From Hyphomonadaceae bacterium ML37 (GTDB lineage: Bacteria > Pseudomonadota > Alphaproteobacteria > Caulobacterales > Maricaulaceae): 64,000 bases of DNA. Positions 1-64,000 of the stretch are shown one piece after another (the first letter of the stretch is position 1; every line of letters begins with the position of its first letter). Position numbers and translations under genes: made by a program. The stretch is taken from the NCBI GenBank assembly GCA_027627685.1, contig CP091241.1, positions 705,149 to 769,148 on the forward strand. Direction: 5' to 3'. The notes under the pieces were generated by a model. It saw only the letters and a list, made by a program, of their open reading frames with translations, had not been told where the DNA came from and did no database searches.

Positions 1-389
1 CTCGATCAGACGATCAAGCTCACGGGCCACGCGCATCCCAGACAGCGAGGTATCGACCACGACGGCCAAGGCCTCCCGCGTAAAGTCGTCGACCACGCAT
101 AGCGTCCGGAAGCGCCGCCCGTCTGACAGCGCGTCAGAGACGAAGTCCAGGCTCCAGCGATGGTTCGCCGCCACGGGCAACAGGATCGGGCGCCGGGTTC
201 CCACGGCCCGCTTGCGGCCACGCCGCCGCCGGACCGCCAGCCCTTCCTCTCGGTAGAGCCGGTAGATCTTCTTGTGGTTCGCATAAAGGCCCTCGCGCTC
301 GAGCAGTATGCCCAGCCGGCGATAGCCGAACCGGCGACGCTCGCCGGCGATATCTCGCAGGCGCGTGCGCAAGACGTCATCGTCGCTTG
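1..389 (-). mobile_element. Truncated IS3-family element, internal transposase part
   Basis: Bases 1-389 match 30460-30848 as far as I can read them, which lies inside the complete IS3 element at 30026-31293. The reverse strand encodes the middle of its OrfB ([12 protein letters not shown] region). Identity stops at base 389, inside the transposase gene and not at a terminal repeat, so a deletion removed the rest of the element and joined it to phage DNA. The left side is cut by the window edge. No start codon or terminal inverted repeat is present, so this copy cannot move by itself. Confidence 0.93.
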
Positions 390-1011
390 CCTGATCGGCG
401 GCGCCAATCCGGCCGCCCAGCCCGACGAACATTTCTCGCAGGCCCATAACGCGCATCTGCGCGCCCAGCACCCCGAGCTGGCGACGAAGATCGACGCCAA
501 GCGCATCATCTTTGTCGACAGCATTACCGATCTCACCCGTCAGGCCATGGCATGGGCCAAGACCCGGCCCGAGGCGCTGTCGGAGCGCACCGGCAAGCCG
601 GACACGCGCGGCGCCTACGGGCTTCTGGCGCGCGAGGTGATCGGGCTGTTGAAGCACCTCCAGCATGCGCCCGGGCGCACGGTCATTTTCGTGGGCATCC
701 TGGAAAAGGTCGTCGACGACATGAACCGGGTGACCTGGCAGCCCCAGATGGACGGGGGCAAGGTCGCGCGCGAGCTGCCTGGCATTGTCGATCAGGTGCT
801 CACGCTGAGCCTGTTTAGCCCCGAGACCGGCCAGGAGGGCGCCAGCGCGTGGCGCCATGACCCCGACAAGGGCGACCAGCGCCGCCTCGTGTGCCGTTCG
901 GGCAACCCCTGGGGCCTGCCGGCCAAGGACCGTTCAGGCCGCCTCGACCTGACCGAGCCAGCCGATCTCGGCGCGCTCCTCTCCAAGATCAATCAACCCG
1001 CAAAAGGATAA
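390..1011 (+). pseudogene. Sak4-like phage ATPase (RecA-like), N-terminus lost
   Basis: The remaining 207 residues resemble phage AAA/RecA-like nucleotide-binding proteins of the Sak4 type, which promote single-strand annealing in phage recombination. A Walker-B-like strand is visible (IIFVDSITDLT), followed by the typical TGKPDTRGAYGLLAREVI, GKVARELPGIVDQV and RSGNLDLTEP-type C-terminal blocks. The Walker A half is missing because the IS3 fragment joins directly upstream. An open frame continues back into the IS, so a chimeric protein could be made, but it would lack the P-loop. It heads a compact phage early operon, ending 5 bp before the next start. Confidence 0.8.
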
Positions 1012-1016
1012 CCCAG

Positions 1017-1421
1017 ATGACCTTCGACATGAATGATGTGGAGCCCCAGCAGTCGGGCGATCTCATTGCGGACGGCACGTTCGCCAGGGTGACCATGTCC
1101 ATCCGCAAGGGCGGCGCGGACGGGGCAGGCGAGGTGGATCGCGGGCTCCTCAAGCCCTCCAACCAGCCCGGCAGTGACGTCTTGATGCTTGATGCCGAGT
1201 TCACCGTGGCCGAAGGCCCGTTCGCGAGGCGCAAGTTCTGGCAGAATTTCACCGTCCAGGGCGGCAAGCTCGACGAGCAGGGCCAGTCCATCGGCTGGAA
1301 GATCTCCAAGGGGGTGTTTCGCGCCATGATCGACAGCGCGCTCGGTCTGGACCCGCAGGACATGAGCGAGGGGGCCTGTTCGAGCGCGCGCGGGGCCCTG
1401 GACGGTTTCCTGAAGGGGTAG
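1017..1421 (+). CDS. DUF669-like phage protein, C-terminally short
   Basis: The 134-aa product starts MTFDMNDVEPQ and carries the family blocks GTFARVTMSIRKGG, GSDVLMLDAEFTV, RRKFWQNFTV and GWKISKGVFRAMIDSALGLDP. In phages this protein usually follows the Sak4-like ATPase and is thought to act in replication or recombination, possibly binding DNA; the role is inferred from context. Family members are usually about 200 aa. Here the sequence leaves the family pattern after ALGLDPQDMSE and ends quickly, so a small deletion or frameshift may have removed the C-terminus and brought the DUF6511 gene closer. Start is the ATG just after the previous stop. Confidence 0.7.
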   Translation: MTFDMNDVEPQQSGDLIADGTFARVTMSIRKGGADGAGEVDRGLLKPSNQPGSDVLMLDAEFTVAEGPFARRKFWQNFTVQGGKLDEQGQSIGWKISKGVFRAMIDSALGLDPQDMSEGACSSARGALDGFLKG

Positions 1422-1432
1422 GCCTGTGCGCC

Positions 1433-1762
1433 GTGTGCGGCCGTCAGGAGCGCGGATACGGCTTCTGCCGCGACCTTCGCCCCGATCTTCATCCACGCTG
1501 GCGCTTCTGCTCGCGCGTCTGTCAGGACGCGGGCGTGCGCCTCTTCCAGGAGCATGACGCCATGATCGACAGGACGGAGATGGAAGCGCGCGCCATTCGC
1601 GAGGCGCGCCGCGCGCTGGCCGAGACGCTGAGCGAGCTGGGGCTGATGGAGCCCTTTTTTGCGCGCCCGGCTGCAGACATCGACCGGGTGATCGAGGCAT
1701 GCGTGGACGGGTTCCAGGCCTCCATGCAGCGCCAGTCAGACGCCGGCGATCTGCCGTTCTGA
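1433..1762 (+). CDS. DUF6511-like zinc-finger phage protein
   Basis: The 109-aa product begins with a cysteine-rich knuckle (CGRQERGYGFC about 20 residues before FCSRVCQDAG) followed by a helical region rich in Arg, Ala and Glu. This layout matches DUF6511 proteins found between DUF669 and primase genes in alphaproteobacterial prophages. The start is uncertain: GTG at 1433 is used here, but the frame is open upstream and an extra in-frame Cys codon lies there, so the original start was probably lost with the end of the preceding gene. Function is unknown; metal binding is inferred from the cysteines. Confidence 0.6.
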   Translation: MCGRQERGYGFCRDLRPDLHPRWRFCSRVCQDAGVRLFQEHDAMIDRTEMEARAIREARRALAETLSELGLMEPFFARPAADIDRVIEACVDGFQASMQRQSDAGDLPF

Positions 1763-1775
1763 TAGGCGCGCACCC

Positions 1776-3437
1776 ATGATCGACCTCAACCATCGCTCGG
1801 GCTTCGTCTATGGCCGTGCCGACGCCCCCGCACCGCCGGGCGCGCGGATCAACACGCTCATCGATGACGCGCTCGTGGCCGAGCGCGAGAGCCAGCGGCC
1901 GCGCGATTATCTCGGCGCCAGCCGCATTGGCGAGCCGCTCGCGGGCACGCAAGCGGCGCGCTACCTTACGGGCCGCGGTCTCGCAATCGCCGCCGAGGCC
2001 GATCTGCTCTTCCATCGCGACCTCACGCACTGGGAGACCAGAACCGGCTATCCAGCGCTTCTGGGCCAGGTGCGTGATCGCCAAGGGGAGGTGATCGGGC
2101 TCCACCGCACCTATCTCGTTGAAGACGGCGGCCAGGTGCGCAAGGCGCCGGTCGCCAAGCCGAAAATGATGCTTGGCCGCATCGCTGGCGGCGCGGTGCG
2201 CCTTGGGCCGCTCGGCGATGACGACAGGCTGGCGCTATCGGAAGGCGTCGAGACCGGGCTTGCGGTGATGACGGCCTGCCCCGGCCTGCCGGTCTGGGCG
2301 ACGCTGTCCACGTCCGGGCTCGAGCAGGTCGATCTGCCGGCCGCAGCCCGGCGCGTGCTCATCCTGGCCGATAATGACGCCTCGGGGGCCGGTCTGCGCG
2401 CCGCGGACGCCGCCGCCCGGCGCCTGCGCGCGCAGGGGCGCGATGTCGCCATCGCCGTGCCCCCCGAAGAAGGCCAGGACTTCAACGACCTCCTGCTGGG
2501 CGAGGGGCCTGAGGCCGTGGAGCGCGTGATCGGCGCGGCGCAATCGGTTGTCGAGACAGGGACCGTGATGCAGATCGGCCAGCACCGCCCGGTCAACTAT
2601 CGCGGCAGCGGCGAGGCCGTCCCCACACTGCGCGCCGATGAGGGCGATCTGGCACGCTCGGTCGAGCGGGTCTGGAGCCTCCTCATGGCCTCCAACAGCA
2701 CGCCGTGGGTGTTCCGTTTTGCAGGTCAGCCCACATGGGTGGTCCCCGACGACGAGGGCCGCCCGGTCGCCGCCGGGATCACTGAAGAGCGTCTGCGGCA
2801 CATGCTGGCGCGCCTGGCCCACTGGAAGAAGCTGAACGCCAGGGGCGAGCTGGTTGCAGCCCCGCCCCCGGTCGCCGTCGTCAAATCCGTGCTGGCCACG
2901 CCCGACCCGGCGCTGCCTGTTCTGGTGGGGATCGTCAATACGCCGGTCTTTGGCCGGGCGGGCACGCTGCTGACCACGCCGGGCTATCATCCCGATGCGC
3001 GGCTTCTCTATGCTCCGACGCCGGGGTTCGGCGAAGTCGAGGTTCGACTGGTCCATGCAGGAGTCGAGCACAAGGCCGCACGCTGGCAGCTGAAGCTCAA
3101 TGATAAGAAAACGAGCATGTTCTCTCTGGATCAGCCCAAGGTTGGGGAACCTCCAGCAAGTAAGGGGAACCTCCAAAGAGAAGGTTCCCCTCAGCAACCT
3201 ATTGAAAAAAATGGAAAAGGGGAACCTGGGGAACCTGGGGAACCTCTCCCCACCCTTACGCACACGCGCACGCGCGCGCATGCGATAGAGAATACCGCAA
3301 AAGGTTCCCCAGGTTCCCCAGGTTCCCAAATCCCAAATAAATCAGCCGGTTGTGCAGGGGAACCTCCGGGGGAACCTCCAAACGCAGGTTCCCAAGGCTC
3401 ACACCTGCCCGACTGGCTGCGCGAGCTCGATCCATGA
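1776..3437 (+). CDS. Phage toprim primase-like protein with unusual C-terminal tail
   Basis: The 553-aa product has an N-terminal DUF7146-type region followed by a toprim domain: the LSEGVETGLAV glutamate strand at about residues 152-165 and ILADNDASGAG aspartates at about 195-206. A third conserved block (PWVFRFAGQPTWV to LLYAPTPGFG, about residues 305-415) also belongs to the family. Toprim primases make RNA primers at the phage origin. Full-length relatives continue with a large helicase or ATPase part; this one instead passes into an unrelated segment and a low-complexity Gly-Glu-Pro and Gly-Ser-Pro tail that is the translation of a 9-bp repeat array. It may therefore lack helicase activity or be a deletion product. 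Confidence 0.78.
   Translation: MIDLNHRSGFVYGRADAPAPPGARINTLIDDALVAERESQRPRDYLGASRIGEPLAGTQAARYLTGRGLAIAAEADLLFHRDLTHWETRTGYPALLGQVRDRQGEVIGLHRTYLVEDGGQVRKAPVAKPKMMLGRIAGGAVRLGPLGDDDRLALSEGVETGLAVMTACPGLPVWATLSTSGLEQVDLPAAARRVLILADNDASGAGLRAADAAARRLRAQGRDVAIAVPPEEGQDFNDLLLGEGPEAVERVIGAAQSVVETGTVMQIGQHRPVNYRGSGEAVPTLRADEGDLARSVERVWSLLMASNSTPWVFRFAGQPTWVVPDDEGRPVAAGITEERLRHMLARLAHWKKLNARGELVAAPPPVAVVKSVLATPDPALPVLVGIVNTPVFGRAGTLLTTPGYHPDARLLYAPTPGFGEVEVRLVHAGVEHKAARWQLKLNDKKTSMFSLDQPKVGEPPASKGNLQREGSPQQPIEKNGKGEPGEPGEPLPTLTHTRTRAHAIENTAKGSPGSPGSQIPNKSAGCAGEPPGEPPNAGSQGSHLPDWLRELDP
3144..3393 (+). repeat. GGGGAACCT / AGGTTCCCC repeat array, possible origin iterons
   Basis: GGGGAACCT occurs at 3144, 3164, 3219, 3228, 3237, 3357 and 3369. 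The reverse complement AGGTTCCCC occurs at 3182, 3302 and 3311, with 8-bp partial copies at 3320 and 3386. That is 12 copies in 250 bp, in two opposing clusters able to form long hairpins, around a purine-pyrimidine stretch of CA/CG at about 3259-3284. It lies within the end of the primase gene. Position and inverted clusters suggest iterons or a structured origin; this role is inference. Confidence 0.85.
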
Positions 3438-3536
3438 GGCGCACACACCCCGATCCGACGGCGGCGGCCCCGTACCGCCAAGCACCAGGCCGCCGCCGCC
3501 TTCCACCAAGACCAGCCACCACAAAGGAGACCGCTC

Positions 3537-4073
3537 ATGGCTGACCTGACTGTGTCCAGCGCCGCGCGTGGCGCAACCCCGCAACTGCCGCCGGGCGCAG
3601 GTGCGCACCGCACCATGCTGGCGCTCGATCTGGGCACATCCACCGGCTGGGCGCTGCGCACCGCGGATGGTCTGATTACCAGCGGCACGCTCTCGCTGCG
3701 GCCCAGCCGCTATGACGGTGGGGGCATGCGATATCTCCGCTTCTCGGGCTGGCTCGCCGAGCTCGACCGGTTCTCCGGTCCCATCTCGGCCATCTGGTTC
3801 GAGGAGGTGCGCCGCCACGCCGGTACCGACGCCGCCCACATCTATGGCGGCTTCCTGGCGACACTGACCGCATGGTGCGAGCGCGAGAGCGTCGCCTATC
3901 AGGGCGTTCCGGTGGGCACGATCAAGCGCTTCGCCACCGGCAAGGGCAATGCGCCCAAGGACGCCATGATCGCAGCGGTTCGCGCGCGCGGGTTCTCACC
4001 CGCCGATGACAATGAGGCCGACGCCATCGCCATCCTTCTGTGGGCCATCGAGACCCGGGGAGGTGTGCTGTGA
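3537..4073 (+). CDS. RuvC-like phage Holliday-junction nuclease
   Basis: The 178-aa product has an RNase H-like fold signature: LALDLGTSTGWAL with the first acidic residue near residue 31, IWFEEVRRH (Glu) in the middle, and the C-terminal DDNEADAIAI aspartates. These are the RuvC metal-binding carboxylates; the family cleaves Holliday junctions or branched phage DNA. Size is near that of RuvC (about 170 aa), with a 25-residue extra N-terminus. ATG at 3537 follows an AAAGGAGA ribosome binding site. The downstream gene overlaps its stop codon, so the genes are probably translated together. Confidence 0.8.
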   Translation: MADLTVSSAARGATPQLPPGAGAHRTMLALDLGTSTGWALRTADGLITSGTLSLRPSRYDGGGMRYLRFSGWLAELDRFSGPISAIWFEEVRRHAGTDAAHIYGGFLATLTAWCERESVAYQGVPVGTIKRFATGKGNAPKDAMIAAVRARGFSPADDNEADAIAILLWAIETRGGVL

Positions 4074-4261
4074 GGTGGGCGCCGCGCGGATACGGCGGCC
4101 AGCGCCGCAGCCCCGAAGAGGTCAAGCGCGAGGGCTGGCGCGAGCAACGCGTCCTCGCGGTCTCACTCGATGATGATCGCCTGACCTGGCCCGAGCGCGA
4201 GCTCGTGCGCCAGCTGGGCGAGAAGCTCTATGGCCCCCAGAACAGGGATATGCGCCGATGA
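4070..4261 (+). CDS. Small hypothetical phage protein
   Basis: A 63-aa basic and acidic protein beginning VRWAPRGYGGQRRSPEEVKREGWREQR. The GTG start at 4070 overlaps the stop of the RuvC-like gene, and the frame ends in an ATGA overlap with the next gene, which supports that it is real and translated as part of the operon. No domain is recognised. Similar short ORFs sit between RuvC-like and DUF6362 genes in related phages, but no function is known to me. Confidence 0.6.
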   Translation: MRWAPRGYGGQRRSPEEVKREGWREQRVLAVSLDDDRLTWPERELVRQLGEKLYGPQNRDMRR

Positions 4262-4713
4262 CCCATTGGACACCCAGCCTCGTCGAGGAACGTTTTGCCG
4301 AAGCCGCTCTCGTGCTCGATCGCCTGCCCGCGCCCCGGCGCCAGGGCTACTTCAACACCTGGCCCGAGATCGTCCACAGCTTCGCTGACAAGGCCGAGCA
4401 GGAAGCGAGGCCCATGCGGGTGCTGCCGTCTCCCGCCGCCATCAGCCGGATGGAGGAGACGCTAGGCTGGACGGTGGGGCTCGATCCCGTAGACGGCAAG
4501 ATCATCTGGATGCGCGCCCATGGAGCGCGCTGGAAAACGATCTGCTGGACGGTCGGCTTGCAGCGCTCCGCCGCTCACGAGCACTGGCTCTACGCGCTCT
4601 GCGTCATCGCGTGGCGGCTGAACCGCCGTAAAGTCCCCCGGCTCCGATCGCGGCGCTATGTGATTGAAATGGTCAAGGGCGCTTGCGAGGACCCGGCCAG
4701 CCATACCAGTTAA
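4258..4713 (+). CDS. DUF6362-like phage protein
   Basis: The 151-aa product matches the pattern of DUF6362: WTPSLVEERFAEAALVLDRLP, GYFNTWPEIVHSF, PSPAAISRMEETLGW and a C-terminal helix-turn-helix-like stretch ICWTVGLQRSAAHEHWLYALCVIAWRLN. A DNA-binding or packaging-related role is often guessed from that stretch, but I do not know of an experimental assignment. The ATG overlaps the stop of the upstream small ORF by ATGA. It is the last gene of the phage early operon here; the TA pair follows. Confidence 0.65.
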   Translation: MTHWTPSLVEERFAEAALVLDRLPAPRRQGYFNTWPEIVHSFADKAEQEARPMRVLPSPAAISRMEETLGWTVGLDPVDGKIIWMRAHGARWKTICWTVGLQRSAAHEHWLYALCVIAWRLNRRKVPRLRSRRYVIEMVKGACEDPASHTS

Positions 4714-4717
4714 CTCC

Positions 4718-4746
4718 TTGTCCGTACGTTGTCCGTATGATATGGA
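4718..4746 (+). promoter_or_regulatory. Promoter/operator of the toxin-antitoxin pair
   Basis: TTGTCCGTA is repeated directly at 4718-4726 and 4729-4737, 11 bp apart, that is about one helical turn. TTGTCC at 4718 could be a -35 box with TATGGA at 4741 as -10 (17-bp spacing). The antitoxin start is at 4768 after a GGATAGGAGA-like ribosome site. Ribbon-helix-helix antitoxins of the DUF1778 class usually bind such repeats to repress their own operon; binding here is inferred. Confidence 0.5.
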
Positions 4747-4767
4747 GGCTGGGATAGGAGAACAGCC

Positions 4768-5043
4768 ATGCCCGTAGCCGAAGCCAAGTCCGAACGTATC
4801 GAAGTGCGCACCACGCCGACGATGAAGGCGCTGCTGCAGCGTGCAGCCGCGTTTTCGCACAAGAACGTGACGGAGTTCCTGCTTGAGGCGGGCATCCATG
4901 CCGCTGAGGAAGCGCTCGTTGATCGACGCATGTTCCGGCTGGACGACGCCCAGTGGCAAGCCTTCCAGGATGTTCTCGACCGTCCCGTCCAGAGCAAGCC
5001 GCGCCTCGCCCGACTGCTCGCCGAGAAGAGCGTGCTTGAGTGA
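4768..5043 (+). CDS. DUF1778 antitoxin (TacA-like)
   Basis: The 91-aa protein has the ribbon-helix-helix start typical of DUF1778 antitoxins (SERIEVRTTPTMKALLQRAAAFSHKNVTEFLLEAG, about residues 8-42) and a C-terminal toxin-neutralising helix (DDAQWQAFQDVLDRP). It would bind the repeat upstream and repress the operon, and mask the acetyltransferase toxin encoded next. The toxin start overlaps its stop codon. Both genes look intact, unlike most of the surrounding prophage. Confidence 0.88.
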   Translation: MPVAEAKSERIEVRTTPTMKALLQRAAAFSHKNVTEFLLEAGIHAAEEALVDRRMFRLDDAQWQAFQDVLDRPVQSKPRLARLLAEKSVLE

Positions 5044-5558
5044 CGGCGGAGAACCAGGCGTTCTCTGCCGTGCGAAAGCTCGATGCCTCCCACGACGTCG
5101 ACGCGTTTGATTGTGGCAAGGAACCCCTCGACCGTTTCCTGCAACGCCACGCTCTGGTCAACCAGAAAGCGGGCAGCGCTCAGACCTATGTCGTCTGCCG
5201 CGGGGACCTGCGTATCGTAGGCTATTACAGCCTCGCGGTCGGCGCCGTCGAACATGCCGACGCTCCGGGTCGTGTCGGCAAAGGGCTTGCCCGCCATCCG
5301 ATCCCGGTAATGCTCCTTGCCCGTCTTGCCATCGACCGGTCCGAGCAGGGAAAGGGGCTCGGCAGGGCTTTGCTCAAGGATGCACTGCTGCCCACGGCCC
5401 AGGCGGCCGACATCGCGGGCATCCGGGCACTGCTCGTTCATGCCAAGGACGATGAAGCGCGCGCCTGGTACGAGCAATTCGACTTCGAACCGAGTCCGAC
5501 CGACGCCTATCATCTGTTCCTGTTGATGAAAGATCTGCGGGCGCTCCTCGGGGAGTGA
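5040..5558 (+). CDS. GNAT acetyltransferase toxin (TacT-like)
   Basis: The 172-aa GNAT protein follows the TacT/AtaT pattern: KLDASHDVDAFDCGKEPLDRFL near the start, YYSLAVGAV, then the acetyl-CoA-binding loop LAIDRSEQGKGLGRALLKDAL (QGKGLG, about residues 102-107) and a C-terminal aromatic segment AWYEQFDFEPSPTD with the Tyr seen in these toxins. Known relatives acetylate aminoacyl-tRNA and stop translation. GTG at 5040 overlaps the antitoxin stop, so synthesis is coupled. Probably a stabilising module of the former element. Confidence 0.88.
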   Translation: MTAENQAFSAVRKLDASHDVDAFDCGKEPLDRFLQRHALVNQKAGSAQTYVVCRGDLRIVGYYSLAVGAVEHADAPGRVGKGLARHPIPVMLLARLAIDRSEQGKGLGRALLKDALLPTAQAADIAGIRALLVHAKDDEARAWYEQFDFEPSPTDAYHLFLLMKDLRALLGE

Positions 5559-5943
5559 CCGCAATCTGGCGAAACAAGGCGAAAACCGTCCGCCGGACAT
5601 TTTTCGAAGAGACGAAAAGCCCGGTTCTCGGGTAGTTTCTGCCTATCCTCGGGAGAGGCGCGCGTCGCGGTCTTTGTCCCGCTTTCAGACGAGTTTCCGG
5701 TTCCTTCCTGGCCGAAATCGTATGCTGGGGGGCCAAGCGCGCCATATCGCTAGCGACAGGGCCGGATTTCTGGGAAGCCACCCGGAAGCCGGATCCACCC
5801 GCATCCTGCCTAATCCCCAGAAAACACGAGCCTTTTCATCTGGACACCAATGGTGACCGCTGGACCCCGAACGGAGTCCACCCGGGAAGCCACTGGAATC
5901 CACCTGCCGGAATCCACCCCCGCCAGCCCACAGGATCACCGTC
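5559..5943. other. Gene-free stretch upstream of the methylase remnant
   Basis: About 385 bp between the TA pair and the ParB/methylase gene. Several short frames cross it but none resembles a protein. It probably contains the methylase promoter; I see no clear -35/-10 pair. CCGGAATCCACC-like words recur at about 5784-5800 and 5885-5922, without an obvious purpose. Confidence 0.5.
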
Positions 5944-7080
5944 ATGACCCTCGCCTTCGCGCCCGAGCGGATCGAGCACTGGCCGCTTGCGCGCCTGCAG
6001 CCCTATGCGAGGAACGCCAAGGTCCATGGCGCCGACCAGGTCGCCAGGATCGCCGCCAGCATGGCCGAGTTCGGCTGGACCGTGCCCTGCCTCGTAGCCG
6101 AGGACGGCGAACTGATCGCAGGTCATGGCCGGGTGCTGGCGGCTGCCCAGCTCGGACTGACCGAGGCTCCGGTGATCGTGCTGGGGCATCTGACGGAAGC
6201 GCAGCGACGGGCCTACCGCATCGCCGACAACAAGCTGACGGAGCTCGGAACCTGGGACGAGGCGCTGCTCTCGGCCGAACTGAATGACCTCCTGGCAGAG
6301 GAGTTCGAACTGTCGCTGGTCGGGTTCTCCGACGGGGAGCTGGACAAGCTGCTGGCCTTCGTGCCGGAGGGTGAGGGCGGTGGCGGCGGCTGCGTGCCGC
6401 CGGTGACCATCCCCGAACCTCCCCGCAACCCGGCCTCGCGCACCGGCGATCTGTGGATACTCGGTGACCATCGGCTGCTCTGCGGCGACAGCACGAACCA
6501 TGCCGATGTCCGCCGTCTGATGAATGGCGAGCGGGCGATCCTGTTCGCAACCGATCCGCCGTATCTCGTGGACTATGACGGCTCGAACCACCCGACGCGC
6601 AACAAGGACTGGAGCCAATCCTACGGCGTTACCTGGGACGACAGCTCGCAGGGCGCCGAGCTCTATGACGGGTTCATCGCCGCGGCTGTGGCTGAAGCCA
6701 TTACCGAGGATGCGGCCTGGTATTGCTGGCACGCCTCGCGCCGCCAGGCGATGCTGGAGGCCTGCTGGGAAAAAGCCGGCGCGTTCGTTCACCAGCAGAT
6801 CATCTGGGTAAAGGACCGCGGTGTCCTGACCCGCTCCCATTACCTGTGGAAGCACGAGCCCTGCTTCATGGGGTGGCGCCGTCCGAACCGTCCGCCAAAA
6901 GTTGCCGAGGAGACGCTGCCCTCCACATGGCCGCTGGCGAGCTTCGCCAAGGACGACCGCCCGGACCATCCGACCCCGAAACCCCTGGACGCGTTCGGGA
7001 TCCCGATGCGCCAGCACGTGGCCCGCGGCGGTCTCTGCTACGAGCCGTTCTGCGGCTCAGGCTCGCAGATCATGGCCGGT
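5944..7080 (+). pseudogene. ParB-domain DNA methyltransferase, C-terminus lost
   Basis: Residues 1-120 form a ParB/sulfiredoxin-like N-domain (PYARNAKVHGADQVARIAASM, LIAGHGRVLAAAQLG). Residues about 150-380 form a DNA methylase of the N4/N6 class with the catalytic DPPYLVDYDG block, HPTPKPLDAF, and the AdoMet motif EPFCGSGS near the end. Normal members continue through a further 30-50 residues after FCGSGSQI (acceptor strand and binding of AdoMet). Here homology breaks at about 7080 and the open frame runs on through an antisense recombinase fragment to 7740. The original product is a phage-borne methylase; this copy is probably inactive. Confidence 0.8.
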
Positions 7081-7419
7081 GTGGACGGCCTCGCCGCGAT
7101 AGACCCGGTTGTGCAGGAGGCGGTAGACATAGCCCTTGTCGATCAGGCTGCCCTGCTTGCTTCGGAAATCCTGGCGCCGCAGCTCGCGCGCCAGCACGGT
7201 TGCAGAACTGGTCTCGACGAAGCGCTCGAAGACCGCGTGGACCGACGCGGCTTCGGCCTGGTTGATCACCAGCTTGCGCTCGCGCACGTCGTAGCCGAGC
7301 GGCACATAGCCGCCCACCCAAATGCGTTTATTGCGATCCAGCCCGCGCCAGCGGCTGACACCGGCTGCGCTGGCACTAAATTGCTCAGCCGCCTCGCGGT
7401 GGTTCGTTTCCGCCGTCAC
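7081..7419 (-). pseudogene. Serine recombinase fragment
   Basis: The reverse strand encodes GGYVPLGYDVRERKLVINQAEAASVHAVFERFV, then SATVLARELRRQDFRSKQGSLIDKGYVYRLLHNRVYRGEAVHTG. This is the 'recombinase' zinc-region/DNA-binding middle of large serine integrases. Both the catalytic N-terminal resolvase domain and the C-terminal coiled coil are absent. The 3' end of the fragment abuts the truncated methylase tail-to-tail, so a deletion or inversion joined them. It is probably the remains of the integrase of the element. Confidence 0.8.
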
Positions 7420-7590
7420 CGCTGCGAAGGTCAGCAGATAAAGCCTTGGACATGTCCTCCGGCCTCCCGCCCCGGCAGACAGTGTGATTCAGAGTTCGCA
7501 CCTCACGTGGATCCCAAATCCGGTTCAATCAGGCTGGATCACGCTCTAATGGCAGGAATCGCCACATGGAGATTGGACGGCTGCCGTAGA

Positions 7591-8715
7591 TCAAGGCGTG
7601 ATGTCCCGTACTGTCTGACGTGCGCTTGCCCCCTCAGTGATTATCCGCATGCCCGGAGTGTCGAAGTCGATACGGTTCAGGTCGATGGTGCGAACCTCGC
7701 GATCAGACATCGTGTGAAAGAACATTCTGCGGGCGGTTAGATCCCATGCGGTCGTTATCTGGGTGGCGCTCTCAATGTCGGCGGCGATGGTGTCGGTCGG
7801 CCCCGTTGCACCGACGGGGATGTTGAAGCTGTCTAGGATGCGAAACGCCTCGAAAACCGCTTCATTGCCGGTCTCAAGTGGTCTGGCAGAGGCGCTTAGC
7901 GCTACCGCGCGCACAAATCTGGAAGGGGGGGTAAAATCACCGGGCAGGCCCCGAAGCCCGGTGCCCGCCCCAAACGGCGCAAAGGTCTCCCCAGCGATTT
8001 CGACCGGAAGCTCCGCCACAGGTGACAGGCCAAGATAGTTTCGCAAATTAGTCAAATGCCAGCCGTAATCGGGGGAGTTGGTTATAACACCCATGAAGCT
8101 TTCATGGATTTGCACATTCCCTCCATTGACAATCTCGATAACAATGCTGGCACCACTCGGGTCTTCAATTTTCCAATGGAAGGGCAAAGGGGCACCGCCG
8201 AAACGCGGATCTTCGACATTTACAACGCGCACCGCCTCAATATTGACGCGCACCTCGTCAACAGTCGCGAAGGACGATAGAATCCACCGCATCAGGTCGC
8301 CGACGCTGAGGGATCGCGCTGCCTGTGATGACTCGTAAGGCGCAAAACTCGCGTACTCAGGAAAATAGTACATTCCCACGTACAGACCGGCTTCGTTCAT
8401 GCCGTCAGGCCCGTACGGCTCCCCATAAGCGCCCAGCGAAATGAAACCGTAGCGCCCCGTCCAGGAGAGTCCGTTAAAACCCTCCGGGGTCTGGGCTGTA
8501 AACTGATGATCGCGCGGAAACAGGACAAGCGTGTCGTGGTCTGCATCGCTAAGAGCCCACTCGACGGTACGGGCGACAATCCGGCTGCCGTCTGACGCCC
8601 GAAGCGAGATGCCAGTGCATGCGGATGCCGGGATGATCGTTGTGCAAGCAAGTGACAGGACTGACGCTAAAAAACCAACCAATTTCACGGGTCGCATCTG
8701 GAAAAAACGCTTCAT
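7591..8715 (-). CDS. Choloylglycine hydrolase family protein (exported Ntn hydrolase)
   Basis: The 374-aa product has a signal peptide (residues 1-32, ending PASA) and starts its mature chain at Cys33, the expected N-terminal nucleophile ([21 protein letters not shown]). Other family blocks are [34 protein letters not shown] and [11 protein letters not shown]. The family cleaves amide bonds of conjugated bile acids, penicillin V or acyl-homoserine lactones; the substrate cannot be told here. A strong AAAAGGAG ribosome site precedes ATG. The gene is intact amid prophage debris, so it may be a cargo gene or a neighbour exposed by deletion. Confidence 0.88.
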
Positions 8716-9118
8716 GCATACTCCTTTTAGAATGAAATTTGCTTATATTAAACGGTCAAATGGGTTGGGACTCAAGCGACTTTGACGAACGTCCGATCGT
8801 GTCCCGTTTCGCGCTATAACTCACAGTGGGCCTGAAGGCTCCAGCGGTGCCGATCTGCTCGGCCTGACTGTGCGGGAGGCCCGCTGATAAGGAGGTCAGC
8901 GCGGACCGGCGTGAGGGTTTCCGGGTTATCAGAGAGTGGCTCAGCCCTCGCCATCCTCGTCGCCTTTTGGATACGAATAAGGCTGGCCCCCAACAGCTCC
9001 TTCTCACAAGTAGGAGCTTCGGGAAAGCCCGGAGCCATTCGCCTTGCTCAAAAAATTCAATTCGGCCTCTCGATCGGGCTGGTAGGGGGGGGTGGGGGCG
9101 GAGGTGCGCAGGGATGAT
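8716..9118. other. Gene-free stretch with G-run
   Basis: About 400 bp hold the promoter side of the hydrolase gene and then sequence with no recognisable gene up to the IS5-type element. A run rich in G (about 9084-9102) precedes the IS target. If the IS is removed in thought, this G-run would encode, on the minus strand, a proline stretch in frame with the TadE gene. Confidence 0.5.
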
Positions 9119-9120
9119 TA

Positions 9121-9969
9121 GGACCTGTTGACGAAGTGGATTCCCAACCCGCCCGAAGCGTGATTCAAGACTGGCTTTTGGGAGGTGGTCTTGGTTCGCG
9201 GTTTGATGACGGACGAGGAGTGGGCGTTCTTTGCGCCTTTCGTGGTGGCGACCGGAGGCAAGCGGGGCCGCCCGCCTTCTGATCATCGCCGCGTGCTGGA
9301 CGGCGTGTTCTGGATCGCGCGCACCGGCGCGCCCTGGCGTGATCTTCACGACTATTTCGGTCCGTGGACGCGGGTCTACCGCCAGTTCCGCCGCTGGACG
9401 CTGTCAGGCGTGTGGGAGGTGATGTTGGAAGCGCTGGGCGAGAGCGGGGCCGTACCCGACAGTCTTCAAATGGTCGATTCCACTATCGTTCGCGCGCACC
9501 ATCAGGCTGCGGGCGCTAAAGGGGGACTCAAAAACAGGGTTTTGGGCGCTCAAAAGGTGGCTTCACGACCAAAATACACCTTCGCACCAACGCTGAAGGG
9601 CTGCCCATAGCCGCTGAGATCACCGGCGGTGAAGTCTCCGACTACAAAGGTTATGAGGCGGTGATGGCCGCGCATGGCCCAGTCCCGCGCGTCCTGCTGG
9701 CCGACAAAGGCTATGACAGCGACAATATCCGAACATCGCTGGAAGCCGCCGGCGCCGTGCCGATGATCCCGGCGCGCCGAAACCGCAAGAACCCCGTCCA
9801 GATCGACGACTTCGTCTATGGGCTGAGAAACCGCATCGAGCGGTGCTTCAACAAGCTGCGCTGCTCACGCCGCCTCGCCACACGCTACGACAAGACCGCC
9901 GACAGCTATCTCGGCTTCATCCATCTCGCTTCAATCCGCCTGTGGTTCCGGTACTTTGTCAACAGCACC
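9121..9969 (+). mobile_element. IS5-family insertion sequence (IS427-like), copy A
   Basis: An 849-bp element with imperfect terminal inverted repeats: GGACCTGTTGACGAAGT at the left end and the complement of GGTGCTGTTGACAAAGT at the right end (14 of 17 identical). It is flanked by TA on both sides (9119-9120 and 9970-9971), which fits a 2-bp TA target duplication. One transposase is encoded in two overlapping frames. It was inserted near the 3' end of the TadE-like gene. Confidence 0.85.
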
Positions 9970-9972
9970 TAG
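9185..9972 (+). CDS. IS5-family transposase, two frames joined by -1 frameshift
   Basis: The first frame (to 9610) carries the N-terminal part DEEWAFFAPFV to the first catalytic Asp region QMVDSTIVRAHHQAAGAKGG. The second, in the -1 frame, carries GGFTTKIHLRTNAEGLP, LLADKGYDSDNIR (second Asp) and RNRIERCFNKLRCSRRLATRYDK (Glu). The shift fits at the slippery run AAAGGGGG near 9520: re-reading one G gives the family sequence KGGTQKQGFGRSKGG. Such programmed -1 shifts are usual in the IS427 group. A GTG start at 9185 or ATG at 9206 is possible. Confidence 0.85.
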
Positions 9973-10561
9973 GCGGGTATGGCGGGGGAGGGCGACCTGC
10001 AGTTCGTGCTCGAGGCAATGCAGGAGATAGGGAGACTTCATTTGAGCGGCGAGGCCGCATGATTGCAGTGCCTCGCGATGTCACCGGTCCTCCGAACAGG
10101 TCGCTGAACGAGGTGACCAAGGGCATTTCAGTATCAACCAAAATCACCGATCCGCCCGGCGTCAGAAGCCCCTCTGGCAGTTCGGGAACACCGTTTTCGG
10201 CGCTCATGGCGTCAGCTTCGCTCCAGCTGACATATGTCGTCCCGTTTTCGCACATGCGTACCGATCTCACGCGTAACCCCATGTCGGCGCCGTTGAGGGG
10301 CGCAGTCATGATTCGCCCAGCCGCAAGAAAATCGGCGAGATCAGCCCGGGTCACTGTAGCTTGTTGGGTGGTCAGGTCAGCCACCACAAGCGCGGCACTG
10401 GAGACCTTGCGGTCGGCGCTCAGCACCAAACTGAGATGAGCGATACCAATGTACATAGCAATCATCATCGGCGCGATTAGTGCGAACTCGACTGCAGACA
10501 CGCCACACCGGTCACGAACGAAGTGAATAAGTGATCGAAAGCGGGCTGGAACTGCGGCCAT
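9970..10561 (-). CDS. TadE/TadG-like pilus assembly protein, 3' end altered by IS
   Basis: The N-terminal region has the TadE signature: a short basic head, CGVSAVEFALIAPMMIAMYIGIAHLSLVL (Glu at the prepilin-like position, then a membrane helix at about residues 20-45), and a periplasmic domain. TadE/F/G proteins are minor pseudopilins of Flp pili. No other tad genes are near, so it is an orphan. Its last codons run into the IS5 element: the present frame ends at 9959 inside the IS inverted repeat. Without the IS the frame would continue into a proline-rich tail. Function is therefore doubtful. Confidence 0.7.
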
Positions 10562-10926
10562 CAGATCAAATCTTGAATTGTTTGTTGCGGGATGGGTGGG
10601 CTGATGCTGGTTCGGAAGGACGCCAGTTCACGCAGTCATGGTACAGGGGTGCATCGCGCTCCGCCCGCGCGGGTCGGCTCCTGCTACGCTTAAGCTTGGC
10701 ACGCGCTGAGATTGGGATCAAAAATGGCGTCCTTATCGGTGCTGGCAGAAGCTCAGAGTGAGGGCAGAACACTGAATTTTGCTGAACAGATTGAGAATAA
10801 TATTTGTAGAGACAAATTCACATTTTGTATTGGCAAAATTGTTTTCGCTCAACCAAATGTAGCGTGTGAATCCGCAGTCAAATTTGACCCCTTGAACCGC
10901 CCCAGCATTTTCCGAAGCTCCTATTC
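10562..10926. other. Gene-free stretch, partly AT-rich
   Basis: About 365 bp between the TadE-like gene and the tail-gene relics. Bases about 10770-10880 are clearly AT-richer than the surroundings. Short frames occur but none resembles a protein; I see no RNA gene. Confidence 0.4.
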
Positions 10927-11326
10927 GTGAGAAAGCCCAATGCCGGGCAGGCCTTGGCGATCACCGGCTCGGCAAGGACGCAGCCTGGAACCGTTCTTGC
11001 TGTCACCTCGCGCTCGCAGGTTATCGTGCAGGTGGACGCTCCGGACGCCGCGAACGACCGGTCGCGGGACGCGTGCTCACCTGGTAGGGCGGGCTCGAAT
11101 GCCGGGGGCTCCATCAAGGTCGAAGCCTGTGCGCAGTCGAACGGCGCGATCGAGCTGTTCCTGCCCATGGGCTACGCGATCGAACCTCGCGAGGCGTTCG
11201 CTATACATCTCGGCTGCGACAAGGGTCTCGAGACCTATCACCCGCTTCATCAATGTTCTGAACTTCCACGGTGAGCCGTACGTGCCGAGGCGGGACGCCC
11301 TGATGAGCTATTCCCATGCCCGATGA
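10927..11326 (+). pseudogene. DUF2163 phage tail gene relic (frameshifted)
   Basis: One frame reads GSIKVEACAQSNGAIELFLPMGYAIEPREAFAIHLGCDKGLET; after about 11235 the homology moves to another frame, TRFINVLNFHGEPYVPRRDAL. Together they give the C-terminal half of DUF2163 proteins (gene-transfer-agent/phage tail module: LFLPMPYAI, GCDK, NFRGEPHIPG). The first part is scrambled and the N-terminal half absent. It ends overlapping the start of the NlpC/P60 relic, the normal tail-gene order. Confidence 0.75.
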
Positions 11327-11495
11327 GATCGTCACCTCTGAGGGCATCATCGCCGAGGCACGCGGCTGGCTGGGCGTGCCCTGGGGCCACCAGGGAAGCA
11401 CTCGCTGCGGCGTTGACTGCGTTGGGCTTGTGGTGTGCCTCGCCGATGTGCTCGATCAGTCTGCCCATGACAGCATCAGCTACCCTCGGCGATAG
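11316..11495 (+). pseudogene. NlpC/P60 tail peptidase relic
   Basis: The 59-aa frame starts MPDEIVTSEGIIAEARGWLGVPWGHQGS and contains CGVDCVGLVV, the catalytic Cys block of NlpC/P60 cell-wall peptidases that follow DUF2163 in phage and GTA tail modules. The stop comes after about 60 of the normal 140-150 residues, so the His residues of the catalytic site are gone. It shows that a tail module once lay here, 6 kb from the early module. Confidence 0.75.
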
Positions 11496-11632
11496 GTAGA
11501 GTGCTGTCATGAGTGCGGATCTATTGAAAACCTGATAATTTACTGATTGCGGATGCAAGCAGCTTAACGTCGACAAAATTTTTTCTGGTTTTGATTTATC
11601 GCATGCGATTACTAAAATACGTCATTATTTAA

Positions 11633-12778
11633 TTATAATAAAGCTACTGCGCCTTTGTCTGCATGATGAGCAACATGACCACGAACTTTCATAAATCGAA
11701 TGGCGCGTTGAGCAGATTCAACGGTCATATTATCATAAACGCGCGCCATGTCTCTGATTGCGTTGAATCTTGAGTTCAGGTCCTCATGTACAGCATTTTT
11801 GACGGGCGCAGCCTGTTTCGTCAGGCCGACAATCATGAGGAAATCCGCTTTCTTAATTCCGGTGGCCATGCATAACAATAACAATCCATCAGGACTTTCG
11901 TGGTTCATGGCTCGCTTCACGACATGTGTGCTGACATTGGCCAGTTCCGCAAAAGCAACCTGAAATTCAATAATCTTGTCTTTTTTCAACAGTGATATCA
12001 AAAGTGAGGCGTTAAGCGCGTGGCGTACCCGAGTGACATCAAGATGCTTGCGCGCGGCTTCCGTCTCAGATTCCACGAGGAGACGCTTGGCCAGGCGCTC
12101 GTGTGACGCCGCCAGGGCAGCTTCGAGGACTACCGGGTTAAGACCTTCAAAGCGTGCAATGATCTGCTCGCGCAAAGTGCTTTCCACGATGGTAATGAGG
12201 TCCGCCAGAAGATCGGCAGGCGTATTGGAGCGGCGCACCAATGAGCCCTGGATCATGGGGCTGCGCTCGGCGCGCTCCGTCGCTATTTCGAAGGTGACCC
12301 GGTCAACTTTTGCGCCCTCATTCAGTATGAGGCGAGCCAGACTTGTATCATCGCCTTTGACAGCGATTGCTCTTGAAACCTTCTCGGATACGCTTTTGCG
12401 CTCGGCAATGGCGCGAATGTGCTCCTGAGTTTGGCTTTCAACGATATTAACAAGATCGACATCATTTATAACTGGAGACCGAAGCAGTATTGGTCCCGCC
12501 ACCTCAATGGCATCCATTGCCAGTTGCGAAATAAGTTCATGTGGCGCTTGGGCGCAATCGGCCAAGCGTTCGGATAGCGTCGCTCGGGCATGCTCGGTGA
12601 CCTTTTTGGCAAGAGACTGCAAGAGCGCGTCGAACTCGGCATACACAGTAGAATTTTGAGACGGGGGTTCTTCAAGGAAGAGGTCTGTTACGTCTCTGAG
12701 TACCTGTCGCCTGGATTCAGGTGATGTTTCCTGTGACAGGGCGACAAGTCTGTGAAGGCTTTGCGACGGTTGATACAT
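11633..12778 (-). CDS. DUF2336 domain protein
   Basis: The 381-aa helical protein follows the DUF2336 pattern: RRQVLRDVTDLFLEEPP, VTEHARATLSERLADCAQAPHELISQLAMDAIEVAGPILLRSPVINDVDLVNIVESQTQEH. The family is common in Caulobacterales and other alphaproteobacteria and looks HEAT-repeat-like; the role is unknown, though links to motility and surface behaviour have been proposed. ATG follows GAGGGAGAAAAA, a good ribosome site. That site lies directly behind the flagellin fragment, so deletion has placed the gene under whatever promoter is upstream. Confidence 0.82.
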   Translation of the reverse strand: MYQPSQSLHRLVALSQETSPESRRQVLRDVTDLFLEEPPSQNSTVYAEFDALLQSLAKKVTEHARATLSERLADCAQAPHELISQLAMDAIEVAGPILLRSPVINDVDLVNIVESQTQEHIRAIAERKSVSEKVSRAIAVKGDDTSLARLILNEGAKVDRVTFEIATERAERSPMIQGSLVRRSNTPADLLADLITIVESTLREQIIARFEGLNPVVLEAALAASHERLAKRLLVESETEAARKHLDVTRVRHALNASLLISLLKKDKIIEFQVAFAELANVSTHVVKRAMNHESPDGLLLLCMATGIKKADFLMIVGLTKQAAPVKNAVHEDLNSRFNAIRDMARVYDNMTVESAQRAIRFMKVRGHVAHHADKGAVALL

Positions 12779-12788
12779 TTTTTCTCCC

Positions 12789-13064
12789 TCACAATGCTGT
12801 TGAGGCCGAGAGCCTGTCTGACGCAGCGAGCGTCTTTTCTTTCATTTCGATCGGTAGAGTAGAGATTGCCGAGCCAGCGGCGGCGGTCACGTCGGGGACC
12901 GATTGAGCCAGATCCACCCATTCGTTGACGGCGCGCGGGCCACTTACCTCGGAGCGCATATTCTGAGCGATGGCGAACATGCCGCCATTATCTTTGGCTG
13001 ATGCGAGGTTGAACCCGGAATTCATGCGGTTATGAACATGATTTCGGCTCCGCTGGGAGATCAT
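12789..13064 (-). pseudogene. Flagellin fragment (N-terminal D0/D1 part)
   Basis: The frame reads NRMNSGFNLASAKDNGGMFAIAQNMRSEV, then AVNEWVDLAQSVPDVTAAAGSAISTLPIEMKEKTLAASD. This is the conserved N-terminal helix region of Caulobacter-type flagellins (NRINTGFKVAGAKDNGALFAIAQNMR; AISDLLIEMKEKALAASD). About 25 N-terminal residues and all of the protein after that point are missing, and several conserved positions are changed. It is a relic, 10 bp upstream of the DUF2336 gene. Confidence 0.82.
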
Positions 13065-13412
13065 TGCCCCTGGTTATTTATTTCCAGAAATATCATTGCT
13101 CCACCATTTTGCATTCTACATAAAATTACTCTGACGCTATTATATCGGCCGACCAAAACAAGAGATTAATATATAACTGAACATCGGATTAAATAATGAA
13201 TAAACTATTATTGATTTAAGATTTTATTGTTGTAGCCACAAATGGCATATGTAACGCAATGCCTCTAAATCAGCTGTTCGGCCTCGGGGTGATTTGTTAA
13301 TATAGAGTAGGGAATATTTCGCTTCCTCACCCGAAATCGCCAAATCTGTGGGATGCTCCCTATTCGTTGGGCAGTTTCTGACGGTTTTTAAGCTACTCTG
13401 AGCTCCCTCTGA
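13065..13412. other. AT-rich gene-free stretch
   Basis: About 350 bp with low GC (especially 13075-13260) between the flagellin fragment and IS3 relics. No frame or RNA structure is recognised. It could be the remains of a flagellin promoter region or the edge of an acquired segment. Confidence 0.4.
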
Positions 13413-13620
13413 TCAGGTTGATAGGTTTGGCCCAACTGCCAGTAGATTATGGCGGGGGGCATGAGCGGTGTGCAGGTGCCGGTGATTGTAGAAGTTCATC
13501 CATGCCCCCACGCACGCCTTCGCCTGCAAACCGGTCTCCCGGGCATGCAGGTAAACGCACTCATACTCAGGGATCGCCACAGTGCGCCTGAACCCGTTTT
13601 CGGACCACGGGGAGTTGGAA
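13413..13620 (-). pseudogene. IS3-family transposase relic 1 (OrfB C-terminus)
   Basis: The minus strand encodes YECVYLHARETGLQAKACVGAWMNFYNHRHLHTAHAPRHNLLAVG, matching the C-terminal end of IS3-family OrfB proteins (LKYECVYLHAWETGSEAKAGVGRWMTFYNHQRPHTAHGGQPPA). Catalytic residues upstream are lost apart from the region just before. It is a decayed end piece of an element different from the three complete ones in the window. Confidence 0.75.
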
Positions 13621-13630
13621 GATCCACGCG

Positions 13631-13790
13631 TCACGGTGCAATGGCGGGCGGCATGAGTCCTGGCGCTTTTCGTCCCTCCGCAGGCGTTCGGTCGGCGATG
13701 GCGCTGTACGGACGCTGGGTATTGTGGTGTCTGCGCCATCGCTCGCATTCTCCATGGGCATCGGCAACCCACCGCAAGGTGCCCAATCGA
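13631..13790 (-). pseudogene. IS3-family transposase relic 2 (OrfB C-terminus)
   Basis: The minus strand encodes ECERWRRHHNTQRPYSAIADRTPAEGRKAPG, the C-terminal end of another IS3-group OrfB ([21 protein letters not shown]). It differs from relic 1 and lies immediately beside it, so two elements decayed at the same place. Only about 40 residues remain. Confidence 0.7.
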
Positions 13791-13823
13791 CGCGGCGTCT
13801 GATATTGAGGTATCCGGGTTTGA

Positions 13824-14096
13824 TCAGGCGACGCCGATGCGAGGCGGTCCGCCCTTATGGGATGCGGAGGGGCCAAATGCGCGGTTCAGTGTCTGAGTGG
13901 AGTCCATCGCCAGATCGATTGCGGCTGTCAGATGATCAAGGATCTTGATGTTATTGGCGAGCACATGGAGCGCCTCTGGGCGCGCATCGCTTGTTAGCTT
14001 GACGCACCGCGTAATGACCTCGGAGCGCAGCGCTGTGAGTATGTCCTCAGGCCTGAGGCCGGCGGGGTTGTCTTCGGAAGCCAGAAAACGAGTCAT
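13824..14096 (-). CDS. Unknown 90-aa protein, paralogue A
   Basis: The 90-aa product (MTRFLASEDNPAGLRPEDIL, LHVLANNIKILDHLTAAIDLA, ending GGPPRIGVA) differs from the protein at 18224-18502 at only 8 of 90 positions, mostly conservative (R/K, D/E, K/R, A/G), which suggests selection on the protein. No domain is recognised; it is predicted mostly helical and soluble. Its stop side faces IS3 relics; its start faces the divergent unknown gene at 14713. Confidence 0.7.
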   Translation of the reverse strand: MTRFLASEDNPAGLRPEDILTALRSEVITRCVKLTSDARPEALHVLANNIKILDHLTAAIDLAMDSTQTLNRAFGPSASHKGGPPRIGVA

Positions 14097-14712
14097 GAAA
14101 GTCCCTTTTATTTATACAGAGTTGAGCAGCATGACATGAATTGTTGATAAAGACGTAAATGCCGTCAAAGGCCTAAATCAAGGAACCGGCGAGGGTCTTG
14201 AACGCAAAGCGCATCCCTCGAGCGCGCGTCGGGCACACGCCCCGGCTTACGGACCCGCGTGACAAAACTCTTTCGCACCGGGGCCCATGCTTCTGATCGG
14301 GCTCACCGGGCGGAAAGTCTCGGCGAGCGCGCTACTTTCATCAAAAGGGTTCTGCGCAAAGACGGGTGACCCGGGTGCCACAATCTGGATCACCCACACA
14401 TCCGGACCCCAGGGGAGAGCATATACCTAATCTAGGCTATTGCGCGCCATCACTGACCGAGCCAACAATAGGGGCTTGTATCTACAATTACTTTTCTTCT
14501 TTTGTTCAGGGAAACTCAATACCTTATCCCGCTTTTAACGCTCCGTAACGAGAAGGGGCCGCCTCATCCTGTTCACCCAGCTACCAGTACATGACAGGCG
14601 GGCGGTTCGCCCTGCGCGACCCTCGTGGGCGCGACGCGCCGTGACAATCTGCTCCAAAAACATGAACAGGCCCGCCTTCAAGCCGATTCCCCGGGACCGC
14701 GAAGAGACATTG
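14097..14712. other. Divergent intergenic region
   Basis: About 615 bp between the 90-aa gene (leftward) and the 371-aa gene (rightward). It should hold both promoters. The frames crossing it (such as 14366-14548) do not resemble proteins. I found no obvious similarity to the matching gap at 17684-18223. Confidence 0.4.
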
Positions 14713-15828
14713 ATGAGCAGCTCCAATCAACTTGGCATTCGCTCCCTGATGCACGCCAGACAATATGGCGCAACCAGCCGCATCATCGATATCCCAACAT
14801 TGATCCAGCGCTACAATGCGTCCCATGGTGATTCAGCCGAGCGCATCTTCGCGAACTCCATGCTCAATAGATCGATTATTATAAAGCACGCAATACGAGC
14901 GCATGAGGCGATGTACTTTGAAAGGCCTCCGATATCGACAGTGAAAATTGTCTTCCCATTTTCTGGTGGCGACCTTTCTAAAGGCGGCGTATCATTAATG
15001 CTTGGAGAGAAATATTTTGAAGATCGTTTATTTAGGTATATCGAATCGAAAGATGGAAATGAGCTTATACAACGGGATCTCAAATTTATATCGCTATTGA
15101 ACTCGATTCCGTCTTTTGATCCGTTTTTGATTTCCGAGCGCGCTGCATTAGATGGCTTCTTGTTGCCGAAGGGCATCGTTGATATATCTGCATTTGACCT
15201 GCTCCAGCTCAAGCGTTCCACGTCAGACTCGCTGTCACAGATCACGTCTTTGATGATGGAGGGTAACGCTTCAGTCGCGGCGACCCAACGGTTCGCAGCC
15301 GCCTTTCTCAGTGGTGGCGATGACGAAAGCCTCGCGCCCCTGCGCAGCGCCCTGCGCATGGACCGGGCGGAGTTTCGCGAGGCGATTTATGCGTGGAAAG
15401 GTATCTTGTTCTACAGATGGAAGATGCGCTCTGCCCAGAGCTCATATGAAGACATTGTTGACATCGTTAAGCAAATAAAGCCGTCGTTTGTTGATCCAAA
15501 CACCGACTATATAATTAAACAAAGGTGCCGACACGTAATAAAATCCGTGAACGTATCGCTTTTTCAATTAAAAATGGCACTTGAAGAGCATGATTCAACA
15601 ATAGAGCAATTCATTTCTGTCAAAGAGCCAGCTATTATCATAAAATTTTTGAAAAAATCAAACGCGCTTTTTTCGGTCCTCGGTGAGCACTCGGGAATAT
15701 TGAGTCATGCGCATGATTACATGAAATTCGCGTTTAAGAGCTCGGAATTTCGTTCAATGAAGATCGATCATACGATCAACATGCTGAACGGTTTAACAGA
15801 CTGCCTTCCCGAGTACGAGGAGGTCTGA
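14713..15828 (+). CDS. Unknown protein, 372-aa family, member 1 (divergent)
   Basis: The 371-aa product belongs to a three-member family in this window (also 16547-17683 and 34013-35134). Shared blocks are LGIRSLMHARQYGATSRIIDIP at the start, RSIIIKHAIRAHE, KIVFPFSGGDLSKGG, LNSIPSFDPFLISERA near the middle, and FREAIYAWKGILFYRWKM. It has no signal peptide or membrane segment. The family is unknown to me. This member is more diverged and AT-richer than the other two, especially in its C-terminal third. ATG at 14713 is chosen because it aligns with the paralogue starts; the frame is open further upstream. Confidence 0.75.
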   Translation: MSSSNQLGIRSLMHARQYGATSRIIDIPTLIQRYNASHGDSAERIFANSMLNRSIIIKHAIRAHEAMYFERPPISTVKIVFPFSGGDLSKGGVSLMLGEKYFEDRLFRYIESKDGNELIQRDLKFISLLNSIPSFDPFLISERAALDGFLLPKGIVDISAFDLLQLKRSTSDSLSQITSLMMEGNASVAATQRFAAAFLSGGDDESLAPLRSALRMDRAEFREAIYAWKGILFYRWKMRSAQSSYEDIVDIVKQIKPSFVDPNTDYIIKQRCRHVIKSVNVSLFQLKMALEEHDSTIEQFISVKEPAIIIKFLKKSNALFSVLGEHSGILSHAHDYMKFAFKSSEFRSMKIDHTINMLNGLTDCLPEYEEV

Positions 15829-16112
15829 ATGCCGGCTGCATTCAAGCTTGTTTCAGCCTTGCCACGAGCGTGCGCCGCAAGCGAGGGCGGGCCTGACCTT
15901 GACACGGTCGTGCCCAGCCTGGCGCGCACACCAGCGCAAGACTGCCCCCTTTATGCCGCAAGAGAAATCAGCGTCAGATGTGGGCGTCGTATAATACCTG
16001 TCTCGCCGGTACGGATCCGGGCCAGCCTCCAGAACCCGCCAGGCGGACAGCGCCAATGTGCGCCACAGAAGCCAAAAACCACAAGCATTGGAATCACGTT
16101 CGGACGCGCGTT

Positions 16113-16433
16113 ATGCTGATCACAAGCAAACTGCCCCAATTGATCATTCTCTTCTCGGTCTACCTGTTGGGACGATATCTGTTCGGCATGGATTTTGTTG
16201 TTTTAGACACCGATCACGCCCAATCTCTCATATTATGGGGGATTGGGGAGCGCGATTTGTTCGTAGACGAAAGGGGCCTTATTGTAAATATACTTGGCTC
16301 CTGGATCGGCCTGTTCAAGACACAAGACGGCATTCTCGATTTTGAATTTGGCCCCTGGGGCGTAATCGGTTTGTTGATCATCCTATTGTATCCGGTCATA
16401 TTCATCTGGGAACGCGATGCTGATGAGAATTGA
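16113..16433 (+). CDS. Small hypothetical membrane protein
   Basis: The 106-aa product has a hydrophobic segment near each end (LPQLIILFSVYLLGRYLFGM and PWGVIGLLIILLYPVIFIW) flanking an acidic loop, so two membrane helices are likely. ATG at 16113 precedes the first helix; another start lies at 16056. Its codons are AT-richer than most of the window. No family is recognised. It lies at the centre of the mirror-like arrangement of the 372-aa and 90-aa genes. Confidence 0.5.
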   Translation: MLITSKLPQLIILFSVYLLGRYLFGMDFVVLDTDHAQSLILWGIGERDLFVDERGLIVNILGSWIGLFKTQDGILDFEFGPWGVIGLLIILLYPVIFIWERDADEN

Positions 16434-16546
16434 TCAGGCTGGGACCACGATATTTGCGTGACAGACCGTCGACGGCCGCCATTCGCACGGGCCCCCACCT
16501 CAAAGGAGGCATCGGCGAAGACGCAGACCGGGGTTTGGACTGCACT

Positions 16547-17683
16547 CTAACGGGCCGCGGCGTTTTTGGGATCGCCGTCTGCGGGCAGGCTGGCAGACAG
16601 GGAGTTGAGGATTTCGAGGGCCTTTTCCGATGGCAGCAGGTTCCAGTTGACGCCGCGCATGGCATAGGACCAGAAGTCGGTGCAGTGACTGATGATGCTG
16701 GAATTTTCGCCGACCTGGGCGAACATGGACTTGGCGTCCCTGAGGAAGTTTCCCAGATGCCTTGGATCGCGGTCTTCGGTGAGTTTTCGGATCACCTCCT
16801 GATAGCCCATCAAAGCCTCAGCCAGCGCGATCATTGAATGATTAAGGGCGCGCACGATGTGGTGCGAGCGCAGGCGGACCGTGCGCATGATGTCAGGCCC
16901 CCGGTCGATGGGCTTGATCTGGGACAGGGTGGAGACGATGTCGGAGAAAAAGCCGGAGGATTCCTCCAGCTTCCACTGGTAGTACAATATGCCCTTCCAG
17001 GCGAAGATGGCTTCCTGAAAATCGCCCTTGCTCATGCTCATCGCCTCGCGCAGCGGGTCGAGCCGCTTGTCGTCACGGCTGGCCAGGAAGGCGCTGGCAA
17101 GCCGTGACGACGCTTCGGCTGCTCCTTCTGGCAGGGCCAGGGCGGTGATCTGGGAGAGGGATTTGGCGACCATTTCGCGCAATTGCGTCAGATCGTGATC
17201 GGACAGGTCGATCAGGCCCACCGGCAGCTCGATGCCGTCAAATCGCGCACGCTCGGAAATCAGGAACGGATCGAATGAGGGAATGTCATTGAGGATGAAC
17301 AGGAGCTTCTCATCGCGCGCATAGGCGTCGTCGATCATGTTCAGCCCGCAGAACTTGAGCATCTTTTCCGTGAAATAGCGCTCGTCCACAAAAAGGGATG
17401 CGCCGCCCTGGTTCAGGTCAGAGGCGGCGAACGGAAAGATCATTTTGGTCGAGGACGCATTCTGATGATCAAAAATATCGCGCTCATAGGCGCGGATCGA
17501 GTGCTTTATGATGAAGGCGCGGTTGAGCATGCGTGTCTGGAAAATGCCTGCGGACGCAGATGGATTCTGGCCAGTCTCCTGGAAGCGCTCGATCAGGCGC
17601 GGAATATCCAGAATGCGGCTGGTCGAGCCATACAGACGCGCATGCAACAGGGACCGGACGCCGGGATTGCGAAAGCCACTCAT
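16547..17683 (-). CDS. Unknown protein, 372-aa family, member 2
   Basis: The 378-aa product is nearly identical to member 3 (34013-35134) except for a patch at about residues 72-120 and the last few residues. Visible blocks: VRSLLHARLYGSTSRILDIPRLIERF, RAFIIKHSIRAYERDIFDHQN, IPSFDPFLISERARFDGIELP, AFLASRDDKRLDPLREAMSMSKGDFQEAIFAWKGILYYQWKLEES. Mostly helical, soluble, no known domain. Of two nearby ATGs (17692 and 17683) the second is preferred: GGAGG lies 10 nt before it but only 1 nt before the first. Confidence 0.8.
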   Translation of the reverse strand: MSGFRNPGVRSLLHARLYGSTSRILDIPRLIERFQETGQNPSASAGIFQTRMLNRAFIIKHSIRAYERDIFDHQNASSTKMIFPFAASDLNQGGASLFVDERYFTEKMLKFCGLNMIDDAYARDEKLLFILNDIPSFDPFLISERARFDGIELPVGLIDLSDHDLTQLREMVAKSLSQITALALPEGAAEASSRLASAFLASRDDKRLDPLREAMSMSKGDFQEAIFAWKGILYYQWKLEESSGFFSDIVSTLSQIKPIDRGPDIMRTVRLRSHHIVRALNHSMIALAEALMGYQEVIRKLTEDRDPRHLGNFLRDAKSMFAQVGENSSIISHCTDFWSYAMRGVNWNLLPSEKALEILNSLSASLPADGDPKNAAAR

Positions 17684-18223
17684 TGAAACCATGCCTCCGG
17701 GGCGGAACCGACGCGCCCCATCCAACGCATTGTGCAGCGAATGCGATCCGCGGATCGGACGGGTGCGGCATTCTTGTATGGTTAATCCGGTGGTACGCTT
17801 GTTCGCCGCGCTCGCAATCGGTGGTCTGGTTCAGAAAATTTGTGTGCCCACAACAAGGGCAAAGGGACCAGGCTCCGGATCGAAGCCCATGCGGGCGGGC
17901 AGAAATTGATGCCCTGAACCGGCTGGCAGTCCGACACCGGGCGCGGCCCAAGCCTGGAGCGCCGAAGACGACGCCCTGCCTGACGATCACGACAGTGCAG
18001 ATTGACAGGCCGGGCGGGTCTACGTCCCAGGGGAGGCTGACGCAATGCGGCCGGAAATGGTCAAGGCCGCCAACCGTCGCGCTGGCGTAGGTTGATTTCT
18101 GGACACGGCGTATCCGAAGCGCCACAAAAGGGCATGGCGCAGATAGTGAGCTAGAAGGAGCTGGTGTTTACACCATCATCAGCATTGCATGCCATGCTTG
18201 AGGCCTGTTTGAGTTTCAGAGGC
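17684..18223. other. Divergent intergenic region
   Basis: About 540 bp between the 372-aa gene (leftward) and the second 90-aa gene (rightward). Overlapping frames on both strands here are GC-driven and do not resemble proteins. Promoters of both genes are expected; none is obvious. Confidence 0.4.
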
Positions 18224-18502
18224 ATGACCATGACACGTTTTCTGGCTTCCGAAGACAATCCCGCCGGCCTCAAGCCTGAGGAGATACTCACAGCGCTGCG
18301 CTCCGAGGTCATTACGCGGTGCGCCAAGCTTACCGGTGACATGCGTCCTGAGGCGCTCCACGTACTCGCCAACAACATCAAGATACTTGACCATCTGACC
18401 GGCGCCATCGATCTGGCGGCGGACTCCACCCAGACGCTGAACCGGGCCTTTGGCCCTTCGGCATCCCATAGGGGCGGACCACCTCGCATCGGCGTCGCTT
18501 GA
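18224..18502 (+). CDS. Unknown 90-aa protein, paralogue B
   Basis: Paralogue of the protein at 13824-14096 (82 of 90 residues identical), here with two possible starts (ATG at 18224 and 18230). The longest conserved run is around LHVLANNIKILDHLT. Conservation of length and mostly conservative changes point to a functional protein. It is transcribed away from the 372-aa member 2, just as paralogue A is from member 1. Function unknown. Confidence 0.7.
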   Translation: MTMTRFLASEDNPAGLKPEEILTALRSEVITRCAKLTGDMRPEALHVLANNIKILDHLTGAIDLAADSTQTLNRAFGPSASHRGGPPRIGVA

Positions 18503-18631
18503 TCAAACTGAGGCATCTCATTGCCAGAGGCCACGCTGATCACGCCACGCCAAGATGGTGTCGTAAAATGTCTATTGGGCAGAGCCTCGTTGGCTGAAAA
18601 ACGTGTGACCGTCCCGATAAGGAGGCGACCC

Positions 18632-19039
18632 GTGAACGAGCTATCCAGCATGCACGCCGTGATTCTCAAGTCGGAAGCAAAGCACCAAAGTCTCACAGCA
18701 CCGCCAATGGCCGATTGCCTGCGGCGCATGACGGCTACCTATATGGGCGGCGCAAAGCGCGCCAGCGCCCCATTCGAAGGCATCCAGGTGGCGAATGGAC
18801 CCGAAGCAGCGCATGTGGCTCCTGGGCCATCCAAGCTGAGTGAGGGTATCAAGCAGGCCACGCTGATCGCCATGCTGCGCGCACCGGCGGGCGCAACCAT
18901 CGGGGAGATCGTAGCCGCCACCGGATGGCAGCCGCACATTGTGCGCGGAGCGATGTCTGGCGCGCTCAAGAAGAAGCTCGGCCTGACGATCACGTCGCAG
19001 AAGGTTGAGGGACGCGGGCGCTGCTATCACATCGCCTGA
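18632..19039 (+). CDS. DUF3489 domain protein
   Basis: The 135-aa product ends in a DUF3489 domain: KQATLIAMLRAPAGATIGEIVAATGWQPHIVRGAMSGALKKKLGLTITSQKVEGRGRCYHI, a winged-helix-like DNA-binding fold. Such proteins sit beside DUF2924 and recombinase genes in integrative elements; the role is probably regulatory. GTG at 18632 is chosen because ATAAGGAGGC lies just upstream. The first about 60 residues are not conserved in the family. Confidence 0.82.
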   Translation: MNELSSMHAVILKSEAKHQSLTAPPMADCLRRMTATYMGGAKRASAPFEGIQVANGPEAAHVAPGPSKLSEGIKQATLIAMLRAPAGATIGEIVAATGWQPHIVRGAMSGALKKKLGLTITSQKVEGRGRCYHIA

Positions 19040-19114
19040 CGTAGGGGCCTCTCGACGCGCATTGAATATGGCATTACGTTAGCACCTAATTCGGTGCGCG
19101 TCGGGAGCTTGCGT

Positions 19115-19219
19115 ATGAACATCACCAAGGACATCACCCCTTTGACGCAGTTCAAAAGGGACTCCGCGCGCATGATCGCCGAGTGTCCGTCGTCAGAACA
19201 TTTGGCACAGATGGCATCG
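19115..19219 (+). pseudogene. Phd/YefM-type antitoxin, truncated by IS3
   Basis: The frame begins MNITKDITPLTQFKRDSARMIAE, matching the first 23 residues of Phd/YefM-type antitoxins (MNITKDIKPLSEFKRNAAEIL), with a GGAG ribosome site. After base 19183 the coding continues into the IS terminal repeat and stops at 19219. A small inverted repeat GCACC-TAATTC-GGTGC at about 19080-19096 could be the operator. No toxin gene or distal part of the antitoxin is found on the other side of the IS. Confidence 0.75.
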
Positions 19220-19258
19220 TAGATTAGTGGAGCATCGGCCTCGTCTGGTTGGTTGATA

Positions 19259-20239
19259 TTAGGCGGCGTGCTTTCGGTGTTGCAAGCGTCGATGTTCGAT
19301 GGTCTGTCGCTTGATCTTTTCACGCTCTTTGATGATGGCTGGGGCCCTGCCGAAGTAGGCGTCGGCGGGCGTCACGTTGTTCAGGCTCTCGTGGTAGCGT
19401 TGGTGATTGTAATGTTCGACGAACGCTTCGATCTGGGTCTCAAGATCGCCGGGCAGGAAGTAGTTTTCCAGCAGGATGCGGTTCTTCATGGTCTGGTGCC
19501 AGCGCTCGATCTTGCCCTGCGTCTGGGGATGGAACGGCGCACCGCGCACATGGCTCATACGCTGGGCCTCGATGTATTCGGCGAGCTCGCCGGCGATGTA
19601 ACAAGGGCCATTATCCGACAGCAGGCGCGGCTTGTGATGGACGTTCACCTGGTCGCAGCCGGAAGCCGCGAGAGCGAGGTCCAGCGTGTCGGTCACGTCC
19701 TCGGCCCGCATATTGGTGCAAAGCTTCCAGGCGATGATGTAGCGCGAGAAGTCGTCGAGCACGGTTGACAGATACATCCAGCCCCAGCCGATGATCTTGA
19801 AGTAGGTAAAGTCGGTCTGCCACATCTCGTTCGGCCGGGTGGTCTTGGTGTGGAACTGGTCGGCGGCCTTGATCACGACATAGGCCGGGCTGGTGATCAG
19901 ATCATGGGCCTTCAGAAGGCGATAGACCGTCGCCTCCGACACGAAGTAACGCGTCTCGTCGGTGAACCGCACAGCCAGCTCGCGCGGGCTCAGCTCGGAC
20001 TGCTCCAGCGCCAGTTCGATAATCTGGTCATGCACCTCGGCGGGGATGCGGTTCCACACCCTGCTTGGCGCTGATGGCCGGTCCTCTAGCGCTTCAGGTC
20101 CGCCTTCCAGATACCGGTCATACCAGCGATAAAAGGTCCGACGGGCTATACCCAGCTTGTCGAGCGTGACCTTGGCAGGCAGGTGCGACTGCTCGACGAT
20201 CCTGATGATCTCGAGCTTCTCGGATGCGGGGTGCCTCAT
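19259..20239 (-). CDS. IS3-family transposase OrfB
   Basis: The 326-aa integrase-core protein has an N-terminal helix-turn-helix (LDKLGIARRTFYRWYDRYLEGG) and the DDE residues in QTDFTYFKIIGWGWMYLSTVLDDFSRY (Asp), RLLSDNGPCY (Asp) and HPQTQGKIERWHQTMKNR (Glu). It overlaps OrfA by four bases (ATGA). The gene is intact and could be active. Confidence 0.92.
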   Translation of the reverse strand: MRHPASEKLEIIRIVEQSHLPAKVTLDKLGIARRTFYRWYDRYLEGGPEALEDRPSAPSRVWNRIPAEVHDQIIELALEQSELSPRELAVRFTDETRYFVSEATVYRLLKAHDLITSPAYVVIKAADQFHTKTTRPNEMWQTDFTYFKIIGWGWMYLSTVLDDFSRYIIAWKLCTNMRAEDVTDTLDLALAASGCDQVNVHHKPRLLSDNGPCYIAGELAEYIEAQRMSHVRGAPFHPQTQGKIERWHQTMKNRILLENYFLPGDLETQIEAFVEHYNHQRYHESLNNVTPADAYFGRAPAIIKEREKIKRQTIEHRRLQHRKHAA

Positions 20240-20610
20240 GCGTCGTCCTCCCCATCCGCGATCATGCTTTTTTTGAGCAGACGGTTCTCCAAGGTCAGAT
20301 CAGCCACGCATTCTTTCAGGTCACGCGCCTGATGGCGCAGGTTCTTGACCTCGTCACTGGTGGCAGCACGTGCCGTGTCGCCCGCCAGTCGGCGCTTGCC
20401 AGCCTCCATGAACTCCTTCGACCAAGTATAATAAAGGCTCTGGGCTATGCCTTCCTTGCGGCACAGCTCGGCGATGCTGTCGTCACCGCGCAGGCCTTCC
20501 AGAACAATGCGGATCTTGTCTTCAGCCGAGAAGTGTCGCCGGGTCGCTCGGCGAATGTCCTTCACAACGGTTGCAGCAGGGGCTTTGGGCTTTGTGGATT
20601 TGGATCTCAT
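20236..20610 (-). CDS. IS3-family transposase OrfA
   Basis: The 124-aa protein has the HTH_Tnp_1 pattern (RRHFSAEDKIRIVLEGLRGDDSIAELCRKEGIAQSLYYTWSKEF) followed by a leucine-zipper-like helix (LRHQARDLKECVADLTLENRLLKKSM). It binds the IS ends and acts with OrfB. Confidence 0.92.
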   Translation of the reverse strand: MRSKSTKPKAPAATVVKDIRRATRRHFSAEDKIRIVLEGLRGDDSIAELCRKEGIAQSLYYTWSKEFMEAGKRRLAGDTARAATSDEVKNLRHQARDLKECVADLTLENRLLKKSMIADGEDDA

Positions 20611-20696
20611 CTTCGTTCCTTCGTCACTGCGACGAGACCCAAATCCTCCTTAAATCACAACCCCAAACCTGTGCCATAGGTGCTGACGGGGGACAG

Positions 20697-21869
20697 TCTG
20701 CACTCGGCACTCTGCCTGCAGCTGGCCTGCTCCCGATCTTGAGCGAGCGTTTGTGGACGCATTACAGGCGTGATCAAATCGGTGTGATCGCCCCGGGGAC
20801 ACTGTGTGTGATCCTGGATGGCGGGCACGGCGGTGCGGTCGATCATCAAACGCTGAATGCTGACATAGCCAGGATCAAGAACCTCCTGAGCGACGCGGTC
20901 GAAGTTGCCGGTATCGTGATTGATATCAACTTGACGTTCGGCGCGGCCGCAAACACTGCGGGTACTCTATCGGTAGGGGATTTCCGGCATGCGCTAGCCG
21001 CTGCTACAAAGGCAGAGCAAGAGCGCCGCTTGTTTGTGATCCATGATCCGGTCGGCCAGCACGCCTCCTTGCAGAACCTCACTATTCTGAGCCGCCTGGG
21101 CTCCAGCCTCTCGAGCGGAGACATAAAGCTTCACTATCAGCCAAAGTTTAATCTGCACACGGGGCGCTTCGATAGCGCAGAAGCGCTCATGCGCTGGACC
21201 GACCCGAGCCATGGCTATATTTCTCCTGACGTCTACATCCCGCTCTGCGAAGAAACCGGACAGATTCGCAAGCTGACAGAATGGTCTCTGAAACAAGCCC
21301 TCAACGATCAAGCAAATTTCAGGGATGCGGGGCACCCTATTGCAATCGCAGTCAATATCTCAGGCGCTCTTTGCAATGATCCGAATTTTGTCAACTTTGC
21401 TGCCAAAATAGCAAAGCAATCGTCCGGAGGCCTCATATTTGAAGTTACCGAAAGTGCGATTATGCATGATCTGGAAGCTGCGTTGGAATCGATTGAAACA
21501 TGGCGCCAATCGGGTGCAAAAATTTCGATTGACGATTATGGGACGGGGCAATCCTCTCTTGCCTATCTCAAGCGCATCCCCGCCGATGAACTCAAACTTG
21601 ACAGAGCCTTTGTCAAAGATCTGCATACGCAACCCCGAGACCGCTTGCTGGTCAAGTCAACGATAGATCTGGCTCACCACCTTGGCCTCAAATTGACCAC
21701 CGAGGGCATTGAGGATGAGGAGACGCTCAAGATCGTCAGATTGCTCGGCGCAGACCACGCTCAGGGTTACGGACTGTGCCGCCCTGTGCAGTCGATTAAT
21801 CTGGTTGGCTTCCTGCAGCGCCACGACGGCCTTGCTCCCGGTGCCACTGGCCGCAAGGCACCGCATTGA
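20697..21869 (+). pseudogene. GGDEF-like/EAL protein, 5' end removed by IS3
   Basis: Similarity to the intact gene at 38749-40143 starts exactly at the IS boundary (SALGTLPAAGLLPILSERL against AALGFAAFATLLRSLAEHL) and continues to the end, so about 70 N-terminal residues are missing. The rest is a degenerate GGDEF domain (IGVIAPGTLCVIL replaces the GGDEF loop) and a full EAL domain with c-di-GMP phosphodiesterase residues: DSAEALMRW, VNISGALC, FEVTESA, SIDDYGTGQSS, KLDRAFVKD, TTEGIED and QGYGLCRP. A frame runs back into the IS, so a hybrid could still be translated. Confidence 0.85.
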
Positions 21870-22053
21870 GCGCAGGCCTGACAGGCTGATTGACCCTGCA
21901 CTACCGAGCCCGCCAGGCCCCACCCCGGCGGCATCTCCTGGTCCAATTGTCTGGTGGCCCGAAGCGCTTGTTCATACAAATTGATTATGTTTAACGCCGT
22001 GATTTTCGCAGCATAAAATATACAAACAAAATATTCATTTTTGGAGTTTGGCA

Positions 22054-22128
22054 ATGAGAGACCAAGCTGGAAAAATATTTTTTGTTGTATGCGTGATCAT
22101 TGCGCTGTTAATAATTTTAGGCGGATGA
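22054..22128 (+). CDS. Possible 24-aa single-helix membrane peptide
   Basis: ATG at 22054, with TTGGAG 8 nt upstream, opens a 24-codon frame: a polar head (MRDQAGK) then FFVVCVIIALLIILGG, a membrane helix, and stop. Small membrane peptides of this form exist, but evidence is only the ribosome site and composition. It stands alone between the EAL relic and the convergent PAS gene. Confidence 0.3.
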   Translation: MRDQAGKIFFVVCVIIALLIILGG

Positions 22129-22163
22129 ACTCCCTGTAATAGAATTTATTCCTATATCGCAAA

Positions 22164-23237
22164 TCAGGAGCCGCCCGCTTGCTCGTTCTGTAGGATTATT
22201 ATTGAAAATAACTGGTTATTGGTCTCAAAGTAAATACTGGAATTATAACGACTCATCAAATAAGACAAAATCTCTTTCAGACAAAGCTGTTCTCTGAATG
22301 CTGTTCTCAAGCCTGCGGCGATTTCATTGAGGTTGCCCTTAAAATAGTTTTCACAATGGACATAATTGTAGGACGTCGTCACCTTGATCGCGGTCACGGG
22401 CCCGTTTCCAGAGGAATGGTCCGATATGGCAATGCTGTCTGCGGGGCCGAGCAGCGCGCTCATGATGTCGATCATCGTCGCTGCGAATGAAAGCTGACCA
22501 ATGACATTCGGATGATCGGACGCTCTAAGGCCGAAGGATATCTGCGTGCTCTGAGCGTGCGCGCGTGTCATGCGGGCGACAAGCTCACCTTGTGTTGTGG
22601 CAGGGGCCTCATTGGCTATTGTCGCGGCCTCGTACGCCCTGACCCAGCGATCAATCTGATGCAGCGCTTGCAGGGAGACTTGGCTGGTGGCAACAATTTC
22701 GCCCAGATTCTCCATTGGAGCGGCTCGTTCGAGAGCCATGACAGCGACGCGAAGGCGCGTAAAGTGCAGCTTCATGAACTGATAAATATTCAATCTCGGG
22801 ATCTCATCGAGCTTGTTCGGATCAAACTGATGAAGAGCGCTGCTTTGGCGCACAAACAGCGCGATGCTGCCTAATTCAGTTGCCCCGTCTGACCACTTCA
22901 AGGGCGCCGCAGACACTGAAAGCCAGGTTATGCCTGCATCAGGAATGGATACGCCCATAGGGGTGGGCGGAACCGGAAGCCCGGTTTCAATCGCCAGCAT
23001 GGCTGGGTGGCGGGGACCAGCGAACGCGGTCCCATCCGGATGCAGCGCCTGCCATCTGGGGTCCATGGAATCACGACCCAGCAAAACGTCATGACTCAAG
23101 CCAAGCAAATCGCAGGCAGATGTGTTGGCCGCTACGATCTGCCCATCCGGCGCGTGCACAACAGCGCCCTGTGGCAGAATATCGATAAGTCCTTGAATGC
23201 AATTGATATCCAAATGAGCCCCGCTATCAATGATCAA
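22164..23237 (-). CDS. PAS-domain sensory protein with kinase-like C-terminus
   Basis: Residues about 12-130 form a PAS domain (LIDILPQGAVVHAPDGQIVAANTSACDLLGLSHDVLLGRDSMDPRWQALHPDG, then ITWLSVSAAPLKW). The remaining 220 residues contain helices resembling a histidine-kinase dimerisation region and an ATPase-like tail without recognisable N, G1 or G2 boxes or an HELRTP motif. It may be a degenerate kinase, phosphotransfer-like or signalling adapter. No membrane segment is seen. Neighbours are EAL and LysR genes, with no operon link visible. Confidence 0.7.
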   Translation of the reverse strand: MIIDSGAHLDINCIQGLIDILPQGAVVHAPDGQIVAANTSACDLLGLSHDVLLGRDSMDPRWQALHPDGTAFAGPRHPAMLAIETGLPVPPTPMGVSIPDAGITWLSVSAAPLKWSDGATELGSIALFVRQSSALHQFDPNKLDEIPRLNIYQFMKLHFTRLRVAVMALERAAPMENLGEIVATSQVSLQALHQIDRWVRAYEAATIANEAPATTQGELVARMTRAHAQSTQISFGLRASDHPNVIGQLSFAATMIDIMSALLGPADSIAISDHSSGNGPVTAIKVTTSYNYVHCENYFKGNLNEIAAGLRTAFREQLCLKEILSYLMSRYNSSIYFETNNQLFSIIILQNEQAGGS

Positions 23238-23668
23238 AGATGCATGTTACCTTTGTGAACCAAATTAAATCAAGCTGGCCTCTTCGCGCCTAAAGCCGGT
23301 TGAACACGAAAAGCCTTTAAATAAAATTCTCAAAGCGATGGCCCCCCTGTTTTTAGCGGCACCTGCCTACAACCCCACGCTACACCCGTCTCTAATGATT
23401 ATCCGCACCGGGTCGCCCCCGCTTCCAGCCGCGATCAGTGAAGATCATGACATCAGGAGTCCGGCTGTTCAAGGCTGTGCAGCCGGCTGTGTCGACTGAA
23501 GCGCACCGGCAGGCCCGAATGCGCGCTCCGCAGCGCTTGGCCCTTGCGGGCTGCTGCGGAACCCCAATGCCCGTGGGGTCATGAGCCGGAGCGGCGCAAG
23601 GCATGGGATTGAGCCTTTCCGTGTGCGATCGCCGGAGAACAGGATGCAGAAGTACGCGATGAAACCGC
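23238..23668. other. Gene-free stretch
   Basis: About 430 bp between the PAS gene start and the end of the LysR gene. Short overlapping frames exist on the minus strand (23392-23693) but no protein is recognised. It contains the PAS gene promoter region. Confidence 0.4.
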
Positions 23669-24571
23669 CTATCGAGTATGTATTTGCCCGCAATATCGAG
23701 CGCTGTATTCGCTGAATGTGGGCCAGTCCAGCGATACAGGCGATGTCCGATTGGTCAGAAGGCCGTATGGCACTGTTTCCTTTGCCCAGCTAACCTCACG
23801 ACAATGGCCACCCCAAAAATCTTCAGCAACCTTGGCGTCAGTGCAGAGAAAAAAGTAAGCAGATTTAATACTCTTTAAAACATCGCGGATTGATGCCGCA
23901 CAGTTGCTCCTGTAGCCAATATCCGGATATGTTGCAGTTGCATCAATAAAGCTCTCATAAAGAATCCTGTCGGCAACGGAGTATTCTTGATTTCCAATTA
24001 TTGTAACGCCCGATCTCAAAACGGCGCTAGCTGCGATCTGACTGGAAATTTCGCTGCAATACGAAACAACAAACAGTCTAAGATTTCCAATTTTTGTAAA
24101 AAGATTTTTTTGGATTTCACTTTCATGATATGCCGCAACAGCAAAGTCAAATTGCGCCGAGTGGAGTTTCTGTCCAATCTTTGAGTTCAATACCATGCTG
24201 TGGTTTGCGCCTCTGATGCCGACCCGCTCGAGGGCTTTCAGGAAGGGTGTGATGCCAGGTCCGATCATGCACGCGTCTGAAATGCCGAACTCAATGACCT
24301 TGCGGAGCGAAACCGATCCAAGGAAGTTCGCCATTTCATTATCAAACTCGCTCACCAGGCGGCTGGAAAGCTTGTAAAAGTCATTGCCGCGAGGCGTCGG
24401 GCTAACGCCTGTCCTCGTTCTTTCTAGCAGCTCCACACCCACTTCCTCTTCGAGGAGGGTGATCGACCGGGACAGGGCCTGCTGCGTGACGCCGACGGCC
24501 TGCGCAGCAGCGGATATCGAGCCGGCTTTGACAGCGCTATTAAAATGCCGGAGTTTTTTCAGGTCCATCTC
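23669..24571 (-). CDS. LysR-type transcription regulator
   Basis: The 300-aa protein starts MDLKKLRHFNSAVKAGSISAAAQAVGVTQQALSRSITLLEEEVGVELLERT, a typical LysR winged helix at residues 1-60, followed by a periplasmic-binding-like effector domain. The start at 24571 has AGGA about 10 nt upstream; an ATG at 24592 is also possible. No divergent target gene is obvious: upstream lies the remnant of the hfaD-like leader. The AT-rich codon use suggests transfer. Confidence 0.88.
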   Translation of the reverse strand, partial: EMDLKKLRHFNSAVKAGSISAAAQAVGVTQQALSRSITLLEEEVGVELLERTRTGVSPTPRGNDFYKLSSRLVSEFDNEMANFLGSVSLRKVIEFGISDACMIGPGITPFLKALERVGIRGANHSMVLNSKIGQKLHSAQFDFAVAAYHESEIQKNLFTKIGNLRLFVVSYCSEISSQIAASAVLRSGVTIIGNQEYSVADRILYESFIDATATYPDIGYRSNCAASIRDVLKSIKSAYFFLCTDAKVAEDFWGGHCREVSWAKETVPYGLLTNRTSPVSLDWPTFSEYSARYCGQIHTR

Positions 24572-24972
24572 GAATTTCCTAAAATGCTTCAAAAATAAAC
24601 TTGTCGTCTGTCATTGTATTTGAAATATAGGGGCACGTATTGGTTTGCCCAAAAATTTTTCAGTGAATGACAGTCGTTCGCATGCCGCCTCCTCTTCGCG
24701 AATGTTGTTACGAAAAGGCACCATATTCGGATCAGCCATAAAATATTTGTGGGTGAAGAAAGCATTTGTGGCTCAAGTGATGCATTATCCGGTTTTTGTC
24801 TCCGGAAGGGCGTTCTGACTGAGCGAGCCGGTTTTGGGGTGTCCCATGGCACCAGAGCCATGGTGACGGCTATCTGCGGGATGAAGCGATGCCGCTTCCC
24901 CGAAACCCATGCTCCTTTCATAGCCTGACAGCTTGATCGTCTGAAGTGGACGCGGCACCCGGACTTCATCGG

Positions 24973-25390
24973 GCCTGCGGACATCATTTGAATATACATT
25001 GTTGTTTCCTCTTGTCTGTCACGCCGCCGGACGCGGTGGGTAAGGAAAACGCCGCAATATCGAAGCCAGTGATTTTCATGGCATAATTAATGGTAAAAGA
25101 AAAACTAATGTTAGCACCAAAGGAGACCGAGAGTAAATTGGCGATTAGTCTTATTTCACCGCCTGAATTCCCCGATGCAATCTGGCGCATGCCCCCCGGT
25201 TTTGTCTCATCTTGCGACAATCGCCCTCTGGCCGGGCAAGCCGTAGATTGTGTCGGCTCAGCGCGAACGGGCCGGGGGGCGCAACTCCGCTCAAGCGCAG
25301 TTTCGCTCCCGGTTGCTCGCGCGCGCTCGGGAAGCAGTTGCCCCGCTCAGTGAAAGTCGGGTGCAAGCCCCCTCTCCACCTGGCTATGCG
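24973..25390 (-). pseudogene. Ghost of an hfaD-like gene: start codons, leader and promoter region
   Basis: On the minus strand ATG at 24999 begins MYIQMMSAG, matching the first nine residues (MYRQMMTAG) of the HfaD-like proteins, then homology ends. Upstream, the ribosome site (CAAGAGGAAACAAC), the leader hairpin and a block at 25133-25153 match the region upstream of the gene at 37266-38231; similarity continues weakly to about 25390. So promoter and leader of a third copy survive, without the gene. Confidence 0.75.
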
Positions 25391-26140
25391 ATAAAGTAAT
25401 GGATGATACGGCTGGCGCTCGCGATTGCGGCATGTCCACGGGCGGCATGAGCTGGTACCCGGACGGAGTTTCGGGCGCACGAAATGTGGCGTCGCGACCC
25501 GGAGGCATTAACGCACCAACCGCGAAGGCTATTAGATCGTCGGCGATGATGGTCGTGCATGGTTCTGTCCGGCAGCCATCTAGGCCTCTGCGATCTCGCC
25601 CAGGGGCTGCCTGTGGCTCCAACCCTTCGATAACGGTGCCCAAGTAAGGCGGCTGCGTCCTATTGATTGGTGGAGGTATCAGGCGGCCGGGCGACCAGCC
25701 GCTGTGCCGGTGCCTCAGCCTCTCAATCCTGCGCCAGGAACATCGGCGATATTGATGTCCTAGTGCCGTCTGCGCTGGAAAACTTGTGCGCTGCTAGAGG
25801 TCGCTCGGTTGATCTGAACAGTTCCCGGGCGTTTCCAAAGTGTTTGCCCGCCTGGGTCGCGCTGTAATCGCTTCGAGCATCGACTGGTTGAAGTGGGCCT
25901 GATCGCGGGTTTTCTAGTCAAGCGATGAGTGCTGGCACCGGCTGCAATAGAGGGCCAGATATCGGCCGGTCCTGGCGCGGACATCGGGCGCGCTGGCTTA
26001 GGCTCGCAGGCCAACCTCTTCGCTTTTTTGATAGGCCGGATACGCGCGCTAGCTCTAGTGGAGCGCTTGACCCATGAGGGTGCCGGAGCCCGTTTATAGA
26101 CACTGCTTCTTAGGAAATTGCCAGTAAAGCTAAACAGTTA
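25391..26140. other. Stretch without a gene, containing a flagellin scrap
   Basis: About 750 bp without an intact gene. Bases 25748-25800 (plus strand) resemble 26683-26735 of the downstream flagellin-like gene, about 80% identical: IGDIDVLVPSALENLCAA against ISDIDILVPPALENLRAA. The rest shows no recognisable coding sequence. Confidence 0.6.
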
Positions 26141-26147
26141 AATGAAG

Positions 26148-26180
26148 CGCTCCTTTGCGCAATGGCTCTAGAAGGGAGCG
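26148..26180 (+). promoter_or_regulatory. Leader hairpin over the flagellin ribosome site
   Basis: CGCTCC at 26148-26153 can pair with GGAGCG at 26175-26180, part of the AAGGGAGCG ribosome site of the flagellin gene starting at 26184; adjoining TT/AA may extend the stem. Translation may depend on opening of the hairpin. Flagellin mRNAs in Caulobacter are controlled at the 5' leader (FlbT); equivalence here is inference. Confidence 0.4.
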
Positions 26181-26183
26181 GTC

Positions 26184-27749
26184 ATGACCTCGGTGTCGGC
26201 CTATGCCGCGCCTCTTGGTGCCGTGTCGAGTGCACAGGCCTCGCAATCGTCCGCGGTTGCGGCATCGACCTCCTATGGCCAGCGCCTGTCCTTTTCCATG
26301 GATGCCGTTTCGGCCATCCAGGTGACCAACGCGCTCAGCCAGCGCCTCAACCATCTCAACCAGATCCGTGCGCTGGAACGCGCTGACGGTCTCGTCAACG
26401 TATCCCTCGCCGCCGTAGAGGCCATCGAGGACACGCTCATGGAGATGAAGGCGCTGTCGGTGCGCCTGCAGGACGCAAGCCTGTCAGAGGATCATCGCGC
26501 CAAGCTGGCACAGGAGTATGGCGCGCTCATCCCGCGCATCAACCAGATCACCGAAATGGCGACATTCGGCGGGCGCAATCTCCTCAACCCGCAAGCGGCC
26601 AGCCAGTCAGGCGATGTCATCGTGCAAGGCGGGATGAGCATCAACGCTGTGGATTTGCGGCCAGGTATTACAGGCGCGATCAGCGATATCGATATTCTGG
26701 TCCCGCCTGCGCTGGAAAACCTGCGCGCTGCCTTTGACTTCGAAGGCAGCCTTAACCCTGTGGCCTGGACGAGTGGTTTTGGCGGCGCGGTTTTGCAGCC
26801 CTTGAATGGAAGCGCTAATTTTTCTTTTGACGGGCCAAATAAAGATCAGTCCGCCAATACAGAAGGGCCATTAATTTATGCAAATAATTCTTATTCGATT
26901 CCTCATTATTTAAATCGAACTATGTCGGTCAATTTAACGATTGATTTAATAGACGATGAATCGGATATAACAAATTTTATTTATTCTAGGTATAATTGGA
27001 CAGATGGATCTGCTAGATACGTTGGATTAATGACGCAAAAAAAGACCGGCCATATTTTACTAATGGTGGGGGCGCAAGAGTTCGTCTTTTCAACAGGTGG
27101 CACACTCAAGCCTGGTGATTGGGCCAATCTCACCTTCACCCAAAGTGGTGAGGGTGAAACGCGTGGAGATCTAAAGCTCTACTTTGATGGGGCGCTGATT
27201 GCGAGCATCAATGCACCGCTTCCAACCCAAATAGAGGATGGAGTCATCAGGCTGCACAATGGCCGCTTTAGCGATCTCGCAGTGTGGGACCGGGTTCTGG
27301 ATGGTCAGGAGGTGGCGCAGGCAGCAAATGCCATGAAGCGGGGGGTGCATAACTGGCGCCCAGAGATCACCACGGCGGATTGGGCCTCAAAGATGGCAGC
27401 CCTTGACCAGTCGCTGGGCAATGCCCGGCAGGTCGCGCAGCAATATGGCGGCGCATCGCGCTCCATCACGGCCCGGCTGGGTATGCAGCAGCGCATGACC
27501 GACATCATCGACGCAGGCGTGGCGCGGCTGGTCAATCGCGATATCGAGCGGGTGGGGGCGCTCCAGGTGGCGTCCCAGGTACGCACCCAGCTGGCCCAGG
27601 CCATGATGCAGACGCAGACCGGCATCATGAACGCTCAGGTCGGTCTCCTGTCCAACAGCCTGGCGCTCTTTGACTCCATCAATATCAGCGGGTTCACGCC
27701 GGGGCGGCTGAGGCCTTTATCCCCAGCCAGTCTTTCAGCTGAAACTTAG
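26184..27749 (+). CDS. Flagellin-like protein with LamG-like insert
   Basis: The 521-aa product has flagellin D0/D1 helices at both ends: residues about 60-150 (VEAIEDTLMEMKALSVRLQDASLSEDHRAKLAQEYGALIPRINQITEMATFGGRNLLN) and about 410-505 (SLGNARQVAQQYGGASRSITARLGMQQ to VASQVRTQLAQAMM). Between them residues about 180-400 resemble a concanavalin/LamG domain (GDWANLTFTQ, LKLYFDGALIAS, IRLHNGRFSDLAVWDRVLDGQEV). In flagellins the middle part is surface exposed, so this filament would display a lectin-like domain. The insert (about 26810-27080) is distinctly AT-rich, suggesting acquisition. No chaperone or other flagellar genes are nearby. Confidence 0.75.
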   Translation: MTSVSAYAAPLGAVSSAQASQSSAVAASTSYGQRLSFSMDAVSAIQVTNALSQRLNHLNQIRALERADGLVNVSLAAVEAIEDTLMEMKALSVRLQDASLSEDHRAKLAQEYGALIPRINQITEMATFGGRNLLNPQAASQSGDVIVQGGMSINAVDLRPGITGAISDIDILVPPALENLRAAFDFEGSLNPVAWTSGFGGAVLQPLNGSANFSFDGPNKDQSANTEGPLIYANNSYSIPHYLNRTMSVNLTIDLIDDESDITNFIYSRYNWTDGSARYVGLMTQKKTGHILLMVGAQEFVFSTGGTLKPGDWANLTFTQSGEGETRGDLKLYFDGALIASINAPLPTQIEDGVIRLHNGRFSDLAVWDRVLDGQEVAQAANAMKRGVHNWRPEITTADWASKMAALDQSLGNARQVAQQYGGASRSITARLGMQQRMTDIIDAGVARLVNRDIERVGALQVASQVRTQLAQAMMQTQTGIMNAQVGLLSNSLALFDSINISGFTPGRLRPLSPASLSAET

Positions 27750-28145
27750 CTGACGCTCAACTTATCCATCAACTTGGCCATCCCGATCTCCTCCGCGCCC
27801 ATACGACACGCGGCAAGGTGATCGACGAGCCTTATGCCGGAGAGTGGCAGGCCAGGGTGAAGTTCGCGTTCAGGTTCCGCTCCACCCAAGGGTGCTCAAT
27901 GGCAGCGCCCCGCGCGGCGCCTGCGCCAGCGCTGCGACCCTCGGCTCCCAATTCGAGAGGGCCGCCCGGAGCGGGTCGAACGCGCCGGCCGCCGTGACCG
28001 CCGCAATCCCACATGCGGCTGCGCCCTCCTCGCGAAGGGCACCGATCAAGTCTGGCGATTCAGCGCCTGGTCTCAATGCGCCATTTATCAAAAATCAATC
28101 ATTTGGCGCTATCCAGAATTTGGAATAATAAAGTGAAACTATTAA
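27750..28145. other. Gene-free stretch
   Basis: About 395 bp between the flagellin-like gene and the hybrid kinase. Frames on both strands (27844-28128 plus, 27870-28091 minus) have coding-like composition but I recognise no protein. The last 60 bp are AT-rich and probably carry the kinase promoter. Confidence 0.4.
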
Positions 28146-29897
28146 ATGAAAAACTCTGATGCTGGCGGAATTGTTCTATTAAACCACGGTCGCATTATAT
28201 ATATCTGCGATTATTTCGATAGATTTCTGGGGGAGCGGGTGCATGAGTTCCGTGGGGGCAAGTTTGAGCCCTTCGCTGGCGAGCTCGCATTGGCCCTTGG
28301 CCGGCGCAACACGGAAAGCCTGAGCAAACAGGAGATGACATGGGAGACCTGCCATGATGAAGCGGGCATTTGCGTCAAACGCTTCGTCCCAAACCCAGAC
28401 ATGTCCGAATCAGAATTGAGCGATCCGAGCCTCGTTCGCGCCCGTGAAATCATCCTTGCCTCGGTAACGCATGAGTTGCGCACACCGTTGTCGGGGCTGA
28501 TTGGTGCATCAAACCTGTTAATGGAAACTTCTCTTGCCAGTGACCAAAAAAATTATGTTGAGTTAATCCAAAAGGCTTCAGAGCACGCGTTGGGTATCAT
28601 TGATGATATTCTGGATCTGGCCCGCATTGAAGCGGGTGAGATCGGCTTTCTGAAAGAGCCAGTCGACATCCGCGGGTTAATCGAGAGCACGATCGAGATC
28701 CTTGGATTTAAAGCCTCGGACAAGCGACTGACCCTAGATTATGTCGTTGAAACATCGGTGCCTAAAATCATCGAGTCGGACGAAAAGCGACTCAAGCAAA
28801 TCCTCTTCAATGTCGCCGGCAACGCCGTCAAGTTTACCGAAGATGGTGGCGTGCTGATCCATGTGACCTATGACACGGGCGAGCTGAAATTCTCCATTAT
28901 CGATACGGGGCCGGGTATTTCACCAACAGACCAGGCTCGGCTGTTCATCCCGTTTGAACGTGGCGCTGCCGAGCGGTCGGCGGTCCCCGGATCTGGACTG
29001 GGTCTGGCCATTGTGCAGCGTCTGGTGACAGGTGCGGGCGGCACGATCAATGTCCGATCTTCGCTCGGGAAAGGGGCCGAGTTTCAGATTACCCTTCCCG
29101 CCCCGGCACAGGAGCTGATGCAGGAAGATGCGGCCCTAAGCCAGATGGGGTGCGTGATCCTGCCGGCCAATCACCTGCAGGGCTATGCGCTGCAAAGAAC
29201 GATCGAACAAATGAACGGGCGTGCCAAGATCATCAATTTCAAATCCCTCGATGAAGCGCTGTCGCAGGAGAACGCCTCCGTCATCGCTTCAGAAATCTAT
29301 ATGGAGTCAATCAAGGATGACTTTGCCGATCGGCTCAGTCGCTTCATGATCATTACCCATAGTAAGGGTAACATCAAATCAGAGGCGGCCGGAGGCGCTT
29401 TCAAGTGGCTAACGTCGCCTCTGAGGCCAACATCGCTGAGCAAAGTGCTGCTGGCGGTGTCGCCGGGCGAACCCGGTCTGGCCGTCCGAATCCAGACTGG
29501 CGCGGAGACTCTGCTGAAGGGGATGAGAATTCTCGTCGCCGAAGATGACCCGGTTAATGCCAAGATCATCGGCTTTATCCTGCGTCGGCATGGTGCGGAG
29601 GTCTTGATAGTTGAGAACGGCAAGGCCGCCCTCGACATTATCGGCAATCCATTGCTGGTGGTAGATTGCGCCATATTCGACATGAAGATGCCTGTCATGG
29701 GCGGCGTGGAGGCGGCGCGGCGTGTGCGTGCTCATGACGGGCCGGCGGGCCGGGTGCCGATCATCGGGCTGACCGCCAATCAGGCAGAAATCGAACGGAA
29801 GATGTGCGTGGCGGCGGGTATGGATGCTTTTATAACGAAGCCTGTCATCGCCGATTTTCTGGTGCAAAGCGTTTGCAACTTGGTGGCCACTCGGTAG
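28146..29897 (+). CDS. Hybrid sensor histidine kinase
   Basis: The 583-aa protein lacks membrane segments. After a short sensor part (1-95) come the dimerisation domain with SVTHELRTPLSGL (phosphorylated His at about residue 109), ATPase boxes NVAGNAVKFT, DTGPGIS and GSGLGLAIV, a degenerate linker, and a receiver domain from about residue 460: VAEDDPVNAKI acidic pair, phospho-acceptor Asp in CAIFDMKMPVMGG, LTAN, ITKPV. It phosphorylates itself and relays internally. The receiver resembles that of the stand-alone protein at 32066-32569, so both may share a phosphotransfer partner. Confidence 0.9.
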   Translation: MKNSDAGGIVLLNHGRIIYICDYFDRFLGERVHEFRGGKFEPFAGELALALGRRNTESLSKQEMTWETCHDEAGICVKRFVPNPDMSESELSDPSLVRAREIILASVTHELRTPLSGLIGASNLLMETSLASDQKNYVELIQKASEHALGIIDDILDLARIEAGEIGFLKEPVDIRGLIESTIEILGFKASDKRLTLDYVVETSVPKIIESDEKRLKQILFNVAGNAVKFTEDGGVLIHVTYDTGELKFSIIDTGPGISPTDQARLFIPFERGAAERSAVPGSGLGLAIVQRLVTGAGGTINVRSSLGKGAEFQITLPAPAQELMQEDAALSQMGCVILPANHLQGYALQRTIEQMNGRAKIINFKSLDEALSQENASVIASEIYMESIKDDFADRLSRFMIITHSKGNIKSEAAGGAFKWLTSPLRPTSLSKVLLAVSPGEPGLAVRIQTGAETLLKGMRILVAEDDPVNAKIIGFILRRHGAEVLIVENGKAALDIIGNPLLVVDCAIFDMKMPVMGGVEAARRVRAHDGPAGRVPIIGLTANQAEIERKMCVAAGMDAFITKPVIADFLVQSVCNLVATR

Positions 29898-29954
29898 TGA
29901 CCCTGGGTTCACAGGAACCCTGATCGCAATCCGGTCTGCCGCGTTTCCAGAGTT

Positions 29955-30025
29955 AGTTATCTAAATTGTTGCCGTTTTGAGACGCGAGACAACGCCTACA
30001 TTTACTGAAAAGGCACCAGAGCAAA
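29955..30025 (+). repeat. 71-bp direct repeat, left copy, flanking IS3
   Basis: This segment recurs exactly at 31294-31364. The two copies touch the left and right ends of the IS3 element with no base between. It contains GAGACGCGAGAC and lies in the gap between convergent genes. Confidence 0.93.
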
Positions 30026-30054
30026 TGACCCAGCCCCCTGATCCGGGCCGTGAG

Positions 30055-30981
30055 TTAGTAGAGTCTGTTCGCCTTTCTTTCTGGGTTGATGTGGTTGGTC
30101 AAGGCCCGGTGAGCGGAGCTTGCGCGTAGCTCAAGCGAGCCGGGCCGGGGGTGACGGGTTCGCTCGGCGTAGACACAGGGCGCAAGCCCACCAAGCGCGG
30201 TGTGCGGACGCTGGGTGTTGTAGTCGATCCTCCACGCCTCGATCAGGCCGCGTGCTTCGTGTAGCGACGAGAACAGGTGCTCGTTCAGGCACTCATCGCG
30301 GAACCGACCGTTGAAGCTCTCCACGAAGGCATTCTGGGTAGGCTTTCCAGGTGCGATATAGTGCCATTCCACGCCGCTCTCTTTCTGCCAGCGCAGAAGC
30401 GCGTGACTGGTCAGTTCGGTGCCGTTGTCGCTCACGATCATGCGCGGCGTTCCTCGCTGCTCGATCAGACGATCAAGCTCACGGGCCACGCGCATCCCAG
30501 ACAGCGAGGTATCGACCACGACGGCCAAGGCCTCCCGCGTAAAGTCGTCGACCACGCATAGCGTCCGGAAGCGCCGCCCGTCTGACAGCGCGTCAGAGAC
30601 GAAGTCCAGGCTCCAGCGATGGTTCGCCGCCACGGGCAACAGGATCGGGCGCCGGGTTCCCACGGCCCGCTTGCGGCCACGCCGCCGCCGGACCGCCAGC
30701 CCTTCCTCTCGGTAGAGCCGGTAGATCTTCTTGTGGTTCGCATAAAGGCCCTCGCGCTCGAGCAGTATGCCCAGCCGGCGATAGCCGAACCGGCGACGCT
30801 CGCCGGCGATATCTCGCAGGCGCGTGCGCAAGACGTCATCGTCGCTTGAGCGCTTCTGATACTGGAAGGTCGATCGGTCCAGCTCTGCAAGGGCGCAGGC
30901 CCGACGTTCGCTCAGACCGTGCCGGGTCACCATGTGGTGCACGGCCTGGCGCTTAACGTCGGGCGTCAGAAGTTTTTTGCT
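30055..30981 (-). CDS. IS3-family transposase OrfB (read via -1 frameshift)
   Basis: The OrfB part reads [41 protein letters not shown] (helix-turn-helix), then the integrase core with DDE residues in [12 protein letters not shown] (Asp), [12 protein letters not shown] (Asp) and [19 protein letters not shown] (Glu). It lacks a good start codon. At the end of OrfA the mRNA has A-AAA-AAC, a standard -1 slippery site, which joins the two as an OrfAB fusion transposase. Both frames are intact. Confidence 0.9.
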
Positions 30982-31232
30982 GCGATGTCCTTCAGTGCTG
31001 CATTGTCCAGCATGGCATCGGCCAGAAGCCGCTTCAGCCGGCTGTTCTCCAGCTCCAGCACCTTCAGACGCTGGGCATCGGACACCGACATCCCGCCGAA
31101 CTTGGCCTTGTATTTGTAAAAGGTTGCGTCGGAGATGCCGTACTTGCGGCAGACCTCCTTCGTGCTCACACCGGCGTCGTGCTCGCGCAGCATGCCGATA
31201 ATCTGCTCTTCCGAATAACGGCTCTTTCGCAT
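30966..31232 (-). CDS. IS3-family transposase OrfA
   Basis: The 88-aa protein carries the IS3 OrfA helix-turn-helix ([47 protein letters not shown]) and a leucine-rich helix ([28 protein letters not shown]). It ends at the A6C slippery site used to make OrfAB. Confidence 0.92.
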
Positions 31233-31293
31233 GGTCCATCCTCTCCTCGATGGACTCTACCATTCAATGGCCGGAATTCACGGGGCTGGGTCA

Positions 31294-31364
31294 AGTTATC
31301 TAAATTGTTGCCGTTTTGAGACGCGAGACAACGCCTACATTTACTGAAAAGGCACCAGAGCAAA
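31294..31364 (+). repeat. 71-bp direct repeat, right copy, flanking IS3
   Basis: Exact copy of 29955-30025, starting at the base after the IS right end and stopping 9 bp before the end of the hfaA-like gene. Before duplication it was a single segment between the convergent kinase and hfaA-like genes. Confidence 0.93.
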
Positions 31365-31373
31365 ACATATGCC

Positions 31374-31922
31374 CTAACGCCCGTGGGTCAAAGCAGCCTG
31401 CGTGCCGGAGTTACGCTGATTGATCGACGACGAATGCGGCCCAGGAGGCTGCCCGTCTTGGGTATCGAGGAGCGGCCATCCGTTGGCTTGCTGTGGCGCG
31501 GTGCCAGCCGAAGCCGTCCCTCCCGAGCCGCCAACGCTGGCCGTGGCGATTTGGCGACCATAATTGCGCTGGTTGATGACAAAGGTTGAGTTGCGCGCGC
31601 CGGAAATCTCGACGAAGTTGCCGATCGCTACGGCATTGAGCGTGGTCTGGCGCAAGGAGGAGGGGCCCATGGCCGCAACGCCGCCAGAGAAACTCGCCGC
31701 CGAGCTCGAGGGCGCTGCGCGCCGCCCGCTCATGTCCACAATCTGCCCGTTGACGACGACGCGATTACCCTGCTGGTCGCGCGCCGGCGGGGTATAATGG
31801 GTGCTCATGCTGCCGGGTGCCATCCCGTAGGGCTGGAGCATCGGGTCGCCCTGTTGCGCATGGCTGACGCTGGCCGATACCAGCGCGAGGGCGATTGCAG
31901 AAAGGGCTGTGAACATTCGCAT
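31374..31922 (-). CDS. hfaA: HfaA-like holdfast anchor protein
   Basis: The 182-aa protein has a signal peptide (MRMFTALSAIALALVSASVSHA) and a curlin-like motif TTLNAVAIGNFVEISGARNSTFVINQRNYG, with a second partial repeat near the end (SSSINQRNSGTQAALT). This fits HfaA, a small curli-related anchor subunit of the Caulobacter holdfast attachment complex, exported through HfaB and placed on the outer surface at the pole. The start at 31922 has AGAGGATAA upstream; a longer frame begins at 31991. In Caulobacter hfaA lies directly before hfaB; here it is 3.6 kb away on the same strand, so the operon has been split. The symbol is by similarity. Confidence 0.65.
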   Translation of the reverse strand: MRMFTALSAIALALVSASVSHAQQGDPMLQPYGMAPGSMSTHYTPPARDQQGNRVVVNGQIVDMSGRRAAPSSSAASFSGGVAAMGPSSLRQTTLNAVAIGNFVEISGARNSTFVINQRNYGRQIATASVGGSGGTASAGTAPQQANGWPLLDTQDGQPPGPHSSSINQRNSGTQAALTHGR

Positions 31923-32065
31923 GCGAGTTATCCTCTTTGATAGAGGAAGTGCTCGCAAGCCGTGTGCCAAGGCCGGGCCGGGGAGGCACACTGTGGCAAT
32001 CAGGCCGGCCAGTGCCGGGTCCCTGAGGCGACCGGCCCCTGGCGCGGACAGTTGCTTCTAGACGA

Positions 32066-32569
32066 TCAGCCTGTACTGGAAAGGTCCGTGCCCCGCCCGC
32101 TGACGCTAGACCGGTGTGCCGTTGCGGCACATAACTGCACGATCGCCTCGAGCAGTGTGGTTTCGCACACCGGCTTGGTGAGGAACACATCCATGCCCGC
32201 AGCGAGGCAGTGGTCGCGGTCTGCAGGGCTGTTATTGGCTGTGAGGGCGATGATGGGCAGGTCGTCGGGCGCGGCTGGGTTGCGCCTGATCGCCGCCGCT
32301 GCCTGCGGACCGGTCAGGTGCGGCATGCGCACGTCAAAAACAGCACAGTCGAAGCGGGCCTCGGCCGCAAGCCGGACAGCCTGGGCACCATCGGGGACAT
32401 GGTGCACGCTGGCGCCATTGCGCGTGAGGATCAGCCTCACGACCATGGCATTTAGCGGATCATCCTCGGCCAGCAGCACCCTTAGGCCGATCAATGGCGG
32501 GGATTTCGGGGTGGGTTCAGCCGGCGTAGCGCCACCAGCGCTATCGCTGCGATAAAGCTCGATCGTCAT
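32066..32569 (-). CDS. Stand-alone receiver-domain response regulator
   Basis: The 167-aa protein has one receiver domain: LLAEDDPLNAMVV (acidic pair), phospho-acceptor Asp in CAVFDVRMPHLTG, IIALTAN and VFLTKPV, with no output domain. Such proteins act by protein contact, as DivK does. Its sequence resembles the receiver of the hybrid kinase at 28146. It sits between hfaA-like and hfaD-like genes on their strand, so a role in pole or attachment control is possible but inferred. ATG at 32569 is preferred to 32584. Confidence 0.85.
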   Translation of the reverse strand: MTIELYRSDSAGGATPAEPTPKSPPLIGLRVLLAEDDPLNAMVVRLILTRNGASVHHVPDGAQAVRLAAEARFDCAVFDVRMPHLTGPQAAAAIRRNPAAPDDLPIIALTANNSPADRDHCLAAGMDVFLTKPVCETTLLEAIVQLCAATAHRSSVSGRGTDLSSTG

Positions 32570-32654
32570 GGCCCATCCCTGCAAAGCGGTGCGCCTGCGT
32601 GCTCACTGGTGCAGATTAGGCTAGGCGGGTTAAATTTGGTCTAATGGAAGGTAA

Positions 32655-32692
32655 GGAAAAATACCGGGCGGCGCGTGTGGCGCACCGCCCGG
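32655..32692 (-). terminator. Rho-independent terminator after hfaD-like gene 2
   Basis: On the minus strand, CCGGGCGG (complement of 32685-32692) pairs with CCGCCCGG (complement of 32664-32671) across a loop that itself contains GTGCGCCACACGCGC, and is followed by TATTTTTCC. It ends the gene at 32706-33671 and separates it from the receiver gene. Confidence 0.8.
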
Positions 32693-32705
32693 TTTCCGTG
32701 CCCGC

Positions 32706-33671
32706 TTAACGCGGCAGGTTGTTGATGCTCACCGAGTTGCTGATGGCAGCGGTCGTGATGGCGACCGCACCGGTGACATTGCCCATGCTGATGTTGGCGG
32801 TTGCGCCGGTATAGGCGTTGTTGACCTGGTTGCTGTTGATGTTCAGAGAGGCCGTTTCCGGCAGGGTAGACACGCTCAGCGAGTTGGAGATCGCCGCCGT
32901 GGTCGAGCTGAAATCGCCATTGATGTCGCCGACGCCCACATTCGACCAGGCCTGCGGATCCCAGTCAGCAAACTGGGTGTTGTTCAGGCCGAAGCGCGCC
33001 GAGTCCGAAATATCGTAGGACGCAGAGTTGCCCATGGCCGCCGAGGTGAAGTTCACCGAGCCGGTGACGTCATTGAGATCAGCGTTCAGAAAGGACTGGG
33101 AGTCCCCGCGGAAACGCTGCAGGTTTCTCGCCTCGATATTGCCGCTTCCTGTGACCGAGAGCGAGTTGGCGATGGAGGCTACGGTGCCATCGATCGCCAC
33201 ATCGCTGGCGTCGGGGGCCTGGATGTCGGACGCGTCAATCGTCAGGTAGGAATAGACTTGGCGATTGCCGAAAATGTCCTGCTGGTTGTTCAGCCGGCTC
33301 ACGCCGCTGGCACCCAGCGCATCGACCTCCACTGAAGCCGAGTTGCCTATCGCCGCAACCGTGGCGTTCAGCCCGCCCAGGGCATCATGGGCATTGATAT
33401 AGGCGCTGGCCTGAACATTGACGTCGTTGCGCTGAATGTTCTGCAACGAGGTCACGCCGCCTAGCTCGGCGCTGAACGAGTTGCCGATCGCCGCCGAGGT
33501 CAGGCTTACAGTCTCGCTCACCGAGTTGATGTCGGCATTGAGCTGGGCGCGGGTCTGGGCCCAGTTGCGCTGCTCGTTACGCACGTTGTTGGTCTGGGCT
33601 TCCGCAGCTGCGGCGAGACCCAGCATGGACACCGAAGCCAGAAGGCCCGCGGTCATCATCTGACGATACAT
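32706..33671 (-). CDS. HfaD-like curlin-repeat surface protein, copy 2
   Basis: The 321-aa protein has a signal peptide (to AEA, residue 24) and six tandem units of about 48 residues, each ending in a form of TSAAIGNS(F/A/L)S, for example at SLTSAAIGNSFS, ATVAAIGNSASV, GTVASIANSLSV, NFTSAAMGNSAS, STTAAISNSLSV, AITTAAISNSVS. Units open with Asn/Gln-rich strands (NNVRNEQRN, NIQRNDVN, NNTQFADWD). This is the build of curlin-like beta-solenoid or amyloid adhesins and agrees with HfaD, the outer-surface anchor exported via HfaB. Copy 1 at 37266 is close in sequence throughout. A leader hairpin and a strong terminator frame the gene. Confidence 0.7.
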   Translation of the reverse strand: MYRQMMTAGLLASVSMLGLAAAAEAQTNNVRNEQRNWAQTRAQLNADINSVSETVSLTSAAIGNSFSAELGGVTSLQNIQRNDVNVQASAYINAHDALGGLNATVAAIGNSASVEVDALGASGVSRLNNQQDIFGNRQVYSYLTIDASDIQAPDASDVAIDGTVASIANSLSVTGSGNIEARNLQRFRGDSQSFLNADLNDVTGSVNFTSAAMGNSASYDISDSARFGLNNTQFADWDPQAWSNVGVGDINGDFSSTTAAISNSLSVSTLPETASLNINSNQVNNAYTGATANISMGNVTGAVAITTAAISNSVSINNLPR

Positions 33672-33675
33672 GGTT

Positions 33676-33722
33676 GTCTCCTCTTGTTCGTCACACCGCC
33701 GGAGATGGCGGGCAGAGGAGAC
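33676..33722 (-). promoter_or_regulatory. Leader hairpin covering the ribosome site of hfaD-like gene 2
   Basis: On the mRNA, GTCTCCTCT (from 33714-33722) is complementary over 9 bp to AGAGGAGAC (from 33676-33684), which is the Shine-Dalgarno 4 nt before the start codon. Inside, CCGCC and GGCGG (33696-33700 and 33707-33711) form a second stem. The same structure occurs at 38236-38282. Confidence 0.75.
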
Positions 33723-34012
33723 GCCGCAAGATAGCAGCCAGTTTGCAATGGTTGGATATTAATCATTTATAATATTATAATAATATTTTTCAATTAATTA
33801 TGTTCTTAATGCGGCTTTAATGATAACGGGCGGGATTGCCAGAATTAATCGTCGTGGTGCGGGCGCTCAATAGGTGAGTGTTTTTGGCACAGCCCCTTGA
33901 GCCGGATGCGCGCGCCTGCACGCGCGCGCTGCACCGCAGGGCGGCAAGAGCGCAATCCAGAAACCGGGCACCGGTCTTCGGACAAGCGGCGCTCCGGATC
34001 AAATGCTCAAAG
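33723..34012. other. AT-rich promoter region of hfaD-like gene 2
   Basis: About 290 bp between the leader and the end of the 372-aa member 3 gene. Bases about 33740-33820 are very AT-rich. No clear promoter boxes, and the block conserved between 25133 and 38365 is not found here. Confidence 0.45.
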
Positions 34013-35134
34013 CTAAACCTTCACCTCGTCCTCGGGCAGGCTTGCGGCCAGCGAGTTGAGGATTTCGAGGGCTTTTTCTGATGGTAGCAGGCTCCAGTTG
34101 ACGCCGCGCATGGCATAGGCCCAGAAGTCCGTGCAGTGATTGATGATGCTGGCGTTCTCGCCGACCTGGACGAACATGGACTGGGCGTTCCTGAGGAAGT
34201 TTCCCAGATGCCTTGGATCGCGGTCTTCGGTGAGTTTGCGGATCACCTCTTGATAGCCCATCAAAGCCTCAGCCAGCGCGATCATCGAATGATTAAGGGT
34301 GCGCACGATGTGGTGTGAGCGCAGGCGAACCGTGCGCATGATATCGGGACCCCGGTCGATGGGCTTGATCTGGGACAGGGTGGACACGATGTCGGAGAAA
34401 AAGCCGGAGGATTCCTCCAGCTTCCACTGATAGTACAATATGCCCTTCCAGGCGAAGATGGCTTCCTGGAAATCGCCCTTGCTCATGCTCATCGCCTCGC
34501 GCAGCGGGTCGAGCCGCTTGTCGTCACGGCTGGCCAGGAAAGCGCTGGCAAGCCGTGACGACGCTTCGGCTGCTCCTTCTGGCAGGGCCAGGGCGGTGAT
34601 CTGGGAGAGAGATTTGGCGACCATTTCGCGCAATTCCCTCAGGTCGCGATCGGAAAGGTCGACCAGACCCACCGGCAGCTCGATGCCGTCAAATCGCGCG
34701 CGCTCGGAGATCAGGAACGGATCGAAGGAGGGAATGTCATTGAGGATGAACAGAAGTTTCTCATCGCGGGCATAGGCATCGTCTATTGAGCTCAGTCCGA
34801 TAAACTTCGTTATTTTCTCTGTAAAATAGCGCTCGTCCACGAAAATCGATGCGCCGCCCTGGTTAAGATCAGATGCCGCAAAAGGAAACACCAGTTTGGT
34901 TGATGAGCCATTCTGATGATCAAAAATATCGCGCTCATAGGCGCGGATCGAGTGCTTTATGATGAAGGCGCGGTTGAGCATGCGTGTCTGGAAAATGCCT
35001 GCGGACGCAGATGGATTCTGGCCAGTCTCCTGGAAGCGCTCGATCAGGCGCGGAATATCCAGAATGCGGCTGGTCGAGCCATACAGACGCGCATGCAACA
35101 GGGACCGGACGCCGGGATTGCGAAAGCCACTCAT
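34013..35134 (-). CDS. Unknown protein, 372-aa family, member 3
   Basis: The 373-aa product is almost identical to member 2 (16547-17683), apart from a patch at about 34775-34915 (KLVFPFAASDLNQGGASIFVDERYFTEKITKFIGLSSID against KMIF...KMLKFCGLNMID), where codon use is also AT-richer, and a different C-terminal end. This mosaic suggests gene conversion. It lies between hfaB and hfaD-like gene 2 on the same strand, the only context clue linking the family to surface attachment. The second ATG (35134) is used, as for member 2. Confidence 0.8.
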   Translation of the reverse strand: MSGFRNPGVRSLLHARLYGSTSRILDIPRLIERFQETGQNPSASAGIFQTRMLNRAFIIKHSIRAYERDIFDHQNGSSTKLVFPFAASDLNQGGASIFVDERYFTEKITKFIGLSSIDDAYARDEKLLFILNDIPSFDPFLISERARFDGIELPVGLVDLSDRDLRELREMVAKSLSQITALALPEGAAEASSRLASAFLASRDDKRLDPLREAMSMSKGDFQEAIFAWKGILYYQWKLEESSGFFSDIVSTLSQIKPIDRGPDIMRTVRLRSHHIVRTLNHSMIALAEALMGYQEVIRKLTEDRDPRHLGNFLRNAQSMFVQVGENASIINHCTDFWAYAMRGVNWSLLPSEKALEILNSLAASLPEDEVKV

Positions 35135-35548
35135 TGAAACCATGCCTCCCGGCCAAGGCGGGACTGTGACGCCTGCACTGTCGTCAAGCCAACGGGGCGG
35201 ATGCGGGCGCACGGCTGCGGCCTTCGGGCCGGGCACCGGGTGTCTGCCGAGGTTCGCAGAGGGTGTGCGCAGGATAAGCGCGGGTTGCGCCGCGTGCACT
35301 CAGGGCAGCGGCTAGAGAGTGCAGGTGCATTCATGGCTGACACTTGAAGATGATGGCTGCGGACCTGTCACCGTCGGGCGGCGCGCCCGGGTTCAGTCAT
35401 CATGCCGCATGAATCTTTCAGAACCCTCACCACCCCGCGGCCCGGGCGCTGGCGCGGTGCCGCTGCAAGTCGGGCGCGCCTCTTGGTCCGGAAGGCACCG
35501 GGTCCTGCCTTGCCGCGCGTCGGCCGGTTGCGGATAGGCGGGCGCTGG
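35135..35548. other. Gene-free stretch between hfaB and the 372-aa gene
   Basis: About 410 bp after the hfaB stop. It must hold the promoter of member 3. Frames across it look like GC shadows. No strong terminator is seen. Confidence 0.4.
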
Positions 35549-36829
35549 TCAGCGCGATACCGCCAGCCTGTACGGGCGGCAATACTGATCGCGGGCCGAT
35601 AGCTGCTCACACAACTCGCGCGCGGCGTGCTCATCGGGCAACGGGCCTGCAATCAGGCGGAAGAACTGCCCCTGGGAACTGGCACCGCGTAATTCCACCT
35701 CGTCTACCCCGGGGCTCAAACCCGCAAGCAAGGGCCCATACGCCTGCATCAGGGCGGCCCAGCCCGCGCCCATCTGCTCACGGCGGCGATAGGATTCCAG
35801 GTGCACCGAATAGAGATGGGTCGCTGGTGCCGCCGGGGCAGGTGTCTGCGCGTTCACCGCAGCCGTGGGCTGGGCTTCGGCCGGAGTTTGGGCCGGCGGC
35901 GCGCTGACTGGTGGGGCGGCCTGGGCGGTCATGGCCTGGGCGTCTGCGCCGCGCCGCTCGAACGTGCCGCTGGCGGCGATGGCGCGGGCGACCTCTTCAC
36001 CCAGACAGTCGACCGGATCGAGATTGTAGAGAGCGGCCACGAACTCGAACACGGCGCGATCAATCATGCTCCTGACTGCGGTCTGGACGGGCTCAAGGGA
36101 GCGGCCGCCGGCATTGATGTCGATCACGCCCCCGGTGAGGAACTGGAAGACGCCGCTCTCCACCTCCCGGCCAACAATCTGTTTTCGGAAGGCGCGCACG
36201 GACAGCACATCACTTGAGCGCACGTCGATAAGCCGCAGATCTATGCCGACATCGATAACGAAGTTATTGACCCCAAGGGCTCCTGCGCCGCCCGCGGCGG
36301 AATCGCTACCCACAAAAACGTTCGCGCCCCGCGAGCGGATATTGGGGTTGAACTCGGTCAAACCGCCCACGATGTAGAGGTCAGCGCCCTGCATCTGCCC
36401 GAGTTGAACCTCACGCAACTGTGTCTCGCTGTCCCGGACAAGCCCGCTCTGGGTGTATCCTAGCTCGGCTTGAATCACGCCCATATCGAAGCGTTCTACG
36501 ACCCTCATGCCGGCGTCCGCGAGCGCGGTCATGGCCATCAGGGCGGCGCCCTGGGTCAGCCGGCGCCCGGAAAAATAGTCGTTCGCTCCCGTGAAATCCG
36601 TGATGTGACCGACCGCGATGCGCGGGGGCGGGAAGGCTTGCGTGCGGGCATGGACCGCAAGGCACTGCAGGGCATCGGTGTATTGCGTCTCAAGCACAAC
36701 TTCCGCCGGCCCCCGCAGTGGCTGGACAGGCTCAGACATACCAGATGTGGCGCAGGCCGACAGGCTCAATGCTGCGAGCGCTGAACCGAATGCCGATTTG
36801 GCGCGTCGCGTTGAGCTGCGAATGTTCAT
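35549..36829 (-). CDS. hfaB: HfaB: CsgG-type outer-membrane lipoprotein with SPOR domain
   Basis: A lipoprotein signal ends LSLSAC (lipid on Cys26). Residues about 50-265 match the CsgG fold: PRIAVGHITDFTG, QGAALMAMTALADAGMRVVERFD, GADLYIVGGLTEFNPN, VGIDLRLIDVRSSDVL, and a conserved end (VFEFVAALYNLDPVDCL). CsgG forms the outer-membrane export channel for curli; HfaB does this for the holdfast anchor proteins HfaA and HfaD. After a Pro/Ala-rich linker, residues about 335-425 form a SPOR-like domain (LYSVHLESYRRREQMG, FFRLIAGPLPDEHAARELCEQL), which binds denuded peptidoglycan at division sites. ATG at 36829 has AGGGA at proper distance; an in-frame ATG at 36838 overlaps the upstream stop. Confidence 0.8.
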   Translation of the reverse strand: MNIRSSTRRAKSAFGSALAALSLSACATSGMSEPVQPLRGPAEVVLETQYTDALQCLAVHARTQAFPPPRIAVGHITDFTGANDYFSGRRLTQGAALMAMTALADAGMRVVERFDMGVIQAELGYTQSGLVRDSETQLREVQLGQMQGADLYIVGGLTEFNPNIRSRGANVFVGSDSAAGGAGALGVNNFVIDVGIDLRLIDVRSSDVLSVRAFRKQIVGREVESGVFQFLTGGVIDINAGGRSLEPVQTAVRSMIDRAVFEFVAALYNLDPVDCLGEEVARAIAASGTFERRGADAQAMTAQAAPPVSAPPAQTPAEAQPTAAVNAQTPAPAAPATHLYSVHLESYRRREQMGAGWAALMQAYGPLLAGLSPGVDEVELRGASSQGQFFRLIAGPLPDEHAARELCEQLSARDQYCRPYRLAVSR

Positions 36830-36834
36830 CTTGG

Positions 36835-37200
36835 TCATTCCCTTGCATCCGACGGGTCCCATTTAGGACAAAAAGCTTTCCATTGCGTGTTGAAGCGGGG
36901 CGGGCGGCTGAAGCCGTGCCTTTGCTGCTCGATCAGCTGATGTGTCAGCTCATGCGGGATCAGGCTGATGCTGTACTGTGCGCCCATGACGATGACGCCG
37001 CTCTCTTCAATCTCCATCTGAGCCAGCTCGATCTCGGATCGAATGCAGCGGCAGGCGACATATTTGAGCAACGGCGCACCCTCGCGGGCTTCAGCGAGCA
37101 AACGGACCACCCCCGCACACGCTGGCAGGTCCCCGAACCAGGCGTGGTGGCAGGTGAAAACCTCTGACCTTTTCAGCGAGATCACAGCCCGTCTCCGCAT
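36835..37200 (-). CDS. Unknown 121-aa protein coupled to hfaB
   Basis: The frame has strong GC3 codon use and ends in an ATGA overlap with hfaB, so translation is probably coupled. It is Cys-rich in its first half (FTCHHAWFGDLPAC, VACRCIRSE) and contains IPHELTHQLIEQQ; HELTH fits the HExxH zinc-peptidase motif, but the short length and absence of other peptidase features leave this open. No signal peptide is seen. It could act in the assembly of the anchor complex. A frame on the other strand is also open (36718-37167), so the call is moderate. Confidence 0.5.
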   Translation of the reverse strand: MRRRAVISLKRSEVFTCHHAWFGDLPACAGVVRLLAEAREGAPLLKYVACRCIRSEIELAQMEIEESGVIVMGAQYSISLIPHELTHQLIEQQRHGFSRPPRFNTQWKAFCPKWDPSDARE

Positions 37201-37223
37201 CCGATTGTCAGGTTTGGGGAAAG

Positions 37224-37252
37224 CCGGGCGACGGACTTGATGCGCCGCCCGG
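37224..37252 (-). terminator. Terminator-like hairpin after hfaD-like gene 1
   Basis: CCGGGCGACG (37224-37233) and CGCCGCCCGG (37243-37252) pair over 10 bp with one mismatch and a 9-nt loop, directly downstream of the gene at 37266. The following T-run on the minus strand is short (CTTTCC), so termination may be partial and leave some read-through into hfaB. Confidence 0.6.
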
Positions 37253-37265
37253 TTTCCGGTTCCGC

Positions 37266-38231
37266 TTAGCGCGGCAGGTTGTTGATGCTCACCGAGTTGC
37301 CGATGGCCGCGGTGGTCAGCGACACGGCTCCGGTCACATCGCCCAGCTGGATATTGGCGGTGGCGCCGGTATAGGCGTTGTTCATCTGCTGGCTGTTGAT
37401 GTTCAGCGAGGCGGTTTCCGGCAGGGTAGACACGCTCAGCGAGTTGGAGATCGCCGCCGTGGTCGAGCTGAAATCGCCGTTGATGTCGCCCACGTTCACA
37501 TTCGACCAGGCCTGCGGGTCATAATTGGCCCACTGGGTGTTGGTCAGGCTGAACTGGGATGAATCGCCGATATCATAGGACGCCGAGTTGGCGATGGCGG
37601 CGGAGGTGAAGTTCACCGAGCCGGTGACATTGTTAAGGTCGGCGTTCAGGAAGGACTGAACATCGCCGTGGAAGTGCTGGAAGTTGGTGGCCTCCATATT
37701 GCCGCTCCCGGTGACCGAGAGCGAGTTGGCGATGGACGCCACCGTGCCGTCGATGGCTACATCGCTGGCGTCGGGGGCCTGGATGTCGGAGGCGTCAATG
37801 GTCAGGTCGGAATGGAACTGACGGTTCCACACCGCGCGCTGGTCGTTGTTGACGGTGCTCAGGCCCGAGGCGCCCAGGGCATCGACCTCGATGGACGCCG
37901 AGTTGCCGATGGTGGCCACCGTGGCGTTAAGCCCGCCCAGAGCGTCATGAGCGTTGATATAGGCACTGGCCGAGGCGTTGTTGTCGGCGCGCTGGACATT
38001 GTTCAGCGTGGTCACACCACCCAGCTCGGCGCTGAACGAGTTGCTGATCGCCGCCGAGGTCAGGCTCACCGACTCGCTCACCGAGTTGATGTCGGCATTG
38101 AGCTGCGCGCGCGTCTGGGCCCAGTTGTTCTGGTTGTTGCGCACATTGTTGGTCTGGGCTTCCGCAGTGGCGGCGAGACCCAGCATGGACACCGAAGCCA
38201 GAAGGCCCGCGGTCATCATCTGACGATACAT
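37266..38231 (-). CDS. HfaD-like curlin-repeat surface protein, copy 1
   Basis: A 321-aa paralogue of 32706-33671 with the same signal peptide (MYRQMMTAGLLASVSMLGLAATAEA) and six repeats of about 48 residues ending in AAI(S/G)NSxS. Differences gather in the variable faces of the repeats (such as HSDLTIDASDIQ, FQHFHGDVQ, MNNAYTGATANIQLG), while the AIGNS strands are kept. It is first in the order hfaD-like, 121-aa protein, hfaB, and is therefore the better candidate for the HfaD equivalent. Secretion through HfaB to the outer surface is inferred. Divergent from the EAL gene with a long shared upstream region. Confidence 0.7.
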   Translation of the reverse strand: MYRQMMTAGLLASVSMLGLAATAEAQTNNVRNNQNNWAQTRAQLNADINSVSESVSLTSAAISNSFSAELGGVTTLNNVQRADNNASASAYINAHDALGGLNATVATIGNSASIEVDALGASGLSTVNNDQRAVWNRQFHSDLTIDASDIQAPDASDVAIDGTVASIANSLSVTGSGNMEATNFQHFHGDVQSFLNADLNNVTGSVNFTSAAIANSASYDIGDSSQFSLTNTQWANYDPQAWSNVNVGDINGDFSSTTAAISNSLSVSTLPETASLNINSQQMNNAYTGATANIQLGDVTGAVSLTTAAIGNSVSINNLPR

Positions 38232-38235
38232 GGTT

Positions 38236-38282
38236 GTCTCCTCTTGTTCGTCACGCCGCCGGACATGGCGGACAGAGGAGAC
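38236..38282 (-). promoter_or_regulatory. Leader hairpin covering the ribosome site of hfaD-like gene 1
   Basis: GTCTCCTCT and AGAGGAGAC (38274-38282 and 38236-38244, minus strand) form a 9-bp stem that includes the Shine-Dalgarno; an inner CCGCC/GGCGG stem lies at 38256-38260 and 38267-38271. The ghost copy at 25004-25050 has GTTTTCC and GGAAAC instead, that is changes on both sides. Confidence 0.75.
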
Positions 38283-38364
38283 GTCGCAATTTGAAAGCCA
38301 AATATTGGCTCAACGTAATTAATTATTAAATAAAAGTAAATGCTTACACAAAGGAAAACCGAGC

Positions 38365-38385
38365 GTAAATTGGCAATTAGTCTTA
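38365..38385 (-). promoter_or_regulatory. Conserved block upstream of hfaD-like gene 1
   Basis: A 21-bp block (plus strand GTAAATTGGCA-ATTAGTCTTA) is the same at 25133-25153 upstream of the ghost copy with one change. It includes a palindrome AATTG-G-CAATT. It is 134 bp before the start codon and may be a regulator site for this gene, the EAL gene, or both. Confidence 0.5.
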
Positions 38386-38748
38386 CTGCGCGGCCGGACT
38401 TTTCAGCTGCGATCTGGCACATGCCCGCCTGCCGTGTATCGTTTTGCGACAATCGCCTGCCGGCCACCCAAGCCCGTTTGCGGTCCTGACGCCTGCCTGA
38501 TGTCAGGGCGGACTTGCGAGGGTGATCGCGCAGGCGAGGCAAGCCGTCGATACTGTCAGGCACGCGCGAACTGGCAGGCGGCGCGAAACTCTGCAGGAGC
38601 GCACATTCGCTGCCGGTCGCTCACGCTTGCTTTGGAAATAGCTTCCCTACTCAGAGAGGGTTGGGTGCATGTTCCTCTCCCTCCGCCATACACCCGTCGC
38701 TTTATTAGCGGATCGGGTTGGCTTTCAAGCCATTCCCTTCATGGCCGG

Positions 38749-40143
38749 ATGGGGTACACGCGCTTTCGCGCCGAGCGCGCCCGCAAGCAATCGCTGGCGG
38801 CGGCGCTCTACAATGACGCAGAAACCCAGCTGCCGTCGCGCACCGCCCTTGAGCGCGCCGTCGAGCAGCTCGAGGCCGAAGGCCGGCCCAGCTATGTGCT
38901 GGCCATCGAGGTGAACCGCCACGAGCACCTGCGCGCCGCCCTTGGCTTCGCCGCGTTTGCGACGCTTCTGCGATCACTCGCCGAACACCTGCGCAAGGAG
39001 TACATACCCGGTCATGTCGGCATCATCGCGCCGGGTGTTCTGGGCGTGCTGCTCGACGCCGACGCGATTCACGACGCGAACGACGATGCCGGCGGCGACA
39101 CGCTGGGGGCGCTGGTCGAACGGCTCAGAACCCGCCTGGCCGCGCCGGTGCGGGTCGGCGAGATCGATGTGGATGTCACGACGACCTGTGGTGCGGCGCT
39201 TCACAGCCTGGACAAGCACGAAGAGTCCGCCTTCCGCCGCGCTGTGATTGCCCTGGACCAGGCTCAGACGGCGCGCCGGCCCTTCGCCATGTATGATCCG
39301 ATCCTCTTCGGCGATCCGGCGCAGAACCTCACCTTGATGAGCCGCCTGCACTCGGCGATCTCGAGCGGGGATGTGACGCTGCATTACCAGCCCAAGCTCA
39401 ATCTGCGCACAGGCCGCTATGACAGCGCCGAGGCGCTGATGCGCTGGACCGACCCCGAGCGCGGCTATGTTCCGCCGGACGCCTATATTCCGTTCGCCGA
39501 GCAGACAGGCCATATCCGCGAGCTGACCGAATGGTCCCTGATGCGCGCGCTGGTCGATCAGATGGCGCTGAGCAAGGCCGGCTTTCCAATGTCGATTGCG
39601 GTCAATATCTCCAGCGTTCTGTGCACGGACGATGATTTTGTCGCCAAGGCGGTCAGGTTTGCGGGCCAGTCCTCCTCCGGCCTGATCTACGAAGTGACCG
39701 AAAGCGCGGTGATGCACGATATCGATAAGGCGATCCGCTCGCTTGAGCTCTGGTCCAAGGCCGGCGCCAAGGTGGCGATTGACGATTACGGCACGGGCCA
39801 GTCCTCGCTGGTTTATCTGAAACGCCTGCCGGTGCAGGAGCTGAAGCTGGACCGGGCTTTCGTCAAGGATGTGGCCAATAGCAGCAAGGACCGCACGCTG
39901 GTCCGGTCCACGGTCGACCTGGCGCATAATCTGGGGCTGCGCCTGACGGCCGAAGGGGTCGAAGACAACCAGACGCTCAATGTCCTCAAACTGCTCGGCT
40001 GCGACAGCGCGCAGGGCTTTGGCCTGTGCCGTCCGATCAGTCTCATCGACCTGGTCGGCTTCCTGCAGCGCCAGGATGAAGAGATGGCCGCGCCGCAAGC
40101 CCCGGACGCCGATGTGTCCCGCCAGGCCGGACGAGCTGAATAA
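38749..40143 (+). CDS. Degenerate GGDEF plus EAL domain protein (c-di-GMP phosphodiesterase)
   Basis: The 464-aa protein has a degenerate GGDEF domain (residues about 15-175; TQLPSRTALERAV resembles TGLPNRRALE, but the catalytic loop is GIIAPGVLGVLL) and an EAL domain (about 195-435) with the residues expected for hydrolysis: DSAEALMRW, VNISSVLC, YEVTESA, AIDDYGTGQSS, KLDRAFVKD, TAEGVED, QGFGLCRP. It should lower c-di-GMP, with the first domain perhaps sensing GTP. No membrane segment. ATG at 38749 is used; the frame is open upstream. It is divergent from hfaD-like gene 1, fitting a role in attachment control. Confidence 0.85.
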   Translation: MGYTRFRAERARKQSLAAALYNDAETQLPSRTALERAVEQLEAEGRPSYVLAIEVNRHEHLRAALGFAAFATLLRSLAEHLRKEYIPGHVGIIAPGVLGVLLDADAIHDANDDAGGDTLGALVERLRTRLAAPVRVGEIDVDVTTTCGAALHSLDKHEESAFRRAVIALDQAQTARRPFAMYDPILFGDPAQNLTLMSRLHSAISSGDVTLHYQPKLNLRTGRYDSAEALMRWTDPERGYVPPDAYIPFAEQTGHIRELTEWSLMRALVDQMALSKAGFPMSIAVNISSVLCTDDDFVAKAVRFAGQSSSGLIYEVTESAVMHDIDKAIRSLELWSKAGAKVAIDDYGTGQSSLVYLKRLPVQELKLDRAFVKDVANSSKDRTLVRSTVDLAHNLGLRLTAEGVEDNQTLNVLKLLGCDSAQGFGLCRPISLIDLVGFLQRQDEEMAAPQAPDADVSRQAGRAE

Positions 40144-40353
40144 TCCGCGTCCCGCCTGGCCGGGCCCGGCCCGCGCAGATTTGCATCAGGGCCCCGGGCG
40201 ATAGTAGGAACAGACCGGCCTGCGCAGGCGTTTGCCTGTCATAGCCGTTGACGGAGCCCTGTCCTGACCCGCCGCCAACCTCCGCCGTACCTGCGCAAGA
40301 CGCCAGGTACGCTGGCCTCACGCATCGCCAGCTCCCGCCCGCGCTGCAGACTG

Positions 40354-41355
40354 TTGCACCCGGACCGGAAACAGGCCCGCCAAACAGGGCGCGGGCGCGA
40401 TGCAGCGGCGCCAACAGACATGCCTGTGCGCGGATGGCGGGATATTCTGCAGCGGGCAGGGGAGAATTTTCTGGGCCACCGGCTGATGCTGATCGCGGCG
40501 GGTCTGACCTTCTTCGCGCTTCTGGGCATTTTCCCGGCGCTGGCCGCCATTGTCTCGGTATACGGACTGTTCACAGACCCGGCCAGCATTGCAGAGCAGA
40601 TCTCCTTGCTTGAGGGGTTCCTGCCGGGCGGCGCCCTTGACATGCTCTCCTCCCAGATGACCGCCATCGCCTCGCGCAGCGACGGGGCGCTGACACTCGG
40701 ACTGGCGACGGGTCTTGCGATCGCCCTGTGGACGGCCAATGCCGGGATGCGCAATCTCTTCAACGCCCTGAACATCGTCTACGAGGAAAAGGAAACACGC
40801 GGCATCATCCGCATGACCCTCGTGTCGCTCGCCTTCACCGTCTGCTTGCTGATGTTCGCCGGAATCGTCATTGCGCTGATCATCATCCTGCCCATCATTC
40901 TGGGATTCCTCGGTCTGGGCGCGTGGGAAGGCTGGCTCTTGCTGGCGCGATGGCCCGCACTCTTCGTGATCTTGGCGCTGGGCCTGTCCATCGCCTACCG
41001 CTGGGGGCCGAGCCGGCGCCGGGCGCGCTGGCGCTGGGTGACGCCGGGCGGGTTTCTGGCCACGCTTTTGTGGATGATCGCAGCGTTCAGCGTGTCCTGG
41101 TATGTCGAAAATTTTGGCCGGTATGATGTCACTTATGGATCGTTCGGGGCCGGCATCGGCCTCATGATCTGGCTGTGGATTTCATCCATCATCGTCCTGC
41201 TGGGCGCCCAGCTGAACGCCGAGCTGGAGCACCAGACGGCCCGCGATTCCACCGCGCCCCCTGACCGCCCCATGGGACGGCGGGGCGCGACCATGGCCGA
41301 CACCATCGGCCGCGCCACCGGCAAGACCGGAACCGGCGGCGCCGGGGCGGGTTGA
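40354..41355 (+). CDS. YihY/BrkB family membrane protein
   Basis: The 333-aa protein has six predicted membrane helices and the family blocks MLIAAGLTFFALLGIFPALAAIVSVYGLF, TAIASRSDGALTLGLATGLAIALWTANAGMRNLFNALNIVYEEKETR, WRWVTPGGFLATLLWMIAAFSVSWYVENF and YGSFGAGIGLMIWLWISSIIVLLGAQLNAELEH. YihY proteins are inner-membrane proteins of unclear role. ATG at 40420 (MPVRGWRDIL) is a possible later start. Confidence 0.88.
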   Translation: MHPDRKQARQTGRGRDAAAPTDMPVRGWRDILQRAGENFLGHRLMLIAAGLTFFALLGIFPALAAIVSVYGLFTDPASIAEQISLLEGFLPGGALDMLSSQMTAIASRSDGALTLGLATGLAIALWTANAGMRNLFNALNIVYEEKETRGIIRMTLVSLAFTVCLLMFAGIVIALIIILPIILGFLGLGAWEGWLLLARWPALFVILALGLSIAYRWGPSRRRARWRWVTPGGFLATLLWMIAAFSVSWYVENFGRYDVTYGSFGAGIGLMIWLWISSIIVLLGAQLNAELEHQTARDSTAPPDRPMGRRGATMADTIGRATGKTGTGGAGAG

Positions 41356-41391
41356 GTCCGCTGGATATCAGCGCAGCCGCCATGACTTGCC

Positions 41392-41658
41392 ATGTCAGTT
41401 TTCATCAAGACGCTCGCCATTATCATCATGCTGACGGGGCTGGCTCTGTCATGGACCCCCATTCCGTTCGGGATTGTGTTGATCGCTCTGGGCGCCGCGA
41501 TGATCGTGACGGCGTCGCAAAGCACCAGGCACTGGCTTCACCGGCGGCGTGTCAAGAATCCAAAGCTTGATCGGTGGCTGTGCGCGATAGAAGACAAGGC
41601 GCCCGATTGCATCGCCCGCCCGTTGCGCGAGACAGACGCGGGGAGCCGGGACCGCTGA
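41392..41658 (+). CDS. Small two-helix membrane protein
   Basis: The 88-aa protein has two hydrophobic segments (IKTLAIIIMLTGLALSWTPIPFG and IVLIALGAAMIVTAS), followed by a basic tail. The WTPIPFG..LIALG hairpin is common in small integral-membrane proteins of unknown role. It lies downstream of the YihY gene in the same direction. Confidence 0.65.
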   Translation: MSVFIKTLAIIIMLTGLALSWTPIPFGIVLIALGAAMIVTASQSTRHWLHRRRVKNPKLDRWLCAIEDKAPDCIARPLRETDAGSRDR

Positions 41659-41816
41659 GGCGCGCCGCCTGACCGCCGGTTTCGAGCCCGGTCCCGGGTC
41701 CGGATCGCACCCGCCGGGCGCCGCCTTCGGCAGGCAGTGGCGGAACTGCCCCGCCGGCCAGACGTTAGTCCTGCGCGAAGGCGCGCACCGCGCCGCCACG
41801 CCAAAGAGGAATTTTC

Positions 41817-41975
41817 ATGGATATTGTCCGCATCATCGCCGCCATTCTGTTGCCGCCGCTGGGCGTGTTCCTGCAGGTCGGCATCGGCGTTCAGTTCTGG
41901 ATCAACATTCTGCTGACGCTGCTGGGCTATATCCCCGGCATCGTGCATGCGGTCTGGATCATCGCGCGGCGCTAG
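41817..41975 (+). CDS. YqaE/Pmp3 family membrane protein
   Basis: A 52-aa protein (MDIVRIIAAILLPPLGVFLQVGIG, then NILLTLLGYIPGIVHAVWIIARR) with the two helices and the LLPPLGVFL and YIPGIVHAVW motifs of Pmp3/YqaE proteolipids, which are linked with membrane potential and salt stress. AAAGAGGA is a good ribosome site. It is followed 6 bp later by the DUF4112 gene. Confidence 0.9.
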   Translation: MDIVRIIAAILLPPLGVFLQVGIGVQFWINILLTLLGYIPGIVHAVWIIARR

Positions 41976-41981
41976 GCTCCT

Positions 41982-42374
41982 ATGGAACACATGCGGGCGC
42001 TGGAGCGGCTGGAGCAGCTGGCGCGGCTGATGGACAGCCGGTTCCGCATTCCGGGCACCGGCATCCGCTTCGGGCTCGATCCCATTCTTGGCCTCGTGCC
42101 CGGCCTTGGTGACGCGGCCGCCGCGCTGCCCGCGCTGTACATTCTGTTCGAGGCCCGCCGCATGGGCGTTCCGGTGTCGCTGCGGATACGGATGATCGTC
42201 AATATCGCCATCGATTTTCTGATCGGAGCGATCCCGTTGGTGGGCGACCTTTTTGACGTCGGCTTCAAGGCCAATAACCGCAATGTGGCGCTGCTCCGCC
42301 GCCACCTCGAACGGCGCGCCATGGCTGCTCCGCCCGTGCGCCCGGCGTCTGATCACGCTGACGAAGGAGGCTGA
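41982..42374 (+). CDS. DUF4112 domain protein
   Basis: The 130-aa product matches DUF4112: LEQLARLMDSRFRIPGTGIRFGLDPILGLVPGLGDAAAALPALYILFEARRMG, then NIAIDFLIGAIPLVGDLFDVGFKANNRNVALLRRHL. Two membrane hairpins are predicted. The function is unknown. It lies closely between the Pmp3-like and DUF7218-like genes, probably one transcript. Confidence 0.85.
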   Translation: MEHMRALERLEQLARLMDSRFRIPGTGIRFGLDPILGLVPGLGDAAAALPALYILFEARRMGVPVSLRIRMIVNIAIDFLIGAIPLVGDLFDVGFKANNRNVALLRRHLERRAMAAPPVRPASDHADEGG

Positions 42375-42376
42375 CC

Positions 42377-42637
42377 ATGGCTGGCAAGGAACGCAATTCC
42401 ATCAAGGACGAAGCGACTTACAAAGCCTTGCGCGAGGACGGCGCGAGCAAAGAGAAGGCCGCGCGCATCGCCAACGCCCGGGCGGCCGGCGGCGAGCCGT
42501 CGATAAAGGGCGGTCAGGCCTCCCCCTATGAAGACTGGTCCAAGGATGCGCTCTATGACCGCGCCAAAGAGATCGGCATTGACGGACGCTCCGGCATGAC
42601 CAAGGCCGAGCTGATCCACGCCCTGCGCCATCACTAG
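42377..42637 (+). CDS. DUF7218/Rho-N-like small protein
   Basis: The 86-aa protein starts AGKERNSIKDEATYKALREDGASKEKAARIANARA and ends in a SAP/Rho-N-like helix (YEDWSKDALYDRAKEIGIDGRSGMTKAELIHALRHH). It may bind nucleic acid and is often found with stress genes. Starts 3 bp after the DUF4112 stop; overlaps the convergent phosphoesterase end by four bases. Confidence 0.8.
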   Translation: MAGKERNSIKDEATYKALREDGASKEKAARIANARAAGGEPSIKGGQASPYEDWSKDALYDRAKEIGIDGRSGMTKAELIHALRHH

Positions 42638-43413
42638 CGTGTTCGTGGAAGAACCTGCTCGCGGGCGGGATGAAACCGGCCGGCCTGATCCGCTTCGTAG
42701 TGGACCAGGCGGATTGTATCAGCCTCAAGGACAATCTCGTTGAACCCCGCCGGTTCAATCCGGGTGCGCCCGGAAAAGGCGGTGGAGGCGCCCACAAACC
42801 AGCAATTGCTTCCGTCATGCTCAATCGGGACGGCGAATGTGCGGTGCAGATGCCCCGTCAGCACGAGGCTGCAATGGCGCGCTAGTTCGGTCGCCGTTTC
42901 CGGCCCGCGGCGGGTGCGCCCGCGGCCTGACTCCTCCGGTGTGATCAGCGGGTGATGACAGGCGGCGATGCGGATCGCGCCGTCCTGCGGATCGAACCGG
43001 TCGACCAGCGCTTTCACGTCACGATGCGCCACGCGCCCCAGCGACCAGTCCAGGCGCGATTGTGCGCGCCGCGCCGTGTGCAGGGTCTCCACATGGAAAG
43101 CGTCCGTCTTCAGACGCGGCGAGACGACCGGCCCCACCAGGCGGTGAAAGCGCTGCCAGGGCGTCATGAAGCGGTGATCGAGCGCGTAGACCGGCACATC
43201 GTGATTGCCCGGCGCGCCGACAACAGGGACATTGAGGGACTCAAAGAAGCCGCGCGCCTTGTCGAACTCGACGCGGCGCCCGGCCTGGGTGAAGTCGCCT
43301 GTGGCGATTACCGCGTCGGGCGGATCAGCCTGGCAGTATTCCCTCAGGGAATCGACCAGAGGCTGGCTTTCGTCGCCGAAATGCAAATCGGCCATGTGCA
43401 GGAGACGGGTCAT
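42634..43413 (-). CDS. Metallophosphoesterase
   Basis: The 259-aa protein has the calcineurin-like metal motifs: HMADLHFG (D-x-H), VIATGDFTQAG (GD), GAPGNHDVPV (GNHD), CHHPLI and LTGHLHRTF (GHxH). It probably hydrolyses a phosphodiester such as a nucleotide or phospholipid head group. Its ATG overlaps the stop of the diacylglycerol-kinase-like gene, so they form an operon. Confidence 0.9.
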   Translation of the reverse strand: MTRLLHMADLHFGDESQPLVDSLREYCQADPPDAVIATGDFTQAGRRVEFDKARGFFESLNVPVVGAPGNHDVPVYALDHRFMTPWQRFHRLVGPVVSPRLKTDAFHVETLHTARRAQSRLDWSLGRVAHRDVKALVDRFDPQDGAIRIAACHHPLITPEESGRGRTRRGPETATELARHCSLVLTGHLHRTFAVPIEHDGSNCWFVGASTAFSGRTRIEPAGFNEIVLEADTIRLVHYEADQAGRFHPAREQVLPRTR

Positions 43414-44300
43414 ACCTTGGGGGACATGACACACAGGCCATCTTCGATCAACTCGAACACCACCGGCGCCCGGGCGTGGATCGGCTCGCCGTCCACGATG
43501 AGCGGGATGCGCCGCTTGGCGTGGGCTTCGATCCTCATCGCGCTGGTGCGCCAGGCGCGGGGCTGGTTTTCAAAATCATTGAAGGCGGCCCGCGCCACCA
43601 TGACCGTCATGTCGATCACGCCGAACGGCCGCCCGGCATAGATCTCCAGCATCGGCTCAAACTCCGACTGGCCGTCGCGCGCATGGGCGTCGCCCATGCG
43701 CCCCACCGAAATATAGGCCGCCTTGGCCGGGCGGTATTGCGTTTCATCATTGATCAGAAAGCCGATATAGCGCGTGGACAGGGTGCGCATCCCCGCCTGC
43801 ACCTGGCGCCAGATGGCGGTCAGGCGGCCATCATGGGGCGGCTCGCGCAGCAGTTCGCGCGCGCGGGCGAAGGCGGGCGTGATGCCGACGGCGGCAGCGA
43901 TCATGAAGACACGGCCATCCACGCGGCCAAACGGAATCCGGCGCGGCGTCCAGTCCGCCGATGCGGCGACGACCGAGGCCATGTCCGCCTCGCCGCACAG
44001 CCGCCGGGCGAGCAGATTGGCGGTGCCGGCGGGCAGCACAAGCAGAGGCGGTGGATCATCGAGGGCGCACAGCGCCGTGGCGAGAGCCGCGACCGAGCCG
44101 TCGCCTGCGGCAATGGCCAGGTAGTCGTGATTTGCCTTGATTGCGATCTCGATTCCCGCCCCGACATCGCCGGTGATGTCAGCGGCGGTGACCGGGGACC
44201 AGCCCGCGCTTTCAAGCCCCGTCACGACCTCTTCGATCGTGAGGCCGCGGGTGAACGCGCCTGCATTCCGGTTCACAAGAAGGTGCAGCGCGCGCGCCAT
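43410..44300 (-). CDS. Diacylglycerol kinase-family lipid kinase
   Basis: The 296-aa protein has the DAGK catalytic pattern: LLVNRNAGAF, the nucleotide loop AAGDGSVAALATAL, LPAGTANLLARRL, and a C-terminal beta-domain. It phosphorylates diacylglycerol or a related lipid. The second in-frame ATG (MARALHLLVNRNAG) is used, as the upstream 17 codons are not conserved. Forms an operon with the phosphoesterase. Confidence 0.88.
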   Translation of the reverse strand: MARALHLLVNRNAGAFTRGLTIEEVVTGLESAGWSPVTAADITGDVGAGIEIAIKANHDYLAIAAGDGSVAALATALCALDDPPPLLVLPAGTANLLARRLCGEADMASVVAASADWTPRRIPFGRVDGRVFMIAAAVGITPAFARARELLREPPHDGRLTAIWRQVQAGMRTLSTRYIGFLINDETQYRPAKAAYISVGRMGDAHARDGQSEFEPMLEIYAGRPFGVIDMTVMVARAAFNDFENQPRAWRTSAMRIEAHAKRRIPLIVDGEPIHARAPVVFELIEDGLCVMSPKV

Positions 44301-44386
44301 GGTCACTCCGTCAGCCTGAGGCATAGCCTGAACAACGCGCCGGGGCGCCATTGGTTGCCGTGACCACTCAGTGGGATAGTGCAGGC

Positions 44387-45508
44387 TTATGGCCGATCAG
44401 GCAGCTCGACGCTATGTCCAAGCGCGTCGGTCACGTAGAGCTTTTTGACAAGTACGAAGACCACCACCGTCAGCGGCGCGGCCACGATCACGCCCACGCC
44501 GCCGAACACTGCGCCGAACAAAAACACGTTCAGCAACAGCAGGGCGGGCGGGATATGCACGGTGCGGCGCTCGACCATCGGCATGATCATGTTGGATTCA
44601 ACCTGCTGCACCACCAGGATCAGCCCTGCGGCCCACAGCAATGCCGCGCCGCCTTCTGTCGCGGCGAGGGCGAGCGCCGGCGCCGCGCCCACAACGGGTC
44701 CGATCATGGGCACAAAGGCGGCGAGCCCGGCGAACAGGCCCAGCGCAATGGGCGCCGGCAGGCCGATGGCCCAGGCGCCCAGACCGATCAGCATCCCGAC
44801 AATGGTCATGGAGATGACCTGACCCTGCACCCACCGGAACAGGCCGATGCCGCTGAGTTCAAGCGCGTCTTCGACCCGGTCCTGCTGGCCCTTGGGAAAC
44901 ATCAGCGCCGTCCCGCGCTGATAGAGGCCGGGTTCGGAGGCCAGAAAATAGCCCGCCACGATCACCAGGACGAGCAGGGCCAGCGCGCCCGCCGCGCCGA
45001 TACCCCATGAGGTCGCATTGATTGCCCAATCGATATAGGGCTCAAGCGCTACCCCTCCGCTGTTTCCCCCGTTCTGGCCCGATCCGTCATCGCCACCGCC
45101 GCCGCCGGACGCATCAAGGCCGATCCAGCCGCGGATCGTCGGCTCGGCGTTGCGCAAGGCCGAGCCGAGCTCGCCGAACTGCTCTGAGATGCGCGATCCG
45201 ACCAGCCAGCCGATCAATCCCATGGCCAGGGCGATGGCGAGCGCGCCAGCGGCCAGCGCCCAGCGCCGGGGCAGGCGGGCCCAGTTCTCGAACGGCCAGG
45301 CGGCGGCGTGGAAGATGACCGCGACCACCACGGCAGCGAAGGTGAGCATCAAGGCCTGGCGCCCTTGCCACGCCAGGAACAGGAGCGCGATGGCGCCAGC
45401 GACCACCGCGACCCGGATCACGAATGGCTGCAATCCGGCTGCCCTCGCGCCGCCGGACGGCGCATGCCCCGCAGCCATATCGCCTCGGCTCTCGGGTGCG
45501 TCCTTCAT
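44387..45508 (-). CDS. AI-2E family transporter
   Basis: The 373-aa protein has eight or so membrane helices and the family blocks PFVIRVAVVAGAIALLFLAWQGRQALMLTFAAVVVAVI, an extracellular Gly/Asn-rich loop (SGGGGGDDGSGQNGGN), GQVISMTIVGMLIGLGAWAIGLPAPIALGLFAGLAAFVPMIGPVVGAAPALALA and VQQVESNMIMPMVERRTVHIPPALLLL. Members export small molecules or act as Na+/H+ antiporters; the substrate is unknown. The ATG at 45508 is used. Confidence 0.9.
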   Translation of the reverse strand: MKDAPESRGDMAAGHAPSGGARAAGLQPFVIRVAVVAGAIALLFLAWQGRQALMLTFAAVVVAVIFHAAAWPFENWARLPRRWALAAGALAIALAMGLIGWLVGSRISEQFGELGSALRNAEPTIRGWIGLDASGGGGGDDGSGQNGGNSGGVALEPYIDWAINATSWGIGAAGALALLVLVIVAGYFLASEPGLYQRGTALMFPKGQQDRVEDALELSGIGLFRWVQGQVISMTIVGMLIGLGAWAIGLPAPIALGLFAGLAAFVPMIGPVVGAAPALALAATEGGAALLWAAGLILVVQQVESNMIMPMVERRTVHIPPALLLLNVFLFGAVFGGVGVIVAAPLTVVVFVLVKKLYVTDALGHSVELPDRP

Positions 45509-45873
45509 CCATGAACTCTCTGGCGTTGCCTGCTCGGCGCGGCGGTCGTGGCGCGCCTCGAATGTCCAACGCCGCGCGCCGCCAGTGCGTTCCGGCCGGA
45601 CTCACCGCCAGACCGATCCGGGCCGGTCAGATCGATCCAGTTCAGTCCGAACCGGTCGAGATATTTGCGCAAACGGTCAGCATTGTTGGCGCCCTGCTTC
45701 CTCGAGCGCGAGGCGGCGCACAGGGCGCTGCCGCTGGCGCTCATGGATGCGCTGGTCCGGCAGACCCGGATCACCTCGGCCAGCTGCACGCGGTCGAACC
45801 CGCCTCGACAGTCGCGCTCGTCTGACTGGCTTGGCGGCCATAGATCCTGTTGCGGTTCTGCAATCGCCGCCCC
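45509..45873. other. Gene-free stretch, possible short frame
   Basis: About 365 bp. A minus-strand frame 45505-45789 overlaps the AI-2E start by ATGA, but its composition and sequence do not resemble a known protein, so it is not called. The other frames here are GC shadows. Confidence 0.4.
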
Positions 45874-46212
45874 TCAGGGCTTCTCCTCGATATGGGCCGC
45901 CAGGCGCGCCAGCGTGTCGTCCCAGGCCGCCGAGATGTCTGACAGCCAGGCCGCCGCCGGGTCCAGCGCCTCGCGCCGCACAGACAGGCGCAGCTCGCGG
46001 CCCTGTTTCTGGGCGCTTACCAGACCGGCCTCGCTGAGCACGCCGACATGGCGGCTGACCGCCTGGCGGCTGATCGGGGCGCCGCGCGCCAGATCGGTGA
46101 GCGACAGGCTGCCCTCGCGCGCCAGACGCCCGATAATGGCCGCCCGCGTGGGATCGCCCAGCGCCGCGAACAGGGGCGCGACAGCGCCGGATCGGGGGTC
46201 AGCGCGCAACAT
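45874..46212 (-). CDS. ArsR-family regulator
   Basis: The 112-aa protein is a winged-helix regulator: PLFAALGDPTRAAIIGRLAREGSLSLTDLARGAPISRQAVSRHVGVLSEAGLVSAQKQGRELRLSV. It lacks metal-binding Cys of the ArsR/SmtB type and matches the subgroup encoded with AHSA1 proteins. The ATG overlaps the 3' end of the AHSA1 gene upstream. Confidence 0.9.
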   Translation of the reverse strand: MLRADPRSGAVAPLFAALGDPTRAAIIGRLAREGSLSLTDLARGAPISRQAVSRHVGVLSEAGLVSAQKQGRELRLSVRREALDPAAAWLSDISAAWDDTLARLAAHIEEKP

Positions 46213-46648
46213 GGTCAGCAATATTGGTCATCTGCACCCCCCAGCCATCCTCATTGCGCCGCCACGCCGTCATGCGGTGATCACCGGGCAGTCCGGCGAA
46301 TCCGCTTTCGGTGAGCGTCAGCTGCGTGCCCGCGCCGGACGGCGCAAGGGCGATCTCCACCGTCAGCATCGCATCGCTCTCCGGATCGTCGGGAAAGTCT
46401 GCAGGATAGAAGGCCGGCCACTCCCAGACCAGACGCCGCAAAGGCTCCATCGTGATGATGCGCATGTCCCAATGCATATGCTCCGTACCCGGATAGAGGC
46501 CGCGGCAACGGACCGTGGCGCCCTCACGCATCTCGCCGGTCACCTCGGCGCGGAACCACTGGCCGAACTCGGCAGCATCGCTCAAAGCGCGCCATACGCG
46601 CTCAGGCGGGGCGGCCAGGTGAATCTGCTTGATGATCGAATCGTCCAT
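46199..46648 (-). CDS. AHSA1/SRPBCC family protein
   Basis: The 149-aa product (MDDSIIKQIHLAAPPERVWRALSDAAEFGQWFRAEVTGEMREG, LTESGFAGLPGDHR, RNEDGWGVQMTNIADHV) is a START-like SRPBCC protein of the AHSA1 group, which bind hydrophobic ligands. GGAGG precedes the ATG at 46648. The gene order, AHSA1 before ArsR, is the reverse of the usual pairing. Confidence 0.9.
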   Translation of the reverse strand: MDDSIIKQIHLAAPPERVWRALSDAAEFGQWFRAEVTGEMREGATVRCRGLYPGTEHMHWDMRIITMEPLRRLVWEWPAFYPADFPDDPESDAMLTVEIALAPSGAGTQLTLTESGFAGLPGDHRMTAWRRNEDGWGVQMTNIADHVAR

Positions 46649-46813
46649 GAACGCCTCCATTATGCAACAAATAAGTTGCATGTTGGCGGGCCGGTGCGAA
46701 AAGCGCAACATAAATGTTGCGGGCTGGCGAAAAAGCCGCCTCCGCCGCCTGTCAGGTGCACTGCGCCCGCGCCGCCCCATTGCGCCGCGCGCTGGCATGG
46801 CTAAACCGCACCC

Positions 46814-48403
46814 ATGCTCACGATCACAAATCTCGATTACCGCATTGGAGCGCGCTCTCTGTTCGAGAATGCGTCCGCGCAGATTTCCAGCGGCTGGAAG
46901 GTCGGCCTGGTCGGCCGCAACGGTACGGGCAAGTCCACGCTGCTCAAACTGATCCGCGAGGAGATCGAGACCCCGTCGCCCGATTCCGCGATCCGCCTCA
47001 ACAAGGGCGCGCGCATGGGCTGGGTCGCGCAGGAGGTCGAGCCGTCCGACGACACGATCCTGGAGGTGGTTCTGGCCACCGACGCCGAGCGCCACGCCCT
47101 GATGCAGGAAGCCGAAACGGCCATGGATCCCGACCGGATCGGCGAGATCCATATGCGCCTGGCCGATATCGACGCCTGGTCCGCAGAGGCGCGCGCCGCC
47201 GACGTGCTGATGGGGCTGGGCTTCACCAATGCCGACCTCTACCGCCCGACGCGCGAGTTTTCCGGCGGCTGGCGCATGCGCGCGGCCATTGCCGGCGTAT
47301 TGTTCTCCGAACCCGACCTGCTTTTGCTGGACGAGCCCACCAACTATCTCGATCTGGAAGGCGCGGCCTGGCTTGAGGCCTATCTGAAGAAATATCCCTA
47401 CACCGTGCTGATGGTGTCCCACGACCGGGAGATGCTCAATCGCTGCGTCACCCACACCATGGCGCTGGAGCACAGGCAGTTGTCGGTCTCGCCCGGCGGC
47501 TATGACGCCTGGCTGAGGCTGCGCGCGGCCAAGACGGCCTTGCTGGAGAGCCAGCGCGCCAAGCAGGACGCCGACCGCGCCCATCTGCAGGCCTTCATCG
47601 ACCGCTTCCGCGCCAAGGCCTCCAAGGCCACCCAGGCCCAGTCGCGCGTCAAAATGCTGGAAAAAATGCAGGAGATCACCGTGCCGCTGGAAGAGCGCAC
47701 GACGCCGTTCTCCTTCCCCACTTCCACCGACAAGCTGTCCCCGCCGCTCCTGCAGCTGCGCGATGCGTCCGTGGGCTATGGCGAGGATGCGGTGATCCTG
47801 AGGGGCATTGATCTGCGCCTCGACCCCGAAGACCGCATCGCCATTGTCGGCGCCAATGGTCAGGGCAAGACCACTTTGGTCAAATCCATCGCCAAGCGGC
47901 TGGAGCTGTTGTCAGGCGACCGGGTGGCGCCGCGCTCGCTGCGCATCGGCTATTTCTCGCAAGACCAGATGGATGAGCTGCACCCGGGCGAAACGGTGCT
48001 GGAGCATGTGCGCGACGCCCTGCCCAAGGACACGCCGCCGGCCAGGCAGCGCGCTGCCGCCGCCGCCATGGGCTTCTCTCACGAGAAGGTGGAGACCAAG
48101 ATCGAGAAGCTGTCGGGCGGCGAGAAGGTGCGGCTGCTGCTGGGCCTGATGGCCATGGAGAAGCCGCACATATTGATCCTGGACGAGCCGACCTCGCACC
48201 TGGACATCGACAGCCGCGAAGCGCTGATCTACGCGCTCAATGACTATAACGGCGCGGTCGTCCTGATCACTCACGACGTCTATCTGGCCGAAGGCACCGC
48301 CGATCAGCTCTGGCTGGTCAAGGACGGCAAGGCCTCGCGCTATGACGGCGACCTGAACGATTACCGCAAGCTGGTGCTGCAGGCCGACCGGTCAGTGGGG
48401 TAG
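46814..48403 (+). CDS. ABC-F family ATPase
   Basis: The 529-aa soluble protein has two ABC domains without membrane parts: Walker A GRNGTGKSTLLK and GANGQGKTTLVK, signature FSGGWRMR and LSGGEKVR, Walker B LLLLDEPTNYLD and ILILDEPTSHLD, and a linker (P-site region) LLESQRAKQDADRAHLQAFIDRFRAKASKATQAQSRVKMLEKM. ABC-F proteins act on the ribosome, in translation control or protection. The length and linker fit the Uup/YheS-type housekeeping group. Confidence 0.92.
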   Translation: MLTITNLDYRIGARSLFENASAQISSGWKVGLVGRNGTGKSTLLKLIREEIETPSPDSAIRLNKGARMGWVAQEVEPSDDTILEVVLATDAERHALMQEAETAMDPDRIGEIHMRLADIDAWSAEARAADVLMGLGFTNADLYRPTREFSGGWRMRAAIAGVLFSEPDLLLLDEPTNYLDLEGAAWLEAYLKKYPYTVLMVSHDREMLNRCVTHTMALEHRQLSVSPGGYDAWLRLRAAKTALLESQRAKQDADRAHLQAFIDRFRAKASKATQAQSRVKMLEKMQEITVPLEERTTPFSFPTSTDKLSPPLLQLRDASVGYGEDAVILRGIDLRLDPEDRIAIVGANGQGKTTLVKSIAKRLELLSGDRVAPRSLRIGYFSQDQMDELHPGETVLEHVRDALPKDTPPARQRAAAAAMGFSHEKVETKIEKLSGGEKVRLLLGLMAMEKPHILILDEPTSHLDIDSREALIYALNDYNGAVVLITHDVYLAEGTADQLWLVKDGKASRYDGDLNDYRKLVLQADRSVG

Positions 48404-48412
48404 GCGGCCGCC

Positions 48413-49369
48413 TCAGAACGGGACCGGGCCGCCAGCGCCTGTGCGGCGCTCGCGCCAGTCGCGCAGCAGGGCGCTGATTCCGTCGATAAGCCCCCAGCCG
48501 CCAAACAGCGCCATGGCAAGCTTCATGTACTGGTTGGCCGGTTCTGCGGCGAAGATGTCGCCCGCCAGCACGATCTGGAACAGCATGAGGGACAGCAAGA
48601 CTGTGATCACCGCTTCGACGCGGCGCCACAGGGGCGTGCGGCGCCCGCCGAAAATCTGCCAGGCGGTGAAAATGATGGCGGCGGCGAGCATCGACCACAG
48701 GAATGGCGCGCGCTCCGCTACGAACGCCGCATCATAGGTGAAAGCCTCGATGAGCGCCGCCGGCGCCGCCCCGCCCGTTGCCAGGTCGAAGACTTGCGCC
48801 GGCCCCGCGATCAGGACGGCGAGCCCGGCGCTCCAGAAACCGACGGCGAGCGCCATCAGGGGCCGGTTGACCGCGTCCGGGTCACGCACCGGCGCCAGCG
48901 TGCGCGGCGACCAGGCGCGCTCCAGCATGCACCGGCGCACTGCGCCGACGATCCAGAACACAGCGAGCAGAGCGCCCAGACCCTGCAGCGCCAGCATCGC
49001 CGCCTCGTCGGCGATGCGCGAGGATGCGCCGGGATCACTGGCGGCGCCCGGATCGGACAGGGCGACACTGAACGCCAGGACGGCCAGCGCGGTCAGGCCG
49101 GCGAGCGTGATTTTCCCGAACAGCTGCGCATCGCGCGGGTCAATCACCGGGGCGGGCGTGTGATAGGTCAGCGCCACCGTCGCGGGATCGCCGAAATCGC
49201 TCAGCAGGGCGCGCGCGGCCGCCTCATCCGGCTCGCCGCCGCCGGATCGGCCCTCCAGCTCGTCGATCAGCAGCGCTTCCAGCTCCGCACAGACATCGGC
49301 GCGCATGGCCCGGGGCAGGCGCCGGGCCACCGCGTGGGCATAGCGTGCAATCATCTCATGGGCGTTCAT
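48413..49369 (-). CDS. HAAS-domain membrane protein
   Basis: The 318-aa protein begins with a HAAS-like helical domain (MNAHEMIARYAHAVARRLPRAMRADVCAELEALLIDELE... ALLSDFGDPATVALTYHTP) followed by about six membrane helices. HAAS proteins are encoded with PadR regulators and probably act as their membrane partners. ATG at 49369 overlaps the PadR stop (ATGA). Confidence 0.85.
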   Translation of the reverse strand: MNAHEMIARYAHAVARRLPRAMRADVCAELEALLIDELEGRSGGGEPDEAAARALLSDFGDPATVALTYHTPAPVIDPRDAQLFGKITLAGLTALAVLAFSVALSDPGAASDPGASSRIADEAAMLALQGLGALLAVFWIVGAVRRCMLERAWSPRTLAPVRDPDAVNRPLMALAVGFWSAGLAVLIAGPAQVFDLATGGAAPAALIEAFTYDAAFVAERAPFLWSMLAAAIIFTAWQIFGGRRTPLWRRVEAVITVLLSLMLFQIVLAGDIFAAEPANQYMKLAMALFGGWGLIDGISALLRDWRERRTGAGGPVPF

Positions 49370-49713
49370 TGTCCCGCTCCGTCCTTGACCAGACCATCCA
49401 TGACGGCGCTGAGCGCGCGCCACGAGTTTGAAAGCTTTGCGTAGAGCTGCGCGCCATCCGGGCTCAGCACGTAATAGCGCCGGTGCGACCCGTCCTGTGT
49501 GCGCCATTCGCTGGTGAGCAGGCCCTGGGTCTCCAGCCGCCGCAGCAGCGGGTAGAGCGTGCCTTCCTCGATCTCCATGCCCCGCGCCGCCAGCGCCTGA
49601 CGCAGGGAATAGCCGTACTGGGCCTGCCTCAGTTGCGACAAGGCGGCCAGCACGATCGCGCCCCGGCGCAATTCCAGCTCAAGCTTCAGATACGGGTCAT
49701 CAGATTTCACCAT
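49366..49713 (-). CDS. PadR-family regulator
   Basis: The 115-aa winged-helix protein: RRGAIVLAALSQLRQAQYGYSLRQALAARGMEIEEGTLYPLLRRLETQGLLTSEWR, then RRYYVLSPDGAQLY. It probably represses its own operon with the HAAS gene. ATG at 49713 (MVKSDDPYLKLE) is used. Confidence 0.9.
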   Translation of the reverse strand: MVKSDDPYLKLELELRRGAIVLAALSQLRQAQYGYSLRQALAARGMEIEEGTLYPLLRRLETQGLLTSEWRTQDGSHRRYYVLSPDGAQLYAKLSNSWRALSAVMDGLVKDGAGQ

Positions 49714-50700
49714 GCGCGACACAGTACTGTGTGCCACACAGGCGCGCAAGCGCAAAGTTCACAGGCGCGTATTGCACCCCCGGCGCGGACGGAACGGACG
49801 GATAGGGAAAGATCTGTCAGGGATCGTCAGCGCGCTGGCGTTCTGATGGGAGAGAAGCGGCGCCTCAGCGCTCCAGCACGTCGCGCACCCAGGGCCCGAA
49901 GGGCGAGGCGCCCAGCATGGCCAGCTGGGCGTCGCGGCTTGCGTCATTTATGGCGAGCTGGGGCCGGGCGCCCGGATGCACCGCCAGGCGCAGGGGCCGG
50001 GCGCCGCGCGGGCTGGCGATGACACGCGCAATGGCGACCGGGATATCCATGGGATCGGTGCTGCCGCCCCCGCCGCGAACTTCGCCCATGCCGGCGGTCA
50101 GCTCGGGATAGGCCGCGATCAGCGCGTCCGGCGTCCGCTCGCGCAGCGCGCCGGTCAGCACGCTCGAATTTTCCCATATCTGCGTGGGATAGCCGCCCGG
50201 CTGGATGATCGTCACGTCGATGCCATGGGGCGCCAGCTCATAGGCCATGCCCTCGCTCATGGCTTCCAGCGCGAACTTGGTGGGCGAGTAATGGCCCAGG
50301 CCCGGCGCGATCGCCCGGCCGAGCTGCGAGGATATCTGCACGATCAGGCCGTGACCCGCCGCGCGCATGGCGGGCAGCACCGCGCGCGCCATGCGGTGGG
50401 GGCCATAGGTGTTGGTCTCGAACATGAGGCGCGTGGCCTCCATGTCCTGAAGTTCGATGGGCCCGCTCACCGCAATGCCGGCATTGTTGATCAGCACGTC
50501 CAGCGTGCCGCCCGTGCGCTCCAGCACCGCCGCGACGCCGCGCGCCACGCTGTCCTCGGACGTGACGTCGATCTCCACCACTTCGATGGCGAGCCCTTCA
50601 TCCTCGGCCAGAGCTGTCAGCTCATCGGCCTCGGGCCGGGGCAGATGGCGCATGGTGGCGAACACCCGCGCGCCAAGGCGCGCATAATGCTCCGCCCCTA

Positions 50701-51536
50701 GGTTCTGTACCCATAAACGGGATTCCCAAATCAGCTGGGTCGTGATTCAAGCTCCTTGAAGGGAGTTTGGTCATGGCCCGATTTGATTTGAGTGATGCGG
50801 AGTGGTCGATCATCGCGCCGCTCCTGCCGAACAAGCCGCGCGGTGTGCCGCGCACGGACGACCGGCGTGTGCTGAACGGGATTTTCTATATATTGCGGAC
50901 GGGATCGCCCTGGCGCGATCTGCCGGAGCGCTACGGCCCGTACACGACGGTCTACAACCGCTTCAACCGGTGGGCCAAGGCGGGGGTATGGGTGAGTGTT
51001 TTCAATGCTCTGGCCGACCAGTCTCCAGAGTCGATGACCTTTATCGACAGCTCCATCATCCGCGCCCACCAGCACGCCGCAGGCGGAAAAAAGGGGGTCC
51101 GGATCACGCCATCGGTCTCTCTCGCGGGGGACTGAGCACCAAGATCCACGCCATCGTGGACGATCAGGGTCTGCCCATCCGCCTGGCCCTGTCTCAAGGC
51201 CAGGCTGGTGACAAGAGCGCCGGCGCCGAGCTGATATCCACCCTGCGCCGCGCCCGCCATGTGGTGGCCGACCGCGGCTACGACGCCCGCGCCCTTGTGG
51301 AGCAGATCGAAGCCATGGGCGCCACAGCTCACATCCCGACCCAGAAAAACTGCAAGGTCCAGCGATCGGTCGCGCCGCACATCTATCGCCAACGCAATCT
51401 CGTCGAGCGCTACTTCTGCAAACTCAAGCACTTCAGACGATGCGCCACACGATTCGAAAAGCTGGCCAGAAACTTCCTGGCCGCCATCGCACTCGCATCA
51501 GCAAGACTCTGGATCAGAGCTTATGAGTCCACGACC
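50701..51536 (+). mobile_element. IS5-family insertion sequence, copy B
   Basis: An 836-bp element with imperfect terminal repeats (GGTTCTGTACCCATAA at left; complement of GGTCGTGGACTCATAA at right; 12 of 16), in target CTAG with TA duplicated at 50699-50700 and 51537-51538. It is a different IS5-type element from copy A. It splits an SDR gene. Confidence 0.9.
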
Positions 51537-51539
51537 TAG
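50773..51539 (+). CDS. IS5-family transposase, two frames joined by -1 frameshift
   Basis: Frame one (to 51135) has MARFDLSDAEWSIIAPLLPNKPRGVPRTDDRRVLNGIFYILRTGSPWRDLPERYGPYTTVYNRFNRW and MTFIDSSIIRAHQHAAGGKKG (first Asp). The second frame has GGLSTKIHAIVDDQGLPI, HVVADRGYDARALV (second Asp) and RQRNLVERYFCKLKHFRRCATRFEKL (Glu). The shift fits at AAAAAAGGGGG near 51089-51099: the -1 reading gives KKGGPDHAIGLSRGG. The product is likely active. Confidence 0.88.
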
Positions 51540-51802
51540 CCGCCCGAAGCCGGAGGATGACCCTGTGATCAGGATGGTCTGGCCCGCCAGCGACGGCTCG
51601 GACCCGCCCTCCTGGCCCAGCGCCTGCGCGCCCGCGCCCATGGCGCCCGCGGCGCCGATGGCGGCCGCCGATCCGCGAAGCCAGTCGCGCCTGCTCACAC
51701 CCTGTCTGGCCATGTCTGTCGCTTTCCTGATGATCCGTCGTGCCGGTGAGGATAGGCAAATTCACCGCGAACTCAAAGCGGCGCCATCCCCTCCGCCACC
51801 CG

Positions 51803-52339
51803 TCACATCAACCCATACATGCGCAGCGGCATCCAGATCGCCATGGCGATCATGATCAGGTTTTCAGTCAGCGAGATGAAGCCCAGCGGCACCCGGCTGT
51901 CGCCGCCCATGCAGGCGCATTTCAGCTCGCGCCTGTCGATATAGACGGCCTTGAACACCGAGACTGCGCCGATGGTCCCGATAAACAGCGCCACGGGCGA
52001 GGCGATCCAGATGAGGGAGCCTGCCAGCATCAGCACGCCCGCCCCGGCCTCGGCGAACGGATAGATCCGCCCATAGGGGACCCAGCGCCGCGCCAGCAGA
52101 TCGTAATTGAGAAACATGGTGGCGAAGGCGTCGACATTGGTCAGCTTCTGCAGGCCGAGCAGCACCATGGAGATGGCGATGAAGCGCTCCACGGTCAGCA
52201 CATGCAAAAGCGGCCCGCCCGTGCTCCAGCCCACCGCCAGCGCCATCAGCGCAGCCAGCGAAAACAGCGCGATCACTGGCGCATAGGTCGTGTCCAGGTC
52301 CCCATGGCGCGCGCCGAGCTGGAAGCCTTGCCTGAACAC
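51803..52339 (-). CDS. MauE/DoxX-like redox-associated membrane protein
   Basis: The 178-aa protein has four membrane helices (ERFIAISMVLLGLQKLTNVDAFATMFLNYDLLARRWVPYGRIYPFAEAGAGVLMLAG and others) and a conserved Cys pair in RELKCACMGGDSRVPLGFISLTENLIMI. MauE-like proteins help form disulfides in periplasmic enzymes. No partner is seen nearby except the Tat-exported SDR gene just upstream on the same side, so a link is possible. Confidence 0.8.
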   Translation of the reverse strand: MFRQGFQLGARHGDLDTTYAPVIALFSLAALMALAVGWSTGGPLLHVLTVERFIAISMVLLGLQKLTNVDAFATMFLNYDLLARRWVPYGRIYPFAEAGAGVLMLAGSLIWIASPVALFIGTIGAVSVFKAVYIDRRELKCACMGGDSRVPLGFISLTENLIMIAMAIWMPLRMYGLM

Positions 52340-52408
52340 GACGACTGATCGCTTCCAGTCCAGACCTGCCGAGGGGCCCGCGCAAGCGGGCCCCTTGTGC
52401 TGTCTGGC

Positions 52409-53095
52409 CTATAGCGCGCCCTGGCGCGGCCACCCGGGGAGCTTGGTTGCGCCATGTCCGCGTTCAGGTGAAATGAACGCCTGCGCTTCACGCGCCTGCT
52501 CCGGGCCGGGCTCCAGCCCGCAGAACGCGGCGATCTGCTCCACGAACCGTTCGGGACGCACAAGGGCTTTTTCGTAGCTCACCAGCGCGACCGGGCAGGG
52601 CGGGTCGGCAAGGACATCCAGCGCCCGCGTCAGGAGCGCCAGCACGTCGGTCAGCGCTGTGGTCACCGGCGTACCGGTCAGCATCGACGTGCGCATCGCC
52701 GCCGCCGCCGGGTCGCGCATCACGATGACCATTCTGGCGGTGGGCAGCATGGGCACAACGTCGCGGGCGTACAGCGCGCCGTGCGGATCTTTCCAGCCCC
52801 ACACATTGCCGCCGCGGGCCCGCCGCTCGATCACCGGGCGCATGTGAGCCAAGGCTGCGGCGTAGTCGAGCGAGGCCGGATCGGCCAGCCACTCGACCGG
52901 ACCGCGCGCCTCCTGGATATCGAGATCCTCGTTATTGGCCTCGCTCTGCCGGGCGCCCATATCCACGCCGATGATGCGCATGACGCCCGCCGTCATCGAG
53001 GTGCCCCCGCGCGGCGCGCCGAACACCAGTATCCCCCGTCCGGGACCCGCCGGTTCCGGCCCGATGATCACAAGGGGGTCAGTGCGCTCGTACAT
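52409..53095 (-). CDS. Sulfotransferase-like P-loop protein
   Basis: The 228-aa protein has GILVFGAPRGGTSMTAGVMR, the PAPS 5'-phosphosulfate loop pattern (PRGGTS), and a second block ARMVIVMRDPAAAAMRTSM with VIVMRDP, the 3'-phosphate site. It is shorter than most sulfotransferases but has both motifs. The acceptor is unknown; surface glycans are usual targets. Confidence 0.75.
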   Translation of the reverse strand: MYERTDPLVIIGPEPAGPGRGILVFGAPRGGTSMTAGVMRIIGVDMGARQSEANNEDLDIQEARGPVEWLADPASLDYAAALAHMRPVIERRARGGNVWGWKDPHGALYARDVVPMLPTARMVIVMRDPAAAAMRTSMLTGTPVTTALTDVLALLTRALDVLADPPCPVALVSYEKALVRPERFVEQIAAFCGLEPGPEQAREAQAFISPERGHGATKLPGWPRQGAL

Positions 53096-53377
53096 CTCTC
53101 AAAACTCCAGATCTGCTCGCGAGCGGCGGGATCGGCGAACGTCGCGCGTGACACGCAGTCTGCGGCCCGCCGCCTTGAAATCCGACTATACAGAGGGCGG
53201 GTCGAAATTCAGAGATTGGCCGCTGCCAAGAAGGTTGGAATCCGCAGTTGCGCCGGTCCGGTGGGCGGCGGCGCCAATCCGGCGGATTCGCCGTCCGCAC
53301 CCAACCGCTTGGGCCGCTGCGCCACATGTGCTTAATTGGCGCGTGAGGGGAAATTTCCGACCAACGGGATCGAATCG
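53096..53377. other. Promoter region of the type II secretion operon
   Basis: About 280 bp between the divergent sulfotransferase-like and gspD genes. No clear promoter boxes or terminator are seen. Confidence 0.45.
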
Positions 53378-55414
53378 ATGGTGCCTGTAACTCGGCTGGT
53401 CATCGCCGCAGCCATTGTGACCCTGGCCGGTTGCGAAAGCCCCGGCCCGCGCGATGTCGTGATTGATCCACTGGCCAGGCTTCCCCCGGCTCAAAGCCAA
53501 CAGACGCGTATCCAGACGCCGCCGGTCAGGCCTGCCGCCGAGAGCGCTTCGGCGGCCGATAGTGTACAAGAACAGGTCAGCTACGGGCGCATGCCGCGCG
53601 TCGGCGCCATTCGCCCTGACGCAGAACGTGTAGAGGGCGGCGCTTACACAATTAACTTTTCAGAGGCGCAACTTGAGGAGGTCGCCCAGATCATTCTGGG
53701 GGATTTGCTCGACGAGCCCTATCTGGTCGACCCTCGCGTCACGGGCAGGATTACGGCGTCCACGCCGCGCCCAGTGTCGCGCGACGCGCTGCTGGCGCTG
53801 TTCGAGGCCACGCTGGCGATGAACAACGCCTCTCTGGTGCGCGCTGACGGCGTTTACCGGATTTTGCCGGCGGGAGAGGCCCAGGCCTCCGGGCTTGGCC
53901 GGCTGTCTGATCCCGGTCGGCCGGGATGGGGCGTCAGCGTCGTGCCGTTGCGCTATGTGTCTGCGTCCAATATGCGCCAATTGCTGGACTCGGTGGTGAC
54001 CCGTTCGGGCGCCGTTCGGGCCGACACGGCGCGCAATCTCATCCTGATTGTGGGCAGTTCGGGGGAGCGCAGCAACGCCGCCAACGCCATTGCGGCGTTT
54101 GATGTCGACTGGATGGCAGGCATGTCCATTGCGCTCATTCCGCTGGTCAACGCCACGCCGGACACCGTGATTGCGGAAATGGACGCGATCTTCCAGTCGT
54201 CCGGCGACGGCGCCAGCGCCGGCTCGCTCCGCCTGCAGTCGGTTGACAGGCTGAACGCCGTGCTGGCCGTTGCGGCGAGCCCGCAATTGCTGGACCGGGC
54301 GCGCGAGTGGGCCGCGCGCCTCGATATGGGTGGCGCGTCGGGATCAACTCTGCGGTCTTACTTTCTCGAAAACGGGAAAGCTGTGGAGACGGCCGACCTG
54401 CTCAATCAATTGCTGGGCGCCGGGGCGCCCATAAGCAGCGGCGTCTCCCCTGATCTGGGCGAGGCGACGGCCCGGACCGCTCCGGCGCGCGCCAGCTCCG
54501 GCGCCGCGGGCGAGGGCGGTTACCGGGTGATCGCCGACCCCATCAACAACGCGCTTCTGGTGCTCGCCGATGCGCCTGGCCACGCCATGGTCGAGCGCGC
54601 CCTGATGGCCCTCGACCGGACGCCCGCCCAGGTGTTGATCGATGCGGTGATCGCGGAAGTCACGCTGAACGATACATTGAGATACGGCGTCCAGTTCTAT
54701 TTCGAGAGCGGCGGCCTTGACCGCGTGGGCGACACCAGCCGGGGCGGGTTCTCGACCGGCGACAGCTTCCAGCCGAGCCCGACCTTTCCGGGATTCAACT
54801 TCGTCATCGAAAGCGCAGGGGGCCCGCGCTTCACGCTCGACGCGTTGTCGCGCATCACCGACCTGACCGTCGTCTCGTCTCCGTCGGTGATGGTGCTGGA
54901 TAACCAGACGGCCTCGTTCCGCGTCGGCGATCAGGTGCCGGTGGTCACGCGCACATCGTCCAGCGTCATCAATCCGGACTCGCCCCTGGTCAGCACCGTG
55001 GAGTATCGAGATACCGGCGTCATCCTGGTGGTCTCACCCCGGGTAAGCTCCACCGGGCGCGTGACGCTGACCGTGACGCAGGAGGTGTCCAACGTCTCGC
55101 GCGCCGCTGCGGGCGCCGGCCTTACACCGACGATTTCCACGCGCAATGTCGACACGACCGTGTCCGTAAACTCCGGTCAGACCATCGTGCTGGCCGGTCT
55201 GATTGATGAAAATCGCGACGCGGGCCGGCGCGGCCTTCCGCTGATCAATCGCATTCCGGGCCTGCGTGACGCCTTGAGTTCAACCGAGGTCGTGACCAGC
55301 CGGACCGAGCTGGTGATCTTTCTGACGCCCCGGGTCATTTATAATGACGACGACGTCGCCTCGGCGACGGAGGACCTGCGCCGGCGGATGGAATTGCTGC
55401 GTCCGGAAGGCTGA
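53378..55414 (+). CDS. gspD: Type II secretion secretin GspD
   Basis: The 678-aa lipoprotein (lipobox TLAGC, Cys19) has N0-N3 domains (INFSEAQLEEVAQIILGDLLDEPYLVDPRVTGRITASTPRPVS; VVPLRYVSASNMRQLLDSVV; LRSYFLENGKAVETADLLNQLLG) and the secretin core (VDAVIAEVTLNDTLRYGVQFYF; VVSSPSVMVLDNQTASFRVGDQVPV; VSVNSGQTIVLAGLIDENR; TELVIFLTPRVI). It forms the outer-membrane channel. Upstream TTG at 53336 is possible but the ATG before the lipobox is preferred. Confidence 0.93.
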   Translation: MVPVTRLVIAAAIVTLAGCESPGPRDVVIDPLARLPPAQSQQTRIQTPPVRPAAESASAADSVQEQVSYGRMPRVGAIRPDAERVEGGAYTINFSEAQLEEVAQIILGDLLDEPYLVDPRVTGRITASTPRPVSRDALLALFEATLAMNNASLVRADGVYRILPAGEAQASGLGRLSDPGRPGWGVSVVPLRYVSASNMRQLLDSVVTRSGAVRADTARNLILIVGSSGERSNAANAIAAFDVDWMAGMSIALIPLVNATPDTVIAEMDAIFQSSGDGASAGSLRLQSVDRLNAVLAVAASPQLLDRAREWAARLDMGGASGSTLRSYFLENGKAVETADLLNQLLGAGAPISSGVSPDLGEATARTAPARASSGAAGEGGYRVIADPINNALLVLADAPGHAMVERALMALDRTPAQVLIDAVIAEVTLNDTLRYGVQFYFESGGLDRVGDTSRGGFSTGDSFQPSPTFPGFNFVIESAGGPRFTLDALSRITDLTVVSSPSVMVLDNQTASFRVGDQVPVVTRTSSSVINPDSPLVSTVEYRDTGVILVVSPRVSSTGRVTLTVTQEVSNVSRAAAGAGLTPTISTRNVDTTVSVNSGQTIVLAGLIDENRDAGRRGLPLINRIPGLRDALSSTEVVTSRTELVIFLTPRVIYNDDDVASATEDLRRRMELLRPEG

Positions 55415-55423
55415 TTGGGTAAT

Positions 55424-56209
55424 ATGGATATCCTGCCGGTAGAGATTTTTCTTCTTGCGGCGAGTCCCTTCGTTGGCAGTTTCATCACGATGGCCGCGCG
55501 CGCCTGGCCGGACTGGAGCCGTGTGATGGCCGCCCGCTCCGCCTGCGACGGGTGTGGCCGCATCCTGACCGCCGGTGAACTGATCCCGGTCATCGGCTAT
55601 GTCGCCCAGCGTGGCCGTTGCCGGTGCGGAACGCACGCAATCTGGCCGCTGCACCCTGTCGGGGAGCTGCTGGCGATCGGTATTGCGGCGGCTTGCGTGA
55701 CCGTCGCCAGCGGTGCGGGCGCTTGGCTGGCCGCCCTGTTCGGATGGGCGCTGCTGTTTGCGGCGCTCGCCGACATTCGCACACTGGAGCTGCCTGACGT
55801 GGTGACCCTTGGTTTGATACCGGCCGGCCTTGGCGCGGCGCTGCTGCGCGGCGGACCTGACGCGGCGGTGCAGGGGGCGGCCGCCGCTGTCCTGGGATTT
55901 GCCGCGCTTGGGGCCGTGGCTTGGCTGTACCGGCGGACCCGCGGGCGCGAAGGGCTGGGGATGGGCGACGCCAAACTGCTGGCGGCGGCAGGGGCGTGGA
56001 CCGCGCCATTGGCCTTGCCGTGGATCATCGCCGGCGCCGCGGCGGCGACTTTGCTGGGTCTTGGGATCGCCAGGCTGGCCGGGACCCGCATCCCGGCGGA
56101 TATGGCCGTTCCGTTCGGGCCGGGTCTCGCACTTGCTGCGTTCGCAGCGCATCTTGTCGTCTCGGTTCAGGCCGGCGTATGGCCGGGCCTGATTGTGTGG
56201 CCGTCATGA
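55424..56209 (+). CDS. gspO: Prepilin peptidase (GspO/PilD type)
   Basis: The 261-aa membrane protein has zinc-knuckle Cys pairs (ACDGCGRI and GRCRCG) in its N-terminal methylase-like loop and the aspartates of the type-4 prepilin peptidases: ADIRTLELPD and GMGDAKLLAA (GxGD). It cleaves and methylates the pseudopilins GspG-J encoded downstream. The next gene overlaps its stop by ATGA. Confidence 0.92.
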   Translation: MDILPVEIFLLAASPFVGSFITMAARAWPDWSRVMAARSACDGCGRILTAGELIPVIGYVAQRGRCRCGTHAIWPLHPVGELLAIGIAAACVTVASGAGAWLAALFGWALLFAALADIRTLELPDVVTLGLIPAGLGAALLRGGPDAAVQGAAAAVLGFAALGAVAWLYRRTRGREGLGMGDAKLLAAAGAWTAPLALPWIIAGAAAATLLGLGIARLAGTRIPADMAVPFGPGLALAAFAAHLVVSVQAGVWPGLIVWPS

Positions 56210-58239
56210 TGGCGCTGCCTGGCGCGTCTCTGAAGCCGAGACGCACCGCGTTCCGGCGGTCCAGGAAGGAACATCTCTGGACGGAGCCCTGGGTCGTGTG
56301 GCGCGGTGACGGCTATCGCGATCTTGTCTGCCCGGCCTGCCGGACCCGCTCGGTCATGGACAAGGTGATCGACGCCAGCCCGCCGTTCGAGCCTCGCAAG
56401 CGTTATGCGCTGTATCGCTGCGATGCCTGCGGCAGCCTGCATTACCCCGATGCGCAACCCATCGCGTACGAGTCCCGGCGCGACGCCGATCTGTCGCGCA
56501 AATTCTATCTGGAAATCGGGGCCGGCCTCGACGCCATGCTCGCGCCGTTGGCCTGGGTGAGCCACGAGGATGCCACGGCGTATCTCGAAGTGGGCGGCGG
56601 GTACGGGTTTTCCGTCGATTTTGCGGCGCGGGCCCTGGGCTGGCGGGCCAGAGGGATGGACCCGTCCAGTATCGCCGCTGTCGGTGCGGCCGATCTCGGC
56701 TACGATCTGACGCGTGGCTATCTGTCGGCAAGCGAGCCGGCGCCGGGCGCCCCGTTTGATTGCGTGCTGAGTTCCGAAGTGATCGAGCATGTTCGCGACC
56801 CGGACCCGTTTCTGGCCGCCATGGTTTCTGCGGCGAGCGAGGACGGGGTGCTGATGCTCACAACCCCTGACGCCGCCGCAGTGTCTTCCGACCTGCCGGA
56901 CATCGCCCTGCTCCAGATTGTCGTGGCCGGCCATCACATCGTCATCTTTACCGCTGAAGGGTTGAAGGCGGCGCTCGTGCGGGCCGGGCTGACGCATATT
57001 CACGTCACGAGCCGGGACCAGACTTTGCTCGCGGTCGCCGCGCGCCGGCCGGTGGAGGTGGATTTCGACGCCCGCCCGCCGCGCGCCCTGTTCCGCCAGT
57101 ATCTGCGCACGCGCCGCGATGATCTGGCGGACGATCCCGCGCTCTATGCCGGCTTCGCGGTGCGCCTGCTCAAGGAATGCATTCATGCTGGTGATTTCGA
57201 GGACGCCGCCGAGGCGCAGGAGGCCCTGACCCTGCGCTGGCGGCGTGAATATGCGATCGATCTCAACAATCCGTCCCAGCTGCATCCGGTCTTCGAGACC
57301 GGATGGCGCAAGACGCGCCGTGCGGTGCGCCGCTACGCCAGCGAATACCCGCTCAATCTGGCCATCGCGCTGTTCTACACAGCGCGTCTGCGCGAGCATC
57401 AGGGGCGCGCCGGCGACGCTGAAATCTGCTATCGCGCCTGCGTACGCGTCGGGCGGTCGGCGGGTCTGGTGTTCAAGGAGCTGGCTGCGCCCTGCCGGGA
57501 GACCGAGGATTGCGTGCGCCGCGCGATCTTGCATGCGGCGATCCTCGCGGCGCCGCGCCGGCCCGACCAGGCCTGCGCCGACCTCCTGGGACTGGTCCCC
57601 GAAGCCGCACACCTGCCCGAGGATCTATGGCGCGAGGCGGTGCTGAGGGTGTTCTCCGGCAGCGTGCTGACGGGCTCCTACAGCGCTGCAGCGCCGCTGG
57701 AGATTTACGTTCACGCCCTGTTGGACGCCACGATCCGGACTGCGCATCCGCTCAGCGTCACCGATGGGCTGGCGATCGGGGCGATGGGCATGCTCTCGCT
57801 TCAAAACGGCGCACCGGAGGAGGCCGAAAGACGCTTCGCCGCCGCGCGCGATGCGATGACCGATCCCGATCAGCAGGCGGCGTTCGAGGCGTTCAGGGCC
57901 GCCGCCGCGCAACAGGCTCAAACGTCCCGCATTGACGAAGATGGCGCCGCGCTGATTGCGGCCATGCAGTCGGACGATATGGTTGCGGGCGCCGGCCCGG
58001 CGCGGCGGCTGGGCCTTGCGGGCCATCATCATCCGGCGATCTCCCAGCCCAGCGCTTTCGCCATGGGGCTGTGGATGCTGAATGCGCTGGGCCAGGCGGA
58101 CGCAGCGGCCGCTTGGTTTGCGCGCGCGGCAGAGCTAGCTTGCGACGATGCCGAAGCGGGTGTCGCGCGCGAACATGAAAAACTGGCGCTGAAACAGGCC
58201 GGGCAAACCTTTTTCCAGGGTGAAGATGCACCAGATTAG
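56206..58239 (+). CDS. SAM methyltransferase with long helical-repeat C-terminus
   Basis: The 677-aa protein starts with a zinc-ribbon-like CPACRTRS...YRCDACGSLHYPD, then a class I methyltransferase (YLEVGGGYGFSVDFAARALG as motif I; CVLSSEVIEHVRDPDPFLAAMV; GVLMLTTPDAAAVS). About 320 residues of helical, TPR-like repeats follow (RLREHQGRAGDAEICYRACVRVG). This build is found in enzymes modifying surface polysaccharides or sugars. Its presence inside the gsp operon, joined by ATGA to gspO, is unusual. Confidence 0.78.
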   Translation: MMALPGASLKPRRTAFRRSRKEHLWTEPWVVWRGDGYRDLVCPACRTRSVMDKVIDASPPFEPRKRYALYRCDACGSLHYPDAQPIAYESRRDADLSRKFYLEIGAGLDAMLAPLAWVSHEDATAYLEVGGGYGFSVDFAARALGWRARGMDPSSIAAVGAADLGYDLTRGYLSASEPAPGAPFDCVLSSEVIEHVRDPDPFLAAMVSAASEDGVLMLTTPDAAAVSSDLPDIALLQIVVAGHHIVIFTAEGLKAALVRAGLTHIHVTSRDQTLLAVAARRPVEVDFDARPPRALFRQYLRTRRDDLADDPALYAGFAVRLLKECIHAGDFEDAAEAQEALTLRWRREYAIDLNNPSQLHPVFETGWRKTRRAVRRYASEYPLNLAIALFYTARLREHQGRAGDAEICYRACVRVGRSAGLVFKELAAPCRETEDCVRRAILHAAILAAPRRPDQACADLLGLVPEAAHLPEDLWREAVLRVFSGSVLTGSYSAAAPLEIYVHALLDATIRTAHPLSVTDGLAIGAMGMLSLQNGAPEEAERRFAAARDAMTDPDQQAAFEAFRAAAAQQAQTSRIDEDGAALIAAMQSDDMVAGAGPARRLGLAGHHHPAISQPSAFAMGLWMLNALGQADAAAAWFARAAELACDDAEAGVAREHEKLALKQAGQTFFQGEDAPD

Positions 58240-58331
58240 TGGCTGTGAGCGGGTTGTTTTGACTTGATGCGTTCTTTCACAAGTGGGCCGCATTTCATTG
58301 ATGATCTGACGCTGACCGGGGACCGTTCAGA

Positions 58332-59381
58332 ATGATGACGAAATTGGTACGCAAACTGGCCTGGCCGTACCGGCTGCTGTTTGCTCAGCGCCGGCGGGAG
58401 GACTATGTCGCTCAGGCATTCTCCTGGTGGCTTGCGGCGCTGCGCAGCGGCCGTCCCACCATACGGTCCTTGCTGCCCGGTGCGCACCCCCTTGAGGGTG
58501 CAGCCGATCTTGCCATTCTGGTGACATTCGACAAGACAGGGCGGGTGCACGATTACCTCATCCATCAGATGGATGCGCTCACCCGGGCAGGGCGCACGGT
58601 GATCCTCGTCTCCAACAGCCCGGTCTTCCCGGTACGTGAGCAGGAGAAGGCGGCCAGGCATTGCGCACTGGTCGCGTGGCGTCACAACCATGGCTACGAT
58701 TTCGGCGCCTGGCGCGACGGACTGATGCTCGCCCCCGACTATGATCGTCTCGACAGCGTGATCTTCGCCAATGACAGCGTGTATGGCCCGTTCCAGCCGC
58801 TCAAGCCCATGCTGGACCGGATGAAGCCGGACGAGGCGGATGTATGGGGGCTAACGGATAGTTGGGATACGCGCTGGCACCTGCAGAGCTATTTCATCCT
58901 GTATCACCGGCGCGCCCTGCAGCATCCCGATGTCCGCACCATGTGGCGCCAGTGGAAGCACGTGAACTCGAAGTCCTGGGTGATCCGAAACCGGGAGATC
59001 GGTTTGACGGCGGTGCTCCACAAGGCAGGCTTAAATTGCGCCGCGCTTTTCCCTTACCGGGATCTCGTGCAGGGCTTTGCCAGCGAGGCCGCTGAAGTGC
59101 TGGCTATGAAAAAAAGCCGCCTGACGCAAACCGAGCGCAATCTGATCGATTCCATGCTCAATCTGGCCAATGTCAGCGCGCCGATGAACCCGACCCACTA
59201 TTTCTGGGACCGGCTGATCCTGGACGGATTTCCCTTTCTCAAAAGAGAGGTGCTGGCGTCCAACCCGATCGGCATGCCCCGCCTGTTTGAATGGGAGCGT
59301 TTCGTGCGCTCGGTGAGCGACTACGACACCGGGCTGGTTGATCGCCACCTGCGCGCCATTCTGAAGCATCGGGTGGTGTGA
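58332..59381 (+). CDS. RgpF-like rhamnan synthesis protein
   Basis: The 349-aa protein has the RgpF pattern: ADLAILVTFDKTGRVHDYLIHQMDALTRAGRTVILVSNSP, RHNHGYDFGAWRDGL, SVIFANDSVYGPFQPLKPMLDRM, ADVWGLTDSWDTRWHLQSYFI and MNPTHYFWDRLILDGFPFLKREVL. Family members assemble rhamnose-containing cell-surface glycans. No membrane segment. It is 4 bp before gspE and so belongs to the secretion operon, alongside the methyltransferase. Confidence 0.85.
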   Translation: MMTKLVRKLAWPYRLLFAQRRREDYVAQAFSWWLAALRSGRPTIRSLLPGAHPLEGAADLAILVTFDKTGRVHDYLIHQMDALTRAGRTVILVSNSPVFPVREQEKAARHCALVAWRHNHGYDFGAWRDGLMLAPDYDRLDSVIFANDSVYGPFQPLKPMLDRMKPDEADVWGLTDSWDTRWHLQSYFILYHRRALQHPDVRTMWRQWKHVNSKSWVIRNREIGLTAVLHKAGLNCAALFPYRDLVQGFASEAAEVLAMKKSRLTQTERNLIDSMLNLANVSAPMNPTHYFWDRLILDGFPFLKREVLASNPIGMPRLFEWERFVRSVSDYDTGLVDRHLRAILKHRVV

Positions 59382-59385
59382 TCTG

Positions 59386-61026
59386 ATGGCGGGCGCCCCC
59401 GATTCCCGCGATTGGCTGGAGCGCGTGCTCGGCTTGTCGGTCGCGGATCAGGCGCGCGCGCGGCGTCTGGCGGCTGAATCCGGGGAACGCCTGTCCCGCG
59501 CGCTGCGGCGTCTGGGCGCGGCGTCCGATGCTGCGATCGCGGACGCGCTGGCGGCCCATTGCGGGCTTGAACGCGTGCACGCTGAGGCCTTTCCGCCCTC
59601 ACCGCCGCCCGCAGGCGGCGCCGCGCCGCGCTTTCTGGCCGAGGTGCTGGCGGCGCCGATCCTGGAGGACGAGACGACGATCACCCTGGCCGTCGCAGAC
59701 CCGACCGATCCGGCCGGCGCCGACGGGGTCCGGTTGGCGTCGGGCAAGCAGGTCCTGCTCAAAGTCGCCAGCGTCGCCGATATTGAAGCGGCTCATGCCC
59801 GCTGGCGCGGCGCCGATCCGGGCGGCGGGCTGCAATCGGCCATTGCGGCCGCAGCCGGCGAGAGCGAGGCGGATACCGACCAGCTCAAGGATATCGCCAG
59901 CCAGGCGCCCGTGGTGCGTCTGGTGTCGGACATTGTTGCCGAGGCCCAGGAACGGCGCGCTTCCGACATCCATATCGAACCGTTCCGGGACCGGTTGCGC
60001 CTGCGCTTCAGAATTGACGGCGTCCTGCATGACCGGCCTGCGCCGCCTCCCGGTCTGGCGCGACTGGTCGCCAGCCGGATCAAGATTCTGGCCGGGTTGG
60101 ACATCGCCGAACGCCGCCGTCCTCAGGATGGCCGCGCGCGCCTGACCCTGGGCGGGCGGGCGATCGACCTGCGCGTCGCCACGGCTCCGACCGCCCATGG
60201 CGAAAGTGTCGTTATCCGCCTTTTGGAAGACCGCGACAGTGAAGTGAAGCTGGATGATCTCGGCCTCACGCCAGGACACCGGCCGGTGTTCGAGCGGCAG
60301 CTTGATGCGCCCTATGGCCTGATCCTTGTGTCCGGACCGACCGGATCGGGCAAGACCACAACGCTGGCTGCGGCGCTGGACCGGCTGAATGTTCCCGGCC
60401 GCAAACTGGTTTCGATTGAAGACCCGGTCGAGTACCAGATCGACGGGGTCAACCAGATCGCCGTCAATCCCGTGATCGGGCTGACCTTCGCCACGGCGCT
60501 GCGCTCGGTGCTGCGCCATGACCCGGATGTCATTGTGGTGGGGGAGCTGCGCGACCGCGAGACGGCAGAGATCGCTGTCAACGCCGCGCTCACAGGACAT
60601 CTCGTGCTCGCCACGATCCACGCGAACACAGCGGCTGGCGCGGGGCCGCGTCTTATCGATATGGGCGTGGATCCGTCGCTTCTGCGCTCGACCTTGCGCC
60701 TGCTGATCGCCCAGCGTCTGGTCCGCGTGCTGTGCACGTCGTGCAAAGTCGAGGTGGAGCCGCCCAAGGGATTGAGGCGCGCTTTCGACGCTGCGGGCTG
60801 TCCGTCCTGCTCGCAGACCGGCTATCGCGGACGGGTCGGCGTATTTGAATTCATAGAGACGGGCGCCGACGTCCGCGAGCTTTTGCGTGATGGCGTTTCG
60901 GCGGGCGAGATTGAGCGTGCGGCCAGGGCGGCCGGCGCAAGCTCGATACTGGATGATGCGCGGGCCAAGATCGAGGCTGGAATCACCAGTCCAGCCGAAG
61001 TTTTCCGCGTTCTGGGCGAGGTTTGA
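59386..61026 (+). CDS. gspE: Type II secretion ATPase GspE
   Basis: The 546-aa protein has an N1E-like domain, Walker A GPTGSGKTTT, Asp box VSIEDPVEYQ, Walker B region DPDVIVVGELRDRETAEIAV, His box GHLVLATIHANTA, and a tetracysteine zinc site (CTSCK and CPSCSQTGY). It powers pseudopilus assembly at the inner membrane. Its start is 4 bp after the RgpF-like gene. Confidence 0.93.
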   Translation: MAGAPDSRDWLERVLGLSVADQARARRLAAESGERLSRALRRLGAASDAAIADALAAHCGLERVHAEAFPPSPPPAGGAAPRFLAEVLAAPILEDETTITLAVADPTDPAGADGVRLASGKQVLLKVASVADIEAAHARWRGADPGGGLQSAIAAAAGESEADTDQLKDIASQAPVVRLVSDIVAEAQERRASDIHIEPFRDRLRLRFRIDGVLHDRPAPPPGLARLVASRIKILAGLDIAERRRPQDGRARLTLGGRAIDLRVATAPTAHGESVVIRLLEDRDSEVKLDDLGLTPGHRPVFERQLDAPYGLILVSGPTGSGKTTTLAAALDRLNVPGRKLVSIEDPVEYQIDGVNQIAVNPVIGLTFATALRSVLRHDPDVIVVGELRDRETAEIAVNAALTGHLVLATIHANTAAGAGPRLIDMGVDPSLLRSTLRLLIAQRLVRVLCTSCKVEVEPPKGLRRAFDAAGCPSCSQTGYRGRVGVFEFIETGADVRELLRDGVSAGEIERAARAAGASSILDDARAKIEAGITSPAEVFRVLGEV

Positions 61027-61031
61027 TCGCG

Positions 61032-62228
61032 ATGCCGGTTTATGCGGTCAAGGCGGTGAGGCCGGACGGAACCGAGGAAACCGCCCGGATCGAGGCGGCT
61101 GATGAAGCGGCGGCGGTCGCCGCCGCGGCGTCAGCCGGTCTGACGCCGTTCAATGTCGCCCTCGCCACCGCGAGGCCCGTGGCGCGTACGACGTCTCGCG
61201 ACCGCAAGCTCGCCACCCGGGTCGCGCGCGAATTATCTGTTCTGACAGCTGCGGGACTCAGCGTGGAGCCGGCGCTTGCGGCGTTGACGCGCCATGCCGG
61301 GGACCGGCGGCTTAAAGCCGCTGCGACAGGTCTCTTGGACGATGTGCGCGGCGGTGCGGCCCTGTCCGAGGCGTTCAGCGCGCGTCCCGGGCTGTTCCCC
61401 CCGCCCTTTCCCGAAATTGCGGAAGCCGGAGAGGCGGGCGGGGCATTGGGCCGGGCGCTGGGCGAGCTCGCAGATTCGCGCGAGGAGATGGAGGCGGTGT
61501 CCGCTTCGATTCGCGGTTCGCTGATCTACCCGGCCTTCCTGCTGGTGTTCACCGGCCTGTCTGTGACGGCCCTGATTGTCTTCATCCTGCCACCGTTCGA
61601 GCGCCTGTTCATCGATATGGGCGCTCCGGTCCCGCCTCTAGCGGCCACCGTGTTCGCCATCGCTGGCGGATTGACGGCCTATGCGCCCGTCTTGCTGGCG
61701 GCGGCGGTCCTTGGCGTCCTGGCGCTGCGTGCTGGCCTGTCCCGGCCGCGGGTGCGCCTGGCGCTCGATCGCTGGCTGATCACTACGCCGGTCATTCGGC
61801 TGGCCACGCGCATGATGGTGGCTGCCCAGTTCTGCCGGGTGCTCGCGCTTTTGCTGCGCAATGGGTTGTCCGCCGCACCTGCGCTGCGGCTGGCTGCGCG
61901 GGCGGCCGGCAATACCTGGGCGGTCCATCGCCTCACCGAGGCTCTCGCAGAGGTGCGGGCAGGGCGCGGGTTCGCCGAGCGGATCGAGGCCAGCGATGTG
62001 CTGCCCATGCTCGCCGCCGAACTGCTATCGGTGGGCGAGGAGGTGGGTGATCTCGCGCCGGCTGCGGAACGCCTTGCGCGCTTCTATGAAACACGCGTTC
62101 AGAATGATGCGCGCCGCGCCGCACAACTGATCGGACCTCTGGTCATCATCCTGGCCGGTCTTGTCATCGGCGCCGTTATCGTATCGATTCTGCTGGCGTT
62201 GGTGAGTGTCAGCGCCGTGAGCTTCTGA
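61032..62228 (+). CDS. gspF: Type II secretion inner-membrane protein GspF
   Basis: The 398-aa protein has two GspF cytoplasmic domains (VARELSVLTAAGLSVEPALAALTRH; AAQFCRVLALLLRNGLSAAPALRLA) and three membrane helices (LIYPAFLLVFTGLSVTALIVFILPPF; APVLLAAAVLGVLALRAGL; IGPLVIILAGLVIGAVIVSILLAL). Starts 5 bp after gspE; a TTG at 61023 would overlap the gspE stop. Confidence 0.93.
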   Translation: MPVYAVKAVRPDGTEETARIEAADEAAAVAAAASAGLTPFNVALATARPVARTTSRDRKLATRVARELSVLTAAGLSVEPALAALTRHAGDRRLKAAATGLLDDVRGGAALSEAFSARPGLFPPPFPEIAEAGEAGGALGRALGELADSREEMEAVSASIRGSLIYPAFLLVFTGLSVTALIVFILPPFERLFIDMGAPVPPLAATVFAIAGGLTAYAPVLLAAAVLGVLALRAGLSRPRVRLALDRWLITTPVIRLATRMMVAAQFCRVLALLLRNGLSAAPALRLAARAAGNTWAVHRLTEALAEVRAGRGFAERIEASDVLPMLAAELLSVGEEVGDLAPAAERLARFYETRVQNDARRAAQLIGPLVIILAGLVIGAVIVSILLALVSVSAVSF

Positions 62229-62238
62229 AGGAGCCGAC

Positions 62239-62679
62239 ATGAACAAGCATCATCGCCGGCGCGCCCGGCGCGCACGAGCCGGCTTCACGCTGACCGAGCT
62301 TATGGTTGTGTTGCTTATCCTGGCGCTCCTGATCGCCCTGGTGACGCCCAACATCATTCGCTATGTCGGCCGCGCCCGGGTCCAGGCCGCCGAGGCGCAG
62401 ATGGCCAATTTCGCCAGCGCCCTGGAAATGTACCGCCTGGAGGTCGGGCAATATCCCAACGCCGCCGCCGGACTGGGGGCGCTGATTTCCGCTCCGTCGG
62501 ATGCGCGTAACTGGGCCGGACCATATCTTCCCGGCGGGCGCATTCCGGATGATCCTTGGGGGAACCCCTATGTTTACGAGCGCGCCTCGATGGACTGCTT
62601 CGTCATCCGCTCCTACGGGCGCGACGGCGTCGCTGGCGGAACGGGAGAAGATGAAGATATCGCGCGCAGCGCCTGCTAG
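62239..62679 (+). CDS. gspG: Major pseudopilin GspG
   Basis: The 146-aa protein has the type III signal RARAG/FTLTELMVVLLILALLIALVTPNII with cleavage after Gly and the Glu at +5, then EMYRLEVGQYPNAAAGLGALISAP and DPWGNPYVY, the calcium-site region of GspG. Most abundant pseudopilus subunit. It overlaps gspH. Confidence 0.93.
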   Translation: MNKHHRRRARRARAGFTLTELMVVLLILALLIALVTPNIIRYVGRARVQAAEAQMANFASALEMYRLEVGQYPNAAAGLGALISAPSDARNWAGPYLPGGRIPDDPWGNPYVYERASMDCFVIRSYGRDGVAGGTGEDEDIARSAC

Positions 62680-63133
62680 GGAGCACCGCCGCAGCGGCTA
62701 TACCCTGATCGAGCTGACGGTGGTGCTGGCGATTGTCGCGCTCATCGTCGCGCTGGTCGCGCCCAGACTTTTCATGCCGTCCAGCGCGGCCGAGATACGC
62801 AAGGCGGCATCAATGATCGACACCGCGGCGCGTATGGCCCGGGCCGACGCGCGCATGAGCGGCCGTGACGCCCTCGTAATCATCGATCTGGACGCGCACA
62901 CCGTAGAAGTCGCCCCGCGCGGACAGGTCAGGGCCTTGCCTGGCGCCGTCGAAATCGAGGCCCGGGTCGCCGATTCAGAACTGGTTGGCAGGCGGGCAGC
63001 GGTGCGGTTCCTGCCGGACGGCGGCGCCACCGGCGGCCGTTTCGACATCGAGCACGGGCGCATGCGCGGCTCGGTGAATGTCGACTGGATCACCGGAAAG
63101 GTTGGACATGCGCCCGCTGAGCAGACGCAATAG
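62651..63133 (+). CDS. gspH: Minor pseudopilin GspH
   Basis: The 160-aa protein begins MKISRAAPAREHRRSG/YTLIELTVVLAIVALIVALVAPRLF, a prepilin signal, then a GspH-like domain (ARADARMSGRDALVIIDL). ATG at 62651 lies inside the end of gspG (29-bp overlap), which suggests coupled translation. Confidence 0.88.
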   Translation: MKISRAAPAREHRRSGYTLIELTVVLAIVALIVALVAPRLFMPSSAAEIRKAASMIDTAARMARADARMSGRDALVIIDLDAHTVEVAPRGQVRALPGAVEIEARVADSELVGRRAAVRFLPDGGATGGRFDIEHGRMRGSVNVDWITGKVGHAPAEQTQ

Positions 63134-63479
63134 GTCCGGCTTCACGCTGGTTGAAGCGCTGGTGGCGATGCTCGTCGCGGCGGCCGGATTCGTGGCCATC
63201 TATCAGATCTATGCCAATGCCGCGCGCAGCGAGCGCGCCGCCACCGAGGTGGCTCAGGGCGTGCGTCTGGCCGAAGCGTTGCTGGCGCAGGTCCAGCTCG
63301 CCGCCGGAGACGCTCAAGACGGAGAGACCGATGGCTGGCGCTGGCGGGTCCATGCATCGCCGGCTCCGGCTCCCTATGAGCGCCAACTGCTGAACCTGGA
63401 GGCCGAGGTGCTGGCGCCATCGGGACGCCGGATTTCACTGGCCGTGGAGCGCGCCGCCACCACGCAGGCGCCGCAATGA
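63108..63479 (+). CDS. gspI: Minor pseudopilin GspI
   Basis: The 123-aa protein starts MRPLSRRNRSG/FTLVEALVAMLVAAAGFVAIYQIYANAA, the prepilin signal of GspI, with WRWRVHASP typical of its C-terminal part. Overlaps gspH by 26 bp. Confidence 0.88.
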   Translation: MRPLSRRNRSGFTLVEALVAMLVAAAGFVAIYQIYANAARSERAATEVAQGVRLAEALLAQVQLAAGDAQDGETDGWRWRVHASPAPAPYERQLLNLEAEVLAPSGRRISLAVERAATTQAPQ

Positions 63480-64000
63480 TAAAAGCGCATCCTGGCTCAA
63501 CGCGTGCGGGCCTGACACTGGCCGAGCTGCTGGTTGCGCTGTTTGTCAGCGCGCTTGCTCTGGGCATCTGCGCTGAGGGCGTGCGCCGGGCGCTCACGAT
63601 GCATGGCGCCATTGAACGTGGCCGTATTGAGCGCGAGGCGGTTTCCGCCGGGCTGGGCGCGGCGCGCGAGCGGCTGGAGCGGGCTGTGCCGTTGACGGGG
63701 CCAGGCCCGGCAGCTGATTCATCGCGTCTGGCGCTGTTTCATGGCGTGGCTGATGGGCTGATTTTTGTCGCGGCGGACCCGGGCTATCCATCCACCGCCG
63801 GGCTGTATGAGTACCGCATCACCGTTGAGTCCGCCGACGGGCTGCTGACGCTCACCCTGACGCGCCGTCCTCTGCTCGATGTGGCCGGGTTCAACGAAGA
63901 CGGCAGCGATCGCGAGACCTGGCCGCTGGCCGTCATCCATTCAGCGGCCCGCTTTGCGTACGCCGGACCGGATCTCGCCTGGCGTGAGGAATGGCGTGAT
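63476..64000 (+). CDS. gspJ: Minor pseudopilin GspJ, cut by the window edge
   Basis: ATG overlaps the gspI stop (ATGA). The product begins MIKAHPGSTRAG/LTLAELLVALFVSALALGICAEGVRRAL, with Leu at +1 and Glu at +5 of a prepilin, and continues RERLERAVPL and LFHGVADGLIFVAADPG as in GspJ. The frame is open at 64000, so the 3' end and the rest of the operon (gspK, L, M expected) lie outside. Confidence 0.87.
   Translation, partial: MIKAHPGSTRAGLTLAELLVALFVSALALGICAEGVRRALTMHGAIERGRIEREAVSAGLGAARERLERAVPLTGPGPAADSSRLALFHGVADGLIFVAADPGYPSTAGLYEYRITVESADGLLTLTLTRRPLLDVAGFNEDGSDRETWPLAVIHSAARFAYAGPDLAWREEWRD

Follow-up and report, generated by a model that had tools for sequence, protein, structure and literature searches.

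Two hfaD-like genes in a 64,000-nt stretch of the Hyphomonadaceae bacterium ML37 genome (CP091241.1; hereafter the window) carry leaders in which the Shine-Dalgarno (SD) site faces a complementary segment lying upstream, which raises the question of what this pairing does and in which transcripts it could form. Both leaders contain GTCTCCTCT and AGAGGAGAC, 9 nt each, 100% complementary and spaced 29 nt apart, with an inner CCGCC/GGCGG stem between them (Table 1), which confirms the hairpin of the first-pass annotation. The 76-nt leader pieces gave folding z scores of -2.46 and -2.05 against shuffles. Fold prediction indicated that the SD of gene 1 is sequestered by the 9-bp upstream arm, with a predicted openness of 0.00 for a transcript from -11 and 0.64 for one from +1. 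The two leaders are 96% alike over 90 nt and, being near copies, count together as about one observation.

Table 1. Features of the hfaD-like and hfaA-like loci, as positions within the 64,000-nt window of CP091241.1; all features are on the minus strand.
Feature	Position	Strand	Remarks
hfaD-like gene 1: sigma54-like -24/-12 element TGGCTTTCAAATTGC	38286..38300	-	score 12.5, p 0.017 vs leader shuffles
Gene 1 5' (anti-SD) arm GTCTCCTCT	38274..38282	-	-8 to +1 from inferred start point
Gene 1 inner stem 5' arm CCGCC	38267..38271	-	+4 to +8 from inferred start
Gene 1 inner stem 3' arm GGCGG	38256..38260	-	+15 to +19 from inferred start
Gene 1 Shine-Dalgarno arm AGAGGAGAC	38236..38244	-	
hfaD-like repeat protein 1	37266..38231	-	321 aa, TAAIGNS-type repeats; NCBIfam HfaD 31.2 bits, cut-off 100
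hfaB-like (CsgG-type) gene, between both hfaD-like genes	35549..36862	-	HfaB 271.9 bits, cut-off 300
hfaD-like gene 2: sigma54-like -24/-12 element TGGCTGCTATCTTGC	33726..33740	-	
Gene 2 5' (anti-SD) arm GTCTCCTCT	33714..33722	-	
Gene 2 inner stem 5' arm CCGCC	33707..33711	-	
Gene 2 inner stem 3' arm GGCGG	33696..33700	-	
Gene 2 Shine-Dalgarno arm AGAGGAGAC	33676..33684	-	
hfaD-like repeat protein 2	32706..33671	-	321 aa; NCBIfam HfaD 26.0 bits, cut-off 100
hfaA-like gene: sigma54-like element TGGCACACGGCTTGC	31955..31969	-	score 14.5, top such site in window
hfaA-like leader: possible second lock, hairpin TCCTCT-ATCAA-AGAGGA	31931..31947	-	read by eye
hfaA-like gene	31374..31922	-	182 aa
Ghost copy: -24/-12 element TGGCTTCGATATTGC + leader + start codon	24997..25068	-	

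The two genes had been grouped with the holdfast anchor genes, an identity that their scores of 24 to 31 bits do not bear out, both proteins lying below the curated cut-off of 100 bits for HfaD (NF037936). The genuine hfaD (G000:C1:2465045-2466172) scored 147 bits, and hfaA, hfaB, and hfaD that exceed their cut-offs are grouped at another place in the genome. All three components of the HfaA/HfaB/HfaD holdfast anchor (for the role of this complex, see PMC6707917) have distant relatives among the window genes, but every one of these falls below its family cut-off, including the longer hfaA-like ORF (31374-31991; HfaA 41.6 bits, cut-off 50). Judged by these profile scores, the window genes are hfaD-like paralogues, and the genuine hfaABD operon lies elsewhere in the genome.

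A third, ghost copy of the leader (about 24997-25058) is followed by about 10 similar codons and then by a reading frame without resemblance to the hfaD-like family. Its two arms had been read as having changed together, in support of a selected RNA structure. Among the nine outer pairs of the ghost, one shows a true double change (C-G to U-A), two have turned into G-U, and another is lost; the inner stem has also lost a pair, and the piece folded no better than shuffles (z +0.73). In the G012 orthologue, whose protein is 98% identical, two of the nine outer pairs are broken without compensation, and by reading the GTCTCCTCT arm is missing from the G002 and G010 leaders. The covariation score of a six-leader alignment from the genus was reached by 159 of 500 shuffles and is not significant, so that the ghost copy was rejected as proof of covariation. 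Within its own genus, the leader sequences thus give weak evidence that the hairpin is selected.

Genome searches did not support the idea that the leader is mobile or has been reused widely. A search of 137 genomes gave strong matches in G000, G001, and G012 and short weak matches in nine others, namely the family's own leader in G010 and, by eye, coding or unrelated sequence in the other eight. Scanned with a 22-nt pattern that allowed up to 3 mismatches, the genome yielded both leaders and three weaker sites. Rfam 15 at the gathering score had no match in the window or in L052, L067, L050, and L126. No comparable leader was described among the titles and abstracts listed in the literature searches.

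The 5' arm lies in the stretch that separates the -12 element from the inferred start point of a sigma54-type promoter, which was found in most leaders of the family. The window element is TGGC-N7-TTGC, and the genome encodes RpoN (Sigma54_DBD 229.8 bits), so that both a -24/-12 consensus and its sigma factor are present. The genome holds two exact copies of TGGCAYG-N4-TTGC, one upstream of the genuine hfaA and one upstream of a putative flgF. Among 28 nonredundant leaders, 24 had a -24/-12 match beyond shuffles of their own leader (p<0.05). In Caulobacter crescentus, the spacing between RpoN motifs and mapped start sites (-35 to -25; PMC4287350) would place the arm upstream of the start. Because the arm spans positions -11 to +1 of this inferred promoter, the sigma54 transcript should lack it. 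A switch would then consist in the choice of start site rather than in opening of the hairpin by melting, protein binding, or a small RNA.

We initially regarded the outer arm as unreal because it lies inside the promoter, a reading that was overturned by the statistics of arm-SD matching in the wider family. From 68 extracted leaders, we kept the 51 with a sigma54-like -24/-12 element, of which 34 were nonredundant; the 17 left out had a score <11 or an inferred leader >60 nt. In G002, G010, G377, and G457, the site was placed by hand at a weaker TTGC nearer the gene; the hand-placed G002 and G377, both weak locks, are included in the 34, and the ghost is not counted among the nonredundant leaders. 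Eight of the 68 leaders, from the Aquidulcibacter group, had no promoter element under the selection rule, and in all eight named loci an hfaA-like gene with a -24/-12 element lies about 2 kb upstream.

Taking as the outer arm the 12 nt that follow the -12 element (-11 to +1), we found that the 34 arms formed duplexes with their own SD regions at a mean of -7.71 kcal/mol versus -5.42 kcal/mol when permuted (z -6.4). The matching persisted without the window's gene (z -5.9) and at 60% nonredundancy (24 leaders; z -4.9). The excess vanished on spacer shuffling and when arms and SDs were swapped inside three clades (p 1e-4). No excess was seen between the arms and the coding starts of the 34 leaders, in 70 unrelated control genes (z -0.1 to -1.6, lowest p 0.051), or in most nonoverlapping control segments of the same leaders, where low p values were obtained at up 8 (0.056), up 30 (0.024), and down 6 (0.028); the segments up 4 and down 3 were low, as expected from their overlap with the arm, and the up 80 segment was disregarded because one leader did not extend far enough. 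These results, together with paired changes among relatives, suggest that the pairing element over the ribosome site is selected, as had been proposed; the part of that proposal that rested on paired change becomes significant with the wider family, and the ghost copy alone provides no evidence for it.

The same matching could arise with no selected lock at all, if a pyrimidine-rich spacer faces a purine-rich SD and template-switch correction of imperfect palindromes flanking the inner hairpin sharpens the match without any function. Such a background does account for the greater part of the pairing (-5.4 of -7.7 kcal/mol, 5.5 of 6.7 pairs), the specific excess of about 2.3 kcal/mol above it is moderate, and locks have been gained and lost among relatives. 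We nevertheless consider this explanation unlikely, because spacer shuffles and within-clade swaps abolish the excess and because the window arms are asymmetrical around the inner stem, with gaps of 2 and 11 nt. In folded leaders, the mean of 6.7 arm-SD pairs, as against 5.5 in chimeras, was narrowly above all 300 chimera sets (highest 6.65), although the leader counts above each pair threshold were matched by some chimera sets. At least 7 pairs were formed in 21 of 34 leaders versus 15.1 expected (highest chimera set 22), and four leaders (G118, G123, G377, and G166) formed none.

We propose to read the leader as a promoter-embedded translation lock that silences transcripts started upstream, and we give this reading slightly less than an even chance. 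Transcription from the sigma54-type promoter would begin at the base of the inner stem or right beside it, so that the message would carry a short hairpin at its 5' end, expose the SD site behind it, and be translated. Any transcript that begins further upstream would also carry the -11 to +1 stretch of the promoter, which would pair with the SD site beyond the inner hairpin and shut the ribosome site. The surface protein would then be made solely from sigma54-started messages. Across the 34 leaders, the mean predicted SD openness was 0.24 from -36, 0.32 from -11, and 0.45 from +1, and foreign upstream sequences from -36 gave 0.36. Openness fell by more than 0.3 in 9 of the 34 leaders when the transcript started at -11, with the arm alone, and in 15 of 34 from -36, which indicates that sequence above the arm contributes.

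Read-through from a co-directional neighbor was considered as the general reason for such a lock and was not supported. The nearest upstream ORF was divergent in 14 of 30 scorable leaders, and locks next to divergent neighbors were not weaker (mean -8.4 versus -6.8 for co-directional ones, p 0.23), where orientation refers to the nearest ORF of at least 100 codons and not to annotated genes; four of the 34 leaders had too little upstream sequence.

A hairpin acting as a whole would equally make use of a selected arm-SD pairing: the main mRNA would start above both arms and be held off until temperature, protein binding, or a small RNA opened it. The SD of gene 1 is predicted to be almost fully hidden in this way (probability unpaired 0.00 from -11 or -36). 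We doubt this explanation, which does not account for the -24/-12 element right before the arm or for the inner stem at the inferred +1, and the mapped RpoN starts of C. crescentus lie downstream of the equivalent place of the arm (PMC4287350).

The inner stem is itself a regular feature of the family. Filtering left 47 of the 68 leaders, 28 of them nonredundant, and an inner stem of at least 4 bp was present in 25 of these 28, whereas chimera sets had a mean of 17.2 and at most 23; the mean inner-stem score was reached by none of 1000 chimera sets. The stem starts near +1/+2, its 5' base lying at -1 to +2 in 21 of the 34 leaders, and its shape is kept more than its sequence. Its role would probably be the protection of the mRNA 5' end, and the inferred position of a stem at the very 5' end resembles the 5'-terminal stabilizing stem-loops (bla with an added hairpin, ompA, and papA) covered in PMC3997798. 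This hairpin could be all that matters, as an mRNA stabilizer or a protein site, with an incidental outer match; a stem at the same place in 14 nonredundant flagellin leaders (score 12.1 versus 9.0 in chimeras, sd 0.8) fits this idea, which leaves the outer-arm statistics unexplained and which we regard as improbable. Still less credible, and in our judgment very improbable, is a DNA-level element in which the inverted arms serve as a binding site or function within the open promoter bubble, because the arm sequences vary while complementarity is kept, unlike a protein binding site, even though the arm coincides with the stretch melted in the sigma54 open complex.

The promoter-embedded lock may extend to other gene types. 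For hfaA-like genes, we picked by hand 19 of 54 listed matches, with a site score of at least about 12. In 12 nonredundant leaders, the arm matched the last 22 nt with z -3.5 and, more weakly, the last 16 nt with z -2.4, but the arm-versus-coding control was also low (p 0.014 with 12 leaders and 0.005 with 15), as was the up 24 control in the 15-leader set (p 0.03). In seven hfaA-like leaders, three of ten outer pairs were changed on both sides; the covariation score was reached by 1 of 500 shuffles and the count of doubly changed pairs by 36 of 500. By eye, the hairpin in the window's hfaA-like leader spans the inferred start point, and its 3' arm contains the SD. The genuine hfaA of the same genome has the promoter and hardly any arm (-1.9 kcal/mol).

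For flagellins, 30 of 54 matches were read, of which 18 had a site and 14 were nonredundant; the arms matched their SDs weakly, with z -2.0 and p 0.027 over the last 16 nt and p 0.06 over the last 22 nt. Caulobacter flagellin mRNA leaders, which are bound by FlbT, resemble the leaders proposed here in being regulatory 5' UTRs of surface appendage genes that depend on RpoN (PMC3930126, PMC4347634). Those examined tend to begin with a hairpin, but many of their loops are A-rich, whereas the window loops are AUGUCC and AUCUCC. The window leaders were thus rejected as FlbT-regulated flagellin leaders, as they precede hfaD-like genes and lack A-rich loops.

More tentatively, we suggest an order-wide device of the Caulobacterales, in which the same nucleotides would serve as the -11 to +1 stretch of a sigma54 promoter and as the anti-SD arm, so that only sigma54-started messages would be translatable. 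It may have arisen or been kept in several unrelated surface-attachment gene types (hfaD-like, hfaA-like, and perhaps flagellin genes), with the sequence drifting and the pairing staying.

Related arrangements are known elsewhere. In the fold-back inhibition of Tn10/IS10 transposase, transcripts from outside are locked and the element's own promoter starts inside the structure, as we propose for the hfaD-like leaders; Tn10/IS10 is a mobile element guarding against chance transcription, whereas the genes considered here are ordinary ones. In phage T4, the ribosome sites of gene e (lysozyme), soc, 49, and I-TevI are closed in long transcripts. Gene e has late promoters immediately before its ribosome site, and the late transcripts, without the 5' part of the structure, are well translated (PMC3014915). 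The proposed lock would likewise shut the ribosome site in putative long transcripts, but it differs from that of gene e in its inferred sigma54-type promoter, its chromosomal genes, and its extra inner hairpin.

If the proposal is correct, the choice of sigma factor would be tied to the translatability of the mRNA by a lock written into the promoter itself, and a trick known from phage T4 would also serve ordinary chromosomal genes. Productive transcripts would then be predictable from sequence, and these bacteria would have a simple means of silencing surface adhesins outside their developmental window.

The first-pass annotation had described leaders of two hfaD-like genes, that is, the stretches before their start codons, in which an arm fully complementary to the Shine-Dalgarno (SD) site encloses an inner stem, and here the sequence is as claimed. 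Across the genome, a 111-nt leader query matched these two leaders and the third copy at E 0.001. Paired changes between copies had also been taken as a sign of a selected hairpin; among six leaders within the genus, one pair is indeed changed on both sides, but 159 of 500 shuffles were equally good. Two outer pairs are broken in the orthologue leader of the relative G012, and the GTCTCCTCT arm is absent from the leaders of G002 and G010. Leaders of the genus thus give weak evidence that the hairpin is under selection. Four copies (those upstream of 38300 and of 25068, and loci L005 and L016) share a similar block, GACTAAT ... AATTTAC.CTCGGT, at roughly 110 to 155 nt from the start codon on its 5' side; it is a candidate activator site.

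Leaders and neighbouring features in the window, and the genuine hfa genes of the same genome (G000)
Feature	Coordinates	Strand	Description
Leader of hfaD-like gene 1	38236-38282	minus	9-nt arms, 29 nt apart, 100% complementary; inner CCGCC/GGCGG
Leader of hfaD-like gene 2	33676-33722	minus	9-nt arms, 29 nt apart, 100% complementary; inner CCGCC/GGCGG
Third leader copy	about 24997-25068		before broken gene
GGDEF/EAL protein	38434-40143		divergent from hfaD-like gene 1
Transposase-like protein	30055-31263		rve integrase core; adjoins hfaA-like gene
Flagellin-like protein	26184-27749		flagellin N-terminal and laminin-G-like domains in one protein
Genuine hfa genes	about G000:C1:2463573-2466187		HfaA, HfaB and HfaD, above all three family cut-offs
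Sigma54 element	G000:C1:2463516-2463530		perfect, TGGCACGAGGGTTGC; upstream of genuine hfaA (L184)

Both hfaD-like genes encode 321-aa repeat proteins, which by the family cut-off of 100 bits are not the holdfast anchor HfaD: they resemble it only weakly (31.2 and 26.0 bits). Because the adjoining HfaB-like and HfaA-like genes also score under their own cut-offs and genes above all three cut-offs are grouped elsewhere in the genome, the window holds a second, paralogous hfa-like set. The GGDEF/EAL neighbour is a possible link to c-di-GMP. Among the flagellin search matches, three more Flagellin_N matches lie in frames of >500 aa in this genome.

Counting the window's own genome, relatives were found in 15 of the family's 137 genomes and in 48 of an order-wide sample of 398; they occur in 20 of 131 and 11 of 75 genomes of the genera of G383 and G274, which we take to be Brevundimonas and Caulobacter. 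On these names the whole group would belong to Caulobacterales. We extracted 68 leaders, each with a signal-peptide-like start; 17 had no usable -24/-12 site by the rule, and four promoter sites were set by hand. The -24/-12 match was better than same-leader shuffles at p<0.05 in 24 of 28 nonredundant leaders. All start points are inferred from this sigma54-type element, which puts +1 at 30 to 54 nt before the start codon in these leaders. The C. crescentus start-site map places the RpoN motif between -35 and -25 (PMC4287350). The best-scoring sigma54-like site of the window belongs to the hfaA-like gene. The genome has two exact TGGCAYG-N4-TTGC sites, one upstream of genuine hfaA and one upstream of a gene read as flgF. 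Genuine hfaA has 31 nt from inferred +1 to start codon and, by eye, GTCTTC-AAA-GAGGAC across its SD within the inferred transcript.

The outer arm (-11 to +1, 12 nt) pairs with the last 16 nt of its own leader at a mean of -7.71 kcal/mol, compared with -5.42 (sd 0.36) for permuted partners, in 34 nonredundant leaders; here, as in the related tests, leaders were permuted with no tree taken into account. The excess remained without the window's gene (z -5.9), without it and three more strong cases (z -4.6), and with swaps kept inside three strata (p 1e-4 overall; 0.0018, 0.0002 and 0.015 for 12, 11 and 11 leaders). Duplexes reaching -6, -8 and -10 kcal/mol were found in 23, 15 and 7 of the 34 leaders (13.3, 5.7 and 2.2 expected; highest permutations 23, 14 and 8). 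The excess fades in most windows not overlapping the arm, the exception being that up 30 (p 0.024). Against coding sequence the 34 arms showed no pairing excess, and 70 unrelated genes from the window and named loci showed no significant arm–SD excess (z -0.1 to -1.6). Arm sequences are diverse (GTCTCCTCT in the window, TCTTCTGTG in G440, AGACTTCTC in G483b, GTATTC in G561, GTTCTC in G579). By a simple count of base pairs, chimeras come close to real leaders; the specific share of the pairing is moderate.

A short stem of varying sequence (CCGCC, CCGTC, TGCCG, GCCC, GGCC, TGTCGA and others) lies directly 3' of the inferred start. Searched with a wider window, 21 of 34 leaders have the 5' base of this stem at -1 to +2. 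In 28 nonredundant leaders the stem's mean score was 12.86, compared with 10.65 (sd 0.55) for chimeras, none of 1000 reaching the observed value, and 7.73 (sd 0.71) for shuffles. Stems of at least 4 bp occurred in 25 of the 28 (chimeras: average 17.2, maximum 23), and at least four perfect Watson-Crick pairs in 11 of a set of 13 leaders with promoter regions new to the analysis. Flagellin leaders are similar (12.1 versus 9.0, sd 0.8, for chimeras; 14 nonredundant). Among 30 flagellin loci inspected in eight genomes (L187-L216), several sigma54-type leaders open with a short stem and A-rich loop near +1/+2, such as GAGC-AAAAC-GCTC.

In 12 nonredundant, hand-picked hfaA-like leaders the arm–SD match runs in the same direction and is weaker (z -3.5 with the last 22 nt, z -2.4 with the last 16); the coding control is also low (p 0.014). 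In seven Aquidulcibacter-group leaders, 3 of 10 helix pairs are changed on both sides, in a helix written down from the same seven sequences; the covariation score was equalled by 1 of 500 shuffles, whereas 36 of 500 had as many doubly changed pairs. Each of the group's eight loci L052-L057, L059 and L062 has, ~2 kb upstream of its fibre gene, an hfaA-like gene that carries a sigma54 element; the fibre gene itself yielded no such element by the rule.

Mean predicted SD openness in folded leaders was 0.45 from +1, 0.32 from -11 and 0.24 from -36; with foreign upstreams from -36 it was 0.36 (sd 0.025), and none of 60 sets fell below 0.305. Extension from +1 to -36 lowered openness by >0.3 in 15 of 34 leaders and raised it as much in none; extension to -11 lowered it by >0.3 in 9 of 34. 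The nearest ORF is divergent in 14 of 30 scorable leaders and the arm–SD locks there are not weaker, so the source of long transcripts is the weak point of a reading after T4 gene e. In that gene, long transcripts are shut and those from an embedded promoter are open (PMC3014915). Because the sigma54 transcript should be without the outer arm, a mechanism of the T4 gene e type is probably the simplest for these leaders: on the inferred start points, long transcripts would likewise be shut and transcripts from the embedded promoter open.
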